Origin: Phycisphaerae bacterium RAS1
GTDB taxonomy: Bacteria > Planctomycetota > Phycisphaerae > UBA1845 > Fen-1342
NCBI GenBank assembly: GCA_007859745.1
Contig: SMLU01000001.1
Span: 620,001 to 684,000 of the forward strand
Direction: 5' to 3'
DNA: 64,000 nucleotides
Below, piece after piece: positions 1 through 64,000 of this stretch. The notes under the pieces were generated by a model that saw nothing but the letters and a program-made list of their open reading frames with translations, did no database searches and was not told where the DNA came from. A program made the position numbers and the translations under genes. How positions within the stretch are numbered: the first letter of the stretch is position 1; every line of letters begins with the position of its first letter.

Positions 1-1
1 C

Positions 2-55
2 GATCCGGCGCGGGTAGGCCACCTCGTGGATGCCGCCGCGGCGCTGCGGCGGTAG
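2..55 (+). CDS. C-terminal fragment of an upstream gene (cut by window edge)
   Basis: A short open frame enters from the left edge and stops with TAG at 53-55; its last residues read VGHLVDAAAALRR. No family can be named from 17 residues. Its position just before nuoH would suit nuoG or another complex I subunit, but that is only inference from common gene order. A second frame is also open to about 258, so even the frame is uncertain. Confidence 0.3.
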   Translation, partial: DPARVGHLVDAAAALRR

Positions 56-100
56 CGCGCGGATCACGCGGCGATCAAAGTTGCGAGCAACGGCATCTTT

Positions 101-198
101 CCAAACCCGCCGCGCCAAGCGGCGGGTTGACGATCGTGGGCGATCGGTGCTACACGTGCCGGAGACGTCGACCCGCAGCTTGGCGCGGCGGGTTCGGA
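101..198. repeat. Palindromic repeat family C, copy 1
   Basis: Two inverted arms, AACCCGCCGCGCCAAGCGGC and its complement ending CGGCGGGTTCGGA, separated by about 60 bases. Each arm is itself a small hairpin (GCCGC..GCGGC). The same arrangement recurs at 21849, 47703, 50099 and 52006. It fills most of the gap before nuoH. Confidence 0.8.
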
Positions 199-334
199 CA
201 GTCAGGCGCGCCAAGACTGCCAGAGACTCTGGTCACAGCACCGCAGGCACCGCCGTAAGCCGCGCCGCCGCGGGGCGCTTTACGCTCGCGCGTCGGCGCT
301 ATAGTCTGGCACTGCGGTTTGAAACGAGTGGAAG

Positions 335-1864
335 ATGGCCGCTGTCTATCAGCCTTGGCCGCAGCGCCCAGCCAAGCGGTTTTCCGGCTTCTCGGCCGGC
401 ATCGCCGACATGGCGCTCGCGCTGTATCGCGCGACGGCGCCGCTCGTGCAGCGCTTCGCCGCGGGAATTCTGGCGGCCGCGACCATCGCTGCCTGCCTGC
501 TGGCGTGGGCCGTCGCGCTGCTGTTCCGAGCGGTTGCGGATGTGCAGGGACACGCCGGATGGGGTCAGAGCGGCGGGGCATCATGGCTGACGCTTGACGC
601 CGTTCGCGACGGTCTGGCGAAGTCCGGATGGAGTCTGCCCGCGCCGCTGGTGTGGTTGTTCCAATCGCTGCTGCTGCGCGACGTGGTCGGCATCACCGCC
701 GTGATCGGATTTGTGTCCGTGCTGGCGATGTACGCCATCTGGTGGGAGCGCAAAGTCGCCGGGCATATTCAGTCTCGGCTCGGGCCGATGAGGGTCGGCG
801 GCTGGCATGGCTGGTCGCAGTCGTTGGCGGACGGCGTCAAGCTGATCGCCAAGGAAGACCTCGTCCCGGACAAGGCCGACCGGCTTCTGTTCCGTCTCGC
901 GCCCTACCTGTCGTTCGTGCCGGCGCTGCTCGCGTTTGTGAGCCTGCCCTTCGGCGTGTCGTGGGTCTTTCGCGACCTTGATGTCGGTCTCTTGATGATT
1001 CTCGCGGTTCTGGGGCTTGAGATTCATGGCGTGCTGCTGGCGGGGTGGGCGAGCAACAACAAGTGGAGCGTCTACGGGGCGATCCGCGAAGCGTGCCAGG
1101 TCGTCAGCTATGAAATCCCGATGGGGCTGACGCTGCTGGTGCCGGTGATGGTGGTCGGCTCGCTGCGATTCAATGACATCGCGGCGCACCAGGCCGGCGG
1201 GTGGTTCAACTGGCTGGCGTGGCACAGTCCGTGGACATTCATGGCGACGTTCATCTATTTCATCGCGTCGCTGGCCTCCTGCAAGCGGGCGCCGTTTGAT
1301 CTGCCCGAGGCGGAGAGTGAGCTCGTCGCCGGCTTTCACACCGAGTACAGCGGCTTCCGCTGGTCGCTGTTCTTCTTCGCCGAATACGCGTCGATGTTTG
1401 TTGTCAGCGGGGTTTTGGTGATCCTGTTCCTGGGCGGTTGGGACGCACCCTGGGCCGGCGGACGGCTGGCGCCGGCGGCGAGCGGTTCGCTCGGGCGGCA
1501 ATTCATCGACGGAATCTTCCTCAGCGGGCCGATCTGGTTCGTGCTCAAGTGCATGTTCCTCGTCTACGTGCAGATGTGGCTGCGCTGGACGCTGCCGCGG
1601 CTGCGCATCGACCAGGTGCTCTACTCGTGTGTGCAGGTGATTCTGCCGCTGACGCTCGTCGTTCTGCTGGGCTGCATGTTCTGGGAACTGGGACTGCCGC
1701 GGAGCCGCGTGTTCGCCGGGTTCGCGTGGGGTATCAGCGTTGTACTCGCGATCATCGGGCTGTGCGGCGCGATCGGCGTGCTGGCGCTGGCCTTCGCCGG
1801 GTTCAGCCGTGCGCGGCAACTGGTCGGGACGCTGGCGGTGTCCAAGCCGCTGGCGGGAGGATAG
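335..1864 (+). CDS. nuoH: NADH-quinone oxidoreductase subunit H (NuoH)
   Basis: Membrane subunit of complex I that forms the quinone-access region next to the peripheral arm. The family signature is clear: WERKVAGHIQSRLGPMR at about residues 137-153, ADGVKLIAKED at 165-175, YEIPMGL mid-protein and DLPEAESELVAGFHTEYSG in the loop facing quinone. Multiple membrane helices run to the C-terminus. At 509 residues it is much longer than the E. coli protein (325), mainly because of about 115 extra N-terminal residues with an additional hydrophobic segment around 42-66. Start at ATG 335 follows a GAGTGGAAG stretch; an internal ATG near 410 is an alternative. It is the first gene of an H-J-K-L-M-N series; nuoJ follows after five bases, so the two are co-translated. 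No nuoI lies between them. Confidence 0.95.
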   Translation: MAAVYQPWPQRPAKRFSGFSAGIADMALALYRATAPLVQRFAAGILAAATIAACLLAWAVALLFRAVADVQGHAGWGQSGGASWLTLDAVRDGLAKSGWSLPAPLVWLFQSLLLRDVVGITAVIGFVSVLAMYAIWWERKVAGHIQSRLGPMRVGGWHGWSQSLADGVKLIAKEDLVPDKADRLLFRLAPYLSFVPALLAFVSLPFGVSWVFRDLDVGLLMILAVLGLEIHGVLLAGWASNNKWSVYGAIREACQVVSYEIPMGLTLLVPVMVVGSLRFNDIAAHQAGGWFNWLAWHSPWTFMATFIYFIASLASCKRAPFDLPEAESELVAGFHTEYSGFRWSLFFFAEYASMFVVSGVLVILFLGGWDAPWAGGRLAPAASGSLGRQFIDGIFLSGPIWFVLKCMFLVYVQMWLRWTLPRLRIDQVLYSCVQVILPLTLVVLLGCMFWELGLPRSRVFAGFAWGISVVLAIIGLCGAIGVLALAFAGFSRARQLVGTLAVSKPLAGG

Positions 1865-1869
1865 CGGGC

Positions 1870-2463
1870 GTGTCGGATGTGCGGACATTGCTGCGGATCG
1901 GCGCGGCGACGGCGGTTGTGCTCGCGCTAATCTGTGCGCTGGCGCTGCTGTCGGCGCACCCGCTCGAAACATTCGGTTTCTACTTCTTCGCGGCGCTGAC
2001 GGTCGTCTCGTCGCTGGCGATCGCGCTGACAACGGACATTGTGCGGACCGCGGCGTGGCTGCTGGGGGCGCTCTGCGGCGTGGCGGGGTTGTACCTGCTG
2101 CTGGCGGCGAACTTCCTGGCGGCGATTCAACTGGTCGTTTACGCCGGCGGAATCATGGTGCTGATCGTGTTCGGCGTCATGCTGACGGCGCGCGATCCGC
2201 GGCTGCAATTCACCGTCTCGCGACGGGAGGTCGCATTGGCCGGCGCAACGTGCGGCGTGCTGCTGATAGGGCTGTTGACGGTGCTGCTGCGGGCGGTGTG
2301 GCCGATGTGGACGAAATCGCCGACCGCGGACGCAACCCCGGTGCGGGCGATCGGCGAGGCGCTGCTGACGACGTATCTGCTGCCGTTTGAGGTGGTCTCG
2401 ATCCTGCTGCTGGCGGCGCTGATCGCGGCGGCGTACCTGGCGCGATCGGAGAAGACTCAGTGA
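1870..2463 (+). CDS. nuoJ: NADH-quinone oxidoreductase subunit J (NuoJ)
   Basis: Complex I membrane subunit (ND6 homologue) of 197 residues with five predicted helices. The conserved stretch AIQLVVYAGGIMVLIVFGVM is present, which is diagnostic for NuoJ. The frame is open far upstream inside nuoH, but only the GTG at 1870, five bases after the nuoH stop, gives a protein of normal length starting with a first membrane helix (VSDVRTLLRIG...). The tight spacing implies translational coupling with nuoH. In the common nuo order nuoI would lie between H and J; here it does not. Downstream, 173 bases separate it from nuoK and hold a large inverted repeat. Confidence 0.93.
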   Translation: MSDVRTLLRIGAATAVVLALICALALLSAHPLETFGFYFFAALTVVSSLAIALTTDIVRTAAWLLGALCGVAGLYLLLAANFLAAIQLVVYAGGIMVLIVFGVMLTARDPRLQFTVSRREVALAGATCGVLLIGLLTVLLRAVWPMWTKSPTADATPVRAIGEALLTTYLLPFEVVSILLLAALIAAAYLARSEKTQ

Positions 2464-2488
2464 GCCGGCTGTCGCGCAACCGTGGACC

Positions 2489-2602
2489 GGGGAGCATCGG
2501 CGTCCCGCCGGTGCGTACCGGGTCCTGCCGCCGCGAGGCGCCGATGCACCGGCGCCTGACGGCGCCTCGCGGGCGCGCACCGGCGGGACGCCGATGCTCC
2601 CC
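2489..2602. repeat. 27-bp perfect inverted repeat with nested hairpin, nuoJ-nuoK gap
   Basis: Arms 2489-2515 and 2576-2602 are exact reverse complements (core GGAGCATCGGCGTCCCGCCG). Inside lies a second inverted pair, 2532-2542 and 2561-2571 (CGCGAGGCGCC). The two-level palindrome fills almost the whole gap between two genes that are usually nearly contiguous, so it looks inserted. It could fold in the polycistronic mRNA; no U-run follows, so it does not look like a rho-independent terminator. Confidence 0.85.
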
Positions 2603-2636
2603 GAAGCGCGAAACGCATGAACTGGAGTCTTGAGGC

Positions 2637-2948
2637 GTGACGCAGATCGGACTCGAGCACTACCTGATCGTCGCCGCCGTCGTCTTCTGCACCGGCCTGG
2701 CGGTGATGATGCTCAAACGCAACGCCGTCGGCATCCTGATCGGCGTCGAGCTGATACTGAATGCGGCCAACATCAACTTTGTCGCGTTCGGGCGCTACCG
2801 CGTCGGCGGGCTGGACGGTCAGATGGCGGCCGCGTTCGTGATCGTGCTGGCGGCCGCGGAGGCGGCCGTGCTGCTGGCGATTTTCTTGAGCTTCTACAGC
2901 GCCCACGCGACGATCGACGTGGACAAAGGAGCGGAGCTGAAGGGCTGA
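2637..2948 (+). CDS. nuoK: NADH-quinone oxidoreductase subunit K (NuoK)
   Basis: Small three-helix complex I subunit (ND4L homologue), 103 residues, the usual length. The conserved MLKRNAVGILIGVELILNAANINFV region carries the helix-2 glutamate (VELILN), and the second conserved acidic residue lies in AAAEAAVLLAIFLSFY. Both glutamates belong to the proton path of the antiporter-like modules. Translation starts at GTG 2637 (MTQIGLEHYL). It sits between nuoJ and nuoL but is separated from each by about 150-170 bases of palindromic DNA rather than by the usual few bases. Confidence 0.95.
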   Translation: MTQIGLEHYLIVAAVVFCTGLAVMMLKRNAVGILIGVELILNAANINFVAFGRYRVGGLDGQMAAAFVIVLAAAEAAVLLAIFLSFYSAHATIDVDKGAELKG

Positions 2949-2956
2949 GCGATTGA

Positions 2957-3066
2957 TCCGAACCCCGCACGGAAGTGCGGGGCGGCGCGCGGGTGCCACG
3001 GGCATTGGGTGCCACGGGCAGCTCGCTGCCCGTGCGGCACTGGCGGACAAGCCGCCAGTGGCACCC
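2957..3066. repeat. Three hairpins in the nuoK-nuoL gap (families B and I)
   Basis: Successive palindromes: AACCCCGCAC..GTGCGGGG at 2961-2983 (half of family B seen complete at 14009 and 48212), CACGGGCAGC..GCTGCCCGTG at 3013-3034, and CACTGGCGG..CCGCCAGTG at 3038-3060. They occupy nearly the whole gap between nuoK and nuoL. No coding potential. Confidence 0.75.
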
Positions 3067-3099
3067 GTGATCGGCTGACGAGAGGTGTGACGAGAGGCG

Positions 3100-5568
3100 A
3101 TGGCGACGTTTCTACAAACCTGCCTGCTCCTCGGCGTCTTCACGCCGCTGGCCAGCTTCGTCTTTCTGGCTTTCTTCGGCACGCGCCTCCCCCGGCCCGG
3201 ATGGCTGATGAGCCTGCATCACCGCCTGGCCCGCGATGCGGACGAGCACGCCGGCGGCCCACACGGCCACGGTCCCGGCCCGCCAGACGCTGCGGTGCAC
3301 GCCCATCGTCATGGTTCCACCCCCGGCGAGCCACTGGCCGGCTGGATTGCGACCGCGGCCATCGGCATGTCGCTGCTTCTGGCGATTCTCGCCACGTTTG
3401 CCTGGGGCGGCGTCTCAGAGCCGGACCGCGACGCCCTGTCGCGCCTGGCCGCGACGCAGGCGCCGCTCTGGGTGACCCTGGGCAGCGTGCCGATCCGCTT
3501 CGGCGTCCGGCTGGATTCGCTCACGGTCATCGTCTTCCTGATGGTCACCCTGTGCGCGACGTGCATCCACGTTTTCAGCGTCGGCTACATGAAAGGCGAC
3601 CCGCGCTTCGCCCGCTTCTTCACGTTCCTGTCGCTCTTCTGCTTCTCAATGCTCGGCCTGGTGATCAGCACCAGCCTGCTGTTCCTGTTCGTCTTCTGGG
3701 AACTCGTGGGCGTGTGCAGCTACTTCCTGATCGGCTTCTGGTTCGAGAAGAAATCGGCCAGCAACGCGGCGATCAAGGCCTTCGTCGTCAACCGTGTCGG
3801 CGACTTCGGATTCGTCATCGGCGTGGGTCTTTGCTTCGCCTACCTGGGCGACCTGTCGCTGGACGGGGCGACCGCGGTCATGCAGGCCGGAGCGCACCGC
3901 GCCGGAGTCATCAGCGGCCTGCCCGACGCGGCCGTCGCCGTCGCTGAGCCGCAGGCGGCGCGGGCGGCGGTTTTGTTTTCGACCAACTTCGCCGGCGTGA
4001 GCCTCGCAACCTGGCTCGGGCTGATGCTCTTCTGCGGGGCGATCGGAAAAAGCGCCCAGTTCCCGCTGCAAGTCTGGCTGCCCGACGCGATGGAAGGCCC
4101 GACGCCCGTCTCCGCCCTGATCCACGCCGCCACAATGGTCGCCGCCGGCGTCTACCTGGTCGCCCGCATCTTCCTGCTGCTGACGCCTGCGGCGCTCGAC
4201 GCCATCGCCGTCGTCGGCTGCATTACGCTCACCATGGCGGCGCTGATCGCGATCGTGCAGACCGACATCAAGCGCGTCCTGGCCTATTCGACGCTTTCGC
4301 AGCTCGGCTACATGATCTTCGGTCTGGGCATCGGCGCGTGGGTCGGGGCCATGTTCCATCTGCTCGTACACGCTTTCTTCAAGGCCCTGCTCTTCCTCGG
4401 CGCCGGACAGGTGATCGCGGGCTGCCATCACGAGCAGGACTTGCGGCGAATGGGCGGGCTGGGCGGGAAGATGCCGCGAACGACGCTCACGTTTCTGGTC
4501 GCCGTGCTGGCGATCGCCGGGGCGGGGATCCCGTTCACGCCGATGGGGCTGGGAAGCTTCTACAGCAAAGACGAGATTCTGGCGGTCGCCAATTTCCGCC
4601 ATCACGAGGGCACGCTCTCGCTGATTCTGTACCTGCTGCCCGTGGCCGTGGCGTACATCACGCCCTTCTACATGGGCCGCTGCTTTATTCTGGCGTTTCT
4701 CGGAAAGCCGCGCGATTCGCATGTTCATGAGCACGCGCATGAAAGCCCGCTGATGTACCGGCCGCTGCTGGTGCTGGCGGCGCTGACGCTGATTGCCGGC
4801 GTGCCGATCTGGATTTTCCGCAGCTACGTGGTGAGCGCCGCGCCGGAGGCCTCGCCGCTGGCGCAGGTTTTCGACGGCCGATCGCACGAAGTCGAGCACG
4901 CGGTGCACACGACGCTCGTGCTGCACGTCGGGTTGGCGTTCGCAGTCGGCCTGGGGCTGGCGTGGTGGCTCTATCGCGACGGCCTGGAACGCGCCGCCCA
5001 GTTTGCCAAGCTGCCCTGGGTGCGCCCGGTCCACACGCTGCTGTCCAAGAAGTTCTACTTCGACGAGATCTACGGCGTCGTCTTCGTCGGCGGTTCGCGG
5101 GCCCTGGCCTACGCCGGCCGGCTTTTCGACACGTGGATCATCGACGGCATCGTCGATACGTCGGCCTATCTGACTGAGCGCATCAGCCGCTTCTCCGGCG
5201 TCGTAGTCGACAACATGGGCGTTGACGGAATGTTCAACGGCCTGGCCGCCGTCACCTCCGCCGTCGGCGGCGCCCTGCGCCGCGTGCAGACCGGGTTGAT
5301 CCGCAACTACATTCTGATTGCGACGGCGGCGGTCGCGGCGGCGCTGATTGGCTGGCTGTGGAGCCCTTCGGCGGCGGCGATCGCGTTATTGGTCTTGGTC
5401 CTGGCGCTCGTATGGCCATTCGTGTTGAATGCGCCCAGTCGAGCGAGTGTCGCTGGTCTTAGCCCCGCAGGAGCGCGGGTCAGCCCCATGGGGGCGACGG
5501 TCAGCCCGGTAGGGGCGATGGCCAGCCCCGCAGGGGCGATGGCCAGCCCCGTAGGGGCGAAAGAGTAA
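3100..5568 (+). CDS. nuoL: NADH-quinone oxidoreductase subunit L (NuoL)
   Basis: Distal antiporter-like proton-pumping subunit of complex I (ND5 homologue). Recognisable motifs are FWELVGVCSYFLIGFWF at residues 199-215, holding the key helix-5 glutamate, LPDAMEGPTPVSALIHAATM with the conserved channel residues, and DIKRVLAYSTLSQLGYM. At 822 residues it is longer than E. coli NuoL (613). One addition is a His-rich loop (GGPHGHGPG and HAHRHG) at about residues 40-73 between the first helices. The other is the extreme C-terminus, residues 788-822: five exact seven-residue repeats of type SPxGAxx, encoded by five 21-bp palindromic repeats of the neighbouring transposon-like element, with the stop codon at its edge. 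The lateral helix region before this tail looks intact, so the protein is probably functional. Confidence 0.95.
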   Translation: MATFLQTCLLLGVFTPLASFVFLAFFGTRLPRPGWLMSLHHRLARDADEHAGGPHGHGPGPPDAAVHAHRHGSTPGEPLAGWIATAAIGMSLLLAILATFAWGGVSEPDRDALSRLAATQAPLWVTLGSVPIRFGVRLDSLTVIVFLMVTLCATCIHVFSVGYMKGDPRFARFFTFLSLFCFSMLGLVISTSLLFLFVFWELVGVCSYFLIGFWFEKKSASNAAIKAFVVNRVGDFGFVIGVGLCFAYLGDLSLDGATAVMQAGAHRAGVISGLPDAAVAVAEPQAARAAVLFSTNFAGVSLATWLGLMLFCGAIGKSAQFPLQVWLPDAMEGPTPVSALIHAATMVAAGVYLVARIFLLLTPAALDAIAVVGCITLTMAALIAIVQTDIKRVLAYSTLSQLGYMIFGLGIGAWVGAMFHLLVHAFFKALLFLGAGQVIAGCHHEQDLRRMGGLGGKMPRTTLTFLVAVLAIAGAGIPFTPMGLGSFYSKDEILAVANFRHHEGTLSLILYLLPVAVAYITPFYMGRCFILAFLGKPRDSHVHEHAHESPLMYRPLLVLAALTLIAGVPIWIFRSYVVSAAPEASPLAQVFDGRSHEVEHAVHTTLVLHVGLAFAVGLGLAWWLYRDGLERAAQFAKLPWVRPVHTLLSKKFYFDEIYGVVFVGGSRALAYAGRLFDTWIIDGIVDTSAYLTERISRFSGVVVDNMGVDGMFNGLAAVTSAVGGALRRVQTGLIRNYILIATAAVAAALIGWLWSPSAAAIALLVLVLALVWPFVLNAPSRASVAGLSPAGARVSPMGATVSPVGAMASPAGAMASPVGAKE
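5461..5565. repeat. Five 21-bp tandem palindromic repeats, left array, translated in nuoL
   Basis: Units start at 5461, 5482, 5503, 5524 and 5545, an exact 21-base period. Each has the core AGCCCC(N)2-3GGGGCG, a short hairpin. The period is a multiple of three, so the frame of nuoL stays open through all five units. An inverted array with the same period lies at 6171-6260. Confidence 0.9.
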
Positions 5569-5638
5569 AGCCCACGGCGTAAGCCGTGGGTCGCCGCGAC
5601 ATTGAACGTATCTTGAAGCCCCGTAGGGGCGAAAGAAC

Positions 5639-6089
5639 ATGGCGCACAGCTTCGCCAACCTGCTCCACCACGTGATCTTCAGCACGAAGGACCGCTCCGC
5701 GCTGATCGACAGCGACCTCGCGCCTCGACTCCATGCGTATCTGGGCGGGATCGTCGACGAACTCAATGGCGTCGCGCTGGCGATCGGCGGCGCCGTGGAT
5801 CACGTTCACCTGCTCATCAAACTTCCGGCAACGGTTGCACTCGCCGACGCGATCCGCATCATCAAGACGAATTCATCGAAATGGGTCCATGACACGTGGC
5901 CCGATAAACGCGCTTTCGCGTGGAGGCGGGTACGCGGCATTCAGCGTCAGTCAATCGGCAGTCGCCGACGTTCGCGCGTACATCGCGGATCAGGAGGACC
6001 ACTATCGGCGCGTCTCGTTCCAGGAGGAATTCGTCGCGTTTCACAAGCGGCATGGGATTGAATATGACGAACGCCACATCTGGCAATAG
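5639..6089 (+). pseudogene. REP-associated tyrosine transposase (RAYT, IS200-like), frameshifted
   Basis: The first 95 residues (MAHSFANLLHHVIFSTKDR...) match the Y1/IS200-like transposase family, with the metal-binding HUH motif in DHVHLL at about 54-59. The frame breaks around 5924-5930. The rest of the domain continues in the next frame from about 5931 (YAAFSVSQSAVADVRAYIAD...) and contains the likely catalytic tyrosine in VRAYIADQ and the usual SFQEEFVAFHKRHGIEYDER ending, stopping at TAG 6087-6089. The net shift is one extra base or two missing bases. Without the shift the product would be near 149 residues, a normal RAYT size. As it stands the first frame runs to 6061 with unrelated sequence and lacks the tyrosine. 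A sequencing error cannot be excluded. Confidence 0.85.
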
Positions 6090-6170
6090 GCCGGTTCTTT
6101 CGCCCCTACGGGGCTTTGGAAATACGAGGGGCCGCGCGGCCCCACGGTTTGCGCCGTGGGCTTTACTCTT

Positions 6171-6260
6171 TCGCCCCTGCGGGGCTAACAATCGCCCCTG
6201 CGGGGCCAGCAATCGCCCCTCCGGGGCCCGGAATCGCCCCTACGGGCCCCGAATCGCCCC
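6171..6260. repeat. 21-bp tandem palindromic repeats, right array (inverted)
   Basis: Units beginning TCGCCCC at 6171, 6192, 6213, 6234 and 6254 (period 21, the last step 20). Each forms a short CCCC..GGGG hairpin. The array is the inverted counterpart of 5461-5565 and ends about 30 bases before nuoM. Confidence 0.88.
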
Positions 6261-6290
6261 CAGCGCGTTCATGCGTAACGAGCGTGCCAC

Positions 6291-7862
6291 ATGACTGAAA
6301 CCACCCTCCTCACCTGGATCGTCTTCATCCCCGTCCTCGGCTTGCTCGCCCTGCTGCCCGTCGCACAGGCCGTCACGATGAAACGCGTCGTCCTCGGCGC
6401 GTGCGGCCTGTCCTTCATCCTGTCGCTGGCGCTCATCCCGCCCTACATCGGCGGCAACGGCTCGGGCGGAACGTACGGCGCCGTCCGCTTCCGGCAATTC
6501 GCAAGTTGGATATCGACGTCCGACAAGGCGTTCATCATCAACTACGACGTCGGCGTCGACGGCCTGAGCATGCCGCTGGTCGTCCTCACGACGCTCATCA
6601 CCTTCCTCGCCTGCCTCGCAAGCTGGAACTTCGAGCAGTGGAAAACCAAGCGCGGCCTCAAGGGCTACCTGGCCATGTTGCTGTTGCTCGAAACCGGCAT
6701 GCTGGGCGTTTTCGTCTCGCTTGACTTCTTCCTGTTCTACATCTTCTGGGAAGTGATGCTGCTGCCGATGTATTTCCTCATCGGCATCTGGGGCGGTCCG
6801 CGCAAGGAATACGCCGCCATCAAGTTCTTCCTGTTTACGCTGGCCGGCTCGGTGCTCATTCTGATCGTGATGCTGGCGTTCTACTTCTACCCGGCGGTTG
6901 AGCTGCGCACGTTCAACATCCTCGAACTCGCCTCGAACGCCCGCATTCAGGCGCTCTTCCGCGACAAGGCCACGCTCTTCTGCGGCCTGCCCTTCGCCGA
7001 GACGATGTTCGTCCTGCTGTTCATCGGCTTCGCCATCAAGCTGCCGGTGTTTCCGTTCCACACGTGGCTGCCCGACGCACACGTCGAAGCCCCCACACCC
7101 ATCAGCATGATCCTCGCCGGCGTGCTGCTGAAAATGGGCGGATACGGGTTCCTGCGATTCTGCTACCCGATCCTGCCGACGGCGGCCGAATCGCTGGCCA
7201 TCGCCCTCGGCGTCCTCGGCATCATCAACATCATCTACGGCGCGCTGTGCGCCATGGCCCAGGACGATTTCAAGAAACTCGTCGCCTACAGCTCCATTTC
7301 GCACATGGGCTACGTCCTGCTCGGCCTGGCCTCGCTCACGCAGGCCGGCTTCCAGGGCGCGATGTTCCAGATGATCGCCCACGGCATCAGCAGCCCGATG
7401 TGCTTCTTCCTGGTCGGCGTCATTTACGACCGGGCACATCATCGCGAGATCAACCGCTTTGGCGGCTTGTGGCTGAACATGCCGGTCTATGGCTCAATGG
7501 CCACGCTGGGCTTCTTCGCGTCGCTGGGACTGCCCGCCTTGTGCGGGTTCATCGGCGAAATCTACGCCGTCTTCGGCGCGTTCGACTCGAAAGCCCTCGG
7601 CCCCTACGCGACGCTCTTCGGGATTCTGGCCGCGTCGGGCGCGATTCTGACCGCGGCGTACATCTTGTGGATGATCCAGCGCGTCTATCTCGGCCCCAGC
7701 AAGGCCGAATACGCCGGTTTCGGCGACGCCGACCGCCGCGAAGTCGCGATTCTCGCCCCGATGGCGGCGCTGTGCGTGCTGCTGGGCGTCTTGCCGAAGC
7801 AGACGATGCTGGATTTCGTCAGCGGAACGCTGAACCAGATCCTCGCGTTGACGGGGTACTGA
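6291..7862 (+). CDS. nuoM: NADH-quinone oxidoreductase subunit M (NuoM)
   Basis: Antiporter-like proton-pumping subunit of complex I (ND4 homologue), 523 residues, close to the usual length. Motifs: FYIFWEVMLLPMYFLIGIWG with the conserved helix-5 glutamate, FHTWLPDAHVEAPTPIS, the lysine in AGVLLKMGGYG, and DDFKKLVAYSSISHMGYV. About 14 membrane helices. ATG 6291 is the natural start; it lies 30 bases after the right repeat array of the RAYT element, so ribosome loading may now depend on sequence supplied at that border. nuoN follows after 166 bases that hold an inverted repeat. Confidence 0.96.
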   Translation: MTETTLLTWIVFIPVLGLLALLPVAQAVTMKRVVLGACGLSFILSLALIPPYIGGNGSGGTYGAVRFRQFASWISTSDKAFIINYDVGVDGLSMPLVVLTTLITFLACLASWNFEQWKTKRGLKGYLAMLLLLETGMLGVFVSLDFFLFYIFWEVMLLPMYFLIGIWGGPRKEYAAIKFFLFTLAGSVLILIVMLAFYFYPAVELRTFNILELASNARIQALFRDKATLFCGLPFAETMFVLLFIGFAIKLPVFPFHTWLPDAHVEAPTPISMILAGVLLKMGGYGFLRFCYPILPTAAESLAIALGVLGIINIIYGALCAMAQDDFKKLVAYSSISHMGYVLLGLASLTQAGFQGAMFQMIAHGISSPMCFFLVGVIYDRAHHREINRFGGLWLNMPVYGSMATLGFFASLGLPALCGFIGEIYAVFGAFDSKALGPYATLFGILAASGAILTAAYILWMIQRVYLGPSKAEYAGFGDADRREVAILAPMAALCVLLGVLPKQTMLDFVSGTLNQILALTGY

Positions 7863-7869
7863 AGAAATG

Positions 7870-8022
7870 AAATCACAGAGGCACAGAGACACAGAGAATG
7901 TAGAAAAGAAAGGGAATATTGAATCGAGAGCCAAGGGGCGCGCGGGTCTGCGAGCGCGCCGCGGCCACTATCCATCAAGCCCCGCCTTCTCTGTGCCTCT
8001 GTGCCTCTGTGGTCGGTTTTCT
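7870..8022. repeat. Inverted CACAGAG-type repeat between nuoM and nuoN
   Basis: Left arm 7870-7898 (AATCACAGAGGCACAGAGAC...) and right arm 7987-8022 (TTCTCTGTGCCTCTGTGCCT...) are near-complements around an 88-base centre. The arms are internally periodic (CACAGAG). A related pair (CACGGAG type) lies between accB and accC at 45904-45995. The sequence is much lower in GC than the genes around it. Confidence 0.85.
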
Positions 8023-8028
8023 TGAACC

Positions 8029-9702
8029 ATGACGATCCCGCTTGCCTCCATGTGGATGCCCGACGCCGCGACGATGCAACTCGTCGCACCCGAGCTGATT
8101 CTCACTGCCGCCATCGCCGCGCTGCTGCTCGTGCCGCTGGCCGTCGGGCGAAATACGTCCGTCAGTCTGCTCCTCGCCCTCATCGGCGTGCTCGCCGCCG
8201 CGACGGTCGGCGTCGGCGCACTCGGCGATCGCACGCCCGGTGACGGGCACAGCATCGAGCTCTTCGGTCCCAGCGGTCCGGCCGGCGCCTCGCCCGGAAT
8301 GCTCGTCGTCGATCGCTTCGGCGGCTACTTCCGCGCGCTGCTGCTGCTGTTCCTTGCTGCGATTCTCGTCATGTGGCAGCTCTTCGAAGCCCGCCGCGAG
8401 AGGCACGCGCCAGAGTTTCTGACGCTTCTCCTGTGCAGCGGTCTCGGCATGATCCTGATGGCAGGCACGTCAAACCTGCTGATGATGATCGTCGCCATCG
8501 AGCTGGCCTCGCTGCCCAGCTATGCGCTGGCCGGGTTCGAACGCCAACGCCGCGCCGCCGGCGAAGCCGCCCTGAAATATTCGCTCTTCGGCGCCGCCAC
8601 CAGCGGCTTTATGATCTTCGGCGCCAGCCTGCTCTTCGGCCTGACCGGCTCCTTGCACATTCCGACGATCGTGCAGCACCTGACCGCGGTGGACTCCGGC
8701 CCCGCCAGCGCCGCGCTGCTCGCCCTCGCGCTGCTGACGATCTTCGCCGGCGTCGGCTTTAAGATCTCCGCCGTCCCGTTCCATTTCTGGTGTCCGGACG
8801 TGTTCGAGGGCGCCTCGATCACGATCGCCACCTGGCTCAGCGTCGCCAGCAAGGCCGCCGGGCTTGTTCTGGTCGTTCGCGTGGCGAGCCTGTGCGGCGG
8901 AATGCTGAATGACGCGGCCCTATTGGGCGGAGCGTATGAATTCGTCCTGCTGCCGATACTGCGCTACGGCCTGGCAGCGTTCGCCGCGATCACCTGCACG
9001 GTCGCCAATCTGGCGGCGTATCGCCAAACCAGCGTCCGCCGGCTGCTGGCCTACAGCTCCATCGCTCACGCCGGTTACATGTTGGCGGTTGCGCCGATCA
9101 TCAGCCGCTCGGCCGATTCGCCCGGCGCCGCGATGAGCGCGCTGGCCGCGTACCTGGCGGTCTATTTGTTCATGAACCTCGGTGCGTTCCTGGCGCTGGC
9201 CCTGGTCGCGGTCGATCGCGGCCGCGAGGACGTCGAGGCGTTCACCGGCCTCGGCTGGCGTGATCCGGCTACGGCGGCGTCGCTCACCGTTTGTCTCGTC
9301 TCGCTGATCGGCCTTCCCCCGGTCGGCGGATTCGTCGCGAAATTCCTGCTCATCGCCGCGCTGGGGCGCTTCGCGGTCGCAGACGATGCGGCCCTGCTCT
9401 GGGGGCTGGTGACGGTTGTTGTGATCAACACGGCGATCAGCCTCTTTTACTACGCGCGCATCATCCGGCAGATGTATCTGCGCGGCGAGAGCGAACCGGC
9501 GACCGCCCTCGCGGCGCCGGCCGGAGCCAAGCTCGTCCTGCACGTCTGCGCCGTTGTGCTGCTTCTCACGGGCACGCTTTCGATCGGCGCATTGAAACGC
9601 ACCGCGGATTCGGCCGCCGTTCGAGCCGCCCCGCCGGCCGTTCGGGTAAGCGACGCGCACGTTTTTCCGACCCGCGCGCGGTTTTCCGAGCCGCGACCGT
9701 AA
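8029..9702 (+). CDS. nuoN: NADH-quinone oxidoreductase subunit N (NuoN)
   Basis: Third antiporter-like subunit (ND2 homologue), 557 residues. Motifs: IVAIELASLPSYALAGF with the helix-5 glutamate, FHFWCPDVFEGAS, and RRLLAYSSIAHAGYMLA. It ends the nuo series. The last residues (FSEPRP) and the TAA stop at 9700-9702 are encoded by one arm of a palindromic repeat, and the insertion sequence begins one base after the stop. The IS therefore sits immediately behind the gene without truncating it, because the duplicated target contains the stop codon. Start ATG 8029 directly follows the right arm of the CACAGAG repeat. Confidence 0.95.
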   Translation: MTIPLASMWMPDAATMQLVAPELILTAAIAALLLVPLAVGRNTSVSLLLALIGVLAAATVGVGALGDRTPGDGHSIELFGPSGPAGASPGMLVVDRFGGYFRALLLLFLAAILVMWQLFEARRERHAPEFLTLLLCSGLGMILMAGTSNLLMMIVAIELASLPSYALAGFERQRRAAGEAALKYSLFGAATSGFMIFGASLLFGLTGSLHIPTIVQHLTAVDSGPASAALLALALLTIFAGVGFKISAVPFHFWCPDVFEGASITIATWLSVASKAAGLVLVVRVASLCGGMLNDAALLGGAYEFVLLPILRYGLAAFAAITCTVANLAAYRQTSVRRLLAYSSIAHAGYMLAVAPIISRSADSPGAAMSALAAYLAVYLFMNLGAFLALALVAVDRGREDVEAFTGLGWRDPATAASLTVCLVSLIGLPPVGGFVAKFLLIAALGRFAVADDAALLWGLVTVVVINTAISLFYYARIIRQMYLRGESEPATALAAPAGAKLVLHVCAVVLLLTGTLSIGALKRTADSAAVRAAPPAVRVSDAHVFPTRARFSEPRP

Positions 9703-9703
9703 G
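9682..9703. repeat. Left arm of palindromic family J, split by the IS
   Basis: TTTTCCGAGCCGCGACCGTAAG; its complement lies on the far side of the insertion sequence (to about 11249). It encodes the end of NuoN including its stop codon. A complete copy of the family is at 56193-56257. Confidence 0.75.
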
Positions 9704-11202
9704 AGACTGAGAACTTTTCCTTTGGCCGGCGTCGGTTTCCTTGTCGCATGGTCTGCGGCTCGTGATTCGCTTGTTTACTTCGGCTGCACCGGCGGGTTCA
9801 TTCGCTCACCGTTGGTCAGGTGACGAGCTGCGCGGTGAAGTGCATCACGTTGTAGGCGAGGGCGGCCCAAAGGGCCTGGCAGCGTACTTTGGCCAGCCCG
9901 CGCACGACGCATTGCGCCAGTCCGCGATACCGTTTCAAGTCGGCGTTGACCGGCTCGGCGGTCGAGGCTCGCTGCTTATAGATCGTCTGGCCCGCCGGCG
10001 TTCCCATGCGCACGCGCCAGGCCGCCACGCCCGGACCGTCAGAGCGTTTGGGCGCAAAGCCCGCGGTGTCGTTCCCGGTCTTCTGCGGCGGCGCATAGAT
10101 GCGCGTGCCCGCCGCTTCGGCGCGCTCGATCTCGGCCAACTGCACGTAGCCGCCGTCGAGCAGGTGCTCTACCACCTTCGCGCCGCTGCGCCGCTCCACC
10201 TGGGCGCGCAGCGGCGCTGCTTGCTGGTGGTCGCTGCGGGCCTGGGTGACGTCCACCCCCACAATCGCGCGGCTCTCCACGTCGGTTGCCAGTTGTACGT
10301 TATACGCCGGACGGTAGCCGCCGTCGGGCATCTTCATGACGCGCGCTTGCGGGTCGATCGTCGAGGCCCGCGGCTCTTTGGCACGCACGTCCGGCCGCTT
10401 GGACTGCTGCTGGTCTGCGCCAATCTTCGGCAACTCGGCCAACGCCGCTTCGATTCGCTCGACCCGCTCCCGGGCCGCACGCTCCTGCGCGGCACGCCGT
10501 CGCGCATCCGCGGCAGGGTTGTCCGACTGGGCCTTGACCGCCGCCACATGGGCGCGGGCTTCCGTCAGTTGACGCTGCAGCGTCGCCTCGCGGCGGAAGG
10601 TGTGCCGCCCGGCGTCGGCCCGCACCTTGGTTCCGTCCTGCGCAATCCGACGCACGCTCACGATCCGCTTGTGCATCAGCACCGCCAACACCTGCGAAAA
10701 CAGTTCGTCCAGCGCCGCCCTGTGACCGACGCGGAAGTCATTCAACGTGTGATAGTTCACCGGCACGCCGCCGCACAGCCAGCGAAAAGCGTCCTGGCAG
10801 CCGCAGCGTCGCTCGATCTCGCGCCCACTGCCAATCCCCTCGATCGTCGCGTACAGCCACAACGCCGTCAGCAACTGCGGATCCGTCGCCGGCCGGCCCG
10901 GCTCGTCGCCGCGCGCCTTGAGCGGGGCGCTGAACGCCGAAAGATCGAGCCGCTCCACGACCGACCAAACCGCCCGCGCCGCGTGATCCGCCGGCAGCAG
11001 ATCCTCCAGACAGCACGGCAGCAGCAACGACTGCTCGCGATTCGGCCGCCGAAGCCGCGGCGGCTCCGCCAACGCACGCCGCCCCGTCGATTCCGATACT
11101 GGGTCGTTCATCACGGCATCCATTCCGGCAATCAGCATCGTCGTGTCCATGTCGAATAATGTACCATCCCCGGCAAGGGGGATTTATTCTCACTCTCGTA
11201 AG
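9698..11202. mobile_element. IS1182-like insertion sequence with 6-bp target duplication
   Basis: The element proper is 9704-11196 (1493 bp). Its ends are inverted repeats: left AGACTGAGAACTTTTCC, right end read inward AGAGTGAGAATAAATCC (9 of the first 10 bases identical). CGTAAG is present directly outside both ends (9698-9703 and 11197-11202), as expected for a target duplication. One minus-strand transposase gene fills it. Joining the flanks after removing the IS and one CGTAAG restores a near-perfect palindrome of family J. Confidence 0.85.
9816..11150 (-). CDS. IS1182-family transposase (DDE)
   Basis: 444-residue transposase. The N-terminal part (residues ~30-120: NREQSLLLPCCLEDLLPADH, RCGCQDAFRWLCGG, YHTLNDFRVGH) is the domain typical of IS1182/IS5-like transposases. 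The catalytic part includes the first acidic residue in RIAQDGTKVRADAG, the second in AIVGVDVTQARSDHQQA, and a late glutamate in RASTAEPVNADLKRYRG. A charged coiled-coil-like segment separates the first and second catalytic motifs. The frame is intact from ATG 11150, 46 bases inside the right end of the element, to 9816, so the IS may still be active. The family name is from recognised motifs, not from a search. Confidence 0.9.
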   Translation of the reverse strand: MDTTMLIAGMDAVMNDPVSESTGRRALAEPPRLRRPNREQSLLLPCCLEDLLPADHAARAVWSVVERLDLSAFSAPLKARGDEPGRPATDPQLLTALWLYATIEGIGSGREIERRCGCQDAFRWLCGGVPVNYHTLNDFRVGHRAALDELFSQVLAVLMHKRIVSVRRIAQDGTKVRADAGRHTFRREATLQRQLTEARAHVAAVKAQSDNPAADARRRAAQERAARERVERIEAALAELPKIGADQQQSKRPDVRAKEPRASTIDPQARVMKMPDGGYRPAYNVQLATDVESRAIVGVDVTQARSDHQQAAPLRAQVERRSGAKVVEHLLDGGYVQLAEIERAEAAGTRIYAPPQKTGNDTAGFAPKRSDGPGVAAWRVRMGTPAGQTIYKQRASTAEPVNADLKRYRGLAQCVVRGLAKVRCQALWAALAYNVMHFTAQLVT

Positions 11203-11249
11203 GGAGCGGTTCCCCCGCCTACCGCTCCCTCACGGTCGCGGCTCGGAAA
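11197..11249. repeat. Right part of palindromic family J, split by the IS
   Basis: Contains the hairpin GGGAGCGG...CCGCTCCC followed by TCACGGTCGCGGCTCGGAAA, which is the reverse complement of the end of nuoN. Before the IS landed, the two parts formed one palindrome of about 75 bp. Confidence 0.75.
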
Positions 11250-11341
11250 GAGGAACGGACAAGCTCCCTCTCGCACCCAAACACCCGACGCCACCCGCGC
11301 GGCGCAATTGGCGGCGCGTCGCCGGACGGGTATAAGACGGC

Positions 11342-11875
11342 ATGAAATCCGCCCTTCCGCTCGCGATCGCTCTCGTGCTGCTGCCGGCCGCCGGCTGCCA
11401 TGACGGCGCAGAAATAACCACCGAAGACCCGCAAGTGGCGTCGTTCATCAAGCTGATGACGCCGGCGAAGATCGAAGTGGACCGTTTCACCAAGCCGGTC
11501 AGCTTCGCCCGCGACGGCACGGCCGACGGCCTGGAGGTCATGGTTGCGACGCGCGACGTGGCCGGCGATCCGATCAAGGTCTGCGGAACGTTCAATTTCG
11601 AATTGAATGCTCACCGCGCCGCGAGCAGCGACCGCATCGGCCAGCGCGTCGCGCTCTGGCGAGTGGACATCGCCGACGAGAAATCGTTCAAGGCCTACTG
11701 GGAAAATTTCCCGCGCTTTTACCGATTCGAGCTGAAGCTCGACGAAGCCCCGCTCCCCGCCGGCCGATACGTGCTCAGCACCTGGCTGGTCGTCCCCGGC
11801 GGCGACCGGCTGTTTGATGAGTACGAATTCTCCTACGACGGCTCCCCGGTGATCCCCGTGCCGATCACGCGCTGA
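11342..11875 (+). CDS. Putative lipoprotein, function unknown
   Basis: 177 residues with a lipoprotein signal: short basic start (MKSALPL), hydrophobic core and lipobox LLPAAGC with Cys19. The mature part has no family I recognise. It contains KIEVDRFTKPVSF, a segment reading LEVMVATRDVAGDPIKVCGTF, and a C-terminal half rich in beta-type residues (GRYVLSTWLVVPGGDRLFDEYEF), suggesting a small beta-sandwich domain anchored to a membrane. It stands alone on the plus strand between the IS and cstA (convergent, seven bases between stops). No regulatory signal is evident. Confidence 0.7.
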   Translation: MKSALPLAIALVLLPAAGCHDGAEITTEDPQVASFIKLMTPAKIEVDRFTKPVSFARDGTADGLEVMVATRDVAGDPIKVCGTFNFELNAHRAASSDRIGQRVALWRVDIADEKSFKAYWENFPRFYRFELKLDEAPLPAGRYVLSTWLVVPGGDRLFDEYEFSYDGSPVIPVPITR

Positions 11876-11881
11876 GCCGGA

Positions 11882-13843
11882 CTACGCCGGTCGCGCCGCC
11901 GTGCGCGAGGCCACCGGCGACAGAATCTGCACCCAGCGCCGCATCGCATCCGCCGCGATCACGACGACCAGCGCGAGCATGATCGTCGCCAGAACGCTCA
12001 TCAGCCGCAGCGAGAATGCCTCGCCGGGCGGCGCGGTCGCAATGCGTCCCCACCAGCCCTGCACGCTCTGCACGCCGGCGGTCAGCGTCGTCGCCAGCAC
12101 GAAGAAGAACGGGATCGCGGTGCACAAAGCGTAGACGCGCTTCGGCGCGTGCAGCAGCAGATAGGTTGTGCCGACCGCCAGCGCGATGGACGCCAGAAGC
12201 TGGTTGGCGATTCCCAGCATGCGCCAGAGCGTGTTGATGTTGCCGGTGTAGAGCAGGTAACCCCACGCGAAACAGGTGAGCAGGCTCATGCCGACGTTCA
12301 TCGCCCAGTTCGGGCGGTGCGACGCGGCGCTCGCCGCGCCGGGAGCGGCGAGTGGCGCGCCGGGTGCGTGGTGTGGAATGAGTGATGCGTTCGCCCCCTC
12401 GCGCCCGGAGAATTGGCCGACCGCTTCCTGCACCACGAAGCGCGCCACGCGCGTCCCGGTTTCGAGCAGCGTCAGAATGAAGAGCGCCTCGAACATGATG
12501 ACGAAGTGGTACCAGTACGACATCAGGTGCGCCAGCCCCGGCACGCTGGAAAACACCTTGGCCATCCCGACCGCCAGCGTCACCGCGCCCCCGCTGCGGC
12601 CGCGCAGACCGCCGGTGCCGTCCGCCCGCCGCGCCTCTCCGGTGCCGCTCTCCAGCTCATTCAGTTCGACCGCGTGCAGGTTCCAGTCGTGCTCCGTTCG
12701 GACGGTCTCCAGCATCGCCGCGTAATGCGCCTGCTCGGCCGGCGTCCTCTGATCCACGTTGATGGCGAAATAGTCGCCCGGCTCGAGCGCACAGGCCGCC
12801 ACCAGGGCCGTCACCGCGACGAATCCTTCGACCACCATCGCCCCGTATCCGATCGGGCGAATGTGGCTCTCCTTTGAAATCATCTTGGGCGTCGTCCCCG
12901 ACGCGATCAGTGCGTGAAAGCCCGAGATCGCGCCGCACATAATCACGATGCAGATGAACGGCCAGACCGGCCCGCTGATCACCGGCCCGCCGCCGCTCAG
13001 GAACGGCGTCGTCGCCGGCATTTTCAGCGTCGGGTGCGCGGCGAAGATGCCCACCGCCAGCACCGCGATCACGCCGATTTTCATGTACGAGCTGAGATAG
13101 TCGCGCGGGCACATCAGCACCCACACCGGCAGGATCGCGGCGACGGCGGCGTATGCCGGCAGGAGCAGTTTCAGCGTCGTCGGCGAAAACAGGAGCGAAT
13201 CGGACCAGGCCGACTCCGCGAAGGGCCGGCCGAAGAACACGCCGAGCAGAACAATCGTCACGCCGATGACGGACGCCTCCGCCACCTTGCCGGGGCGGAT
13301 CTTGTACATCCAGAGTCCCGTCAGCAGGGCGGCGGGAATCGTCACCACGATGGTGAACATGCCCCAACTGCTTTCCGCCAACGCGTTCACGACGACGATC
13401 GCGACGCTGGCGAGCGTGCAGATGATGATGAAAAGCGTCGCGATCGACGTGATCACCCCGGAGAGATCGCCGATCGTGCTGCGCGCAATGCGCGGCAGAG
13501 ACAAGCCGTCCTGCCGGACCGAGGCCCACAGAATGACAAAATCATGCACCGCCCCGGCCAGGCACGCGCCGATGACAATCCAGATGAACCCGGGGAAGAA
13601 CCCCCACTGGCTGGCCAGCACCGGTCCCACCAGCGGCCCCGGACCGGCGATGGCTGCAAAATGGACCCCGAACAGCACGTACTTATTCGTCGGGTGGTAA
13701 TCGACGCCGTCATTGAGCCGCTGCGCGGGCGTGGGTCGCGAATCGTCCAGCATCGCGACCCGTGTCGCCAGGAACGCCCCGTACAGCCGATAGGCGATCG
13801 CGAAGGCGGCCAGCGAGCCAACCACGAGCCACAAAGAATTCAA
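11882..13843 (-). CDS. cstA: Carbon starvation protein CstA (peptide/pyruvate transporter family)
   Basis: 653-residue inner-membrane transporter with about 16 helices. The N-terminal half carries the family pattern: YHPTNKYVLFGVHFAAIAGPGPLVGP, QWGFFPGFIWIVIGACLAGAVHDF, and later SGFHALIASGTTPKMI. CstA proteins import peptides or pyruvate and are induced on carbon depletion in E. coli; the substrate here is unknown. A central hydrophilic loop (about residues 385-425, VELNELESGTGEARRADGTGG) faces one side of the membrane. No btsSR-like regulators lie nearby, and the gene appears monocistronic, with its stop facing the lipoprotein gene. Confidence 0.95.
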   Translation of the reverse strand: MNSLWLVVGSLAAFAIAYRLYGAFLATRVAMLDDSRPTPAQRLNDGVDYHPTNKYVLFGVHFAAIAGPGPLVGPVLASQWGFFPGFIWIVIGACLAGAVHDFVILWASVRQDGLSLPRIARSTIGDLSGVITSIATLFIIICTLASVAIVVVNALAESSWGMFTIVVTIPAALLTGLWMYKIRPGKVAEASVIGVTIVLLGVFFGRPFAESAWSDSLLFSPTTLKLLLPAYAAVAAILPVWVLMCPRDYLSSYMKIGVIAVLAVGIFAAHPTLKMPATTPFLSGGGPVISGPVWPFICIVIMCGAISGFHALIASGTTPKMISKESHIRPIGYGAMVVEGFVAVTALVAACALEPGDYFAINVDQRTPAEQAHYAAMLETVRTEHDWNLHAVELNELESGTGEARRADGTGGLRGRSGGAVTLAVGMAKVFSSVPGLAHLMSYWYHFVIMFEALFILTLLETGTRVARFVVQEAVGQFSGREGANASLIPHHAPGAPLAAPGAASAASHRPNWAMNVGMSLLTCFAWGYLLYTGNINTLWRMLGIANQLLASIALAVGTTYLLLHAPKRVYALCTAIPFFFVLATTLTAGVQSVQGWWGRIATAPPGEAFSLRLMSVLATIMLALVVVIAADAMRRWVQILSPVASRTAARPA

Positions 13844-14008
13844 CGCGGCCCTCCGATCGATCAGTCAGAGTCGGCGGCGACCGCCGGCGGAGCGACGAAC
13901 GGCCACGCACACGGCGACTTCTGACAAACATGAGCGTACGGAGAGTGACGGATGGCAGTCAAGCGGCGCCGCGCCCTGTAATCGCCGATGTTGGCTTGGA
14001 TCTCCGAT

Positions 14009-14067
14009 CAGAACCCCGCGCGGAAGTGCGGGGCCTGCTCGCCCGCCACTTCCGTGGCGGGTTCTGC
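14009..14067. repeat. Palindromic repeat family B, full copy
   Basis: CAGAACCCCGCGCGGAAGTG...TGGCGGGTTCTG: two hairpins head to head, the outer ends complementary. The same 59-base design is at 48212-48269 and half of it at 2961-2983. It sits just downstream of the dockerin gene that ends at 14077. Confidence 0.8.
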
Positions 14068-14076
14068 TGGGCGCTC

Positions 14077-14523
14077 TCATCCACCCGCAAGCAGGGCCAC
14101 GAACGGGTTGATATCGAGCACGTTCACGTTGCCGTCGTCGTTGATATCGGCGACGCACTGCAACAGGCACCCCGGGAACGTAATGGCGTACTGAGCCGGG
14201 TTGCTCAGGCCGAGGACGAACCCGTTGATGTCCAGGACATTGACGCTGTTGTCGCAGTTCGCGTCGCCGAGCACGAATCCGCTGCACACGTTCTGCGCGA
14301 TCGGCCAGAAGCCGCCGACGAGCGAGAAGCTGCCGCCGGTCATGGCGCTGCCGGCGTCCGGTTGTCCGATCGTGCCGGAGACCTCGAACGATCCGCCGGT
14401 GCTGTTCATGCCGCCGCCACTGTCGATGGTGGACCAGTCGATTTCAAACGGCTGGGCCAGTGCGGGAGTTGAGGCTGCCAGCAAGACGCCGAGCCACAGG
14501 CACGCACGAGTCGGGATCGTCAT
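14077..14523 (-). CDS. Small secreted dockerin-type protein
   Basis: 148 residues from the ATG at 14523, chosen because AGGAG lies seven bases upstream and a signal peptide follows directly (MTIPTRACLWLGVLLAASTPALA). A short mature region (GGGMNSTGGSFEVSGTIGQPDAG..., a motif common in planctomycete secreted proteins) precedes two calcium-loop repeats: GDANCDNSVNVLDINGFVLG and ADINDDGNVNVLDINPFVAL. These are the two halves of a type I dockerin-like domain, ending in LLAGG. Dockerins bind cohesins, but no cohesin is visible in the window, so the partner is unknown. The gene is probably transcribed alone. Confidence 0.8.
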   Translation of the reverse strand: MTIPTRACLWLGVLLAASTPALAQPFEIDWSTIDSGGGMNSTGGSFEVSGTIGQPDAGSAMTGGSFSLVGGFWPIAQNVCSGFVLGDANCDNSVNVLDINGFVLGLSNPAQYAITFPGCLLQCVADINDDGNVNVLDINPFVALLAGG

Positions 14524-14962
14524 GTTCGTGCTCCTGACGGACAAGAAGTCGGACGCGCGCTGCCGGGCAAGCCTCGTTTTCTCCGGCCTGCCTCCGGCGG
14601 CGGACAAATCGGTTCTAACCATACTAACGAGAAATTCAGGTGGTCCGCGTCATTTTTTCCCGCCGGGCAAAACCGGGCGTTTGCGGGCGTCGCGAACGCG
14701 CGTCGAACGAGCGCGTTCAGGGCCGGCGTGTCCCGGCGCCGGTCCCAGGCAGCGGACAACCCGAGGTTGCCCACATCTTGGGTGGGACGGGCGTCTCGCC
14801 CGTCCCTGGGGTCAGAGGAACGGGCAAGATGCCCGTTCCACCCGAAGAAGGTCGCGAGCAGCCTGGTCTGTCTATGCGTCAAAGCCGATGCGTCCTCACG
14901 CCGGTTTCCCGGCGCGAGGACGATAGGCCGGCCCCCGCGTCCTCAGGACGACCCGAGCGCGA
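14524..14962. repeat. Gene-free region with palindromic repeats
   Basis: No credible gene. It contains a family D unit at 14779-14843 (GGTGGGACGGGCGTCTCGCC... then AACGGGCAAGATGCCCGTTC) and a hairpin near 14888-14926 (TCCTCACGCCGG..GCGCGAGGA). The region around 14636-14665 is slightly lower in GC and may hold the promoter of the dockerin gene. Confidence 0.6.
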
Positions 14963-16522
14963 TCAGTAGATCACGATCGGGTGGGCGTCCCAGCCGTCGC
15001 TGTCGTTGTTCGACGAGTCGGAATCCGAGCTCGTGACGATCACGCCGACGAAGTAGCTTCCTGCCGAGATTCCGGTGGGAACCGTCAGCGCCGATCCGGA
15101 CGGCACCACTGAATCGTTGTCGCCGATCGAAATCCCCGACCGCGTCGTATATGCGATGGGCAAGTCGCCGGTCGAGATATTGTCGTTTGTTGACAGGTAC
15201 CACGTGTAGGTCAACGTTCCCGACCACGAAACACGGGAGCTGTTGACGATCCGAACGCTCAGCGACGACGGAAACGCCGAGCCGCGGACGCCGTACGACG
15301 GCCCATCCACATCGAGCGGCACGAGGTCGGCGCTCGACGGCGTCGCGGAGAGAATCGCCGACTCGATGTCGCTGAAATCGCCCGACGTCAGACGGCAGCA
15401 ATCAGAATGCCACGGCGAACTGGTCGAGATGTTGGAGAACACGGCAAAGACGTAGCGACTGCCGCTGACCAGCGTGTACTCGCCCGATCCGCTCTCGCCG
15501 AAGTAACCGCGGCTGTTCGAGCGGACCTCGTTCCCGAACCAGGCGGGGAAGGTGTAGTCGGTGCTGTCGAACGGGCCCGAGCGCGTGTACATCTGATCGC
15601 CCGGGAAGCCCCCGGAACCGGGGTATCCGCGGCCGTAAAACGTGTTTCCGGTGAAAAAGCTGGGGCTGCTGCTGGCGCCGTAGCCGAGCCAGCCGGTCAG
15701 CGCGCCCACGGGGCGATCCAGTTCGAGGATGGCCAGATCGTCGTCAAAGTCGGCGCCGGCCGTCCAGCCGGATGCGACCCAGGCGCGCACCGCGTTGGCG
15801 CCGCCGAAGGAACCGGTCGGATTGCCGCTCGAATCGTAGAGACCTTCCCAGGCCGGGACGACGTAGAAGTTGGTATACGCCGCGCCGCCGCCGCCGGCTT
15901 CAACGCAGTGTCCGGCGGTCAGGACGTGCTTGGCGTCGATCAACGTGCCGCTGCACTGGCCGGCGCTGTTGAAGAGCGCCACGACCGTCGAGTAGGGGAA
16001 CGTGGTTTCCGTGGTGACGATGGTGGGCGCGCTCAGCGTATTCTCCATCGAGTCGCCCTCAGCAGGCTCGAATTCGAGCTCGGACTCGATTGCGTCCGCC
16101 GCGGAATCCGCGGCCGGGCGCGCCATGCGACCGAGCTGAAGGCGAAGCTCGTCCAGATTGAGATCGTCGGGCGTTCCCTCGACGAACGACTCGTCGCCAG
16201 TGATCAGGTCGCGCACCAGCCAATAGCGCGGCGTCGGAACCGAATTCTCGGCCGGCGGTCCGGGGGGCGCATCGTCGTCGGGGTCGTGGGGAATCGGCAT
16301 CGGCGGCACATTCTGATGCGGGAACGGCCGCTGGAAGCGGCGCAGACCTTCCGGGTTGTCGATCGTTCCGGGCGGTCGCTTCCGTTGGTTTTCGCCGGGC
16401 GTCGGCTCGGAGACCTTCGACTGACCGCTGCCCTGGTCGTCGGCGGGCGGGGCGGCGGCGAGGGCGGCGAGGCCGAGGGCAATCGTTCCGGCGGAGAGAA
16501 GCGCGGTTTGCAGGCGTCGCAT
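14963..16522 (-). CDS. Secreted trypsin-like serine endopeptidase with C-terminal beta domain
   Basis: Exported protease of about 519 residues. The start at 16522 is preferred because GGAG lies seven bases upstream; an ATG two codons earlier overlaps that site. A signal peptide covers about residues 1-25, then a Pro/Asp-rich propeptide-like segment to about 160. The S1-type domain has the triad His in TAGHC (about H205), Asp in FDDDLAILEL (about D262) and Ser in GESGSG (about S344). Glu replaces Asp in the usual GDSG context, as in glutamyl-endopeptidase-like members. The last 110 residues (DLVPLDVDGPSYGVRGS... to VIY) look like a CARDB/Ig-type adhesion domain. Unlike its neighbours it has no dockerin. 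Substrate unknown. Confidence 0.85.
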   Translation of the reverse strand: MRRLQTALLSAGTIALGLAALAAAPPADDQGSGQSKVSEPTPGENQRKRPPGTIDNPEGLRRFQRPFPHQNVPPMPIPHDPDDDAPPGPPAENSVPTPRYWLVRDLITGDESFVEGTPDDLNLDELRLQLGRMARPAADSAADAIESELEFEPAEGDSMENTLSAPTIVTTETTFPYSTVVALFNSAGQCSGTLIDAKHVLTAGHCVEAGGGGAAYTNFYVVPAWEGLYDSSGNPTGSFGGANAVRAWVASGWTAGADFDDDLAILELDRPVGALTGWLGYGASSSPSFFTGNTFYGRGYPGSGGFPGDQMYTRSGPFDSTDYTFPAWFGNEVRSNSRGYFGESGSGEYTLVSGSRYVFAVFSNISTSSPWHSDCCRLTSGDFSDIESAILSATPSSADLVPLDVDGPSYGVRGSAFPSSLSVRIVNSSRVSWSGTLTYTWYLSTNDNISTGDLPIAYTTRSGISIGDNDSVVPSGSALTVPTGISAGSYFVGVIVTSSDSDSSNNDSDGWDAHPIVIY

Positions 16523-16977
16523 GGTCATGCTCCGATTTGTGGTGAGGCTCCTGGTTTACGGCTGCGGCGGGCGACATCGCACCGCCGACGCAATCGAAAG
16601 ACGACGCCAGCCCGCAAGCCCGGCAAAGCGGGACTCAGTTTTGCCTTGTCAGAACGCACGACGCCCATCACTGATGGCACACGCCCCGCCGCGGAACAGC
16701 GCAACGGTCCCAGCCACTCGAGCCGGGCGTTCAACCGAGGCGCGGGGAAAAAAGGCCGCCGGCGTCCGTTTTTCGGGCGGACGCCGGCGCGGGGACGAGA
16801 AAGGAGCGGGGTTTGCGTCAGGCCGGCAAGCCGGCCCGAGGTGTTTTTTGAATCGTGGCTCCGTCCTCCTTTCAATCGCGAGCGGAAAGGCGCCGAGCCG
16901 GCGTGTCCTCAGGCCGGTTTCGCCGGGCTGAGGACAACCCGGCTCGAATCCGGCAACGCCGACGCGCGCAGAATCGC
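16523..16977. repeat. Gene-free region with a strong hairpin (family K)
   Basis: No convincing gene. At 16895-16945 an inverted repeat reads GAGCCGG..GTCCTCAGGCCGG, a short TTTCG loop region, then complementary CCGGGCTGAGGAC..CCGGCTC. Similar GAGCCGG units are repeated at about 17778-17885. A G/C run with AAAAAAGG lies near 16747-16760. Confidence 0.55.
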
Positions 16978-17532
16978 TCAGTACATGTCCAGCTCGTCGA
17001 TGCACAGCTCCTGTCCGCCGATCCACACCGACGTGATCGGCCCTCCGGTCAGCGTCACGGTCCCCTCCACGCCGCCGGCAATCGCCGTCGTGGTCACGCC
17101 GACGGCAACGCCCGCGGCGGCGTAGGCCGCGCCGGGAATCATGCTGAAATCCGCGCGGCGGACGTGAATGCCGTTGACCCGCAGGTTGATGTTCCCGCCC
17201 ATGTCGCGGTAGTCGAAGATGACCGTCGTAGCGCCCCCCGGAACGGCCGCGACGATGTTTGGCGCCACAGAAACGTTGTTCAGATACAGCGAAAACGGAT
17301 CGAGACAGCCGCCGCCGTACGCGCTGCCGGTGACCACCCACGTTCCGGCGGAATTCTGGAACTGCCGGGTGACGAAGCCTACGCCGTCCGCGGTGAACGT
17401 CACCCCGCAACAGCCCCACGGCCCGGCCGGGGCGAGGACGTTGAACTCGACAAACGCGGCGGGGGCGACAGGCGCCGCGAGGCCGACCGCGACGACCAAA
17501 CCAACGAGCTTTGTCAGGGATTTGCGGAACAT
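16978..17532 (-). CDS. Secreted protein of unknown function
   Basis: 184 residues from the ATG at 17532, supported by GGAG at suitable spacing and an immediate signal peptide (MFRKSLTKLVGLVVAVGLAAPVAPAAF). The mature part looks like a carbohydrate-binding-like beta-sandwich: FNVLAPAGPWGCCGVTFTADGVGFVTR..., TTVIFDYRDMGGNINLRVNG, and GPITSVWIGGQELCIDELDM, a pattern seen in extracellular domains that bind ligands, but I cannot name a family. Four cysteines could form disulfides. There is no dockerin or PEP-CTERM tail. It lies between the protease gene and the frameshifted dockerin gene, all transcribed leftward. Confidence 0.7.
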   Translation of the reverse strand: MFRKSLTKLVGLVVAVGLAAPVAPAAFVEFNVLAPAGPWGCCGVTFTADGVGFVTRQFQNSAGTWVVTGSAYGGGCLDPFSLYLNNVSVAPNIVAAVPGGATTVIFDYRDMGGNINLRVNGIHVRRADFSMIPGAAYAAAGVAVGVTTTAIAGGVEGTVTLTGGPITSVWIGGQELCIDELDMY

Positions 17533-17777
17533 GACGGCGTCTCCTAATCTCCGGCCCGCGTGCGCGTTGGCAGCGAGCGGGTTGGGTGTCCTTCCGCCAG
17601 CGACGGGCGACTTCGCCATGTTGCGCCGGCTCACAAGGAAGACGACAAGGGCAGGTTCGGGCGGCAAACGGAATTGCGTCGCGCTGGGCGGCGCATTGGA
17701 AGAAAACGGCACACCCGGCGGGGCGCTTTCGCGCTCCGCCGGGTGCGTAGTGGGAGGGAGCTGAAGTACGCCTATGC

Positions 17778-17943
17778 GAGCCGGGCCGTCTTCGGCCCGG
17801 TTTTCCGAGCCGGACTGTCTTCAGCTCGGTTTCACCGAGCCGGGCTGTCCTTAGCCCGGAACCGGCGTGAGGCCACGCCGGCTCGGAGAAGAGGGCGCGT
17901 CGGCACGCCGGCTCGTAGCGTCGGACCTCCGTGTCCGACGCCG
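17778..17943. repeat. Tandem GAGCCGG hairpins (family K) and a family E unit
   Basis: Successive units of the kind GAGCCGG.CTGTCTTCAG..CGGTTT..CCGAGCC fill 17778-17885, followed by the family E unit GTAGCGTCGGACCTCCGTGT...CGACG at 17914-17943. Read on the minus strand, this is also where the displaced dockerin frame of the next gene finally stops (17832). Confidence 0.65.
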
Positions 17944-18147
17944 CGCGCGGTTTCCTGACCGCCTGCCAGCAGAGACACGAAGTAGTTGATGTCGAGCACG
18001 TTCGCCGAGCCGTCGCCGTTGATGTCGGCGGTGCTGATGTCGCACTCGGGATAGGCCGCCGCATACGCCGCCGGGCTGGATAGCGCCAACGTGAAGCTGT
18101 TGATGTCCAGCACGTTCACGCTGCCGTCACAGTTCGTGTCGCCGGGG
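17832..18147 (-). pseudogene. Dockerin domain displaced by a frameshift from the preceding gene
   Basis: Directly after the reading frame at 18127-19893 diverges, the next frame encodes a complete two-repeat dockerin: GDTNCDGSVNVLDINSFTLA then ADINGDGSANVLDINYFVSL, ending LLAGG. The join is a run of four G (plus strand 18144-18147); removing one base would fuse it in frame to ...EPPVTP. It has no start codon or ribosome site of its own. After LLAGG the frame runs 30 more residues through repeat DNA before TGA at 17832. Confidence 0.8.
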
Positions 18148-19893
18148 CGTCACCGGCGGCTCGGTCGCGGTGATTTCGCTGATCAACTCGAACGACCCGA
18201 CACCTGCAGCGCGGATGACGGCGCGGTCGAAGCCGTCGATCGGAGCGCTCTGCTGCTCGGCGATGATGACCAGCCGGTCGCCGACGACCGGCACCGACGC
18301 AGCCGGGCCGATGCTGTTGATGATCTCGAGCTGCACGGGCTGCTGCCAGCGCAACTGCATCACCAGCATTCCGTCGCCGATGAGCTGTTCAAGCTCCTGC
18401 GGCAGCGGGCCCGGCCGCGGGTCCGGCCACGGACCGCCGGGCGGGAACCAGGGACCGGTGCTGCCGCAGAAATCGTCGGCAAGCTGCTCGGCCTTGGCGA
18501 GCACTTCCTCGGCATTGGCCTCCAGCGACTGGTGGAGCGCCCGGAGAATCGTCCCGTCCAGAATGGCGACCGAAACGGTCGGCGTGCCGATGGCACTGAG
18601 ATCGACGCCAATTCCGACCCGACCATCCTGCGTCGGACTAAGACCGCAGGACACCAGGCTACCCGGATTGCTCGGCGCCGGCGCAAGCTGGATGCGAAAG
18701 AACCAGCCGCCGCCGGGGAGTGGCATATCGGCGAAGCGCGCGGCGTAGCCGAGGGCCTGTGCCAGCGCAACGGACACGCCATCCTGGCCGGACGCGCCGA
18801 TGTTGCTCACCAGCATCTCGCCGTCCTGACCGCCGGAGAGCAACGCATCGCCGACCGCGTGATGCAGCAGATCGAACCGCTGCACCTCATCCGGCACGCC
18901 GTCGGCATCGTCGTCGGCGCTGACGCCCTGCGCAATGTCGATCCGGTCGGCCACGTCGTTGCCGTTACGGTCCCAGTCCGCGGCGGCCTCCATAGTCAAT
19001 TGCACGTCCAGCCGAACGACGTTAACGCCGGGCGGAATCGCGACGTTGATCGTCGGATGCTGGTACCCCGTCAGAAGCGTGCTGCCGTCGGCCAATTGGA
19101 ACGCCGACGCCGGAACGTCGCCTTCGATAATGGCGGCGCCGTCCTTGGGCTGGCGCACGGCGGAGCGGAAGAGCTGGCCGAGCTGCGGGCTGCTGAGGAC
19201 GAACTCGTAGCGCGAGAAGGCGATGGTCGCTTCGCCGTCGCCGGTCGAAAGTGCGATATTCGGCACCGTGATCGGCAGCGACAGCGTCGCCGGAGCGTTG
19301 CTGGGCACGCCTGGCGGCCGGGTGAAGAGGATTCCCTTGCTGGCCTCGCTCAGGACATGCGGCCGGCCCGCCAACCCGAGCGTCTCGAGCGGCGAAGCGA
19401 TGACATGCGTTCGATCCAGGTTCAGTTGCGCCGGCTGCTGCTGCGGCAGACTGATCATGAGCGCGCCTTCGTCGTCGTAGACGGGCGGATCGCCGAGGTC
19501 TTCCCAGCCCGCGTCGCAGCACTCGGGATGATCGATGCAGTAGAAGCAGTCCTCCGAATAGGTCGGCGGGCTGATGGGAATGACCCCGAGGAAGCACTGC
19601 GTCTCCTCGCAGACGAGGTGCATGGGGTCGCCGGTGCACAGATTCTCAAAGTTCCAGACGGATTTCACCGTGGTGATGCACTCAAACAGGCTGTCGATCC
19701 GGATGTCGGGGTCCACGGCGACGAATCGCGTCCCCCAGAGCGCCTGCGAGGAGTTCACACGGACGTCGGCCAGCGCCGACAACTGAAAGCTGGTCACCGG
19801 GGCCGTCTCGGCAAAGGCCGGCGAGGCCAGCCACATCGCGCCGGCGGCGCACAGAACACGCGAAGGCGTTGCGAACGAGCGTAGCGAGGGCAT
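18127..19893 (-). CDS. Large secreted protein, C-terminal dockerin lost by frameshift
   Basis: 588 residues from ATG 19893, chosen for the AAAGGAG at good spacing and a signal peptide (MPSLRSFATPSRVLCAAGAMWLASPAFA). The mature protein is beta-rich and unrecognised. It has a Cys-rich stretch (CEETQCFLG...CFYCIDHPECCDAGW) around residues 95-135 and a calcium-loop-like run WDRNGNDVADRIDIAQGVSADDDADGVPDE near 340, similar to thrombospondin-type repeats. The frame ends abnormally as ...EPPVTPRRHEL at 18127, while the expected dockerin continues in another frame. Either the anchor has been lost or there is a base-call error in a G4 run. Upstream lies a 535-base gene-free region. Confidence 0.75.
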   Translation of the reverse strand: MPSLRSFATPSRVLCAAGAMWLASPAFAETAPVTSFQLSALADVRVNSSQALWGTRFVAVDPDIRIDSLFECITTVKSVWNFENLCTGDPMHLVCEETQCFLGVIPISPPTYSEDCFYCIDHPECCDAGWEDLGDPPVYDDEGALMISLPQQQPAQLNLDRTHVIASPLETLGLAGRPHVLSEASKGILFTRPPGVPSNAPATLSLPITVPNIALSTGDGEATIAFSRYEFVLSSPQLGQLFRSAVRQPKDGAAIIEGDVPASAFQLADGSTLLTGYQHPTINVAIPPGVNVVRLDVQLTMEAAADWDRNGNDVADRIDIAQGVSADDDADGVPDEVQRFDLLHHAVGDALLSGGQDGEMLVSNIGASGQDGVSVALAQALGYAARFADMPLPGGGWFFRIQLAPAPSNPGSLVSCGLSPTQDGRVGIGVDLSAIGTPTVSVAILDGTILRALHQSLEANAEEVLAKAEQLADDFCGSTGPWFPPGGPWPDPRPGPLPQELEQLIGDGMLVMQLRWQQPVQLEIINSIGPAASVPVVGDRLVIIAEQQSAPIDGFDRAVIRAAGVGSFELISEITATEPPVTPRRHEL

Positions 19894-20428
19894 GGGGTGC
19901 TCCTTTGTTTGCGGGCCGTGCCGCGTGGCGGCCGGGCGCGGTTGCTGCTGTTGCGGAGCGACCGTGTTGCTCCGACCCGCACAGGAGACGACAATGACCC
20001 AATCCGGCGGCAACTTTTCGGTCACGCCGGGTTTGTAGCGTCGGACCTGCGTGTCTGACGACGTGGCAGGCGCGTGGTGATGGTGCAGACTCGTGGTCAC
20101 ACCGTCGGACACGGAGAAACTATGAAAGCCGGGTCTCCTGGCGATCGTCAGCGGGATCGAGTCCCATGATCGCCGAACGGGCTGGCCGCAGGGGCCGCCC
20201 AAGGTAACGGCCAGAGCGCGTTCAGCCCTTGGGACCCGCGGCGTGTCCTAGCGCCGCGAGTAGCCCGTCACGGAGAATGACGCCTGGTCGCATAGCTGAA
20301 TGGGTCCCGTCTGCCAGGCCCAACGCTGCAGCGGATCAAAACCCGAATAGAAGGCTGAGCCCATTCCGCCCCGCCCTTGACAGACCCGGCTTCATAGAAG
20401 GGCCGACGCTACCGTTCCTGGCGACCTG
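19894..20428. other. Gene-free region upstream of the dockerin gene
   Basis: No gene is supported in either direction. It holds the promoter side of the 19893 gene, whose SD (AAAGGAG) lies just upstream of its ATG, and one family E palindrome at 20034-20062 (GTAGCGTCGGACCTGCGTGT...). A 67-codon plus-strand frame at 20229-20432 has no ribosome site and a random composition. Confidence 0.6.
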
Positions 20429-21703
20429 CTAGCGCCCGGAGCTCGGCGCCGGCGTGGCCGCCGCCTGCTCACTTCCGTAGGACTTCACGAAAACATAGTA
20501 CAGATGCCCCTCCGCCAGCGTCCTGCCGGCGATGGCTTCAGCGTCGGGGCCGATGCCCATGAACACGTCGCAGCGGCCGGCGGCCCGGATGGCGCCCCCG
20601 GTGTCCTGATCCAGCACGAACGCACCGGTGCGCATCTGCATGATCTGCCCCTGGTAGAGCCGCGGGATGGTCGTGTCGTGAAAGGCCAGGCACGCCCGCG
20701 GATAGACTTCCTTGTCGGTCGCGACGCTGCGGAATGGAATCACCGGCTGACCCAGGCTGCCGAACGGCCCGCCGGGCGCTTCGCGGAAGAAGATGAAACG
20801 CGGATTCTGCCAGCAATAGTGCGACACCTTGTCAGGATGTTCCTTGAAGTAGCGAATCAGCGTCTGGAGCGAGAGGTCTTCCTTGCGAATCGCGCCGTCG
20901 CGGATCATCGCTTCCGCCACCGGCGTGTAGGTGTACCCATTGTTGCCCGCGTAACCAAGCTCGTAGAGCGAGCCGTCCGGCTGGCGCAGCTTGGCCGATC
21001 CCTGCACCGAGCAGACGTAAGCCTCAAACGGATCGCTCAGCCACGCGATCTCCATGCCTTCGAGAATTCGACCTTCATCGATTTCGCGCCGTGACGGGTA
21101 AGGTCCCGTCCCGCCGCCGGGCAGTTTGCGGCCGAGCGTCTTGCCTTCGGCGTCTTTCACCAGATCGGGCGGGAGCTTGTACAGCGGATAGCGGAAACGT
21201 TCGTCGCGCTGCTTGCGGCCTTCGAAAATCGGGCAGTAGTAGCCGGTGAAAAGCACCGTGCCGACGTCGTCGCAGCCGACCGACTGATAAACATCAAAAT
21301 CGCGGCGAATCGCGGCATCGAGTTCCTGACCTGATTTTGCGGATTGGAGCGCTTGCAGAAAGCGCTTCAGCGAGGCGATTGCGCGCTCGTGCGTGACGTC
21401 GCCATATGGGTAGTACTTCTTGCTGGACGGCTTGGAGAGATAGTCGAGGCTGTTGCGAATCGCATCTTCCAGGCCGGCGCGGTGGTTGAAGCCTTGTGAG
21501 AAGTCCGGATACGCCTCGGGGCCGATCTTCCGCAGCGCAAGCTGCCCGGGCGGCAGCGGGCGTGTGTAGTCCTTGCCCGTCTTTGGCTCAAAGGGCTTCA
21601 TTTCCTCCTGTGGCTGCTGGCACGCCGTACCGAGCAGAACCGCGAAAGCCCCCAGCACCAGCATGATTGACCGAGACGTCGACGCCGCACGCGCACGAGA
21701 CAT
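20429..21703 (-). CDS. mltA: Membrane-bound lytic murein transglycosylase A (MltA)
   Basis: 424 residues. It cleaves peptidoglycan glycan strands, leaving 1,6-anhydromuramic ends. An N-terminal lipoprotein-like signal ends in LLGTAC (Cys28), consistent with outer-membrane anchoring. The MltA domain is evident in GTVLFTGYYCPIFEG and PYPSRREIDEG..LEGMEIAWLSDPFEAYVCSVQGS. The C-terminal 3D domain is GAFVLDQDTGGAIRAAGRCD followed by VFMGIGPDAEAIAG, with the conserved aspartates. Length is slightly above the E. coli protein (365). It is alone on the minus strand between gene-free regions; regulation is not visible. Confidence 0.93.
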   Translation of the reverse strand: MSRARAASTSRSIMLVLGAFAVLLGTACQQPQEEMKPFEPKTGKDYTRPLPPGQLALRKIGPEAYPDFSQGFNHRAGLEDAIRNSLDYLSKPSSKKYYPYGDVTHERAIASLKRFLQALQSAKSGQELDAAIRRDFDVYQSVGCDDVGTVLFTGYYCPIFEGRKQRDERFRYPLYKLPPDLVKDAEGKTLGRKLPGGGTGPYPSRREIDEGRILEGMEIAWLSDPFEAYVCSVQGSAKLRQPDGSLYELGYAGNNGYTYTPVAEAMIRDGAIRKEDLSLQTLIRYFKEHPDKVSHYCWQNPRFIFFREAPGGPFGSLGQPVIPFRSVATDKEVYPRACLAFHDTTIPRLYQGQIMQMRTGAFVLDQDTGGAIRAAGRCDVFMGIGPDAEAIAGRTLAEGHLYYVFVKSYGSEQAAATPAPSSGR

Positions 21704-22014
21704 GGTGGACTCCTTCCACGACCGCCAGGACCTCCTCAGACCGCTGGGGCGGATTTTCGCAGGATCGGCGCGGATGACAAGGGCCGCGAACGCGCGGCAG
21801 GCGTCGCGGTTGTGACCAGGATTCTGGCAGGCGCCGCGGGCATTTCCGTCCGAACCCGCCGCGCCAAGCGGCGGGTTGACGTCCCGGGCCTGTCGGGCGC
21901 CGCTTGCTGACGATCGTCAACCCGCCGCTTGGCGCGGCGGGTTCCGAAAGACGCCACCGGTCGCAACCTGTACCGGGCCGGAGACCGGTTCCTTCAACGA
22001 GGCCGGTCCCTTCA
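21704..22014. repeat. Gene-free gap with palindromic family C, copy 2
   Basis: The repeat occupies 21849-21947: TCCGAACCCGCCGCGCCAAG..., 60-base centre, then CCGCTTGGCGCGGCGGGTTC. The rest of the gap shows no gene. Confidence 0.75.
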
Positions 22015-22785
22015 CTACGAGCAAACGAGCCCATCATAGGCCAGTTCCATTCCCGCAGGCAGCATGGCGTTTGTTTCGGCGTGGCCCAGTTCGTGCGCAA
22101 TATGAATGAAATACGTGCGGTCGGCGCCGATCCGCCGCGCCTCCTCCACGGCCTGCTCCAGGTTGAAATGCGTCGGGTGCGGGCGGCGGCGCAGCGCGTC
22201 GAGCACCAGTACTCTCAGGCCGCGCAGCAGCCCGCGCGATTCATCGGGAATGAAATTGCAGTCCGGGCAATAGGCCATATCTCCCACGCGAAAACCCAGA
22301 ACCGGCAGCGGACCGTGCATGTACGGAATCGGCGTGATCGTCCGGCCGAAGAGCTCAAACGGCCCCGTGATTTCGTGCGGCACAAGCTGCGGCTTGGCGC
22401 TGAGATACTCCGGGTCGTCGTGAAAAGCGTATCCGAACATCTGCTCCAGCCGCGCCAGCGTGCGCGCGTCGGCATGGATGTCGAGCGGCGCGCGGTTGAT
22501 CCAGTTGAAGCGCCGCACGTCGTCCAGGCCGACCACGTGATCCGCATGGTGATGCGTAAACAGCACCGCGTGCACCGTTCGAACGTCGCACGCGCGGCAC
22601 TGCAGCCGCAGCTCCGGCGACGTGTCGATCAGGATGTGCCGGTCATCAAAGCTGAAGAGCGCACTGGTCCGCGTGCGCCGGTCGCGCGAATCGGGGGAGG
22701 TGCACACGCCGCAGTCGCAGCCGATCATCGGGATGCCGTGCGACGTGCCGGAGCCCAGAATGGTCAGCCGCAGCACGGCGGTCAC
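22015..22785 (-). CDS. MBL-fold metal-dependent hydrolase (PhnP-like)
   Basis: 256 residues with a beta-lactamase fold. It starts GSGTSHGIPMIGCDCGVC, the CxCxxC zinc-site pattern of PhnP-like phosphodiesterases. The metal motif HHHADH follows in LFTHHHADHVVGLDDVRRF, then YMHGPLPVLGFRVGD, and the late ligands in NLEQAVEEARRIGADRTYFIHIAHELGH. PhnP members hydrolyse cyclic phosphodiesters, but no phosphonate genes are present, so the substrate is open. Translation starts at GTG 22785, overlapping the stop of the preceding gene by four bases (GTGA), so it is coupled to the pilus-type operon. Confidence 0.88.
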   Translation of the reverse strand: MTAVLRLTILGSGTSHGIPMIGCDCGVCTSPDSRDRRTRTSALFSFDDRHILIDTSPELRLQCRACDVRTVHAVLFTHHHADHVVGLDDVRRFNWINRAPLDIHADARTLARLEQMFGYAFHDDPEYLSAKPQLVPHEITGPFELFGRTITPIPYMHGPLPVLGFRVGDMAYCPDCNFIPDESRGLLRGLRVLVLDALRRRPHPTHFNLEQAVEEARRIGADRTYFIHIAHELGHAETNAMLPAGMELAYDGLVCS

Positions 22786-24617
22786 TTCTCGGAGGCGGAC
22801 TTGAGCTGTCGATAGCGCGGGTCGTCCTTGTCTGTGGCCAGGGCTTTTTCCTTGACCTGTCCGTCGGCCGGGTCGAGGTAGGACACGACGACCGAGTTGG
22901 CTCGGTTATGGCGGAACTCGCCCTTGGCGCTGGCCAGGACGCGCGCTGCGACCGGCTCGTCACGCACGTCCAGCACGATGGCGCCGGTGGCGAAGTCGAT
23001 GTCTTCGTTGGCGTCGCCGAACTTGACTTTTCGCAGCGCGCCGACCTGGTCGCCGACCTCGATCTCGAAGTTCTGCCGAATCCAGTCGCCGCTGCGCCAT
23101 TTGAAGACGTCGACGATCGCGCCGGGCTTGCCGACGCGCGGACTCTTGACGAAGAAATAGGTGCTCGGCGTGACGGTGATGGGCGCGCCGGCGAGCGACC
23201 ACTCGCCGATCAGAACGCTCTTGCGGGCCTGGGCCGGCTCCTTGACCACCTTCAGCCGGCCGAGATACCGGTTCCACAGCCGCACGCGCATGCGGTAGCG
23301 GTAAGTCTTGCCCGACTCAACCGTGTCGTCGTGGAAGAGGAGCACGGGCTTGTCCGGGTCGCCGGGTGCGGTGACCAGCGTGCGGGTCGTTTCGGTCGGC
23401 GTCGCCGATGGCGGCGGGGCGATGGGCGTTCTTGTCTTGGCGATTTCCTTGTTCGCATTGTCGCGCACGCGGCCGGCGAGCGTCTTCTGCGATTGCGTGG
23501 CCGCGGCGCTTGTCAAAACTAACTCTGCATTGCGCACGGCCGCGTCCCACTGCTTGGTTTTGAGCGCTTCCTGTGCCGCGGCCAGGTCGGTCTTCACTTT
23601 TTCCTTCGCTTCCCGGTCCGCCGCCGGAGAGGGAGGGGGACCGCCCAGGCCGCCGCCGCCCGCGGGCGGCCCGCCGGCGGCGCCGGGCACGGGCGGAGGC
23701 GCGCCAGGCTCGCCCGGCGGCGCCGGCGAAGGCTGGCGCCCGCCGGCGGCGCTGGCGAACTCGTCTTCGTCGAAACCCGGCAGCGGCGGCATGTGCCAGG
23801 TGTCGCCGGCGCGGACCTGGAAAAACGCCGGTTGCATGAGGTCAACCTGCGCGGATTTCGCGGCCTCCCACGCGGCGTCGATTTCGCTCTTGTTGATGAT
23901 CGCGCCGGTCTCGTCGTCGAAGATCGGCCCGGGCACGTCGAATTCGGGCATCGCGCGACTGCCGGTGACATCGCTCCATGGCGAGTACTCGCCGCTGGCC
24001 AGCAGCTCCTGCCTCTGCACGTCGACGCCGACCACGTATACGCGGGCGCGATAGGCCGCGTACCCGGCGCGCGTCATCTCATCCTGCTGTTCGCGGACCG
24101 GGAAGTAGGCCGCCAGTGATACCCACGGCAACTCGGCCGGCTCGCCCGCCGACACCGGCTCGCCCGGGGGCTGGCCGATCTTTCGCGGCACGCGGACGCC
24201 CATCGACCGGCCAGTCAGCGCCGCCGGCGGCAGCGGCTTGAGCGGCGTGACCACAGCGATGCTGCCGGGCGCCTCTTCCTGCTCCGTGAACGTCGGCAGC
24301 GGCGTCCCGAACGCGCCGGCCAGCCTCAGCGGCGCGGCCTGAATGCCGCTTTCGAAGCGCTGCTTCAGCTCGCTGGCAAAGGTCGGGGCGGGTTGATCCT
24401 CCACCTTGGCGTTCTTGACGCGGCGGTCCAGCTCTTCGGCTTCCGTCTTGATCGCTTCATCGAGTTCGCCCGGCGACAGCTCGCGTCCGCCGAATTCGAC
24501 CTTGTTGGGTGAGAGCACGAGGAACATCACGATCATCGCCAGCAGAAACAACCCCGAGACGCCGATCACGGCCTTCTCGATGTGAATCTCCACCAGCTTC
24601 AACCAGTTCTTACCCAT
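22782..24617 (-). CDS. Membrane-anchored Pro-rich protein of a pilus/secretion-type operon
   Basis: 611 residues. One N-terminal membrane helix (about 15-35, VIGVSGLFLLAMIVMFLVL) is followed by a large, presumably periplasmic region. This begins with a helical linker (ELDEAIKTEAEELDRRVKN). An extended Pro/Gly segment (about 290-335, PSPAPPGEP and PPVPGAAGGPPAGGGG), a predicted coiled helix (EKVKTDLAAAQEALKTKQW) and a C-terminal beta-rich domain (YRYRMRVRLWNRY, TPSTYFFVKSPRVG, VGDQVGALRKVKFGD) follow. No family recognised. It is third in the series after the PilM-PilN fusion and the PilO-like gene, 39 bases from the latter, so it is probably another component of the same envelope machine. ATG 24617 has GGAG upstream. 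Confidence 0.7.
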   Translation of the reverse strand: MGKNWLKLVEIHIEKAVIGVSGLFLLAMIVMFLVLSPNKVEFGGRELSPGELDEAIKTEAEELDRRVKNAKVEDQPAPTFASELKQRFESGIQAAPLRLAGAFGTPLPTFTEQEEAPGSIAVVTPLKPLPPAALTGRSMGVRVPRKIGQPPGEPVSAGEPAELPWVSLAAYFPVREQQDEMTRAGYAAYRARVYVVGVDVQRQELLASGEYSPWSDVTGSRAMPEFDVPGPIFDDETGAIINKSEIDAAWEAAKSAQVDLMQPAFFQVRAGDTWHMPPLPGFDEDEFASAAGGRQPSPAPPGEPGAPPPVPGAAGGPPAGGGGLGGPPPSPAADREAKEKVKTDLAAAQEALKTKQWDAAVRNAELVLTSAAATQSQKTLAGRVRDNANKEIAKTRTPIAPPPSATPTETTRTLVTAPGDPDKPVLLFHDDTVESGKTYRYRMRVRLWNRYLGRLKVVKEPAQARKSVLIGEWSLAGAPITVTPSTYFFVKSPRVGKPGAIVDVFKWRSGDWIRQNFEIEVGDQVGALRKVKFGDANEDIDFATGAIVLDVRDEPVAARVLASAKGEFRHNRANSVVVSYLDPADGQVKEKALATDKDDPRYRQLKSASEK

Positions 24618-24656
24618 CTCGAATGCTCCGCCGCGCCGGCAGCTCCGGCGCTGAAC

Positions 24657-25970
24657 TCACTTTTTGGCGATGCCGAGCAGATCACGCACCTGGCTGGGCA
24701 TCATCTCGGCATAGACGGCCCGGGCCAGGTAGCCTTCAAACTCAATCGTGGCGCGGACGACGGGCGCCGCGCCGTAGTAGTAGCCGACCGTCGGCTCTTC
24801 GCGGGCGATGATGTAATCGCAATCGACGCACTGGTAGAAATTCTGCCGCGTCAACTGATCGATCAGCCGCAGCAGCTCGCGCTGATCCACCACCACCGTG
24901 ATCGTGAAGCGAATAACGTCGAAACGATCGTCGCTGGTTCGGCCGGTGAGCGAGGTCGGCGCTCCCGTCCCGGGAACGCCCGGCGGGGGCGCCGCGCCGG
25001 GAGCCGGGCCGGGTCCGCGCCCGCCGCCGGGGCCGGCGCCGCCGGTCATCATCGGGAACTCGATTCGCTTGTCGCCCAGGATGTAGCCCGACAGGCTGAC
25101 GGATTCGAGCCGCTTCACCGGCAGGTGCTCGACCGTGGCCGGAACGGACCCGAGCTTGGCCGCCGTTTCCTCGTTGAGCCGCGCGATGGCCGCGACGATG
25201 TCCTGCTGAATCCAGAGGCCGACCTGCGCGAACCACAACTGGTCGGCGGAGGGTGCGTCGGATGGATCGATAATCGGCGCGATGTGAAACGACGGCCGCG
25301 CGGGCGAAACCGTCGCGTAGCATCGAACCGAGCCGGCCTTGATGACGTTCGCGCGAATGAACTTGTCGTACTTGGGGTCCTTGCGCTCTTCGGGCGATCC
25401 GGGCGTGCCGCCGGTCGGGGGCGTCGGCGGCGGTCCGCCCGGTTGCGGCGGTACGCCGCCGGTCGGCGCTTGAATCGGCTCCTTCGACCGGCCGCCCTCC
25501 TCCTCGGCCTCCTTCTCACGCGCCAGCTCTTCGGCGATGTCGCGCTCGACGTCCTGGATTTCCGATTCGGTCGGCAGGTCGCCCGCGCCCATCGCCAGCG
25601 GCAACTGCCGCACGGCTTTCTTGTACGCGTCGGCAAATTCGAAGGCCTTTGTCAGGTTGGCGGGCGTCGGAAACACGCCCGGGATCAGCGGCTCGCGTTT
25701 GTTGATGCGATACGCCTCGGCGCGGGTCTTCTCGTACTCGGTCTGGAAGCGCTCGCCGCGCTCCTTTTCCTTTTGAATGGACTGTTCGTTTCGCGGCTGA
25801 GATTTCAGGCCGTTGATCTCGCCCGCCGCCTGCACGCGGCTTTGCATCTCATCCCGCACGGTCGCGGATGTCATGCCCAGCACGGCGAAAGCGACAGCGC
25901 CGATCGCGACCACGCCGCTGATCAGCGAGATCATGTGCGCCTTCATGAACTCAAGGAACTTCTTCACCAT
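24657..25970 (-). CDS. PilO-like membrane-anchored assembly protein
   Basis: 437 residues. Short cytoplasmic start, one membrane helix at about 13-34 (MISLISGVVAIGAVAFAVLG), and a long charged coiled coil (EINGLKSQPRNEQSIQKEKE...). A Pro/Gly-rich insert follows at about 160-200. Two predicted alpha/beta domains come next, the last reading FDVIRFTITVVVDQRELLRL IDQLTRQNFYQCVDCDYI. That layout (helix, coiled coil, ferredoxin-like domain) is that of PilO-type proteins, and the gene directly follows the PilM-PilN fusion, where pilO is expected. Sequence identity to PilO cannot be shown here, so the name rests on architecture and position. A second Gly/Pro insert lies near 315-345. GGAGCAG precedes the ATG. 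Confidence 0.65.
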   Translation of the reverse strand: MVKKFLEFMKAHMISLISGVVAIGAVAFAVLGMTSATVRDEMQSRVQAAGEINGLKSQPRNEQSIQKEKERGERFQTEYEKTRAEAYRINKREPLIPGVFPTPANLTKAFEFADAYKKAVRQLPLAMGAGDLPTESEIQDVERDIAEELAREKEAEEEGGRSKEPIQAPTGGVPPQPGGPPPTPPTGGTPGSPEERKDPKYDKFIRANVIKAGSVRCYATVSPARPSFHIAPIIDPSDAPSADQLWFAQVGLWIQQDIVAAIARLNEETAAKLGSVPATVEHLPVKRLESVSLSGYILGDKRIEFPMMTGGAGPGGGRGPGPAPGAAPPPGVPGTGAPTSLTGRTSDDRFDVIRFTITVVVDQRELLRLIDQLTRQNFYQCVDCDYIIAREEPTVGYYYGAAPVVRATIEFEGYLARAVYAEMMPSQVRDLLGIAKK

Positions 25971-26007
25971 GATCTGCTCCGACGCCAGCGCACGGCCGGC
26001 CGGTTGG

Positions 26008-28023
26008 TTATCGTCCCGGAGGCTTGGCAGGGGGCGCGGCGGCGTCCGGCGGAGGCGCCGGCGGTTCGCCGAGCTTCACCTTGAAGGAGAACTCGATTCG
26101 CCAGTCCGTCGCGGTCGACTCGCCGGTGACCGGGTCGGTCAGTTCGGATGCCTTCGGATCGGTCGAGGACGGAGCGCCCGGGCTTCCAAAGCCGCCGCCG
26201 CCGCTTCCCGTCGGCCGCGAAAACTGCTCGAACCGCGGGTTCGAGATGTAGGCTACGGACTTCTCTTCGGGCGGAGGCTCGGGCATGAAGAACCCGCGGC
26301 CCGGCTGCTTCGCCAGGCGCCGCAGGTTGGCATAGAACTCCTCGGTAATGACCGACGCGGCCTCTGGCGGCGTCTGGCCGTAAAGCAGCCGCGCGACGAC
26401 GTTTACGGTAAAGCCGGGGTTGCTGCCGGCTTCCTTTGGCTTTCCAGTGACGCTCATCCCCGCCGGGCCGCCCGAGCCGGTCTTGCCGAATTCGGCGGTT
26501 TCAACGTCGCTGACGAAGTCGATCTGTACCGACTCGAACATCATCTGTTTGCGTTGGGTTCGCGCCAGGCGGCCCGGGTCGGACTGAATCAGCTTTTTCA
26601 GTTCCTCGGGGCCGCGGACGTCTTTCAGCCGCGCGTCCGTTTCGGGCATGGCCTCGTTCAGCAGGGCGATCACGTTGGGCACCAGCCGCTTCTCTTTCTG
26701 AATATCAAGCAGCTTGTTGATGTCGTCCATCTTGGCGCCCGTGTCCTGCTGCGTGGCGCGGTACTTGTTCTGCAGGTCGCGCGCGTTTCGCTTGATGCTC
26801 TCGACCCGCTCGCGCGTGGCGCTGTTGCCGGCCAGCGCCTGCCGGTCCATGACCGTTCGTGCGTACGGGCACAGCGCCGCCGCCGCCAGGCACGCCGCCG
26901 CGATCGCGAACCAGGGCTGTTTCTTTTTCCAGACGGCGATGCGGGCCAGCTCCGGCGGCAGCAGCGAGGCCTTGATCGTCCCCAGCCCCAGCCCCTGAAC
27001 CGCCAGCCCGTAGGCCGCGCCTAGCGTCAGAACGTTGGCCGCGAATTGCTCCGCATCGACGCCTTCGGCCGCAACGAGCTTCTCAAACTGCTCCATTCGC
27101 AGCACGCCGCCGCTGATCGTCAGGTTGTTTTCCAGGTACTTCTGCAATCCCGGCAGCAGGAAGGCGTTGCCGACCGCCACGACCTGCTTAAGCTCGACTT
27201 CGCGGTGCGTCGAGCTGTAGAAGCCGATCGAGCGCTGGATTTCAGCCACCAGGTCGGCGAAGACCGGCCGCATGGCCTGGAAGATCTGCCGGGCGTACTT
27301 GCTGCTGGCGGCCTGACGTTTGAGCGTTTCGGCCTTGGCGAAGGGCAACTTGAACGCGCGGACCAGCGTCTCCGTGAAGGAGTTGCCGCCCAGGGGGATG
27401 TTTCGCGTCCAGGCGCTGCTCGGCTCCACAATGATGAGGTCAGTGTTCTGGGCGCCGACGTCGATGAGCACCACCGCCCCGCCCGTCAGCTTGTCGCCCA
27501 GCTCGAACCGGCAGAAGTTGTAGAGGGCCGAGGGAATGGTCTGCACCGCGACAGGCGCGACCTTCACTGCCGAGTAGTAGTCGATCTGCTTGCGGATCAG
27601 GTCCTTGCGCATCGCGAAGATCCCGACCTCGACCTCGGGCGAATTCGGGTTCGCAAAGGTCTGGAAGTCCCAGACCACGTCTTCCATGTCGAACGGAATC
27701 TGCTGGCTGGCCTCGTACTGCACCAGGTCGTTGATCTTCTTGGGATCAGCCGGCGGGAGCTTGCAGAAGCGCGCGAACGTCTGCTGACCGGGCACGCCGA
27801 TGACGAAGCGATCGCCCTGGCACTGGTTGCGGGAGACGAACTTGTCGAGCGCGGCCTTGATCAGCTCCTCCGGCTCGGCGTCCGGCTGCGAGAGGATTTT
27901 GGCGTGCTCGATCACGTCGAAGGCGACGGCTTCGAGGCGTCCGTCGCCAGCGGGGCGGACCTTGACGGCCTTCAGGGCACACTGCCCGATCTCAATTCCC
28001 CAGATCGCCTGGCTGCCAGCCAT
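26008..28023 (-). CDS. pilM: PilM-PilN fusion, type IV pilus/type II secretion inner-membrane platform
   Basis: 671 residues. Residues 1-350 are a PilM actin-like domain: IWGIEIGQCALKAV (phosphate 1 loop), VVLIDVGAQNTDLIIVE (phosphate 2 loop), FAKAETLKRQAAS, and VVAVGNAFLLPGLQKYLENN. A PilN-like part follows: KASLLPPELAR at about 351-361, matching the INLLP-type cytoplasmic tag that PilM binds in other systems, then a membrane helix (about 369-388), a coiled coil, and a periplasmic domain to about 655. The end is Pro-rich. In most bacteria pilM and pilN are separate; here the tag and its receptor are one chain. GAGGAG lies upstream of ATG 28023. It is the first gene of the operon. Confidence 0.88.
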   Translation of the reverse strand: MAGSQAIWGIEIGQCALKAVKVRPAGDGRLEAVAFDVIEHAKILSQPDAEPEELIKAALDKFVSRNQCQGDRFVIGVPGQQTFARFCKLPPADPKKINDLVQYEASQQIPFDMEDVVWDFQTFANPNSPEVEVGIFAMRKDLIRKQIDYYSAVKVAPVAVQTIPSALYNFCRFELGDKLTGGAVVLIDVGAQNTDLIIVEPSSAWTRNIPLGGNSFTETLVRAFKLPFAKAETLKRQAASSKYARQIFQAMRPVFADLVAEIQRSIGFYSSTHREVELKQVVAVGNAFLLPGLQKYLENNLTISGGVLRMEQFEKLVAAEGVDAEQFAANVLTLGAAYGLAVQGLGLGTIKASLLPPELARIAVWKKKQPWFAIAAACLAAAALCPYARTVMDRQALAGNSATRERVESIKRNARDLQNKYRATQQDTGAKMDDINKLLDIQKEKRLVPNVIALLNEAMPETDARLKDVRGPEELKKLIQSDPGRLARTQRKQMMFESVQIDFVSDVETAEFGKTGSGGPAGMSVTGKPKEAGSNPGFTVNVVARLLYGQTPPEAASVITEEFYANLRRLAKQPGRGFFMPEPPPEEKSVAYISNPRFEQFSRPTGSGGGGFGSPGAPSSTDPKASELTDPVTGESTATDWRIEFSFKVKLGEPPAPPPDAAAPPAKPPGR

Positions 28024-28261
28024 CGGGTGAACTCCTCACTGGCGTGTCGCCGAATTCAGGAGGGTCGAAGGCGCGGTGATTCCATCGCCGGCACGCCCAT
28101 CCAGCCCCGCAAATCCTGTCCGCGCCGGCCGGCCGAGCTTCTGGCGCGGCGTTACGGCCACGTAACCTATCTGTTTTGGCGTCCATGTCAAACCAAGGCG
28201 TGCACGCAGGCTCAGCGGGATTAGACGGCGGCGGTCCGTGAAGGTTCCCGGGGGATCGACA

Positions 28262-29401
28262 CTAACGCGCGGAGACCGGTTGGGCCGGACGCAGCTCCAG
28301 CATCCGCTCCAGCGCGATTCTCGACCAGCGGCGGGTTTCCTCATCGACGCGGATCGGGTTGACCACCTCGCCCTGCGCGAGCCGATCCAGCACCCAGTGC
28401 AGGTGGGTCAGGTCGATGCGGTACATGGTCGAGCATAGGCACTGGATCCCCGCCAGCGAACGCACCTGCTTGTTCGGGCAGGTCGCGGCCAGGCGGCGGA
28501 TCAGGTGCACTTCCGTGCCCACCGCCCAATAGGTCTGCGGCGGGGCCTCGCGAACGGTCTTGATGATGTACTCCGTGCTGCCCACGAGGTCGGCCTTCTG
28601 CACCACCTCCCAGGAACATTCCGGGTGAACCAGGATCGTGTACGCATCGGGCAGGGCGCGGATCGTCTCAATCTGCCTCGTGTTGAAGAGCTGATGAACC
28701 GAGCAGTGCCCTTTCCACAGGATGAACCGCGCCTTCCGCACCTGCTCAGGCGTCAGTCCGCCTTCCGGTTGGCGCGGGTCGAAGACGACCATGCTCTCCA
28801 GCGGCCAGCCGAGGGCGTACGCCGTATTGCGGCCCAGGTGCTGGTCGGGAAGGAAGACGATTTTGTGCCCGGTGTCCGGTGCGTCCCCCGGCGTCGCGCC
28901 GTGCAGCGCCCATTCGAGCACCATCCTGGCGTTCGAGCTGGTGCAGCAGGCCCCGTCCTGCCGCCCTACGAACGCCTTCACCGCCGCCGATGAGTTCACG
29001 TACGTAATCGGCGTCAGCGGCGCGTCGGCGTGCTCGCTCAGGAACGGCCAGCAGCTCTCCACCTGGTCGATCTGGGCCATGTCCGCCATGCTGCATCCGG
29101 CCGACAGGTCCGGCAGGATCACCTGCTGTCGCTGGCTGGTCAGGATGTCGGCCGATTCCGCCATGAAATGCACGCCGCAAAATACGATGTACTCCGCGTC
29201 GGTCTGCTGGGCGGCCAAGAGCGAGAGTTTCAAGCTGTCGCCGGTGAAATCGGCGAACTGGATGACCTCGTCCTGCTGGTAGTGGTGGCCGAGAATGACC
29301 AGCCGATGGCCCATCTCGCGCTTGATGCGGCGGATTTCGTCGGCGCGCTGCTCATCGGTGAGGCGTGCGTATCGCGGCGGCAGCGGCGGCTGAAATAACA
29401 T
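28262..29401 (-). CDS. nadA: Quinolinate synthase A (NadA)
   Basis: 379 residues from ATG 29401; the longer frame upstream is repeat DNA. It condenses iminoaspartate with dihydroxyacetone phosphate to quinolinate for NAD synthesis, using a [4Fe-4S] cluster. Family motifs: LVILGHHYQQDEVIQFADFTGDS, VFCGVHFMAESADIL with the first cluster cysteine, YVNSSAAVKA, FLPDQHLGRNTAY, and HPECSWEVVQKAD with the second. The third lies in GIQCLCSTMYRIDLTHL. No nadB or nadC is next to it. The 238-base gap to pilM and the repeat on the other side suggest independent transcription. Confidence 0.96.
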   Translation of the reverse strand: MLFQPPLPPRYARLTDEQRADEIRRIKREMGHRLVILGHHYQQDEVIQFADFTGDSLKLSLLAAQQTDAEYIVFCGVHFMAESADILTSQRQQVILPDLSAGCSMADMAQIDQVESCWPFLSEHADAPLTPITYVNSSAAVKAFVGRQDGACCTSSNARMVLEWALHGATPGDAPDTGHKIVFLPDQHLGRNTAYALGWPLESMVVFDPRQPEGGLTPEQVRKARFILWKGHCSVHQLFNTRQIETIRALPDAYTILVHPECSWEVVQKADLVGSTEYIIKTVREAPPQTYWAVGTEVHLIRRLAATCPNKQVRSLAGIQCLCSTMYRIDLTHLHWVLDRLAQGEVVNPIRVDEETRRWSRIALERMLELRPAQPVSAR

Positions 29402-29476
29402 ACGGACATCGCTCCAGCGGTAGTCTGGTACGCGATTGTAGAGCGTGGAGTTCGGCGCGGCACGGGCAGGCCCGCG

Positions 29477-29506
29477 GGGACGGGCGAGACGCCCGTCCCA
29501 CCCGGA
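29477..29506. repeat. Palindromic family D, half unit
   Basis: GGACGGGCGAGACGCCCGTC followed by CCACCC, the hairpin of family D (also at 14779, 54872, 59239 and 63014). It lies in the divergent space upstream of nadA. Confidence 0.7.
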
Positions 29507-29600
29507 TGTTGATAAACTCACTCGCCCGCACCCGCAATCGCCGGCGCGGGCGAGTGGCTAACCCAACTGGCTGCGGCCGTCAGCGCGATGTGCGCGGACC

Positions 29601-32087
29601 CTACAGTTGCGACAGATCGACGGTAAACGTCGCCCTATCGCCGAGGTAGTCGACCGTCACACGCGTGCTGGCCGGCGTGCCGCCGGGGTACTCGAACGTG
29701 TAGACGCCGTGCGCCGTGCTGCCGCCCAGGCGCGTCTCGATGAACTCGGCGCCCGGCTGGCTGAGGACCGCGATGGGAGCCGGCGTCAGCGACACCGTCA
29801 CATCCGCGGCGTAAATCGGTGCATCGCCGAGTGCGTTGCCGAGCGAGACGACGACAACCAGCTGGTCGGTCACCGGCCGCATGAAGGTGACGATCACTTC
29901 GCGGTCGGTCAGCGACGCCTGCTGCGACACCGTTGTGAGCGTGGCGCCGGCGGGTGACAGGGCCGTGCCCATGCAGCGCACGGTCCAGGTATTCGTGCGG
30001 ACCACGCGATTCGCGTTGCAGGTGTCAATGATCTCGCCGCGGAATTCGAGATTCACGTCATACGTATCGCCCGCCGGCACCTCGGACAGGCCGGGGAAAT
30101 CGAAGCCGCGATAACGGCAGCCGGTGGCGCGGTTGGGCATGTCGTAGACATCGTTGGCGCCCAGGTCGCCGATCACGGTCGTGTCGCGATGGCCGTAGCG
30201 GCGGCAGGTGGCCCCATCCTGAACGCCGTCCTCCTGCCAGTTAACCGCATGAAGCGTTTCACCGACGCAGAGCGTGTGCGGCAGGTTGTTGCCGTTGTAG
30301 GTGAACGAGCCGCGGACGTACTGACGGTATTCGCAGCAGTCGCAGTTGTTCTGGAAGTCGGCATTCATGTTGAACGACTCGCCCACACGGCGGTTGCCGC
30401 TGGGGAGCGGGTTGTTGACGCAGCCGGAGCGATTGGCCGGCACGTTGAACGCCGTCACCTCGCACTTGCGGCACTTGCCGACCTCGAGCGCCTCGATGAA
30501 GTCATTGATGTCCAGGATATTGACGTCGCCGTCCTGGTTCGTGTCGTTGGCGCAGACGAAGTCGCAAGTCGGCCCGCCGCCGCCGAATTCTGCTTCCCAG
30601 GCTGATTGGCTGTTGAGCGCCGCGATGAAGAAATTGATGTCCAGGATGTTGATCAGGCCGTCGCAGTTCGAGTCGGCGCACAGTCCGCAGGGAATGCCCT
30701 TGTCGATTCGCAGGAACGCCTGCGGCGCCCCGAAGGCCGGGTTCGAGTTCAGATCGTTGCCGGCGTTGTCGCGCAGGTTGGCGAAGAAGTAGACCTTCAG
30801 GTCGTCGGTCAACTGCGTGTCGTTCGGCTCGAACGCCGAGAGCGTGTTGTTGCCGCGGCCGATGAAGACGTTGTCGTCGAACATGCCGTCGCCATCGAGG
30901 GCGATGGGGTCGTTCTCGCGGGCGAGAATGGTGTCGCCATTGAGGACCATCACCGTATCGCGGGCGGGATCGGCTTCATTGGTCGTGCCCACGAGAATCC
31001 AGTCGCCGGCGTTATTGCAGTCCAGCGCGAGGAACGTGCTGCCCCAAAGCTCGGTGCTGCTCGGCGTGATCGGGTCGCCGGTCTTGGCGAGAATCGCGCC
31101 GTTTCGGACGGCGTAGACGCCGCTGGGCGACAAAGCCCCGCGCGCGAACCAGTCGCCCGACGACGTGACGTCCGCAACGACGATGGTCGAGACAATCGCA
31201 GTCGTGGCCGGAATGGCGAAGCTTTCCTGAAGCACGGTCGCGCCGTCAAAGACCAGCACATCGTTGTTGGTGGTCATGCCGGTGGCGATTTCGCCGAGCA
31301 CGACCCAGTGCGCGCCGTCGGGCGACGTGTAGAAGCTGTTCGCGTCAAGCGTGGTCCACTGCCGCAGGACCGCGCCAAGGTCCGGCACGGAGTCCACGCC
31401 CGTCTGCTGGAACTTGGCGTGGTGATAGGAAATCGCCGGGCGACGCGACGTGTGAATCTGCAGGATGGTCGAATCCTGGCTGCCGAACGAGCCGCTGTTG
31501 AGCGGGTGGATCGAGCCGACCGAGTTGCCGACGGTCTCATCTCCGCTGGGGTTCGGCAACAGATCGACCATGCCGGTGTAAAGGTCGCCCATCTGCATGA
31601 CGATCGACGACGTCGTGCCGTTCCAGTAAATGACCTTTTGGAAGGTCGAAGCCGATCCGCCGCGGGCGCGAAGCGAATAGGCGAAATGATTGACATCGTT
31701 GAACCGCCCCACGCCGGAGCCGAAGAAGTCGATCAACTCGCCCGCCACGCCGCCCGGGACGGGCTGGCCTTCCTGCTGGAACGCCGTGCCGGTCAGACCG
31801 CCGCCCATGAGTACGATCGTCTCCAGCTCGCTGCCCTGCTGCGTGCGCCCGCTGAAGGCCCAGAGCGAGCCGTCGGGACTGAGGTAGAGGTTCTCCATCG
31901 CCCGGAAATTCGTCAGCGCCGGCATCCCGGCCAGGTCCTTGGCGCCCGGCACGATCGACGACGGATGCGTCGGAATCTTGGTGTAAATCACCTCGATCGG
32001 CCCGCCGGCCGCGAGGCCTGTGCTCGCCAACCCCGCCGCCGCGCAGGCGCCGGCGGCGAACCACCCCAATCGTCGTGGAAGCGTCAT
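29601..32087 (-). CDS. Large secreted protein with two internal dockerin-type repeats
   Basis: 828 residues from ATG 32087 (preceded by AAAGGGAAAG); a signal peptide runs to about LASTGLAAGG. Residues ~30-470 look like a repeated beta-propeller-type fold of the 'choice-of-anchor'/hypothetical secreted class: NLYLSPDGSLWAFSGRT, DANSFYTSPDGAHWVVLGEI, VADVTSSGDWFARGAL and LDCNNAGDWILVGTTNE recur at intervals. Two calcium repeats follow, CADSNCDGLINILDINFFIA and CANDTNQDGDVNILDINDFI, forming an internal dockerin-like unit. A Cys-rich domain (CRKCEVT...NNCDCCEYR) and a C-terminal beta domain close the protein. Unlike the other dockerin proteins, the repeats are not at the C-terminus. Function unknown. 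Confidence 0.8.
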   Translation of the reverse strand: MTLPRRLGWFAAGACAAAGLASTGLAAGGPIEVIYTKIPTHPSSIVPGAKDLAGMPALTNFRAMENLYLSPDGSLWAFSGRTQQGSELETIVLMGGGLTGTAFQQEGQPVPGGVAGELIDFFGSGVGRFNDVNHFAYSLRARGGSASTFQKVIYWNGTTSSIVMQMGDLYTGMVDLLPNPSGDETVGNSVGSIHPLNSGSFGSQDSTILQIHTSRRPAISYHHAKFQQTGVDSVPDLGAVLRQWTTLDANSFYTSPDGAHWVVLGEIATGMTTNNDVLVFDGATVLQESFAIPATTAIVSTIVVADVTSSGDWFARGALSPSGVYAVRNGAILAKTGDPITPSSTELWGSTFLALDCNNAGDWILVGTTNEADPARDTVMVLNGDTILARENDPIALDGDGMFDDNVFIGRGNNTLSAFEPNDTQLTDDLKVYFFANLRDNAGNDLNSNPAFGAPQAFLRIDKGIPCGLCADSNCDGLINILDINFFIAALNSQSAWEAEFGGGGPTCDFVCANDTNQDGDVNILDINDFIEALEVGKCRKCEVTAFNVPANRSGCVNNPLPSGNRRVGESFNMNADFQNNCDCCEYRQYVRGSFTYNGNNLPHTLCVGETLHAVNWQEDGVQDGATCRRYGHRDTTVIGDLGANDVYDMPNRATGCRYRGFDFPGLSEVPAGDTYDVNLEFRGEIIDTCNANRVVRTNTWTVRCMGTALSPAGATLTTVSQQASLTDREVIVTFMRPVTDQLVVVVSLGNALGDAPIYAADVTVSLTPAPIAVLSQPGAEFIETRLGGSTAHGVYTFEYPGGTPASTRVTVDYLGDRATFTVDLSQL

Positions 32088-32242
32088 GGTCTTTCCCTTT
32101 CCGCCCGGATTCGGGCACTGCGACACTCACCCCCACGCGCCCTGATGAACACCGGAGTTGAGTGTAGCCCCGCGCGGGGGGCCAATACAACCGGACTTGA
32201 GCTTGCAGAACCGGTCAAGATTGGGTGCCATGACGTGCCATG

Positions 32243-32306
32243 GGTGCCATGCGTGCCATGCCGACGGCCTTTGCGTCGGCATGCCCCCGCAAAAGCCGTG
32301 GGTATG
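32243..32306. repeat. Palindromic family F, copy 1
   Basis: GTGCCATGCCGACGGCCTTT GCGTCGGCATGCCCCCGC then AAAGCCGTGGG: paired hairpins. The same sequence, with one or two changes, is at 56264-56328. It fills most of the 247-base gap between the HD-GYP gene and the secreted protein gene. Confidence 0.8.
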
Positions 32307-32334
32307 GAACCGCGGCCCCCTGACGGCGAGTCAG

Positions 32335-33666
32335 CTACGGACCTATTTCCCGCGCGAGCGCTTCGACGACCTGCGGATCGAATTGCGTGCCGCTTCCGCG
32401 CCGCAGTTCCAGAAGTCCGTCTTCCTGCGAACAGGCCTTGCGATACGTGCGGTCTGACGTGAGCGAATCGTATGCGTCGGCGACGGAGATCAGCCGCGAC
32501 GCCAGCGGAATGTCCGCGCCGGACAACCCGGCCGGATAGCCGCGGCCGTCGAAGCGCTCATGATGATGCAGAATGGCCCGGGCCACGTCGGTCAGTTCGG
32601 CCACGTGCGACACGATCTCCGCGCCGATGTTCACGTGCTGCTTGACGAGCTCGTACTGCGCGGCGGTCAGCCGCTCGCAGCCGGCCAGGATCGTGTCGGG
32701 GATGCCGATCTTGCCAATGTCGTGCAGGATGCCGGCCAGTTCGATCTTCTGCAGCGCGTCGTCATCGCCGACGCCCAGCCGCCGCGCGGTCGAGACGCAC
32801 AGCCGCGCCACGCGCGCGGAGTGGTCGTGCGTGTAGTGGTCGCGGGCGTCGACCGCCCGCGCCAGGGCTCGGATCGTGCTTAACATCTGGCGCTTCATCG
32901 CCTCGTGCAGACGGCAGTTGTGAATGGCCGAGGCGCTGACCGACGCCAGTCCCTGCAGCAGTTGAAGGTCGCGGGCGGTGAAATCGCCGGCGTCGATCCG
33001 CTCCGTGGCCACCAGCACACCCAGCGTCTGGCCGCGCGCCGTCAGCGGAACATGCGCCAGCGGCACGGCGTTCTCGCCAAAGACCAGCGGGCTGTCGCTC
33101 ATCACCGGGCCGGCGGGGCCGTCGGTTCCGATGGGAATGGTCACATCCCGTGCTTCGACGGGCAATCCGCGCGACGCGACCACGCGCATGCAGCGGCGGT
33201 CTTCGTCAGCGACCAGCAGCGAGACGCGCCGACACTGCACCACGCGCGCGGTTTCGTCGACCAGCAGTTGGGCGATCTGCGGCGGGTGGATCGACTGGGC
33301 CAGCTCCGGCAGCAGGCCGTAGAGCAGATTCAACTCTTCGTACGTGCCCAGCAGCGCTTCCGAGAGATTGTCGACCGCCTCTTCACGGTCGATGGCGTGG
33401 TTGAGCACGCCGGCGATGACCTGTGCCGCGTCGCGGATTTCGCCCGGGCCGCAGCAGCGGATGCGACCGGCGGGACGTCCCTGGCTGTGAAGGGAGAGCT
33501 CCGAGAGCGTGCGATCGCCGGAAACGGCGTGCGGCGTTGAAGGTGTGAGCCGCAGCGCGGCGCCGCGCAACGCGGCCAGCCCGTGCAGGGCGGTATTCAG
33601 TCCCCCGCTCAGCGCGAAGTCCGCGACGGCCGCCGGAAGCTCTACCTGGATTTCGCCGCCGCGCAT
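32335..33666 (-). CDS. GAF-HD-GYP protein, putative cyclic-di-GMP phosphodiesterase
   Basis: 443 residues from the ATG at 33666, which overlaps the end of the receiver gene by 25 bases; longer starts would lie deeper inside that gene. An N-terminal region of about 110 residues is unassigned. A GAF domain covers about 120-250 (RRVSLLVADEDRRCMRVVASRGLP, FGENAVPLAHVPLTARGQTLGVLVA). The HD-GYP domain follows with intact catalytic features: HDHSARVARLC, GILHDIGKIGIPD (HD at about 315), HVNIGAEIV, and HHERFDGRGYPAGLSG (GYP at about 376). These proteins usually hydrolyse cyclic-di-GMP. It forms a unit with the receiver and the PilZ-kinase upstream and may be that pathway's output. Confidence 0.92.
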   Translation of the reverse strand: MRGGEIQVELPAAVADFALSGGLNTALHGLAALRGAALRLTPSTPHAVSGDRTLSELSLHSQGRPAGRIRCCGPGEIRDAAQVIAGVLNHAIDREEAVDNLSEALLGTYEELNLLYGLLPELAQSIHPPQIAQLLVDETARVVQCRRVSLLVADEDRRCMRVVASRGLPVEARDVTIPIGTDGPAGPVMSDSPLVFGENAVPLAHVPLTARGQTLGVLVATERIDAGDFTARDLQLLQGLASVSASAIHNCRLHEAMKRQMLSTIRALARAVDARDHYTHDHSARVARLCVSTARRLGVGDDDALQKIELAGILHDIGKIGIPDTILAGCERLTAAQYELVKQHVNIGAEIVSHVAELTDVARAILHHHERFDGRGYPAGLSGADIPLASRLISVADAYDSLTSDRTYRKACSQEDGLLELRRGSGTQFDPQVVEALAREIGP

Positions 33667-34034
33667 GGCGCGCCCTCCAGCATGGCCGCCACCCGTTCGC
33701 GCAGCTGGTTGGGGTCGAAGGGTTTGGCCATGACGACGGCGCCCCACATGTTCTGCGCGGCCTCGGCGTCCTGGGCCTGTCCCTTGGCCGTCAGGATCAC
33801 AATGGGCAGACCCGTGAGGCGCGGCTGGCGGCGCACCCAGGCCACCAACTCCAGTCCCGACATGCGCGGCATCATGACGTCCGTGATCAGCAGATCGGGC
33901 GTTTGATCCGTGAACCGCTGCTGGCCCTCGACGCCGTCGGCCGCGGTCACAATGACGCGCTCCGGGCCGCGCAGCAGGAAGCGCAACCCCTCGATCACAT
34001 GCCGCTCGTCATCGCATATTAGAATGCGTTTCAT
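33642..34034 (-). CDS. Single-domain response regulator
   Basis: 130 residues, one receiver domain. Acidic pocket in ILICDDERHV, phosphoacceptor aspartate in LLITDVMMPRMSG (about D52), Thr/Ser switch in VILTAKG, and conserved Lys in VMAKPFDPNQL. No output domain, so it acts through a partner. The overlap with the HD-GYP gene suggests that partner; the kinase gene 136 bases upstream is the likely phosphodonor. All three are transcribed in the same direction. Confidence 0.93.
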   Translation of the reverse strand: MKRILICDDERHVIEGLRFLLRGPERVIVTAADGVEGQQRFTDQTPDLLITDVMMPRMSGLELVAWVRRQPRLTGLPIVILTAKGQAQDAEAAQNMWGAVVMAKPFDPNQLRERVAAMLEGAPCAAAKSR

Positions 34035-34170
34035 TGCCGCCGCTCCAGTCTGGGGGATCGGCCTCCGGCCGGTCTGGGCGCTCCGGGACGAGATCGGCGG
34101 ACCGGCCGGAGACCGGTTCCCCCAAAAGACCCACTGCCCCGGAAACGACTGGGATTGACAGGAGACGTCG

Positions 34171-36108
34171 TCACACGCGCACCGGGACTTCCTGCTTCAC
34201 GCCGCGCGCGAGCACCGACTGCACCGCCTGGACCAGGTCATCCGCACGCGCCGGGCGGCGGACGAAGGCATCCGCCCCGCGCTGAAGCAACGCAGCCTCG
34301 TCGTCCGCGAAACTGTGCACGATCAGCCGCCAGCCGTCCTTGCGGGCGCGCTGCAGACTGTCCAGCAATTCGCCGGCGTCCATGTCGGGCAGCAGCACGT
34401 CGGTCAACACGGCGTCGACGTGGCCGGCGTCGAGCAGCGCCAGCATTCGGCCGGCGCAATGGGCGAGCCGGACGTTGTACCGATGCGCCGCAAGCGCCTG
34501 GGCGATGCGCGCCGCCAGCTCCGGGTCCGCATCGCACACCAGGATCGTCCCGGCGGACGCCTCGTGCTCGTGCTCGGGCTGGGTGCGCGCGGCCATGTTG
34601 ATCGGCAGCGCCACGTAAAAGGCGGAACCCTGGCCGACTTCACTGTTGACCCACACGCGGCCCTGATGGCGGCTGACAATCTGCCGCACAATGAACAACC
34701 CCAGCCCGACGCCCGGCAGCTCACGCACGAATGTGGTGGCGGAGAGCTGGGAGAACCGGTCGAAGATGGCCTCCCACTGATCGCGCGGGATGCCGGGGCC
34801 GTTGTCAGCCACGGACAGGATGATCTGTCCGCCGTCGCGCTCAAGGCTGACGTGCACCGCGCCGCCGGGCGGCGTGTACTTGACGGCGTTGGAGAGCAGG
34901 TTGCTGACGACCTGCGTGATCTTGTCGGCGTCCGCCTCGATTTCGGGAAGGGTCTTGGGATGCTCGACGGTAATGTGCAGCGACTTGCTGCGGGCCATCA
35001 CGTCGAAGACGGTGGCGCAGTTTCCCACCAGCTCGATCAGGTTGATCGGCGCGAATTGCCAACGGGCGCGGCCCGATTCGAGCCGCTGCGCCTCGAGCAG
35101 ATCATCCACCAGGCGCGAGAGGCGCGTGCACTCACCGCTGATGATCTGCAGGAACTTCTGCTGATCCTCGGCGCTGAGCGTGGGCAGTTCGTCGCGCAGC
35201 AGTTGGGTGTAAAGCAGGATCGAGGTCAGCGGCGTGCGCAAGTCGTGCGAAACCATGTTCAGGATGTTCGACTTGAGCATGTGCAGCTCTTCGAGCTTGT
35301 GCCGCCGTCCGCGCTCTTCGTCCTCCCGCTGGCGGAACCGCGCGCACACGTCCTGAAACGCCGCCCGCAGCTCCGCAAGCTCGCGAATCGTGTCGCGCCG
35401 CTGCGTCGTCGCCTGCGACTTCCCCTCCGCGATGAGCCGAAAATCGTCCGACAGGCTGCGGATGCTCCCGCTGGCGCGGGCCGAGAAGCGCCACTGCCCC
35501 GCCAGACCCACCAGCAGCACCGCCAGGAGCGATAGCCCGAATGCGTGCCCCGCCGGCTGCAAGGGCAGCTTGAACCCCAATACCGAAACGGTCAGCACCG
35601 CCGCCCCCGCCAGCATCGCCACCAGAAACACAAGCGAAATCTGCGCCAGCAGCGGCGTGCCGCGCGGCGCGTTCTCCACGGGTTGCGGTTCATCCTCGTC
35701 CGCAGGCCGCACCGTCTTGGGCTTGGGCGCTTTCGCCGCTTTCTCGTCGGTTCGGTCCTCGCCGATGGGGTTATCGAAGCACACGCCCACCAGGTAGCCG
35801 CCGATGCTGAGCGACGAATGGACGACCGTCGCCGGGATCCAGGCCCCGTCGTTGCCGGTCCATTCCCGCAGCCGCAGCCGCGTGTGGTCGGCCAGCTCGC
35901 GCGTTGACCAGAATCCCAGCCCGCCGCCCGAAATGTTGTGGGACGTGACCGGCCAGACCTCGGCCTCGCTCACGTCGGCGAGCTGGGCTTCCAGCCGCAT
36001 CCCCACCTGAAAGCGTGACCAGCGGCGTTTGCCGTTGAACACGTCGCGCTGCCCGTAGCGGCGGGCGCTGGCGACGAGCTCTACCACCGCGTGTTCGTTG
36101 GCGCTCAT
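34171..36108 (-). CDS. Hybrid sensor histidine kinase with N-terminal PilZ domain and C-terminal receiver
   Basis: 645 residues from ATG 36108 ([12 protein letters not shown]); a start 20 codons earlier is possible. A PilZ-like domain covers about 27-120 ([30 protein letters not shown]), the module that often binds cyclic-di-GMP. Two membrane helices span about 155-205 and a HAMP-like linker follows. The kinase core has the H-box [21 protein letters not shown]-box [14 protein letters not shown], and G-boxes DNGPGIP and GVGLGLFI. The C-terminal receiver has DADPE and [11 protein letters not shown], but the usual Lys-Pro is RRPARA. With the neighbouring receiver and HD-GYP genes it forms a complete signalling unit linked to cyclic-di-GMP. 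Confidence 0.9.
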
Positions 36109-36454
36109 GCGTTTCTGCCGAAAAGAGGGTGACGCCGCGCGCGGAGGCGCTGCGCCTGCCGCATCCATCGTCCACGGGGGAAGGGGGTTTCAGTTGCCGC
36201 CCGGGAGCCCGGTCGGCGGAGCGTGGCACGTGCAGTTATGGGCGACGCCGCCGTCGGCAACGCTACGACCGGTCGGGCGGGTGCGGAATTATCCGCGCCC
36301 ACCGTGGGGTTTGACCCACCCCGGCCTGGTTCTCGCGGCGTTCACCCCGCTAATCCGGCTGGATTCGACCCTTGCGAGCGTCTGGCACCCAAATTGCATG
36401 CACAAGAATGGAAAATCCGCCGCGCCAGCGGCCTGCCGCGCCGGGAGGCGCACC

Positions 36455-36676
36455 ATGAACGACGTTCAGATCAAGCGCGAAGTGTGCAAAGGCTGCGGAT
36501 TGTGCGTCGAGTTCTGCCCCAAGCACGTCCTGAAGCTGTCGGACGAGTTGAACGCGATCGGCTATCACCCGGCGGAGCTGCATGACGCCGCGGCGTGCAC
36601 GGCGTGCGCGCTGTGCGCGGTGATGTGCCCGGAGACGGGGATGTCGGTTTACCGCGAGCCGAGGAAGAAGCCGTGA
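36455..36676 (+). CDS. korD: 2-oxoacid:ferredoxin oxidoreductase, delta (ferredoxin) subunit
   Basis: 73 residues from ATG 36455, with GGGAGG at proper spacing; the upstream frame is not coding. Two [4Fe-4S] motifs of the bacterial ferredoxin type: [20 protein letters not shown] and [16 protein letters not shown]. Such small ferredoxins are the delta subunit that takes electrons from the 2-oxoacid oxidoreductase. It precedes alpha, beta and gamma, the order known for Kor/Vor operons, but is separated from alpha by 1.2 kb carrying two unrelated genes. Substrate (2-oxoglutarate or branched-chain oxoacid) is not determinable here. Confidence 0.88.
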
Positions 36677-36828
36677 ACGGCGAGGGCGATTCTGTGGTTC
36701 GCCACGCGGCATATTTTATGAGACCTTTCGGTACGCCGATGACGATAGATATCGACTGGGGACGAAGCCGGTCGGAGTGGCCGACCCAGTTTTTTCTGCC
36801 GTCATCGAACGGCGAAAAGGAGTTCGCG

Positions 36829-37578
36829 ATGAGCGCTAACCCCACATTTGTGGCCAGGCTAAGAGTCTCTCGCTTCACGTTGACGATCGCGGCCATGTGT
36901 ACCCTAGCTTCCGGGATTGCCGGCGCACGGGCGCGGGCCGACCAGATCATCGCCCACTACGACGGCGAAGAGACGTTTCCTGAACAGCAAGGATGGGAGA
37001 GGTATTGGTCGGACCCACAAGGCGTGCTCCGTCGCACTATTCAAGACGGCGCCTTTCGGCTCGATACGAGTGGATCGCTGGAGATATTCGACGTCTACAT
37101 GGCTCCGTTCGACGTCTCGCAGGTCGAACAAGGTGAACAAGTCCGACTTCGGTGGCGCATGGCTACTCTGCAAACGGACGCGGGCGCTGGACGCAGCGAT
37201 GTATCGGTGGCCCTGCTTAATGAGTTTGGCGAGTACGTTCAACTGTACCTGGCACCGGCCTATGTTAGTGAGAATCTTTACTTGTTGGGAGATTCCTCCC
37301 TCTATTACCCTCTTGAGTATGGCGCTCCGCACGATTTTGAGCTGATCTCGGACTTGCGGCGCTACGCGCTCTCAGTGAACGGCGTGTTCGCATTTTCTGG
37401 AGCGTTGCATGGGTCGGCCTTGCTGCCCGGTCCGCGCGTAACATTCGGCGACACCCTGATTGGCGCCACGTCTGTTTCTGAGTGGAACTACTTCGAGGCG
37501 GTGATTGTTCCCGAAGGCAAATCTGCGCTTGTCACAATTGGCTTTCTGGTTTCCGTTCTCAGGAGGAGAATACGATGA
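36829..37578 (+). CDS. Secreted protein with PEP-CTERM-like sorting tail
   Basis: 249 residues. ATG 36829 has AAAAGGAG upstream and a signal peptide follows (to about GARARA). The middle resembles a lectin/LamG-like beta-sandwich: TFPEQQGWERYWSDPQGVL, GEQVRLRWRMATLQTDAGAG, and YALSVNGVFAFSGALHG. The last 23 residues have the three parts of a PEP-CTERM signal: VPEG (instead of VPEP), a hydrophobic stretch ALVTIGFLVSVL, and RRRIR. Such tails are removed by exosortases, none of which is in this window. The DNA is visibly poorer in GC than the kor genes on either side, pointing to insertion or transfer. Its end overlaps the next start. Confidence 0.75.
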   Translation: MSANPTFVARLRVSRFTLTIAAMCTLASGIAGARARADQIIAHYDGEETFPEQQGWERYWSDPQGVLRRTIQDGAFRLDTSGSLEIFDVYMAPFDVSQVEQGEQVRLRWRMATLQTDAGAGRSDVSVALLNEFGEYVQLYLAPAYVSENLYLLGDSSLYYPLEYGAPHDFELISDLRRYALSVNGVFAFSGALHGSALLPGPRVTFGDTLIGATSVSEWNYFEAVIVPEGKSALVTIGFLVSVLRRRIR

Positions 37579-37730
37579 TGTTCAACAGAACTGTGCTTCC
37601 ACTTCTTGTGACTGCTTCCTGTCTTGGGGTAACGGCGTATGCGCAGTGCAGCGCTGCGATCCTGAACATCCAAGGGACGAACCAGTATTGCGTCGTTGCC
37701 CGTTTTGGGGCGGGTGGCACCGATGAGTGA
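37575..37730 (+). CDS. 51-residue secreted peptide, possibly truncated
   Basis: ATG 37575 overlaps the preceding stop (ATGA), and its SD AGGAGGAG is the DNA that encodes the Arg-rich end of the PEP-CTERM tail. A signal peptide (MMFNRTVLPLLVTASCLGVTAYA) leaves a mature part of 28 residues with two cysteines (QCSAAILNIQGTNQYCVVAR...). Beyond the TGA the same frame stays Cys-rich for 17 codons (TDVNVCHCSASSVCGRK) before another TGA, so a longer ancestor disrupted by a nonsense change is possible. No family recognised. Confidence 0.5.
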   Translation: MMFNRTVLPLLVTASCLGVTAYAQCSAAILNIQGTNQYCVVARFGAGGTDE

Positions 37731-37899
37731 ACAGACGTCAATGTGTGCCACTGCTCTGCGAGCAGTGTCTGCGGAAGGAAGTGACGGGTGTGGTGGCGAG
37801 AAACCGTAATCGGAGCGCGAGGATGCCGCTCCTGCCGAGACGAGAGGCGTCGGCATGGCACCCATCGCACGCATCGTACCCGACGATAGAGGAGCGTCC

Positions 37900-39062
37900 A
37901 TGAGCATCACGTGTGTCGAAAGCTGCAATGCTCCGGCAACGCCGGGCAGGGAGTGCACGGCGGCGCCTTCCGCGCCCGCGGACGGCGTCGCCGTCGAGCG
38001 CCGGCTCGTCAAAGGCAACGAAGCCCTCTCCCTCGGCGCCGTCCACGGCGGCTGCGAGGCCTTCTTCGGCTATCCCATCACGCCGCAGAACGAAATCCCC
38101 GAAATCCTCTCCGGCCTGCTGCCGAAGCTGGGCCGCGTCTTCATTCAGGCCGAGAGCGAAGTCGCCTCGATCAACATGATCTACGGAGCCGCCGCGGCCG
38201 GGCATCGGGCCATGACCAGCTCCAGCAGCCCCGGCATCAGCCTGATGATGGAGGGGCTGAGCTACATCGCCGGGGCGCGGCTGCCGTGCCTGATCATGAA
38301 CGTGATGCGCGGCGGGCCGGGGCTGGGGAACATCGCCCCGTCGCAGAGCGACTATTTCCAGGCGTGCAAAGGCGGCGGGCACGGCGACTATCACAGCATC
38401 GTGCTGGCGCCGTGGAACGTGCAGGAGTGCTTCACATTTCCGGCGCTGGGCTTTGACCTGGCCGATCGCTATCGCATGCCTGCGTTCATACTGGCGGACG
38501 CCGTGCTCGGTTCGATGCTTGAGCCGGCGACGATTCCGAAGGAGTTCCCGCCGATTCGGCGCATCGAGAAGGAATGGGCGACCTGCGGGCGCGGCAAACG
38601 CAGTCACAAGAACGTCGTGAACTCGCTGCATCTGGATCCGGAAGTGCTGTCGGAGCACAACGAGCTGCTTCAGGCGACGTATCGCGAGGCGCGGCGCGAG
38701 ATTCGCTATGACATGAGGCAGGCGGAGGATGCGGAAGTTCTTCTGGTCGCGTTCGGCATTTCCGCTCGGGTCGCCCTTTCCACCGTAAACCTCCTGAGGA
38801 GGGAGGGTCGCAAAGTCGGGCTCTTGCGGCCGATTACGCTCTATCCTTTCCCGGATGCGCCGCTCACGGAGTTGGCCGCTCGCGTCAAGTCGATGCTGGT
38901 CTTCGAGCTGAACAGTGGACAGATGGTCGAAGACGTTCGACTGGCCGTGAATGGCCGCTGCCCGGTGCATTTCTATGGAAAGATGGGCGGCGTGATCCCC
39001 GCGCCCGATGAGCTGGCCGATGTGGTTCGTCGAATCCACTCCGGCAAAGCCGAGGAGAAGCC

Positions 39063-39066
<4 letters not shown>
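37900..39066 (+). CDS. korA: 2-oxoacid:ferredoxin oxidoreductase, alpha subunit
   Basis: 388 residues from ATG 37900 (GAGGAG upstream). It oxidatively decarboxylates a 2-oxoacid to an acyl-CoA, reducing ferredoxin. The pyrimidine-binding TPP half is seen in GNEALSLGAVHGGCEAFFGYPITPQNE, and AESEVASINMIYGAAAAGHR is typical. TSSSSPGISLMMEGLSYIAG and NVMRGGPGLGNIAPSQSDY are also family hallmarks, and the C-terminal domain carries VAFGISARVALSTVNLLR. The KorA/VorB type is clear; 2-oxoglutarate is the commonest substrate but is not proven. The beta gene overlaps by four bases (ATGA). A cysteine-rich N-terminal extension of about 45 residues is unusual. Confidence 0.92.
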
Positions 39067-39911
<845 letters not shown>

Positions 39912-39914
<3 letters not shown>

Positions 39915-40066
39915 CGTCGGACCTCCGCGTCCGACGATGTAGCCCGGCCGCCCTCGGCCGGTGTGTAGCGTCGGCCCTCTGTGGCCGACGGCGGATGGTG
40001 GGCACGGCCCACCCCACGAGAGATTGACACGGCGTCGGACGCGGAGGTCCGACGCTACGAACTGCA
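39912..40066. repeat. Family E palindromes between korB and korC
   Basis: Units of type GTAGCGTCGGACCTCCGCGT CCGACG, then AGCCCGGCCG..CGGCCGG, GTCGGCCCTCTGTGGCCGAC and GGTGGGCACGGCCCACC, closed by an inverted first unit (CGTCGGACGCGGAGGTCCGA CGCTACG) at about 40031-40060. The whole block is an inverted composite inserted between two subunit genes that are normally adjacent. Confidence 0.8.
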
Positions 40067-40081
40067 ATCGAGTACGACCTT

Positions 40082-40633
40082 ATGAAAGAAGAAATCCTCA
40101 TCGCTGGTTTCGGTGGACAGGGCATTCTGCTGATGGGGCGCATTCTGGCCGAGGCCGCCATGTATGACGGGTACCACGCCACGTGGTTCCCATCCTATGG
40201 CCCAGAGATGCGCGGCGGAACGGCAAATTGCATCACGATCCTGTCTGACGACGAAATTGGCTCCCCGATTGTCAACACATATGACATCGCCGTCGTCATG
40301 AACCAGCCGTCGCTGGAACGCTTCGGTCCGAAGGTGCGGCCCGGCGGGCTGGTGCTGGTCAATTCGTCGATGGTGCCGGTCCGGTTCAATCGGACGGATG
40401 TTGAGGTTGCCTACGTCCCGGCGGCGGCGATCGCGAAAGCGGCCGGCATTGAGCGCGGCCAGAACATTGTGATGCTGGGCGCGCTGCTTGGCGCCCGCTG
40501 CCCGCTGACCATGGAGCGCGTCGAAAACGCGATCCGAGAGAACATCGGCCGCAAGCATCCGGAGGCGGTTGATCGAAACCTGGCGGCGCTGCACGCCGGC
40601 CGCGAAGCCGTCAGCGCCCCGGCGGCAGCGTAG
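40082..40633 (+). CDS. korC: 2-oxoacid:ferredoxin oxidoreductase, gamma subunit
   Basis: 183 residues, the normal size for the gamma (OAH-type) subunit. Signature: EILIAGFGGQGILLMGRILAEA, WFPSYGPEMRGGTANCITILSDDEIGSP, and later NIVMLGALLGARCPLTMERVENAI. The subunit closes the TPP site and helps bind CoA. It lies 168 bases after the beta gene because a palindromic composite intervenes. As with korB, the TAG stop (40631-40633) overlaps the start of the next repeat block (GTAGCGGCC). Confidence 0.93.
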   Translation: MKEEILIAGFGGQGILLMGRILAEAAMYDGYHATWFPSYGPEMRGGTANCITILSDDEIGSPIVNTYDIAVVMNQPSLERFGPKVRPGGLVLVNSSMVPVRFNRTDVEVAYVPAAAIAKAAGIERGQNIVMLGALLGARCPLTMERVENAIRENIGRKHPEAVDRNLAALHAGREAVSAPAAA

Positions 40634-40856
40634 CGGCCGACCTCCGAGTCGGCCGTAGAGTCGGACCTCTGTGTCCGACGATGTAGCCCGGCCGCCCCGG
40701 CCGGTCCGCTGCGGCCGGCCTGCTGCGGCCGACCCGTAGCGGCCGACCCGTAGCGGCCGACCCGTAGCGGCCGACCCGTAGCGGCCGACCTCCGAGTCGG
40801 CCGGAGAGTCGGACCCCCGTGTCCGACGGCGAGTGGTGGGCAGTGCCCACCCGACG
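40634..40856. repeat. Family E palindromes with a 14-bp tandem array
   Basis: Hairpins CGGCCGACCTCCGAGTCGGC CG, GTCGGACCTCTGTGTCCGAC, CCGGCCGCCCCGGCCGG and GTGGGCAGTGCCCAC surround a tandem array of GCGGCCGACCCGTA, four full units from 40725 to 40780 plus a partial one. No spacers separate the units, so it is not CRISPR. It fills the gap between korC and the next small gene. Confidence 0.85.
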
Positions 40857-40884
40857 AGGATCTGAAACGTCGAGGAGTATTGAC

Positions 40885-41109
40885 GTGTACACGCCACAAG
40901 ACATCGAACATGCCCGCCACTGGCTTCAGACGCACGCGCACGGCACCACCGTGCGTCACATTCTCGAGCGCGGCCTGGAGTATTGCGACGCGGTCGAAAA
41001 GGCCGGCATCTGCATTGAGACCGTCGACGGCGAAGACCTGTACTCGTTCCTCGCCGACCCGCAGGCCGCCGCCTCGCGGCACCACTGGCTGATCGAGCCG
41101 ACGCTCTGA
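40885..41109 (+). CDS. Small conserved-looking protein of unknown function
   Basis: 74 residues from GTG 40885 (GAGGAG upstream): VYTPQDIEHARHWLQTHAHG... An acidic-aromatic helical protein with ERGLEYCDAVEKAGICIET, EDLYSFLADPQAAASRHHWL. It has three His, two Cys and no signal peptide, so it is probably cytoplasmic. I recognise no family. It follows the kor genes on the same strand after a repeat block and might be co-transcribed. Confidence 0.6.
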   Translation: MYTPQDIEHARHWLQTHAHGTTVRHILERGLEYCDAVEKAGICIETVDGEDLYSFLADPQAAASRHHWLIEPTL

Positions 41110-41163
41110 GCGAACACGTTGACTTTGTAGTCCGTGTAGGGTGGGCCGTGTCCACCGTTCAGG

Positions 41164-42195
41164 CTACTGTAGCAACGCCACGAAGGCATTGATGTCGAGG
41201 ATGTCAATGGCGCCGTCGCCATTGGCGTCGGCGGTGGACATGGGGCAATTGGGGAACTGGATCGCGTAGGCACTCGGATCGGACAGTGCCATGACGAATG
41301 CATTGATATCGAGGACATTGACGGCGCCGTCGCAATTCGTGTCGCCGACTACGGCGCACGGCGGCGGAATGGGCGGGACTGCGGGAGGGCCGGTCCAATG
41401 AGCTTGGAACGCGACCCAGTCGTCGCAGTCGGTGTCGCCATCTGCGTCAAAATCCGCAAAGCCGCAGCCGGGGCCGCTCGGAACACCCTCCCCCAAGAGG
41501 CATTCAACAAAAAACGACAGATCGAACTCATCGACGCTTCCGTCGCTGTCGTAGTCGCCGGCGGCGTCGAGCGGGATCGTGCCGTATCGGATGTAATTCC
41601 AGCGCGTCGTGTTCGGAAGCCGCCACGCGCGCGTGCCAAAGTTCATCGCCGGGTAGAAGCTGGGGTAGGCCCCCTCCGGCACGCCGCTTGCTACGACCAT
41701 GCCGTCGATGTACCACGTGTAGAGGTCGGCACCGAACAACTCAAGGCGATACGTGTGTGGAACATCCGGCGCGATGCTGATGTAGATGTTGGGCAATCCG
41801 TCGTCGCGATGAAACTTCGCAGTATCGCGGGCGATCACAATCTGATAGAAAACAGGACCAAAGCTGCCGAGGGACAAAGAGGCTGGGCAGACTCCCACAA
41901 ACTCACTGCTGTCTCCATTCGTCTGGAGCTCCCACTGGACGAAAAACGTCGCGGCCCCGTCAAAATCGGCCAGCGATCGCGTGTAGAAGACGAATTGCCC
42001 GCCGGGTGGGGGCCACCCGGGGCAGAGGTCCACTTGGTGAATGAGCAGGCCGTTCTTCAACGACTCCAGCGGGCTGCACCACTCTCCGGCAACTTCCCAA
42101 ACGCTCAACGGCGGAGTGTCGCACTCATACGTGAAAACCTCGGCTTGAGTAGCAGAGGTTACGACCATGGCGAATGTCGCACAAAAGAACTTCAC
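41164..42195 (-). CDS. Secreted protein with C-terminal dockerin
   Basis: 343 residues from GTG 42195, chosen because GGAG lies seven bases upstream and a signal peptide follows (VKFFCATFAMVVTSATQA). The N-terminal 200 residues look like a lectin/LamG-type sandwich: FFVQWELQTNGDSSEFVGV, DVPHTYRLELFGADLYTWYIDGMVV. Two EF-hand-like loops follow, DYDSDGSVDEFDLSFFVECL and DFDADGDTDCDDWVAFQAHW, then a separate dockerin pair GDTNCDGAVNVLDINAFVMA and ADANGDGAIDILDINAFVAL. So four calcium loops are predicted. Codon use in the N-terminal half is less GC-rich than in neighbouring genes. No cohesin is nearby. Confidence 0.82.
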   Translation of the reverse strand: MKFFCATFAMVVTSATQAEVFTYECDTPPLSVWEVAGEWCSPLESLKNGLLIHQVDLCPGWPPPGGQFVFYTRSLADFDGAATFFVQWELQTNGDSSEFVGVCPASLSLGSFGPVFYQIVIARDTAKFHRDDGLPNIYISIAPDVPHTYRLELFGADLYTWYIDGMVVASGVPEGAYPSFYPAMNFGTRAWRLPNTTRWNYIRYGTIPLDAAGDYDSDGSVDEFDLSFFVECLLGEGVPSGPGCGFADFDADGDTDCDDWVAFQAHWTGPPAVPPIPPPCAVVGDTNCDGAVNVLDINAFVMALSDPSAYAIQFPNCPMSTADANGDGAIDILDINAFVALLQ

Positions 42196-42270
42196 TCGTT
42201 GCTCCGCGACGTGCAAGTCGCGCCGAAACGGTTGGCGCGATGCCTCTATTCTATCGCTGAAAGGAGTCTG

Positions 42271-42326
42271 GTAGGGTCCGCTGTGCGGACCATCAAGCGG
42301 GGGATGGTCCGCACAGCGGACCCTAC
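42271..42326. repeat. 24-bp perfect inverted repeat (family G)
   Basis: Arms 42271-42294 and 42303-42326 (GTAGGGTCCGCTGTGCGGAC CATC and its complement) with an eight-base loop. A very strong hairpin in the divergent/upstream space of the dockerin gene and downstream of the ABC exporter, which ends at 42395. No U-run follows. Confidence 0.85.
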
Positions 42327-42394
42327 CGGTCTACCGGACACGCGCTCGCTTGCGCTTCGCGTTCTGACACACGTGCACCCAACGGCGACTCGGC

Positions 42395-44347
42395 TCAGGC
42401 CAGCCAGTCGGCTTCCTGCGCCTCGCGGGCGGCGGCCATGCCGCGCTGCTGGCGCTCGACCATCGCGCGGTAACGCGAATCCCCGGCCAGCAGCTCGTCG
42501 TGCGTGCCGGTTTCGACCACGCGGCCGGCGTCCAGCACGACGATCAGGTGGGCGCTCACCACGGTCGAGAGGCGGTGGGCGATGACGAACGTCGTCCGGC
42601 CGGCGAGAAGCTCGCGCATCGACTGCTGAATGAGTTGCTCGCTCTCCGAGTCCAGGTTGCTCGTGGCCTCGTCGAGAATCAGGATCTGCGGGTCGGCCAG
42701 GATGGCGCGGGCAATGCTGATCCTCTGCGCCTGTCCACCGGACAGCCGCACGCCGCGCTCGCCGATGATCGTCTCGTAGCGCTGCGCGAAAGCACCGATG
42801 AATCCGTCGGCATTGGCCCGGCGGGCGGCGTCGGCAATCTGCGCCGGCGTGGCGGAAGGACGGGCGTAGGCGATGTTCTCCGCGATCGTGCCGTCGAACA
42901 GAAAGACATCCTGCTGCACCAGCCCGAGCAGCCGGCGATAGCTCGCCAGCCGAATGTCGCGCAGGTCGACGCCGTTCAGGCGGATCGAGCCGGAGTCGGG
43001 GTCGTAGAACCGGGCGACGAGATTCGTGACGGTCGTCTTGCCGGCGCCGCTCGGTCCGACCAGGGCCACGGTCATTCCGCCGCGCACGCTGAGCGAAATG
43101 TCGTGCAGCACTGGCGCGTCACCGCGATAGCCGAATGTGACGCGCTCGAATTCGAACGTGCCCACGCTACTCTCGACCGTCGCCGGCGAATGGTGGGCAC
43201 GGCCCCCCCGACATTCGAGCGAGATCGCCCCCGGCCGATCGGGTTTGTCGGCGGGGCGGCGGAGAATTTCAAAGACGCGCTCCATCGCGGCCAACGCCTG
43301 CTGCGTCTCGCCATAACTCTGCACGATGTTCGAGACCGGGTTCATCAGCATCAGCAAATACATCTGAAATGCGAAGATCCCGCCGATCGTCGCCTTGCCC
43401 TGGAGCACCAGCGCGCCGCCGAACCAGACGATCAGCAGCGCCGAGAGAGGAATGACGAACCCCCATCCCGCCCAGACGACGTACTCATACGCCCGCGCCA
43501 AGAGCGTCTTGCGGATCACGACGTGGTGCGCAAACCCGTATTGCTTGGCTTCGGCGGCCTCGCGGCGAAAGGCGCGCACAACGCGAATGCCGCCGAAGGT
43601 CTCGACCACGCGCGCGTCGATGTCCGACCGGTCGCGGCGCATGCTGCCGTAAATCGGGCGGATGCGCTTGATGTACGTCAGGTTCAGGAGCACGATGGGC
43701 GGCAGAAACAAGATCGCCCCCACCGCCATGCGCCAGTTCACCCAGAAGAGCGCCGCGATCGTCAGCGCCACCTTCAGCCCGGCGACGCCGGGCGTGATGA
43801 TCGCCATCTGCACCAGCCCGCTCAGCGAATCCACGTCGCCCGAAAGCCGCGACGTGACGCCGCCGGTCTTCATGTCCGAAATCTCGTGCAGCGGCAGGCG
43901 CAGCAGATGGTTGAAGAGCTTCTGGCGCAGGCGGAAGAGCACGCGGGCGTTGAGCTTGGCGGTCTGCCAGTTCTTCAGCAGATCAAGCGATTGCTGAACC
44001 AGGATCATCGCGAAAATCGAGCCGCCCAAAAGGTGCAGCATCGCCCAGTCGCGGGAAGGCAGGATGTGATCGACGATGTACATGGTCGCCGTCGGCGTCA
44101 CCAGGCTGAGCACGCCCGTGACCAGGGCCAGCAGAAACACCGCCACGATCGCCCCGCGAAACGGCCTGAGCCAGGCGAGATACTCGCGAAAGTAGGTCTT
44201 TCGAAGCGGGCTGGGAGGTTTCTTTCCATCGGGCCGCGGCGCGTCGGCCGGCCCGCCGCGCCGCGCGGAGTCCGGCGGGGCGTTCAGGTCGGTCTGCCGG
44301 TAGCGCTCGGCCAGGAACTCGCGATAGCGTCGCCTGGAGGGAGTCAT
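42395..44347 (-). CDS. ABC-type exporter, fused permease and ATPase (MsbA-like)
   Basis: 650 residues, a half-transporter acting as a homodimer. A 60-residue cytoplasmic start precedes six membrane helices (about 65-340) with the family loop sequences (LPLHEISDMKTGGVTSRLSGDVD, RAFRREAAEAKQYGFA). The ATPase domain has Walker A VGPSGAGKTT, Q-loop GLVQQDVFLFDG, signature RLSGGQAQR, Walker B ILILDEATSNLDS and H-loop FVIAHRLSTV. Lipid, drug or peptide export are all possible. A 19-residue insert with family-E-like sequence (GRAHHSPATVE) lies between the two domains. It is followed by a repeat and then the acc genes on the same strand, without evident coupling. Confidence 0.93.
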   Translation of the reverse strand: MTPSRRRYREFLAERYRQTDLNAPPDSARRGGPADAPRPDGKKPPSPLRKTYFREYLAWLRPFRGAIVAVFLLALVTGVLSLVTPTATMYIVDHILPSRDWAMLHLLGGSIFAMILVQQSLDLLKNWQTAKLNARVLFRLRQKLFNHLLRLPLHEISDMKTGGVTSRLSGDVDSLSGLVQMAIITPGVAGLKVALTIAALFWVNWRMAVGAILFLPPIVLLNLTYIKRIRPIYGSMRRDRSDIDARVVETFGGIRVVRAFRREAAEAKQYGFAHHVVIRKTLLARAYEYVVWAGWGFVIPLSALLIVWFGGALVLQGKATIGGIFAFQMYLLMLMNPVSNIVQSYGETQQALAAMERVFEILRRPADKPDRPGAISLECRGGRAHHSPATVESSVGTFEFERVTFGYRGDAPVLHDISLSVRGGMTVALVGPSGAGKTTVTNLVARFYDPDSGSIRLNGVDLRDIRLASYRRLLGLVQQDVFLFDGTIAENIAYARPSATPAQIADAARRANADGFIGAFAQRYETIIGERGVRLSGGQAQRISIARAILADPQILILDEATSNLDSESEQLIQQSMRELLAGRTTFVIAHRLSTVVSAHLIVVLDAGRVVETGTHDELLAGDSRYRAMVERQQRGMAAAREAQEADWLA

Positions 44348-44429
44348 CGGGCGAGACTATAGCCGGTCGCCCCGCGACCGGTGAATCCGGCGGCCGCCTA
44401 TGATGTCCATGCTCGTGTACGCGCCAGCC

Positions 44430-44511
44430 GAGCCCCAAGCGCCAGCGCGCGGGAATTGGCGAAAAGCGGCGCCGTTTGTAGGAAATGCCCGCGCGCTGGC
44501 GCTTGGGGCTC
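44430..44511. repeat. 24-bp inverted repeat (family H)
   Basis: GAGCCCCAAGCGCCAGCGCG CGGG at 44430-44453 and its exact complement at 44488-44511, with a weaker outer pair (GTGTACGCGCCA / GGCGCGTACTC). It lies in the gap between the exporter and accC. Confidence 0.85.
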
Positions 44512-44542
44512 CGAAAGTCGGCGCGTACTCGTGCACATGAAA

Positions 44543-45895
44543 CTAGCGCGCGACGGGAAAGAACGCCCGCTCGATGAAATTTGTGTCGACGTTTCCGTTC
44601 ACGAAATCGGAATGCTCGAATATCTGCCGATGAAGCGGGATGGTCGTCTTGATCGGCTTGATGATGAACTCGCCCAGCGCCCGCCGCATCGCCGCCAGCG
44701 ACGCCTCGCGCGACTCGCGGTGCACCAGCAGCTTGGCGATCATCGAATCGTAGTGCGGGCTGACCGTGTAGCCCGCGTAGGCGTGCGTGTCCAGCCGCAC
44801 ACCCGGCCCGCCGGGGGCGATGAACTCGCCGATCGTCCCCGGGCAGGGGCGGAAGCCGTCTTCCGGCGACTCGGCGTTGATGCGGCATTCGATCGCCGAG
44901 CCGTTCTGCGAAATGTCGTCCTGCCTCAGCTTCAGCGTCTCTCCGGCGGCGATGCGGATCTGGTGCTGCACGATGTCGATGCCGGTCACGAGCTCGGTGA
45001 CCGGGTGCTCGACCTGCACGCGCGCGTTCACTTCCATGAAATAGAAGTTCTCATCCGCATCCACCAGAAACTCGCACGTTCCCGCTCCGTAGTAGTGCGC
45101 CGCTTTCGACAGGCGCACCGCCGCGGCGCAGAGCTTTTGGCGGGTCTTGGCGCTGATGTGCGGCGAGGGCGATTCCTCGACCAGCTTCTGATTGCGGCGC
45201 TGCAGCGAGCAGTCTCGCTCCCACAGGTGCAGCGTGTGACCCTCCTTATCCGCCAGAAACTGCACTTCGACGTGCCGCGGGCGCTCGACCAGCTTCTCGA
45301 TATATAGGCTGCCGTCCTTGAAGGCGGCTTCGGCCTCGGCGCGGGCGTTGCGGAAATTGGTGCGCAGCGTCACCTCATTGTGCGCCGGGCGCATGCCGCG
45401 CCCGCCGCCGCCCGCCGCCGCCTTGATCATCACCGGGTAGCCGATCTTCTCTGCGGTCTCGACGGCCGCCTCTTCGTTTTCGACGAAGCCGCCGCTGCCG
45501 GGCACGAGCGGCACCTTGGCCTCGCGCGCGAGCTTCTTGGCCATCACCTTGTTGCCGAGGGCCTTCATCGACTCGGCGGACGGGCCGATGAACTCGATCT
45601 TGCAGTCGCGGCACATCTGAGCGAAGACTGGATTCTCCGAGAGAAAGCCGTAGCCGGGGTGAATCGCCTGCACGTCCGCGATCTCCGCCGCCGACAGAAT
45701 CGCCGCCGGATTCAGATATGAGCTGGACGCCGCTTCACCCCCGATGCAGATGGCGTCATTGGCGAGATGCAGGTAGGCGGCGTCCCGGTCGGCCTTGCTG
45801 TAGACGGCCACGACCTCGATGCCCAGATCGCGGCAGGCGCGGATGACGCGCAGAGCGATCTCGCCACGGTTCGCGATCAGAATGCGGCTGAACAT
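44543..45895 (-). CDS. accC: Biotin carboxylase subunit of acetyl-CoA carboxylase (AccC)
   Basis: 450 residues from ATG 45895 (GAGAGGTGAG upstream; the longer frame adds only nine residues). It carboxylates the biotin of AccB using ATP and bicarbonate in fatty acid synthesis. Motifs: [33 protein letters not shown], the ATP-grasp Gly loop [48 protein letters not shown], and the C-terminal [16 protein letters not shown]. Length matches the E. coli enzyme (449). It follows accB with a 100-base gap that carries an inverted repeat. Confidence 0.97.
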
Positions 45896-45903
45896 CTCAC
45901 CTC

Positions 45904-45995
45904 TCAAATACAAAGAAACCACGGAGACACTCAGTCACAGAGAATTCAAACTGAAACTACTTCTCCGTGCCTCCGTGTCTCCGTGGTTGTATTTT
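45904..45995. repeat. Inverted CACGGAG-type repeat between accB and accC
   Basis: AAATACAAAGAAACCACGGA GACACTC at 45906-45932 pairs with CTCCGTGTCTCCGTGGTTGT ATTT at 45971-45994. The design matches the CACAGAG pair between nuoM and nuoN: low GC, seven-base periodicity, placed inside an operon. The right arm ends directly at the accB stop codon. Confidence 0.85.
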
Positions 45996-46469
45996 TCAGA
46001 CGACGGCGAAGAGCGGCTGGTCGAATTCAACCGCCTGGGCGTTGCTCACGAGAACCCGCGTGATCCTCCCGCCGGTCTCCGCCTTGATCTCGTTAAAGAC
46101 CTTCATCGCCTCGATCAGGCACACCACCGAGTCGGGGCCCACCTGGTCGCCGATCTTGACGAACGGCGGCGACTCCGGATCGGCGGCCACGTAGAACGTG
46201 CCCACCATGGGGGAACGAATGAGCTTCTCATTCGCTGGTTCCAGCGCCGCCGGCGCCGCGCCACTGGCCGCGGCCGGCGCGCCCGCGGCCGGCGGCGCTG
46301 CAACGGCTGGCAGCGGCGCGGCGATGACCGGGGTGTGCATTGCGGGCATCGAGACAACCGGTTGACCGCGGCGCAGGAGGATGTGCGTCTCGCCTTCGTG
46401 AATCTCAACGCGAGACAGGTCGTTCGCCGCCATCATCTCGATCAGGCTCTTGACGTATTCAATATCCAT
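45996..46469 (-). CDS. accB: Biotin carboxyl carrier protein (AccB)
   Basis: 157 residues from ATG 46469; a TTG seven codons upstream is an alternative. The N-terminus (YVKSLIEMMAANDLSRVEIHEG) is the usual AccB start, then an Ala/Pro linker (about 48-85). The biotinyl domain follows with PMVGTFYVAADPESPPFVKIGDQV and the biotinylated lysine in CLIEAMKVFNEIKAE. Size is close to E. coli AccB (156). It lies between the M24 peptidase gene and accC, an arrangement common to many bacteria (peptidase/efp next to accBC). Confidence 0.95.
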   Translation of the reverse strand: MDIEYVKSLIEMMAANDLSRVEIHEGETHILLRRGQPVVSMPAMHTPVIAAPLPAVAAPPAAGAPAAASGAAPAALEPANEKLIRSPMVGTFYVAADPESPPFVKIGDQVGPDSVVCLIEAMKVFNEIKAETGGRITRVLVSNAQAVEFDQPLFAVV

Positions 46470-46566
46470 GGGAGGTTGAATCCTGGACAATCATCCGGTT
46501 GCGTTTCGCCGGGAACACCGACGACCGGCCGGTCTCCCGGCGCCCGTCGGGCGACAAGACGCGGGA

Positions 46567-47652
46567 CTAGACAAGCGGGAGCGTGGAGAGAATCTCACAG
46601 CCGCGCTCCGTGACCAGCACGTCACTCTCGATGCGGGCGCCTCCGACGCCGGGCAGGTAGATTCCGGGTTCGATCGTGACGACCATTCCGGCCTTGAGCG
46701 GGTCCTTGTTGGTTTTCCGCAGTCCGGGGCCTTCATGCACATCGAGCCCGATTCCGTGCCCCACAGAATGCCGGAACTGCTTTCCGTAGCCGGACTTACG
46801 AATGTAGGCGCGGGCGGCGTTATCGACCGCCGCAGCGCTCACGCCCGGGCGAATGACCGCGATCGCCCGGTCGTGCGCCGCGCGCACAACGTCGAGGATT
46901 TCCCTCGACTTGGGCGGGATGCTATCCAGCCAGATAACACGGGTCAAGTCGCTCACGTACCAGTTGACCCGCGCGCCCCAGTCGATCAGCACCGGCTCGC
47001 CGCGCGAGATTCGCCGATTGCCCGCCTCGTAGTGCGGCAGCGAGGCGTTCGGACCGGCGGCCACGATGGGGCCGAAGGCCGGCTCACTCGCGCCCAGCAC
47101 GTGCATCTCGTAGATCAGCTTGGCGGCCACCTCGCGTTCGGTCATGCCCGGACGGATGTCGTGCCGCACACGCCGGAACGCCTCTTCCGCGGCATGAATC
47201 GCGTTTCGAATCAGCGTCACCTCGCGCGCGTCCTTGATCAATCGCCGCGTCCGGATGATCCCGCTGGCGGCCACAAGTCGCGACGATTTCGCCAGTTTTT
47301 TCAGCTCGCCGAACGCGAGCACGCTCATGTGGCTGGGTTCGAATCCGAGCCGGCCGATCTTCATGCGCTTCAGTTCGCGCACGGTTTCGTCGGCGGTGCG
47401 CTTCTGGCGGATGACCTTGCGAGCCCAGGGCGCCTCGCGGTCGGCGGTTTCGTCGAATCGGCCGTCCGTCAGCAACACCACGTGTTTGTGCGACAGGATG
47501 ACGAAGCCGTCTTCGCCGGTGAAGCCGGTGAGCCAGTACTGGTCCGCCCTGTTTTGAACCAGGAGGGCGTCGAGTTTCTTCTTGGAGAGGTCTTCACGAA
47601 CGGAGGCGAGACGTGCGGCGTGAACGTCAGGCACTGCATGAGCGGCCGTCAT
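46567..47652 (-). CDS. M24-family Xaa-Pro aminopeptidase/dipeptidase
   Basis: 361 residues from ATG 47652 (GAGG upstream). The N-terminal creatinase-type domain (about 1-130: LDALLVQNRADQYWLTGFTGEDG) precedes the metallopeptidase domain. Metal ligands are in LIDWGARVNWYVSDLTR (two Asp), HSVGHGIGLDVHEGP (His), TIEPGIYLPGVGG (Glu) and ARIESDVLVTE (Glu). The family removes N-terminal residues before proline or splits Xaa-Pro dipeptides. Many bacteria keep such a gene beside accB, as here, sometimes with efp, which is not present. About 97 bases separate it from accB. Confidence 0.92.
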   Translation of the reverse strand: MTAAHAVPDVHAARLASVREDLSKKKLDALLVQNRADQYWLTGFTGEDGFVILSHKHVVLLTDGRFDETADREAPWARKVIRQKRTADETVRELKRMKIGRLGFEPSHMSVLAFGELKKLAKSSRLVAASGIIRTRRLIKDAREVTLIRNAIHAAEEAFRRVRHDIRPGMTEREVAAKLIYEMHVLGASEPAFGPIVAAGPNASLPHYEAGNRRISRGEPVLIDWGARVNWYVSDLTRVIWLDSIPPKSREILDVVRAAHDRAIAVIRPGVSAAAVDNAARAYIRKSGYGKQFRHSVGHGIGLDVHEGPGLRKTNKDPLKAGMVVTIEPGIYLPGVGGARIESDVLVTERGCEILSTLPLV

Positions 47653-47702
47653 AGAACCTCGATTCTTCAACCCGGGGTGCATCCGGTTTCAGGTTGCGAT
47701 CC

Positions 47703-47803
47703 TTCCGAACCCGCCGCGCCAAGCGGCGGGGTGACGCCCGCGGACTGTGGGGCGCCGATCGCGAGCGACCGTCAACCCGCCGCCTGGCGCGGCGGGTCCG
47801 GAA
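47703..47803. repeat. Palindromic repeat family C, copy 3
   Basis: TTCCGAACCCGCCGCGCCAA GCGGCGGGG..., centre with GGCGCCGATCGCGAGCGACC, then CCGCCTGGCGCGGCGGGTCC GGAA. Outer flanks are also partly complementary (AGGTTGCGATC and GATCGCAGCCT), extending the palindrome to about 145 bp. It lies in the divergent 301-base gap between the peptidase gene and rpmB and so may overlap promoters of both. Confidence 0.8.
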
Positions 47804-47953
47804 AGACCGCCGATCGCAGCCTGTACCCAGATGCGCCTGCAGGCCGTCGGCGGCGTCCAGCCGGTTTGACGCCGGCGGGATGGGCGGGTAGATTACCCGA
47901 CTCGAATCGTCCGGGCGACGGCAGGGTTGCCTGAACTTGCAAGAGGTTGCGTT

Positions 47954-48202
47954 ATGGGTCGCTATTGCCCCTTTACCGGAAAAACCGTCATCTTCGGCCG
48001 CTCGATCTCCCGTCGCGGCAAGGCCAAATACCTGGGCGGCGTCGGTCGCAAGGTCACCGGAATCTCCAAGCGCAAGTTCAAACCCAATATCCAGAAGGTT
48101 CGCGCGCTCATCAACGGCAAGGTCCGCCGCGTCCGTGTCAGCGCCAAGGCCATTCGCCTGGGCTTTATCACCAAGCCGCAGCGCCGCGTCCGTCCGGAGT
48201 AA
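47954..48202 (+). CDS. rpmB: Large ribosomal subunit protein bL28
   Basis: 82 residues from ATG 47954 (AAGAGG upstream). Typical bL28: GRYCPFTGKTVIFGRSISRR GKAKYLGG, KRKFKPNIQKVRALINGKVRR VRVSAKAIR, ending KPQRRVRPE. Very basic. It usually sits with rpmG or alone; here it is followed by a palindromic repeat and gatC. The cysteine is a remnant of the zinc-ribbon form, but only one Cys is present, so it is probably not zinc-binding. Confidence 0.93.
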   Translation: MGRYCPFTGKTVIFGRSISRRGKAKYLGGVGRKVTGISKRKFKPNIQKVRALINGKVRRVRVSAKAIRLGFITKPQRRVRPE

Positions 48203-48211
48203 AACTCCTCT

Positions 48212-48269
48212 CAGAACCCTGCACGGAAGTGCGGGGCCTGCTCACCCGACATTGCTGTGCCGGGTTCTG
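48212..48269. repeat. Palindromic repeat family B between rpmB and gatC
   Basis: CAGAACCCTGCACGGAAGTG CGGGGCC..., ending GCCGGGTTCTG. Same design as 14009-14067. It occupies nearly the complete 77-base gap. Confidence 0.8.
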
Positions 48270-48279
48270 TTGAGCGATC

Positions 48280-48588
48280 ATGTCCCCCGAACGGCTTGAA
48301 GCCGAAGTTCGCCGCGTGGCCCGCCTGTCGCGATTGAATCTCTCCGAATCTGAAGTCCGGGAATTCGCACCGCAACTGGGGCGAATCCTCGACTACGTCC
48401 GCCAGGTCGAGCAGATCGACACCACCGGCGTCGCACCGCTGGCGCATCCCGTTCCGCTCCGGGACGTCGTCCGAGACGACGTGCCGCACGAGCCGTTGTC
48501 GCCCGACCAGGCGCTGGCAAACGCCCCCGAACGCGAGGGCGAGTTCTTCAAGGTGCCGGCGGTTCTCGATCCAGGGGCGGGGGCGTAG
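48280..48588 (+). CDS. gatC: Asp-tRNA(Asn)/Glu-tRNA(Gln) amidotransferase subunit C (GatC)
   Basis: 102 residues. Stabilising subunit of GatCAB, which converts misacylated Glu-tRNA(Gln) and Asp-tRNA(Asn). Signature: VRRVARLSRLNLSESEVREF at the N-terminus, LGRILDYVRQVEQIDTTGVAP, then LRDVVRDDVPHEPLSPDQAL and the end FFKVPAVLDPG. gatA is about 9 kb away on the opposite strand; gatB is not in the window. It is probably co-transcribed with rpmB through the palindrome. Confidence 0.93.
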   Translation: MSPERLEAEVRRVARLSRLNLSESEVREFAPQLGRILDYVRQVEQIDTTGVAPLAHPVPLRDVVRDDVPHEPLSPDQALANAPEREGEFFKVPAVLDPGAGA

Positions 48589-48634
48589 CGCCAACCGTCG
48601 CCGGCTCGCCGAGTTGTTCAAGTAACGCCGCGCC

Positions 48635-48796
48635 TCACCGCAGCACCTGGCGAATGAGGAAGAGCACGCCGCCGGCGGTCACGACCGAGGCGGACGCACC
48701 GACGGTGGCGGCCACCTCGACGCAGCTTGGAAGCTGAAACAGAATCGCGCCGCCCGTCAGCGCCACCAGCCATGCTCTGCGGAATGTCCGATTCAT
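48635..48796 (-). CDS. Small putative membrane/lipoprotein
   Basis: 53 residues from ATG 48796, with AAAGGAC upstream. It starts with a signal (MNRTFRRAWLVALTGGAILF) and a lipobox-like LPSC (Cys25), followed by a hydrophobic Val/Ala/Gly stretch (VEVAATVGASASVVTAGGVLFLIRQVL). No known family. The signal and a good ribosome site make it a plausible gene in spite of its length. It is convergent with gatC. Confidence 0.55.
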   Translation of the reverse strand: MNRTFRRAWLVALTGGAILFQLPSCVEVAATVGASASVVTAGGVLFLIRQVLR

Positions 48797-49017
48797 CGTG
48801 TGTCCTTTGAATGAGCGCTCGATTTCTGCCCGCGACGGCCCGCGTCCGCCGTCTTCTACCGCCCGGCTATTATGGTCCCAATTCGCGTCCTGTCGAGTTT
48901 CCGGGGCTGATTGGATATAGTGAGAGCGAGCGCGGCGTGCGGCGAGCGACCCGCGCGGCATCTCCCGGAGCGACGTCGGAGGCGGAACGCGCCGCTTCTT
49001 GCGCAGGTCGGTGACGA

Positions 49018-50049
49018 ATGAGCAACGTCTGCAGGCGCCCCGCATTCACGCTGATTGAGCTGCTGGTCGTCGTGGCGATCATCGCGCTGCTCGTGGCGAT
49101 CCTGATTCCCAGCCTGAACGGCGCCAAGGAGCAGGCCAAGCGGGCGCTGTGTCTGTCCAACCTCAAGCAGATCGGCGCCGCCTGCAAGGCCTATTCCGCC
49201 GAGGACTCGCGCGAGCACGCCACGCCCATCCACAAGGAAGACGTCACGCTCGGCATCAGCTATCGCCAGTTCATCTCGATCAACCCGTTCGCCGGCGGCG
49301 GACGCGACGCGCAGCAGCGTTTTCGCATTCTGAACTCGGTCACGATGATGCTGGACGAGAACGACCCGGTCGGGCGGCGCTGGGCGGCCAAGACGCGGCC
49401 GCTCAACCGCTATGTGTTCAAGAACCTCGGGAACGCGGACTACAAGCACCTGCCGATGTTCCACTGTCCATCCGACCGCGGCTACCCGGTCAACCCGCTG
49501 ATCGACCATTCGCCGCCGGAGAACGCGACGCGCGCCTGCTATGACACGCTGGGCAACAGCTACCGCTACGCCGACGCCTGCGTCATTCCCTACGCCGGCT
49601 CGATTTTCCAGTCCTTCTCCTTCGGCGCGTGGGGGCATCGGCTCTCGACGCTCACGAACACCGGAATGCTCGTGCAATTCGGCGAGCCGATCTGGTTCAA
49701 CATGAATGGCCCGATCATCTTCGTCGGCGACGATTTCAATCCGATCCTGGCCTACGGCTGGCACAAGCGGCGGATGACCGACAACGTCGCGTACGCGGAC
49801 GGCTCGGCCCGTTCGACCCTGGTGGGCAAGTCGATCGGCGTGGATGAGCAGACCGCCGCCGCGATGGGGCTCGCCCGGCTGGAAGCCAGCCTGCTGAAGC
49901 GCGGCGCGAACTACCGCCAGGATTGCTACCCAACGCCCGGCGCTCACATCATGGGCGTTGTCTCGTCGCTGCAGTGGCTCGGCGGCTACTTCAATCCAAA
50001 CACCTGGCCGCTGGCCGGCTGCGAAGACAACATGCGCCGCACGGACTGA
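49018..50049 (+). CDS. Type II secretion-type pseudopilin (planctomycete prepilin family)
   Basis: 343 residues. The prepilin signal is short: MSNVCRRPA, then [24 protein letters not shown], with cleavage expected before Phe10. Ala instead of Gly is at -1. Glu14 is the conserved +5 residue. The globular part contains [29 protein letters not shown] and the closing [10 protein letters not shown], which are usual in the large prepilin-type families of planctomycetes. It may be handled by the pilus/secretion apparatus whose PilM-PilN fusion is encoded at 26-28 kb. Standing alone on the plus strand; ATG 49018 follows GGTGACG, a weak ribosome site. Confidence 0.85.
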
Positions 50050-50098
50050 AACGGCGTACGGGCAAGATTCTTGGCAGACGCCGCCTGGCGGGCCGTCC

Positions 50099-50198
50099 TT
50101 CCGAACCCGCCGCGCCAAGCGGCGGGTTGACCATCGAAAGCGGGCGGCGCCGCACAGGCCGGGGGTATCGACCCGCCGCTTGGCGCGGCGGGTTCGGA
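50099..50198. repeat. Palindromic repeat family C, copy 4
   Basis: TTCCGAACCCGCCGCGCCAA GCGGCGGGTTGACC..., ending GACCCGCCGCTTGGCGCGGC GGGTTCGGA. Located in the 335-base gap after the pseudopilin gene; the remainder of that gap (50199-50384) shows nothing else. Confidence 0.8.
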
Positions 50199-50384
50199 CG
50201 GAGAGGGCCGACGCGACTGTTCATCTCCGGCCGCACGCCTGAAGCGGGCGCGTGGGGCGCCGCGTGCGGCTTGCCCGCCCGCATCGCGGTATCATTAGTG
50301 TGGGCAGAAGGGGGCCGCGCGGCCGATGCCCTTTCGCACCGCCGCCGGACTTTCGCCGGGTGTCCGTCAGCGAGGGTCCGCATC

Positions 50385-51764
50385 ATGTTCTCACGCCGCC
50401 TTTGCGCACTCCGGCTCGTAATCGTCGCTTTCTCGTTTCCGATCATCGGCGGGTGCCCGCCGCCCGAGGAACCGGCGCCCTCCGGCGCCGACAACGCAGC
50501 GGATAACACCAACAGCTCGATCGACGATCCCTCCCGCGGGGACGCTGCATTTGAATTCGTGCTGGGCGCCGCTGCCGTCGAGGCGGCGGATAGGGCCCGC
50601 CCGGAAGCGGGCTCCCCCATCCGCGATCCGGCGTTTCACACATCTCTGGTACGCGTGAGCGACGCCGCCCGCGACGTCTACGACGGCCCCCGTATTCAGA
50701 ACGAATACGCCAAGGTCGATCCCGAAAACTGCGACGGGACGCTTCTGCTGCTGCGCGGCAACAGCGCGACGTACTACCTGTATTCGGTCGAGACGTGGAG
50801 GCTGCTGCGTCGGCTGACGGCGTTCGAATCGTGCGGCCAGGAGCCGGAGCCGCGCTGGGACGCCTCCGATCCGAACGTGTTCTACTTCGTCTGCAACAGC
50901 GAGCTGCGCCGCTACAACGTCGCGACGGACGCTGCGACGATCGTTCACGATTTCCGCGCCGAGTTTCCCGCCGGCGCGTACGTGAACACGAAGATCGAAG
51001 GCGACGCCTCGCTGGATCGCCGCTTCTGGGCGTTTCTCGTGCAGGACGAGTCGTGGAGCCGCGTGGCGGTCGTTGTGTACGATCGCACCGCCGACGCGCT
51101 TACCGGCCAAAAGACCGCGGACTTTCGCGAAGGACTCGACTGGGTCGGGATGTCGATGACCGGGCAATACTGCGCCCTCGGGTGGGACGCCTACGTCGCC
51201 CCGCTGACGACGACGCTGGTTTCGCGCGATTTCACGGCGGAGGTCGACCTGCCCGACGGATCAGCCGGCCACGGCGATTTCGCCCTGAGCGCCGACGGCC
51301 GCGACGTTTATGTATATCAAAACGTGCGCACGGATTACATCGCGATGACCGACCCCGCCACCGGCGACGAAACGCCCCTGCTTCGGATCCCCTTCGACGT
51401 GAATCCCGACATCGGCATGCATATTTCCGGAAACGCGGCGAAGACGCCCGGCTGGGTGCTGGTATCCACGTACGGGTCGCTCAATCCGCCCGAGGGCAGC
51501 CGCCACTCCTGGATGGACGCGCAGCTCTTCATGCTGGAGCTCAGGGCCGATCCGCGTATCTGGCGGCTGGCTCACACGCATTCGTACACGTCGCGCGGCT
51601 TCACGGATGAAAAGAACTACTTCGCCGAGTCGTTCGCGGCCCTCAACACTGCCGGAACGCGCGTCTACTTCGGTTCGAATTGGGGCGACCTGGCGCGCAC
51701 CGACTACACGGATGCCTACGTACTGCAGCTTCCGCCGGACTGGCGGGCTGCGATGCCGCGCTGA
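50385..51764 (+). CDS. Lipoprotein with beta-propeller-like domain
   Basis: 459 residues from ATG 50385 (CGAGGG upstream). The lipoprotein signal ends in FPIIGGC (Cys24), followed by a disordered Pro/Ala/Asp linker to about 75. The rest resembles a seven-bladed propeller of the oligogalacturonate-lyase/TolB-like class: DPENCDGTLLLLRGNSATYYLYSV, EPRWDASDPNVFYFVCNSELRRYNV, FALSADGRDVYVYQNV and LNTAGTRVYFGSNW are evenly spaced blade edges. No catalytic residues can be assigned, so a binding role is as likely as an enzymatic one. It precedes tRNA-Arg, which is on the other strand. Confidence 0.75.
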   Translation: MFSRRLCALRLVIVAFSFPIIGGCPPPEEPAPSGADNAADNTNSSIDDPSRGDAAFEFVLGAAAVEAADRARPEAGSPIRDPAFHTSLVRVSDAARDVYDGPRIQNEYAKVDPENCDGTLLLLRGNSATYYLYSVETWRLLRRLTAFESCGQEPEPRWDASDPNVFYFVCNSELRRYNVATDAATIVHDFRAEFPAGAYVNTKIEGDASLDRRFWAFLVQDESWSRVAVVVYDRTADALTGQKTADFREGLDWVGMSMTGQYCALGWDAYVAPLTTTLVSRDFTAEVDLPDGSAGHGDFALSADGRDVYVYQNVRTDYIAMTDPATGDETPLLRIPFDVNPDIGMHISGNAAKTPGWVLVSTYGSLNPPEGSRHSWMDAQLFMLELRADPRIWRLAHTHSYTSRGFTDEKNYFAESFAALNTAGTRVYFGSNWGDLARTDYTDAYVLQLPPDWRAAMPR

Positions 51765-51786
51765 CGACGAACCGGCCCTGCTGGAT

Positions 51787-51860
51787 CGCACCCGAAGGGA
51801 TTCGAACCCCTAACCCTCGGTTCCGAAGACCGATGCTCTATCCAGTTGAGCTACGGGTGC
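51787..51860 (-). tRNA. tRNA-Arg (anticodon UCG)
   Basis: On the minus strand the acceptor GCACCCG pairs with CGGGTGC, D arm GCTC..GAGC, anticodon stem TCGGT/ACCGA with loop CTTCGGA (anticodon TCG, reading CGA), and T arm with TTCGAAT. Discriminator G; CCA is not encoded. All arms pair properly. Confidence 0.95.
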
Positions 51861-52005
51861 TCGTGCGTCGTTCCGCACCGCCGCTATTATGGCCGGCCCG
51901 CGGCGCGCCCGTCAAAGCGAGTCTCCGGGACTGGTCGAGTGCAGTGTGACCAGATTCCGGCAGGCTCGGCGGGAACTTTTCTGGCAGACTCGACGGGCCT
52001 GTCTG

Positions 52006-52102
52006 TCCGAACCCGCCGCGCCAAGCGGCGGGGTGACGTCCCCGGCCTGTGTGGCGCCGATCGCTCACGATCGTCAACCCGCCGCTTGGCGCGGCGGGTT
52101 CA
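52006..52102. repeat. Palindromic repeat family C, copy 5
   Basis: TCCGAACCCGCCGCGCCAAG CGGCGGGGTGACG..., ending CAACCCGCCGCTTGGCGCGG CGGGTTCA. It lies between tRNA-Arg and the lipoprotein gene; the remaining gap shows no gene. Confidence 0.8.
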
Positions 52103-52158
52103 GAAAAACAGCCCGCTCGGCGGAGGCCCGCTCCACCGTCCGGGCGCTGGCGGTACCT

Positions 52159-52731
52159 CTACTCCCCTCCCTCGGGAAACTCGATCAGCAGGCCAGCGTG
52201 CTCGACGCCCAGCGCGACGATTCGCGCGATCCGGCCCGTGAAGCGCTTAAGGCCGACGAGCTTCTCCGATTCGGCCGTGAACTCGGAGCTGTCGCCGGTC
52301 GTTTCGCCGGTGAGCGGGTTATCGCGCGCCTGGAGCGTCAACGAGAATTCCGTCGGGGCGGGCTCCTGTTTGCTGTAGATCACGCGCAGCTCGACTTCCA
52401 TGGACTCCTGGCTGAGCCGAATGGGCTTCTCGCATTCGCCGTCGAGCACGTAGAACGTCATGCGGCCGGCCTGCTCGTCGAGAACCAGTTCAAGGTGCGC
52501 CTGGTGGTCGGAGAGCACGATCAGCATGCCGCGATGCGGCGCGAGGTGGATGTGTTCGGCCGCTTCGCCGGGGTCGTGCTCGTGGGCCCCGGGAAGCGGC
52601 CTGGGCGGTGCAGGTGCACTCGCCGCAGCGCTCGATCCGCCCGGCGGCTTCTGGCTCGGCGCCGGAGGACTGCGATCGCACGCGGTCAGAAAGAGCGACG
52701 CACACCAGAGCACGTACAATCGCGAGAACAT
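52159..52731 (-). CDS. His-rich lipoprotein linked to an ABC transporter
   Basis: 190 residues from ATG 52731 (GGAG nine bases upstream; a GTG two codons earlier is possible). The lipobox is LFLTAC. A Pro/Ser/Ala linker leads to a histidine cluster HEHDPGEAAEHIHLAPHRG (about 50-68), a plausible metal-binding stretch. Then follows a beta-rich domain (LIVLSDHQAHLELVLDEQAG, VELRVIYSKQEPAPTEFSLTL). It lies 37 bases after the FtsX-type permease on the same strand, so it is likely the third gene of the ATPase-permease-lipoprotein unit. Metal handling is inferred only from the His cluster. Confidence 0.7.
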   Translation of the reverse strand: MFSRLYVLWCASLFLTACDRSPPAPSQKPPGGSSAAASAPAPPRPLPGAHEHDPGEAAEHIHLAPHRGMLIVLSDHQAHLELVLDEQAGRMTFYVLDGECEKPIRLSQESMEVELRVIYSKQEPAPTEFSLTLQARDNPLTGETTGDSSEFTAESEKLVGLKRFTGRIARIVALGVEHAGLLIEFPEGGE

Positions 52732-52768
52732 GATCACAGACTCCAGAAGACTCTTGGCGGGCGGCTGC

Positions 52769-54061
52769 TCATGACGTCGGCGTGAGATTCGTCGCCACGT
52801 CGGTCGAGTAGGCCTTCACGGCCGGCAGCGTCCCGGCGAGCGCGCCCAGCGCGATCATGCCAAGCGGCGCCGCCCACAGGATCGGATGATAAAACAGCGG
52901 ATCGAGCGCCACGCCCGTCTGCGCGCGGATTACCGCGGCCGCCGCCCCCAGGATGGCCGCGAAGACGCCGAACCCGGCCGCCGCGCCCATCGCGGCAATC
53001 GCCGCGGATTCGACCAGAATGACGGAAAAGACGGTGAAGCGCCGCGCGCCCAGCGCCCGCAGGATGGCAAACTCGCGCCGCCGCTCGTTCAGCGTGTTGT
53101 AGATCGACGCCAGAATCGCCCCGGTCGCCACCGCCACAACCAGGTACGCCACCAGCGCCAGCACGCGGTGGAACCAGCCGATCTTGTCGAAGAGGTCGCG
53201 CAACACGTTGGCGATCGGAAACGCCAGCGTCGCGACCTTGCCTTGCCGGTTGATCTCCTGCTCCAGCACAAACCCGACCTCGCGCCCGCGCCCGCGCTCG
53301 TCGGTCTTGAACTTGAGCATGACCGCGCTGACCTCTCGAAATTCGTCCGGAATCGCCTGCCCCGGCCGGGCGGTGTATTCCTGCCCGCCGCCGCGCAGAA
53401 CGTGGTCGCTCATGCGGAATATGCCTTCGATCGGAATCCAGATCACGCGGTCGGAAGGCGAGTTGCTCGGCGCCAGCACTCCCACCACCACGTACTCCTC
53501 ATCGTGCCGCTTCGCCTCGTCGAATTGCAGGCCGTGATACGGATTGAACCGCGATCCAACGTGCAGTCCCGTCTGCTGCGCAGCAAAACTGCCGATCACC
53601 GCTTCACGCAGCGCCGGATCAAATGCCCGCCCCGCCGGGTCCGATGCGGCAAAGGTCAGCCGGCGGCCCTTCTCCAGCTCAAACCGCGAGAACATCTCGT
53701 CCGTCGTGCCGACGATGCGGAAGCCGCGATAGTTGTCGCCGACGGCGTAGGGAACCGCCAGCTCGACGTACGGCCGCTTGCGCACGGCTTCGTAAAGCGA
53801 CCAGGGGATGTTCCCCGGCGACGTTTCCAGGTGAAACAGCGTGTTCAGCACGAGCTGGAGCTGACTGCCGCGAGCGCCCAGCACCGCGTCAAAGCCGACC
53901 GGCGCTCCGACAAACGCCCGCCGGGCTTGATCGGAAATACTGAAAACGGCCATGACCAGCCCGCTGGCCAGCGCGGTGGAGACCACCGTGACCAGGGTTG
54001 AGAGCAGGTGCTGCCGCAGGCTGCGGCGCACCAGCAGCCACAGGTCGCCCAGTCCGGTCAT
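52769..54061 (-). CDS. FtsX/MacB-type ABC transporter permease
   Basis: 430 residues. An N-terminal membrane helix (about 17-38, HLLSTLVTVVSTALASGLVMAVF), a large periplasmic domain (about 45-270), and three C-terminal helices with the FtsX-type stretch VAVATGAILASIYNTLNERRREFAILRALGARR. This topology is that of MacB/LolC/DevC permeases, which use ATP hydrolysis to drive periplasmic motions rather than transport through the membrane core. Its ATG overlaps the stop of the ATPase gene by four bases (ATGA). Substrate unknown; no DevB/MacA-type adaptor gene is next to it. Confidence 0.9.
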   Translation of the reverse strand: MTGLGDLWLLVRRSLRQHLLSTLVTVVSTALASGLVMAVFSISDQARRAFVGAPVGFDAVLGARGSQLQLVLNTLFHLETSPGNIPWSLYEAVRKRPYVELAVPYAVGDNYRGFRIVGTTDEMFSRFELEKGRRLTFAASDPAGRAFDPALREAVIGSFAAQQTGLHVGSRFNPYHGLQFDEAKRHDEEYVVVGVLAPSNSPSDRVIWIPIEGIFRMSDHVLRGGGQEYTARPGQAIPDEFREVSAVMLKFKTDERGRGREVGFVLEQEINRQGKVATLAFPIANVLRDLFDKIGWFHRVLALVAYLVVAVATGAILASIYNTLNERRREFAILRALGARRFTVFSVILVESAAIAAMGAAAGFGVFAAILGAAAAVIRAQTGVALDPLFYHPILWAAPLGMIALGALAGTLPAVKAYSTDVATNLTPTS

Positions 54062-54771
54062 GCCCGCCCCCCCGTGCCGGCTGCGCCGACGGGTTGCGTG
54101 TCGGGCTGCACCGCGCGGTTAATCGCCGACAACGCCTGCACCGACTCGAACTCCGCCAGTACGGCCGGATCGTGGCTCACCAGCAGCAGAGCGGCCTCGT
54201 TCTCGCGGCAAATCTCGCGAATAAGCGTGAGGGCCTCATGGCCGTGGTGGCGGTCGAGATTGCCGGTCGGCTCGTCGGCCAGCACCAGTCGCGGGTGGTT
54301 CGCCAGCGCCCGCGCCACCGCGACACGCTGCTGTTGGCCGACCGAAAGCTGCCGCGGGCGGTAGTGCAGCCGATCCGCCAGTCCGACGCGCCGGAGCAGC
54401 TCACGCGCGATGCGCGGGTCGACGCCGCGGCCGAACATCATTCCGAGTTCGACGTTTTCGAGCGCGGTGAACCCCTGCAGCAGGTTGAAGGTCTGGAAGA
54501 CGTACCCGATCGCGGCGGCGCGCAGGCGGTCGCGCTGCGACTCGCTTCCGGCGGCCATGTTGTGACCATCAATCATCACGCGGCCACGATCAGGGACGAG
54601 GATGCCGGCCAGCAGATTAAGAAATGTCGTCTTTCCCGATCCACTGCTGCCCTGGAGCGCGATCTGCTGCCCGGCGTCCACCGCGAAACGCGGCACGTCG
54701 ATGACGGGCGTGCGCTGGCCGTCAGGATCAACAAAGGCCTTGACGAGATCGATCACATCGAGAACAGCCAT
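54058..54771 (-). CDS. LolD/MacB-type ABC transporter ATPase
   Basis: 237 residues from ATG 54771; the frame continues upstream through repeat DNA but that is not coding. Walker A QGSSGSGKTTFLNLLAG, Q-loop VFQTFNLLQGFTALENVELG, signature LSVGQQQRVAVARAL (Val for the usual first Gly, seen in some members), Walker B LVLADEPTGNLD, and H-loop LLLVSHDPAV. The first gene of a three-gene unit, coupled to the FtsX-type permease by a four-base overlap. The C-terminal 25 residues (AINRAVQPDTQPVGAAGTGG) are an unstructured addition. Confidence 0.92.
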   Translation of the reverse strand: MAVLDVIDLVKAFVDPDGQRTPVIDVPRFAVDAGQQIALQGSSGSGKTTFLNLLAGILVPDRGRVMIDGHNMAAGSESQRDRLRAAAIGYVFQTFNLLQGFTALENVELGMMFGRGVDPRIARELLRRVGLADRLHYRPRQLSVGQQQRVAVARALANHPRLVLADEPTGNLDRHHGHEALTLIREICRENEAALLLVSHDPAVLAEFESVQALSAINRAVQPDTQPVGAAGTGGRA

Positions 54772-54785
54772 GCGAGCAAGTTTAC

Positions 54786-54938
54786 GCGCGGCTGGTGCGG
54801 GCGTCTCGCCCGCACGCCGGGTAGTGCGGGCGCCTCGCCCGCGCTGGTTCGGCGACAGAGCTCGTGAACATTTGGGTGGGACGGGCGTCTCGCCCGTCCG
54901 CGCGGTCTCAAGAACGGGCAAGATGCCCGTTCCACCCA
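54786..54938. repeat. Family D hairpins upstream of the ABC operon
   Basis: GTGCGGGCGTCTCGCCCGCA C and GTGCGGGCGCCTCGCCCGC (54797-54845), then the standard family D unit at 54872-54938 (GGGTGGGACGGGCGTCTCGC CC..., AACGGGCAAGATGCCCGTT). Near 54935-54968 the motif CCGTTCCACCCACG is repeated three times in tandem. Confidence 0.75.
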
Positions 54939-55002
54939 CGCCGTTCCACCCACGCCGTTCCACCCACGCCGGCCCCCTCCCCGCTGGTCCACGCACCACG
55001 CA

Positions 55003-56181
55003 CTACCGCGCCAACTCCGCGATCCGCGCCTGTCGCGCCACAAGCGTGTCGGTGACCCAAGTCTCGTCGCTCGCGTGCGAGTAACCGCCAGCCCGCACCG
55101 CCGCAGCAACCTGCTCGCGCCTCAGCGCCGCGATCTTGCGCGCCATCCAGCGCGCGTCGCTCGGCGTCAGGTGGTCGAAGGCCGTGTTCGGCGTCGCCGG
55201 CCGCCAGCGCAGCGGGTCGAAATCCGCCGCGCTGAAGCGCCCGACGGCGGCTGAGAAGACCGGCGGCGGTGGATTCGGCTCGGCCCGCACGAGACCCAGC
55301 GTCAGCACCGTCACGATCACGCCCGCGTCCGCCGCCGGCCGCCATCCGTGCCACCGCTGCTTCGGCCGGCCCTGCCAGGCGCCCAGCGTTGAGTTGAAGT
55401 CGACCAGGTAGTACTTCGCCGGCGGATGCGGCGCGACGACCAGCGTGTTGTTTCCCACGCGGTCCACGTCATTCAGCCAGGCGCACGCCAGGCGCAGCCC
55501 GCGGACTTCGCGACGGTAGCGGAACCAGTCAAACTGAAAATGTCCCAGCACCCCGTCGAGCAATGGCGAGGCGGTTGCGCGGCGGCCGTCGAAACGGACA
55601 TCGCCGGTCCCGTCGATCCGCACCAGGTAGATTGGCGGCACGTTGTAGCCCAGCGCCCACAACAGGCGCGAGGAGATGACTTCGGCCGCAGTGCCCATTT
55701 CCGCGTACGCGGCGTCGTCGAGTTTGAACTGGTAGCGGCGGCCGGTCGCATCGCGTCCGCGGAAACCCGCGGTGGCCCCGCTTGTCTTCACGAGCTCAAT
55801 CGAGAAGGGCGGCGCCGGTGGCGGATCGACGCAGGCGCCGGCGGCGATGCGCGTGGGCGTCAGGTCCGCGGCCGGCCGATTCGTGAAGAAAATCGAATCG
55901 GACACGCCGTCGCCTGCCGCGTTCCAGGCTTCGTCGCCGCAAAGCAGGCGCCACAGCGGATCGAGGGTGAGGATGTCGCGTGCCGGATAAAAGACGACGT
56001 CCTTGGACTGCTCCTCCCATGGTCCTCCCTGGTTGGCGCGCACGTGCGGCTCAAGGGTCGCCTGTGTGTTGATGTATCGCAGCTCCGGGCAGCCGGCGAG
56101 CAGCAGCAGCGCGGCGCAGGCGAACGACCAACGGCGCGTCGCGCGAATTGGACGAGCGAGCTTCAAGGGCGACGGTCGCAA
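55003..56181 (-). CDS. Lipoprotein of unknown function with kinase-like motifs
   Basis: 392 residues from TTG 56181, chosen because AAGGAAA lies upstream and an export signal with lipobox LLLLAGC (Cys31) follows. The open frame runs another 1.8 kb upstream, but that part is antisense to the TPR gene and gatA end and is not used. In the mature part, a conserved-looking order appears: RYQFKLDDAAYAEMGTAAEV, SSRLLWALGYNVPPIYLVRI, LNDVDRVGNNTLVV, and KYYLVDFNSTLG. That resembles the catalytic loop (D-x-R-x-x-N) and metal Asp of atypical kinase folds. It is a resemblance only; the protein would be outside the cytoplasm. Confidence 0.65.
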   Translation of the reverse strand: MRPSPLKLARPIRATRRWSFACAALLLLAGCPELRYINTQATLEPHVRANQGGPWEEQSKDVVFYPARDILTLDPLWRLLCGDEAWNAAGDGVSDSIFFTNRPAADLTPTRIAAGACVDPPPAPPFSIELVKTSGATAGFRGRDATGRRYQFKLDDAAYAEMGTAAEVISSRLLWALGYNVPPIYLVRIDGTGDVRFDGRRATASPLLDGVLGHFQFDWFRYRREVRGLRLACAWLNDVDRVGNNTLVVAPHPPAKYYLVDFNSTLGAWQGRPKQRWHGWRPAADAGVIVTVLTLGLVRAEPNPPPPVFSAAVGRFSAADFDPLRWRPATPNTAFDHLTPSDARWMARKIAALRREQVAAAVRAGGYSHASDETWVTDTLVARQARIAELAR

Positions 56182-56192
56182 ATCACGTTTCC

Positions 56193-56328
56193 TTCCGAGC
56201 CGCGCGCGTAAGCAAGCGGTTCCTGCCGGCTCCGCTCCCTCACGGTCGCGGCTCGGATTGCAGGTGCCATGAGTGCCATGCCGACGGCCTTTGCGTCGGC
56301 ATGCCCACGCAAACGCCGTGGGCATGGC
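56193..56328. repeat. Palindromic families J (complete) and F (copy 2)
   Basis: 56193-56257 reads TTCCGAGCCGCGCGCGTAAG ... CTCACGGTCGCGGCTCGGA, a complete family J palindrome such as the one the IS split at 9.7/11.2 kb. Next, 56264-56328 is family F (GTGCCATGCCGACGGCCTTT GCGTCGGCATG...). They fill most of the divergent gap between the lipoprotein and TPR genes. Confidence 0.8.
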
Positions 56329-56436
56329 GCCCCCAAGCGACCAGTACGTGCAGACAGAATCCCGCGGCGACGGTTTGCGTATACTATAGATGGACACAGT
56401 CGTCGGGCGATTCTCGCCCGCCGCGCGAGAGACCGA

Positions 56437-57741
56437 ATGAACCCAGACGAAATCGAATCGGCCCTTGGCGAAGTGGGCGTGCTGCTGGAGAAGGGGCAGG
56501 CGGCCGAAGCGCTGCAGCGCCTCGACGAAGTCGATGGTCAACTGGCCGACACCGACGACCGCATCGAGGCGGCCTCGTTGCGAGCCTGGGCGCTTTCCGA
56601 GTTGGACCGCACCGAGGAGGCGCTCGACTTGCTCGAGCCGCTGCTGGAGCAGAATCCCGACGCCGGCCGGCTCTATGGGGCTCTGGGGATCGTCCTCTCC
56701 AACTCCGACAACCTGGACGAGGCCCGCAAGGCGCTCGAAACCGCGCTGGAGATCGACCCGCACGACGAGGCAGCCATCGCCAACCTCGGCCTGGTCTACG
56801 AAAAGATGCACGACGGCAAGCAGGCGATCCAGCTCTACGACCGCGCCATCGACATGGGCGTGGATATCGACTGGGCCCTGCAGCGAAAGGCCGCGGCCCA
56901 GATCGAACTGGGGGACTATGACGGCGCCAAGGGCACGCTCAAACGCTACCTGTCGCTGGCGCCCGACGACACCGCCCAGTGGATTTCGCTGGCCATTCTG
57001 CACAGCGACGACCGCGAGTATGAGCAGGCCACCGCCTGTTACGAGCAGGCCGAGCGGCTGGACGGCTCGTCGCCGGCCCTCCGCATGAACTGGGGCGTCA
57101 CCGCGGTTCGCGAGGGCCGGACCGACGCGGCCGAGCGGCAACTGGCCGAGCTGCGGCAGATCGAGCCGGACTCGATTCGCTGCCGGCTCCTGCAAGCCAT
57201 GATCCTGGAGCAGAACGGCCGCACGCGCGAGGCGACGCGCTGCTACGAGTCGGCTCTGGCCGAGGCCGATGCGCAATATGCCGACGACCGCGTCTTCGCG
57301 CTTGAGCTGGCGATGGACTATTTTGTGCGGCACAACGCCCGCACGCGCTGCGAGGAGCTGTTTCGCACCGCGTACGCGGAGAACACCTGCACGGTCGAAA
57401 TCTGCGAGGCCTACCGCGAATTGACCGGGCGGCGCGCGAAGCGCGCCGCTTGGTATAGCCTGGTGCTCGAAGGCGACTGGCGGCCGGGGTTGTCGCAGGT
57501 CTACGAGCGCGGCGCCCCGCGCGAGGGGCCGTTCACCCGCTTCCTGCGGAACTACCAGGTGGTGGCCTGCGATCGTGACGAGGCCGTCAGTCTGAGCCTG
57601 GACTTCGCCCGCCGCATGGGCGAAACCGGCCTGCGCGTGCGCGAATTCGTCGGAGACGAGGGGCTTCAGGACGCGGTCACGGGCATCTACGAGGTCGAGC
57701 GCGATGCGCTGGTCATCGCCGGCGAGCCGCCGACTCCGTAG
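56437..57741 (+). CDS. Tetratricopeptide-repeat protein
   Basis: 434 residues from ATG 56437 (GAGAG upstream). About eight TPR-type helical pairs from residue 5 to 300: [70 protein letters not shown], and [21 protein letters not shown]. It has no signal peptide, so it is probably a cytoplasmic scaffold. The last 110 residues ([20 protein letters not shown]... VIAGEPPTP) are not TPR: they look like an alpha/beta domain of about 100 residues with no name I can give. Its end overlaps the end of gatA on the other strand by 29 bases. Confidence 0.85.
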
Positions 57742-59191
57742 CCTCGCGCTCATACGCGCGCGCGGCCTGCAACAGCACTCCCTCCGAGAAATGCGGCCCC
57801 AGCAACTGTATGCCGATCGGCAAACCGGCCGACGAGAATCCGCACGGCACGCTGATCGCCGGCACGCCCGCGAGGTTGGCGGCGGTGGTGTAGATATCCG
57901 CCAGGTACATCTGCAGCGGGTCGGCGGTTTTTTCGCCCAGGCGAAAGGCCGCGGTGGGCGCCGTGGGACAGGCCAGCACGTCAACCGCGCCGAAAGCACG
58001 GTCGAAATCCTGCTTGATCAGCGCACGGGCCCGCAGCGCCTTGTCGTAGTACGCATCGTAGTAGCCGGCCGACAGGGCGAACGTGCCCAGCAGAATTCTG
58101 CGTTTCACCTCCGGACCGAAGCCCTCGTCGCGCGAGGAGCTGTACAGATCGAGCACGTCGCGCGGACGGGGCGTGCGCCGGCCATAGTGCACGCCGTCGA
58201 AGCGCGCCAGATTGCTGGAAGCCTCGGCCGTCGCGATCAGGTAATACACCGCAATGACGTAAGCCGAATGGGGCATCGAGAGCTCGACGACTGTGGCCCC
58301 CCGTCCACGCAGCACCCCGACCGCCGCCTCGACCGCGGCCCGAACCTCGCCATCCAGCCCGTCGCCGAAGTACTCACGCGGCAGTCCGATGCGCAGGTCG
58401 CCGATTCGCTTCGTAACGCCAGCATCCGCCAGCATCGCGCGATAGTTCGGCACCGGTTCGGACGCGCTGGTGGCGTCGTGCGGGTCGTTGCCCGCGATCA
58501 CCGAGAGCATCAGGGCCGTGTCCTCGACGCAGCCGGCCATCGGGCCGATCTGATCCAGACTGGAGCCGTAAGCGACCAGCCCGTAGCGCGAGACGCGCCC
58601 GTACGTCGGCTTCAGCCCCACCACGCCGCAGAGCGACGCCGGCTGGCGCACCGAACCGCCCGTGTCCGAACCGAGCGCCACGGGCGCGAGACCCGCGGCG
58701 ACGGCGGCCGCCGATCCGCCCGACGATCCGCCCGGGACGCATTCCGGGTTCCACGGGTTGCGGGCCGGGCCGAAGCCGCTGTTTTCGGTGGATGAGCCCA
58801 TCGCGAACTCGTCGCAATTCGTCTTGCCGATGACGATTCCGCCTGCGGCGCGGATTCGCGCCACGGCCGTCGCTTCGAAGGGCGAGTGATAGTTCGCGAG
58901 GAACTTCGATCCGCAGGTCGTCCGGCCTGAGAGGGTGGCGATGGTGTCCTTGATCGCAACCGGCACGCCGGCGAGGGCGCCGACCGGACGGCCGGCATCA
59001 ACGGCGGCGTCGATCGCCGCCGCGGCCTGAAGCGCCGAGTCCGCCGGCACATCGAGAAATGCGTTCAGCCGGGGATTGGCGTCGGCGATGCGGGCCAGCG
59101 CCGCGCGGCAGACTTCCACTGCGCGAACGCGCCCGCCGGCGACGTCGGCAGCCAGCGAAGCGGCGGATTTGACGGGAGCGACCTTCATCAT
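57713..59191 (-). CDS. gatA: Glutamyl-tRNA(Gln) amidotransferase subunit A (GatA)
   Basis: 492 residues from ATG 59191 (a second ATG follows directly). Amidase-signature subunit that releases ammonia from glutamine. The Ser-cisSer-Lys triad is visible: Lys in [18 protein letters not shown], then [36 protein letters not shown] with both serines, followed by [22 protein letters not shown]. Length is normal (E. coli lacks it; most are 480-490). Partner gatC is at 48.3 kb. The C-terminal 29 bases overlap the end of the TPR gene in antisense. Confidence 0.97.
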
Positions 59192-59238
59192 TTCTTTTCG
59201 ACACTGCGGAACCGGCGTCTCAGCCTGTGACGACTTGC

Positions 59239-59301
59239 GTGGAACGGGCATCTTGTCCGTTCCCGGCGGCGCACGGACGGGCGAGACGCCCGTCCCACCC
59301 A
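59239..59301. repeat. Palindromic family D, full unit
   Basis: GTGGAACGGGCATCTTGTCC GTTCC, a spacer, then GGACGGGCGAGACGCCCGTC CCACCC. Two hairpins head to head, as at 14779 and 54872. It lies in the divergent gap between gatA and the VWA gene. Confidence 0.75.
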
Positions 59302-59473
59302 GATATTCACAGGCCGGCGGCCGGTCCTCCAAACTAGTCCATCCCCGGTTTTCCGACGGGGCGGCGGGCAAATCAGCGTCAGTGTAGAGTGTGCGCCGGG
59401 CAGCCGCCACGCCGACGTGCGGCGGCGTGCTGCTGGTGTCGGACCGGCCTCCGTTCGTATCAATGAGCTGCTT

Positions 59474-60538
59474 GTGAACGGCGTGACGTTTGACGATCTC
59501 CGCTGGCTGAACCTGCTCTGGGCCGCGCTACTCGCGCTGCTCGTGGGCATCTACGGCGCGTGGCAGCGGCGCCGCGCGCTGCGGCTCTTCTCGACGCTGA
59601 ACCTGCTGCCGAAGCTGGCGCCCGCCGGCGGCTGGCTGCGGCCGCTGGTGCGGCTGGCGCTGGCGGCGATCTGCCTGCTCTGCCTGACCGGGGCGATCAT
59701 CGGCCCGCGTTGGGGGCAGGCCGAGCAGCTCGTCGTCCGCCGCAATATCGACGTCATGGTCCTGCTCGACGTGTCGCGCTCGATGCTGGCCCGCGACATC
59801 GCCCCCAATCGCCTGGAGCGCGCCAAGCTCTCGATCCGCGACGACCTGCTGCCCGCGCTCGGCGGCGACCGCGTCGGCCTGATCGCCTTCGCCGGCGCCG
59901 CGACGCTCACCTGCCCGCTGACGGATGACTACGGCTTCCTGCGGCTCGTGCTCGACGAACTGAGCACCACCAGCGTGCCGCGCGGCGGGACACTCATCGG
60001 CGACGCGATCCGCAAGGCGTCCGAATGCTTCCCCAAGTCGCTCGACAGCCACAAGGTGGTTCTGCTCATCACCGACGGCGAGGACCACGAGAGTTACCCG
60101 ATCGACGCCGCCAAGGCGATCTGGAAGGACCAGGGCGTGCCGATCGTGGCGGTGGCGCTGGGCGATGAGCGCGAGGGGGCGCGCATCCCGGTCGAGTCGC
60201 CGCGCGGCGAGAAATACCTGGAGCATGAGGGGCAGACAGTCTGGTCGAAGGCGAATTTCGACGACCTGCGCTCCATTGCGGCGGTCTCGGACCTGAACGC
60301 GTTTATCCCGGTCGGCACGCGAAATTTCGATCTGGGCGACATTTACAAGCAGCGGATTGTGCCGCTCATCAAGCACAAGGAAATGAGCGAGAAAAAGCAG
60401 GTGCTCTCGCCGTCGCAGTATCACCTCTTTGCGGTCGCGGCGCTGGCGGCGCTGCTGCTCGACAGCTTTCTGCGCGACGGCCCGCGACGCAGCCCGGCGC
60501 GGCTGGCGATGCGAAATGAAAGGGGGCTGGCGGCGTGA
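59474..60538 (+). CDS. VWA-domain membrane protein (BatA/BatB type)
   Basis: 354 residues from GTG 59474; other in-frame GTGs at 59417 and 59483 are possible. Two N-terminal helices (about 10-30 and 50-70) and one near the C-terminus ([16 protein letters not shown]) bracket a periplasmic or cytoplasmic von Willebrand A domain. The metal site (MIDAS) has DVSRSM, Thr in GGTLIGDAI and the acidic ITDGEDHE. This is the BatA/B form of the Bat operons (stress resistance, membrane complex assembly; often with moxR). batC-like follows with a four-base overlap; moxR and the DUF58 gene are not in the window. Confidence 0.88.
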
Positions 60539-61554
60539 GCAGGCTTGCGTTTGCTTGGCGCGTCTGGTCGCCGTGGCTTGTGCTGCTCATCATCGGCGCC
60601 GCAGGGGGCGCTTCGGCTGCCGAGTCGCCGCGCGAGCTGAGCAAACGGGGCAACGATGAATTCGCGGCCGGCCGATTCAAGGAGGCGCTGGAGAGCTACA
60701 ACAAGGCCGCGGAACTGGCGGAGAAGAGCGGGGCCGCGTCGGCCGAGTTGCTGCACAACCGCGCCGCGGCGCATTTCAAGCTGGGCGAAACGGCCGAAGC
60801 CCGCGAGTTGTGGGTGAAGGCGCTGGCGCTGCGCGACGCAGCTTACGAAGCCCGTTGCCGCTACAACCTGGGCAACTGCGACTACGCCGAGGCGCTCGCC
60901 GCGGCCCAGGGCGGCGACGCGAAAAAGGCGTTGGAGCACCTGGGTCGGGCGGCGGATCAGTATCGCGACGCGATCAAGCTCGACGCCGGCTTCAGCAACG
61001 CGCGCGCCAACCTGGAGCTTACTCAGCAGCTCAAAACCATGATCGAGCAGCAGGCTCAGACGCAGCCCAGCTCGCAGTCCACGCAAGGCGACAAGAATCA
61101 GAAGGGCGAGAGCCAGCCCAGCAGCCAGGACCCACCGCAGCAGGGTGAGGGCGATCAGCAGCAATCGCAGGACCAGCAGTCGTCCAGTCAGCCGAGTTCT
61201 CAACAGCAGGGCGAGCAGTCGGAAGAACAGGACCAGGAGCAGGGTCAGCAGGAATCCCAGTCGCAGCCCTCCGATGAGCCGAAAGAACCACCCAAGCCCG
61301 ACGCTGAGCAATCCCAGGGGCCCGACTCACAGCCCGCCGAATCCCAACCCGCGCAGGCGCGGCAAGCCCAGTCGCAACCGGCGGCGAAAGAAGAGGACCA
61401 GCAGGATTCCGACCAGGCAAAGCAACCGCTGCGCATGAGCAAACAGGAAGCCGAGCGGCTCTTGCAAATGGTTCGCGACCTGGAGAAGAAGCGCCGCGAA
61501 GCGATTCAGAGACGTGAGCGCGCCAAGCAGAAGCCGGTCGACAAGGACTGGTGA
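60535..61554 (+). CDS. TPR protein (BatC type) with long Gln/Ser-rich tail
   Basis: 339 residues from GTG 60535 (GTGA overlap with the VWA gene). A signal peptide (to about ASAAE) precedes three TPR units (about 30-170): SKRGNDEFAAGRFKEALESYNKA, AELLHNRAAAHFKLGETAEA, and YEARCRYNLGNCDYAEALA. Residues ~175-300 are a low-complexity Gln/Ser/Pro/Glu tract, and a charged helix (MSKQEAERLLQMVRDLEKKRRE) ends the protein. BatC-like proteins partner with the VWA proteins. The tail length is unusual and is likely disordered. Confidence 0.85.
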   Translation: MSRLAFAWRVWSPWLVLLIIGAAGGASAAESPRELSKRGNDEFAAGRFKEALESYNKAAELAEKSGAASAELLHNRAAAHFKLGETAEARELWVKALALRDAAYEARCRYNLGNCDYAEALAAAQGGDAKKALEHLGRAADQYRDAIKLDAGFSNARANLELTQQLKTMIEQQAQTQPSSQSTQGDKNQKGESQPSSQDPPQQGEGDQQQSQDQQSSSQPSSQQQGEQSEEQDQEQGQQESQSQPSDEPKEPPKPDAEQSQGPDSQPAESQPAQARQAQSQPAAKEEDQQDSDQAKQPLRMSKQEAERLLQMVRDLEKKRREAIQRRERAKQKPVDKDW

Positions 61555-61583
61555 CGCGGCCTAACCGAGCCGCGGCAGCGGCG

Positions 61584-61997
61584 TCAAATCGCATCCGGCG
61601 CTTCGAGAATCCAGTCCACCACCTGTTGCACCGGCGGCTCAAACACGTAATCCCGCAGTTGTTGCGGAAGCACCCAGCGCGCCTCCGCCACCTGAGCCGT
61701 CTTCACGTCGCCGGCCCGCACCGTGCAGAAGTAGTAGCGATACGTCACCGATTTGCCGCCGAAGTTGTAAATGAACGGCGGCTGGCCCAGCTCGATGTTC
61801 AGCTCCAGGAGCAGCGTCTCGCGCAGCTCGCGCCGCAGGGCCGACTCGGGCGATTCACTGCCGCGCAGCCGCCCGCCGGGAAACTCCCACGCCGCGTCCT
61901 CGTCGCTGTTCAGCTTGACGATCAGCATCTCGCCGCGGCCATTGCGGACGATGGCCCGCGCCTCGGTCCAATCGGTGGTTGGTTGACGACCCATCAC
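61584..61997 (-). CDS. NUDIX-family protein with degenerate Nudix box
   Basis: 137 residues. The fold is recognised from ARAIVRNGRGEMLIVKLNSD, WEFPGGRLRGSESPESALRRELRETLLLELNI, YRYYFCTVRAGDV and EARWVLPQQLRDYVFEP. In the Nudix box (Gx5Ex7REUxEExGU) the first Glu and RE are present, but the second half is RETLLLEL, so one of the two metal-binding Glu residues and the Gly are missing. It may bind a nucleotide-like ligand without hydrolysing it, or hydrolyse with altered metal use. It is convergent with the batC-like gene and divergent from the epimerase. Confidence 0.85.
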   Translation of the reverse strand: MMGRQPTTDWTEARAIVRNGRGEMLIVKLNSDEDAAWEFPGGRLRGSESPESALRRELRETLLLELNIELGQPPFIYNFGGKSVTYRYYFCTVRAGDVKTAQVAEARWVLPQQLRDYVFEPPVQQVVDWILEAPDAI

Positions 61998-62047
61998 CTA
62001 CCACGTTACAAGTTCGCTTTTGCAAAGTCCATCCACGAGAAGATCCC

Positions 62048-62983
62048 ATGCGCGTCCTGATAACCGGAGCCAGCGGACAGATCGGCACCAACGTCGGGCT
62101 GGCCCTGATGCAGCGCGGCGATGGCGTGCAGGGGATCGACATCCGGCCCAACACCTGGACGGACCGCATCCCCGCGATCGTCCGCGACCTGCGCGAGTTT
62201 CGCGATGGAAAGCTGCCGGTCGAGGGCAAGTTCGATGTCGTGCTGCACCTGGCGGCGCACGCCAAGGTCTTTGAGCTGGTCGAGCACCCCGACCGGGCCA
62301 TGGACAACATCACCATGGCCTTCAGCGTCCTGGAGTACTGCCGCCGCACGAGCACGCCCCTGATCTTCGGCAGCTCGCGCGAGGTGTACGGCGACATCCA
62401 TCGGCACATCACCGAGGAATCCGCCGCCGATTTCGTCGTCGCCGAAAGCCCGTATAGCGCCTCCAAGATCGCCGCCGAGGCGCTGATCTACTCGTACGCT
62501 GAGTGCTATTCGCTGCCCTATCTGGTGTTTCGCTTCAGCAACGTCTACGGGCGCTACGACAGTGATGAGCAGCGCATGGAGCGCGTGATTCCGCTGTTCA
62601 TTAAGCGCATCGCGGAGGAGCGCCCAATCGTCGTCTTCGGGCGCGAAAAGGTTCTGGATTTCACGTTCGTCGACGACTGCGTCGCGGGCGTCCTGCTGGG
62701 AATCGACGCGCTGGCCGCCGGGCGCGTCGCGCGGCAGACGGTCAACGTCGCGTATGGCCAGGGCTCGACCCTGGTGGACCTGGTGAACCTGATCGGCCTG
62801 GCGCTGCGAAAAGAGCCGCGCGTCACGTACGAGCCGGCCCGGCCGGGCGAGGTGACGCGCTACGTGGCTGACATCGGAAAGGCGCGCAAGCTCCTGGGCT
62901 ACGACCCGCAAACGCCCCTGACCGCGGGCGTGCCCAAGGCGATCCGCTGGCAGCGCGAGATCGGGCTGCTGAAAAACGGTTAG
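62048..62983 (+). CDS. NAD-dependent nucleotide-sugar epimerase/dehydratase
   Basis: 311 residues, extended SDR fold. GASGQIGTNVG at residues 7-17 is the NAD-binding loop. The catalytic set is SSREVYG (Ser) and YSASKIAAE (Tyr and Lys), with RFSNVYGRYDSDEQRMERVIP after it. That combination is found in UDP-glucose 4-epimerase-like and dTDP-glucose dehydratase-like enzymes; the exact sugar cannot be told. ATG 62048 follows GAGAAG; an upstream extension overlaps the divergent NUDIX gene. lpxK follows, so surface polysaccharide or lipid A synthesis is a plausible context. Confidence 0.88.
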   Translation: MRVLITGASGQIGTNVGLALMQRGDGVQGIDIRPNTWTDRIPAIVRDLREFRDGKLPVEGKFDVVLHLAAHAKVFELVEHPDRAMDNITMAFSVLEYCRRTSTPLIFGSSREVYGDIHRHITEESAADFVVAESPYSASKIAAEALIYSYAECYSLPYLVFRFSNVYGRYDSDEQRMERVIPLFIKRIAEERPIVVFGREKVLDFTFVDDCVAGVLLGIDALAAGRVARQTVNVAYGQGSTLVDLVNLIGLALRKEPRVTYEPARPGEVTRYVADIGKARKLLGYDPQTPLTAGVPKAIRWQREIGLLKNG

Positions 62984-63013
62984 TGTAGTGAGTCACGCGT
63001 CTGCATCTTGATC

Positions 63014-63068
63014 GGGTGGGACGGGCGTCTCGCCCGTCGCGCGGGACGGGCGAGCCGCCCGTCCCACT
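63014..63068. repeat. Palindromic family D, full unit
   Basis: GGGTGGGACGGGCGTCTCGC CCGTCGCGC then GGGACGGGCGAGCCGCCCGT CCCACTC, between the epimerase and lpxK. Confidence 0.75.
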
Positions 63069-63103
63069 CACGATGCGCCGTTCTTACGGCACCGCGCCAC
63101 CTC

Positions 63104-64000
63104 ATGCTGAAGACCCTCCTGCTGCCGCTCTCTTTCGCCTATCGCGGCGCCATCGCCGCGCGAAACGCCTGGTACAACTCCTTCCGCGCCGCCTCACATG
63201 ACGCCGGCGTCCCCGTCGTCAGCGTCGGCAACCTCACTACCGGCGGCACCGGAAAAACGCCCCTGACGATCGAAATCGTCCGGCGGCTTGTCGCGCTCGG
63301 CCGCCGACCGGGAATCCTGACGCGCGGCTACGCGGCGGCGCCTGGACAGATCGCCGACGAAGTCCAGGAGTATCACGAGGCATTGCCGGACGTGGCCGTT
63401 GTCGTCGACGCCAACCGCGTTCGCGGCGCCGCCACGGCTCGCCGCCGTTACAACGTGGACTGCCTCGTCCTCGACGACGGCTTTCAGCACCGGCGGCTGC
63501 GGCGCGACCTCGACGTCGTGCTGATTGACGCGCTCGATCCCTGGGGCGGCGGGGCGCTGCTGCCCGCGGGCCGGCTGCGCGAGCCGCCGCAGGCGCTGCG
63601 CCGCGCGTCGCTGATCGTTCTGACGAGAGTCAATCTCAGCGAGCCGCAGTCCGCCGGCCGGATCGCCGAGCGCGTGCGCCGACTGGCGCCCGCCGCCGCA
63701 ATCATCGAGTCAAACCTCGTCGCTGACCGGTTGATGTCGATCGATGCTGCGCCACGCCCGCCCGACGCACTCGCCGGACGGCCCGTCATGGCCGTTTGCG
63801 GCGTCGGCAATCCGCAATCGTTCATGTCGCTGCTCGGTCGGCACGTAGCGCAGCTCAACGCGATCCGGACGTTTCGCGATCATCACGCGTACACCGCCGT
63901 TGATTGTGCGCAGATCGCCGCGCAGGCCCGTCAGTGCGGCGCCGAGTGGATCGTCACGACTCGGAAAGACTGGGTGAAGCTGATGCCGCTTTGGCGATCC
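63104..64000 (+). CDS. lpxK: Tetraacyldisaccharide 4'-kinase (LpxK), cut by the window edge
   Basis: 299 codons visible from ATG 63104, running open to the edge. Transfers phosphate from ATP to the 4' position of the lipid A precursor at the inner membrane. An N-terminal membrane-associated helix (LLLPLSFAYRGAIAARNAWYN) is followed by the P-loop VGNLTTGGTGKTP (about 41-53), RPGILTRGYAA, DDGFQHRRLRRDLDVVLIDA and PAGRLREP. CGVGNPQSF and TFRDHHAY are also family landmarks. Its presence indicates an outer membrane with lipid A. Confidence 0.95.
   Translation, partial: MLKTLLLPLSFAYRGAIAARNAWYNSFRAASHDAGVPVVSVGNLTTGGTGKTPLTIEIVRRLVALGRRPGILTRGYAAAPGQIADEVQEYHEALPDVAVVVDANRVRGAATARRRYNVDCLVLDDGFQHRRLRRDLDVVLIDALDPWGGGALLPAGRLREPPQALRRASLIVLTRVNLSEPQSAGRIAERVRRLAPAAAIIESNLVADRLMSIDAAPRPPDALAGRPVMAVCGVGNPQSFMSLLGRHVAQLNAIRTFRDHHAYTAVDCAQIAAQARQCGAEWIVTTRKDWVKLMPLWRS

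Follow-up and report, generated by a model that had tools for sequence, protein, structure and literature searches.

An active-looking insertion sequence (IS) of the IS1182 family lies at the 3′ end of nuoN in Phycisphaerae bacterium RAS1. Its transposase probably targets the hairpin units of a REP family, the cuts being placed 6 nt apart and symmetrically about the dyad of the unit, with duplication of the loop and its closing pair. Positions of the features concerned refer to the window, the whole stretch of 64,000 nucleotides that was analysed:

8029 to 9702, + strand: nuoN, its stop codon supplied by a REP unit (TIGR01770; PF00361)
9688 to 9697, + strand: left portion of the REP unit interrupted by the IS, GAGCCGCGAC, which together with 9683-9687 encodes the end of NuoN
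9698 to 9703, + strand: left TSD, CGTAAG (closing C, loop GTAA and closing G of the REP hairpin; contains the nuoN TAA)
9704 to 11196, − strand: IS1182-family insertion sequence, 1493 bp (8 full-length genomic matches, 0-5 mismatches)
9704 to 9720, + strand: terminal inverted repeat AGACTGAGAACTTTTCC (from sequence; common to every copy)
9816 to 11150, − strand: transposase, 444 aa, sole gene of the IS (NF033551 transpos_IS1182; Pfam DUF772 and DDE_Tnp_1 / DDE_Tnp_1_6)
11180 to 11196, − strand: terminal inverted repeat AGAGTGAGAATAAATCC (from sequence; common to every copy)
11197 to 11202, + strand: right TSD, CGTAAG
11203 to 11209, + strand: right portion of the interrupted REP unit, GGAGCGG
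11222 to 11244, − strand: second REP unit, intact and inverted, which creates a large palindrome (exact unit match)
56197 to 56254, both strands: empty REP pair, with a variant B unit on + and a variant A unit on − (unit match)

The original prediction had described a 1493-bp element with matching ends between two duplicates of CGTAAG, and all parts can be read directly in the sequence at 9698-9703, 9704-11196 and 11197-11202. The ends AGACTGAGAACTTTTCC and AGAGTGAGAATAAATCC are imperfect inverted repeats (identity 12/17 by direct reading). The proposed IS1182-like identity was borne out by the IS1182 transposase model NF033551, which gave 365.3 bits for the 444-aa open reading frame (ORF) against a cut-off of 270, and with its terminal inverted repeats and single DDE-type ORF the element has the make-up of this family. 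Residues D171, D265, D306, D331 and E398 of the transposase are invariant across an alignment of 10 members. Targeting guided by a bridge or seek RNA, as in IS110/IS1111, was considered as well and was rejected since the Pfam matches are DUF772, DDE_Tnp_1_6 and DDE_Tnp_1 only; DEDD transposases of the IS110 type correspond to Pfam Transposase_9/20 (PMC1525189).

The left arm of a palindrome had been proposed to encode the last residues and the stop codon of NuoN. Indeed, positions 9683-9697 are coding and the TAA stop is located at 9700-9702, within the left TSD. Because the duplicated CGTAAG carries this TAA, the position of the nuoN stop does not depend on the presence of the IS, in agreement with the earlier view that the gene is not truncated. 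TIGR01770 matched residues 18-515 of the 557 residues of NuoN with 312 bits, which is below the model cut-off of 332.6; as the match stops at residue 515, the last ~40 residues, including those encoded by the repeat, form a tail outside the model. Removal in silico of the IS and one TSD resulted in a near-perfect palindrome of 69 nt (-37.5 kcal/mol, z -10.0, 0/200 shuffles as good), and the outer arms, 9683-9706 and 11226-11249, ranked first in a search for inverted repeats in 9000-12000. This palindrome consists of two inverted copies of the 23-nt hairpin unit GAGCCGCGACCGTNAGGGAGCGG. It is not a product of chance, since a second copy of the repeat is present at 56197-56254, the unit has 388 matches in the genome versus 0 for a reversed control pattern, and seven of the eight IS copies are located in the unit. 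Removal of the IS thus restores a palindrome as predicted, but the IS splits the axis of one small unit and not that of the large palindrome.

The eight full copies of the IS in the genome show 0, 0, 1, 3, 3, 4, 4 and 5 differences, and this near identity in sequence indicates that the spread of the element was recent. Perfect 6-bp TSDs were found at all eight copies. These TSDs vary between copies and the outer flanks are unrelated, so that each copy represents a separate insertion. Seven copies had entered the unit GAGCCGCGAC[TSD]GGAGCGG, each at an identical base, with CGTAAG (three copies), CGTGAG (three copies) or CGGAAG (one copy) as TSD; over all eight, the IS is oriented four times each way. 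The eighth site, L007, reads CCGGCAC[CTGAAG]GGAGCGAC and matches 14/19 unit bases (manual count), while its fold is poor (-1.7 kcal/mol, z +0.9). A C at position 1 of the TSD and AG at positions 5-6, followed by GGAGCG, are common to all eight sites, L007 included. With regard to the earlier question whether other copies split palindromes as well, seven of the eight do so at the same base of the same REP unit, but L007 lies in a look-alike that makes a poor hairpin. Insertion of the other copies at unrelated sequences, the outcome named beforehand as speaking against the original prediction, did not occur, L007 being a partial exception. The unit was found split both within an inverted pair and within a direct array (L003), which shows that the target is the single unit rather than the large palindrome, and the larger inverted pair at nuoN is incidental to targeting. 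Searches with the IS at the DNA level in other genomes yielded only matches of 65-71 % in four genomes of the same family (G005, G006, G010 and G016), besides short chance-like ones. With such best matches, no orthologous empty site is present among the relatives searched, a set that includes no genome of the same genus.

The 388 matches to the unit (three mismatches at most) in the 5.5-Mb genome represent ~9 kb (388 x 23 nt), well under 1 % of the genome. A second pattern, covering unit variants B and C, gave 192 genomic matches; some units are counted by both patterns, since variant C differs from variant A by only two mismatches. None of the seven REP insertions was found in variant B or C, but the preference for variant A is not significant (~0.05 by proportion). 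In single-stranded form the unit adopts the fold CCGC..CC(GTNA)GG..GCGG, in which two G.A mismatches interrupt the stem midway; variants B and C preserve this stem despite base changes, including one pair changed from C-G to G-C. The bases of the TSD are the apical tetraloop of this hairpin plus its closing C-G pair (C-GTNA-G). A search for further elements that use this cut gave 16 half-sites GAGCCGCGACCGTNAG lacking the following G, among which 6 are the IS and the remainder resemble degenerate units, bar one; this unexplained half-site end is located at C3:62774. With two mismatches at most, the unit is shared by 75 of the 101 genomes from the order, and the occurrence of the same 23-mer across an order makes the landing site portable between hosts.

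The repeat unit is preceded by a CCGA tag. Among the 20 Y1_Tnp loci of this genome, one is bordered by six REP units on either side and carries the motifs NHVH, WT and Y----Q. A high-copy short hairpin, a foot of the CnGA type and an adjoining class 3 Y1 gene were thus all found, as expected for a class 3 REP/REPtron. Class 3 TnpA-Y1 REPtrons of Planctomycetes have been described as having high-copy repeats with a CnGA foot (PMC6006769). The present family shares with them the CCGA foot, the high copy number and the unit-flanked Y1 protein, but differs from those in the part of that study considered here in having its Y1 gene in frame inside valS (PMC6006769). Three Y1 (RAYT-type) genes of this genome are located in frame within housekeeping genes, namely valS, ileS and gcvP. 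The valS gene has 1563 codons and 12 REP units, with an insert of ~350 residues between the equivalents of residues 472 and 474 of ValRS (PDB chain 1gax); its locus is the only match above the cut-off of its Y1 (RAYT-type) family. The RAYT insert in ileS has ~230 residues. In the literature searched no description was found of a tRNA-synthetase gene that harbours a RAYT; REPs inside such genes have been reported (PMC3733652).

The most likely course of insertion is as follows. The transposase complex would engage a twofold-symmetric target and join the IS ends to its two strands at points that are separated by 6 nt and span the dyad of the unit. The element would end up in the apical loop of the hairpin, and gap repair would then duplicate the loop plus the closing pair (C-GTNA-G). 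We infer that the symmetry of the unit, either as a hairpin or as a twofold-symmetric duplex, is read by the transposase, probably aided by the GGGAGCG side.

Relatives of the transposase in the same phylum (~38-58 % identity) have similar ends and 5-bp TSDs of the form C-NNN-G. Arms around the TSD pair at 7/7 positions in G177 (CGGCTCA[CCCCG]TGAGCCG), at 6/7 in G068 (GCGACCC[CGTTG/CGAAG]GGGTTGC, an imperfect TSD), at 5/7 in G452 (GTAGGGTCCG[CTATG]AGGACC, which carries a GTAG foot) and at 5/7 in G010 (AGGC[CGGAG]GCCG), and at just 1/7 in G186 (L125); the element of G006 (L110) lies between inverted repeats without a TSD. Arm pairing was scored over seven positions per side at sites with both element ends readable, the controls being C-N-G sites drawn at random from those loci. 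The own copies entered the same-phylum pool as two sites only, the REP site and L007, and L178 (same site as L173) and L110, L124, L129 and L131 (no TSD, contig edge or composite) were left out. For the seven same-phylum site types pooled, 32/49 arm positions pair versus 13.3 +- 3.3 at random (0/20000 draws). Five of these seven types are hairpin-like, as are seven of the eight own sites, and a hairpin as target is also what characterizes the IS1272 type. Relatives on Rhizobiales plasmids (43-48 % identity) had nine distinct sites, mostly with CT(C/G)AG TSDs, and no arms at the axis. Over all 16 sites tested the excess of arm pairing was not significant (46/112 versus 39.3 +- 5.4; 2481/20000), and since the excess is lost with Rhizobiales included, insertion at an axis is a trait of part of the branch only. 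In sampled stretches of the relatives' genomes their targets recurred at or near shuffled levels, except for the G177 palindrome, which recurs clearly at just one further place (L190, the two listed hits being its two strands); because of these levels, the status of a REP family is not claimed for the relatives' targets. A scan of genome contigs gave four loci, among which ends were not found for L056, L057 and L059 and no convincing pair was found for L058.

It is tentatively suggested, and with some doubt, that this branch finds its targets by DNA shape. Insertion would occur at the apex of an extruded hairpin, formed as a cruciform or on the lagging strand, with duplication of exactly the loop plus closing pair. 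TSD length would track the size of the loop (6 with the present tetraloop, 5 with the triloops of relatives), and the REP family of each host would serve as landing site regardless of sequence. Should the hairpin as such be recognized, the element would offer a simple system in which structure-guided integration by a DDE transposase can be tested. It is quite possible, though, that the transposase binds a fixed duplex motif, ~ACC-NNN-AGGGAGCG, in which case the hairpin would play no role and the symmetry would only reflect that of a two-fold symmetric strand-transfer complex. The bases common to all eight sites fit such a motif, the poor folding of L007 favours reading by sequence, and the Rhizobiales relatives prefer CT(C/G)AG without arms. 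However, the same-phylum relatives share almost none of the motif and yet mostly have arms centred on the TSD.

Alternatively, the IS might not have selected its sites but have been a passenger in REP units that were copied by REP mobilisation (RAYT) or by recombination between repeats; REPs are frequent recombination sites, and a RAYT flanked by 12 of these REP units exists in the genome. This appears very improbable, since every copy has its own matching pair of TSDs (CGTAAG, CGTGAG, CGGAAG or CTGAAG), which recombination would have mixed, and since both orientations of the IS relative to the unit and differing outer flanks were found. Random insertion followed by survival of harmless insertions in intergenic repeats is hardly credible. 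It would agree with the lack of interrupted domains (see below), but cannot yield an identical insertion point within the unit for seven of eight copies, and the repeats (~9 kb of 5.5 Mb) are far smaller than the intergenic DNA. Targeting of REP units by the transposase is the preferred explanation.

All eight insertions leave Pfam domains intact. Scanned neighbouring ORFs with Pfam matches begin or stop ~50-150 bp from the site, and at nuoN the stop lies within the TSD. A possible exception to gene sparing is L003, where the site is spanned by a long open frame that includes a peptidase S49 domain; however, over 300 codons separate this domain from the site, around which the frame consists of repeat sequence. 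Among the first 30 listed of the 388 unit matches, 23 lie outside any spanning ORF of at least 200 aa. A few units are found in or near genes, namely valS, leuS and the open frames for an AMP-binding enzyme and for an Eco57I-type methylase. The suggested target preference that spares genes thus holds for the outcome, but with some units inside valS and leuS. Gene sparing is a by-product of the locations of the repeats: as the units are mostly intergenic, the element spreads with little damage, and recognition of the hairpin as such, if confirmed, would explain how an IS can multiply cheaply in a gene-dense genome.

Several ISs specific for REPs have been listed, namely ISPsy8 (IS3), ISPa11, ISPpu9, ISPpu10 and ISRm19 (IS110) and ISRm22 (IS4) (PMC1525189). 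As in these elements of Tobes and Pareja (2006), copies are located at one fixed REP position; ISPsy8 and ISRm22 likewise insert at the axis of a hairpin or palindrome, ISRm22 with a 6-bp duplication (PMC1525189). In the type 1 association of that survey every copy is found at one REP position, compared with seven of eight copies here, L007 being merely REP-like (PMC1525189). The present element also differs in its REP and in belonging to IS1182, to which none of the elements was assigned in the part of the survey considered (PMC1525189). Within its order, the IS1182 members L088 and L089 share the host order and the broad transposase family (31 % identity), but have a 4-bp CTAG TSD and other ends. 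IS1272, of the IS1182 family, has hairpin targets and deletes the stem-loop without a TSD (PMC4923244). IS1272 and TnSha1 of staphylococci resemble the present element in family, in inverted-repeat or hairpin targets and in the use of both orientations, and little sequence conservation of insertion targets is a trait shared with IS1272 (PMC5678879, PMC4923244). Unlike IS1272 as portrayed in the parts of these reports considered, the element targets one repeat family, keeps the stem and duplicates the loop plus closing pair (PMC5678879, PMC4923244); all eight copies have a 6-bp TSD and the unit is retained. Its sites look like the outcome of the possible 'pathway c' drawn by Wan et al., in which joining at the loop duplicates the loop only (PMC5678879). 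No REP-associated IS1182 element was found in the literature searched. Thus, ISs that enter REPs and IS1182 members that target hairpins were known already; new is the combination of both in one element, with duplication of the loop where IS1272 deletes the stem-loop. Two separate literatures, on ISs landing in REPs and on hairpin-targeting IS1182 members, meet here in a single element whose eight natural insertions are clean.

The valS gene on contig C4 of the RAS1 genome (G000; locus L123, 235-4926) contains an in-frame RAYT gene, encoding a Y1-type transposase (Y1_Tnp), with six REP units on either side of it. The frame including this insert runs for 1563 codons and is stop-free, and it is the sole valS above the family cut-off in the genome. 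Outside the RAYT insert the remainder of ValRS still aligns; in the numbering of the ValRS structure 1gax, the insert falls between the counterparts of residues 472 and 474.

In-frame RAYT-type genes were also found inside ileS (L180, 975-5234) and gcvP (L181, 2913-6590). These belong to a different class from the RAYT in valS and carry the motifs DHVH/DHIH. Short repeats different from the REP units at valS border both inserts, and the reading frame passes through them as GGTGVSPV or VARPPS peptides.

The window has a Y1 transposase gene of its own, with matches to an Rfam RNA family on both sides:

5545-5590, match to the Rfam RNA family 'Acido-Lenti-1', on one side of the gene
5639-6089, Y1 transposase gene
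6141-6186, match to 'Acido-Lenti-1', on the other side of the gene

The gene appears to be frameshifted, its N-terminal and C-terminal parts being in different frames. The two Acido-Lenti-1 matches are mutually inverted in orientation, and this inverted pair flanking the Y1 gene suggests that the Acido-Lenti-1 'sRNA' family is an end structure of a Y1 element.

Relatives of the IS were seen in the groES-groEL gap on the Bradyrhizobium plasmid NZ_CP121651.1 (L169) and in G006, a genome of the same family as RAS1. The latter relative (L110, 2046-3575) is bounded by the long inverted arms CGTAGCGTCGGCC and GGCCGACGCTACG, and a target duplication is absent around it. In RAS1 itself, a REP half-site at position 62774 of contig C3 (L147) stops at the IS cut position and is followed by unrelated sequence, not by the IS.

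REP units of the type found in valS and targeted by the IS also occur as an in-frame pair in leuS (L182, 1457-4393), where the frame reads PSRDREGAV...EPLPHGRGSD. Allowing at most two mismatches, the 23-nt unit is present in 75 of the 101 genomes of the order, reaching a maximum of ~700 matches in one genome, with patchy absence among close relatives. Such order-wide conservation seems unusual for a REP.
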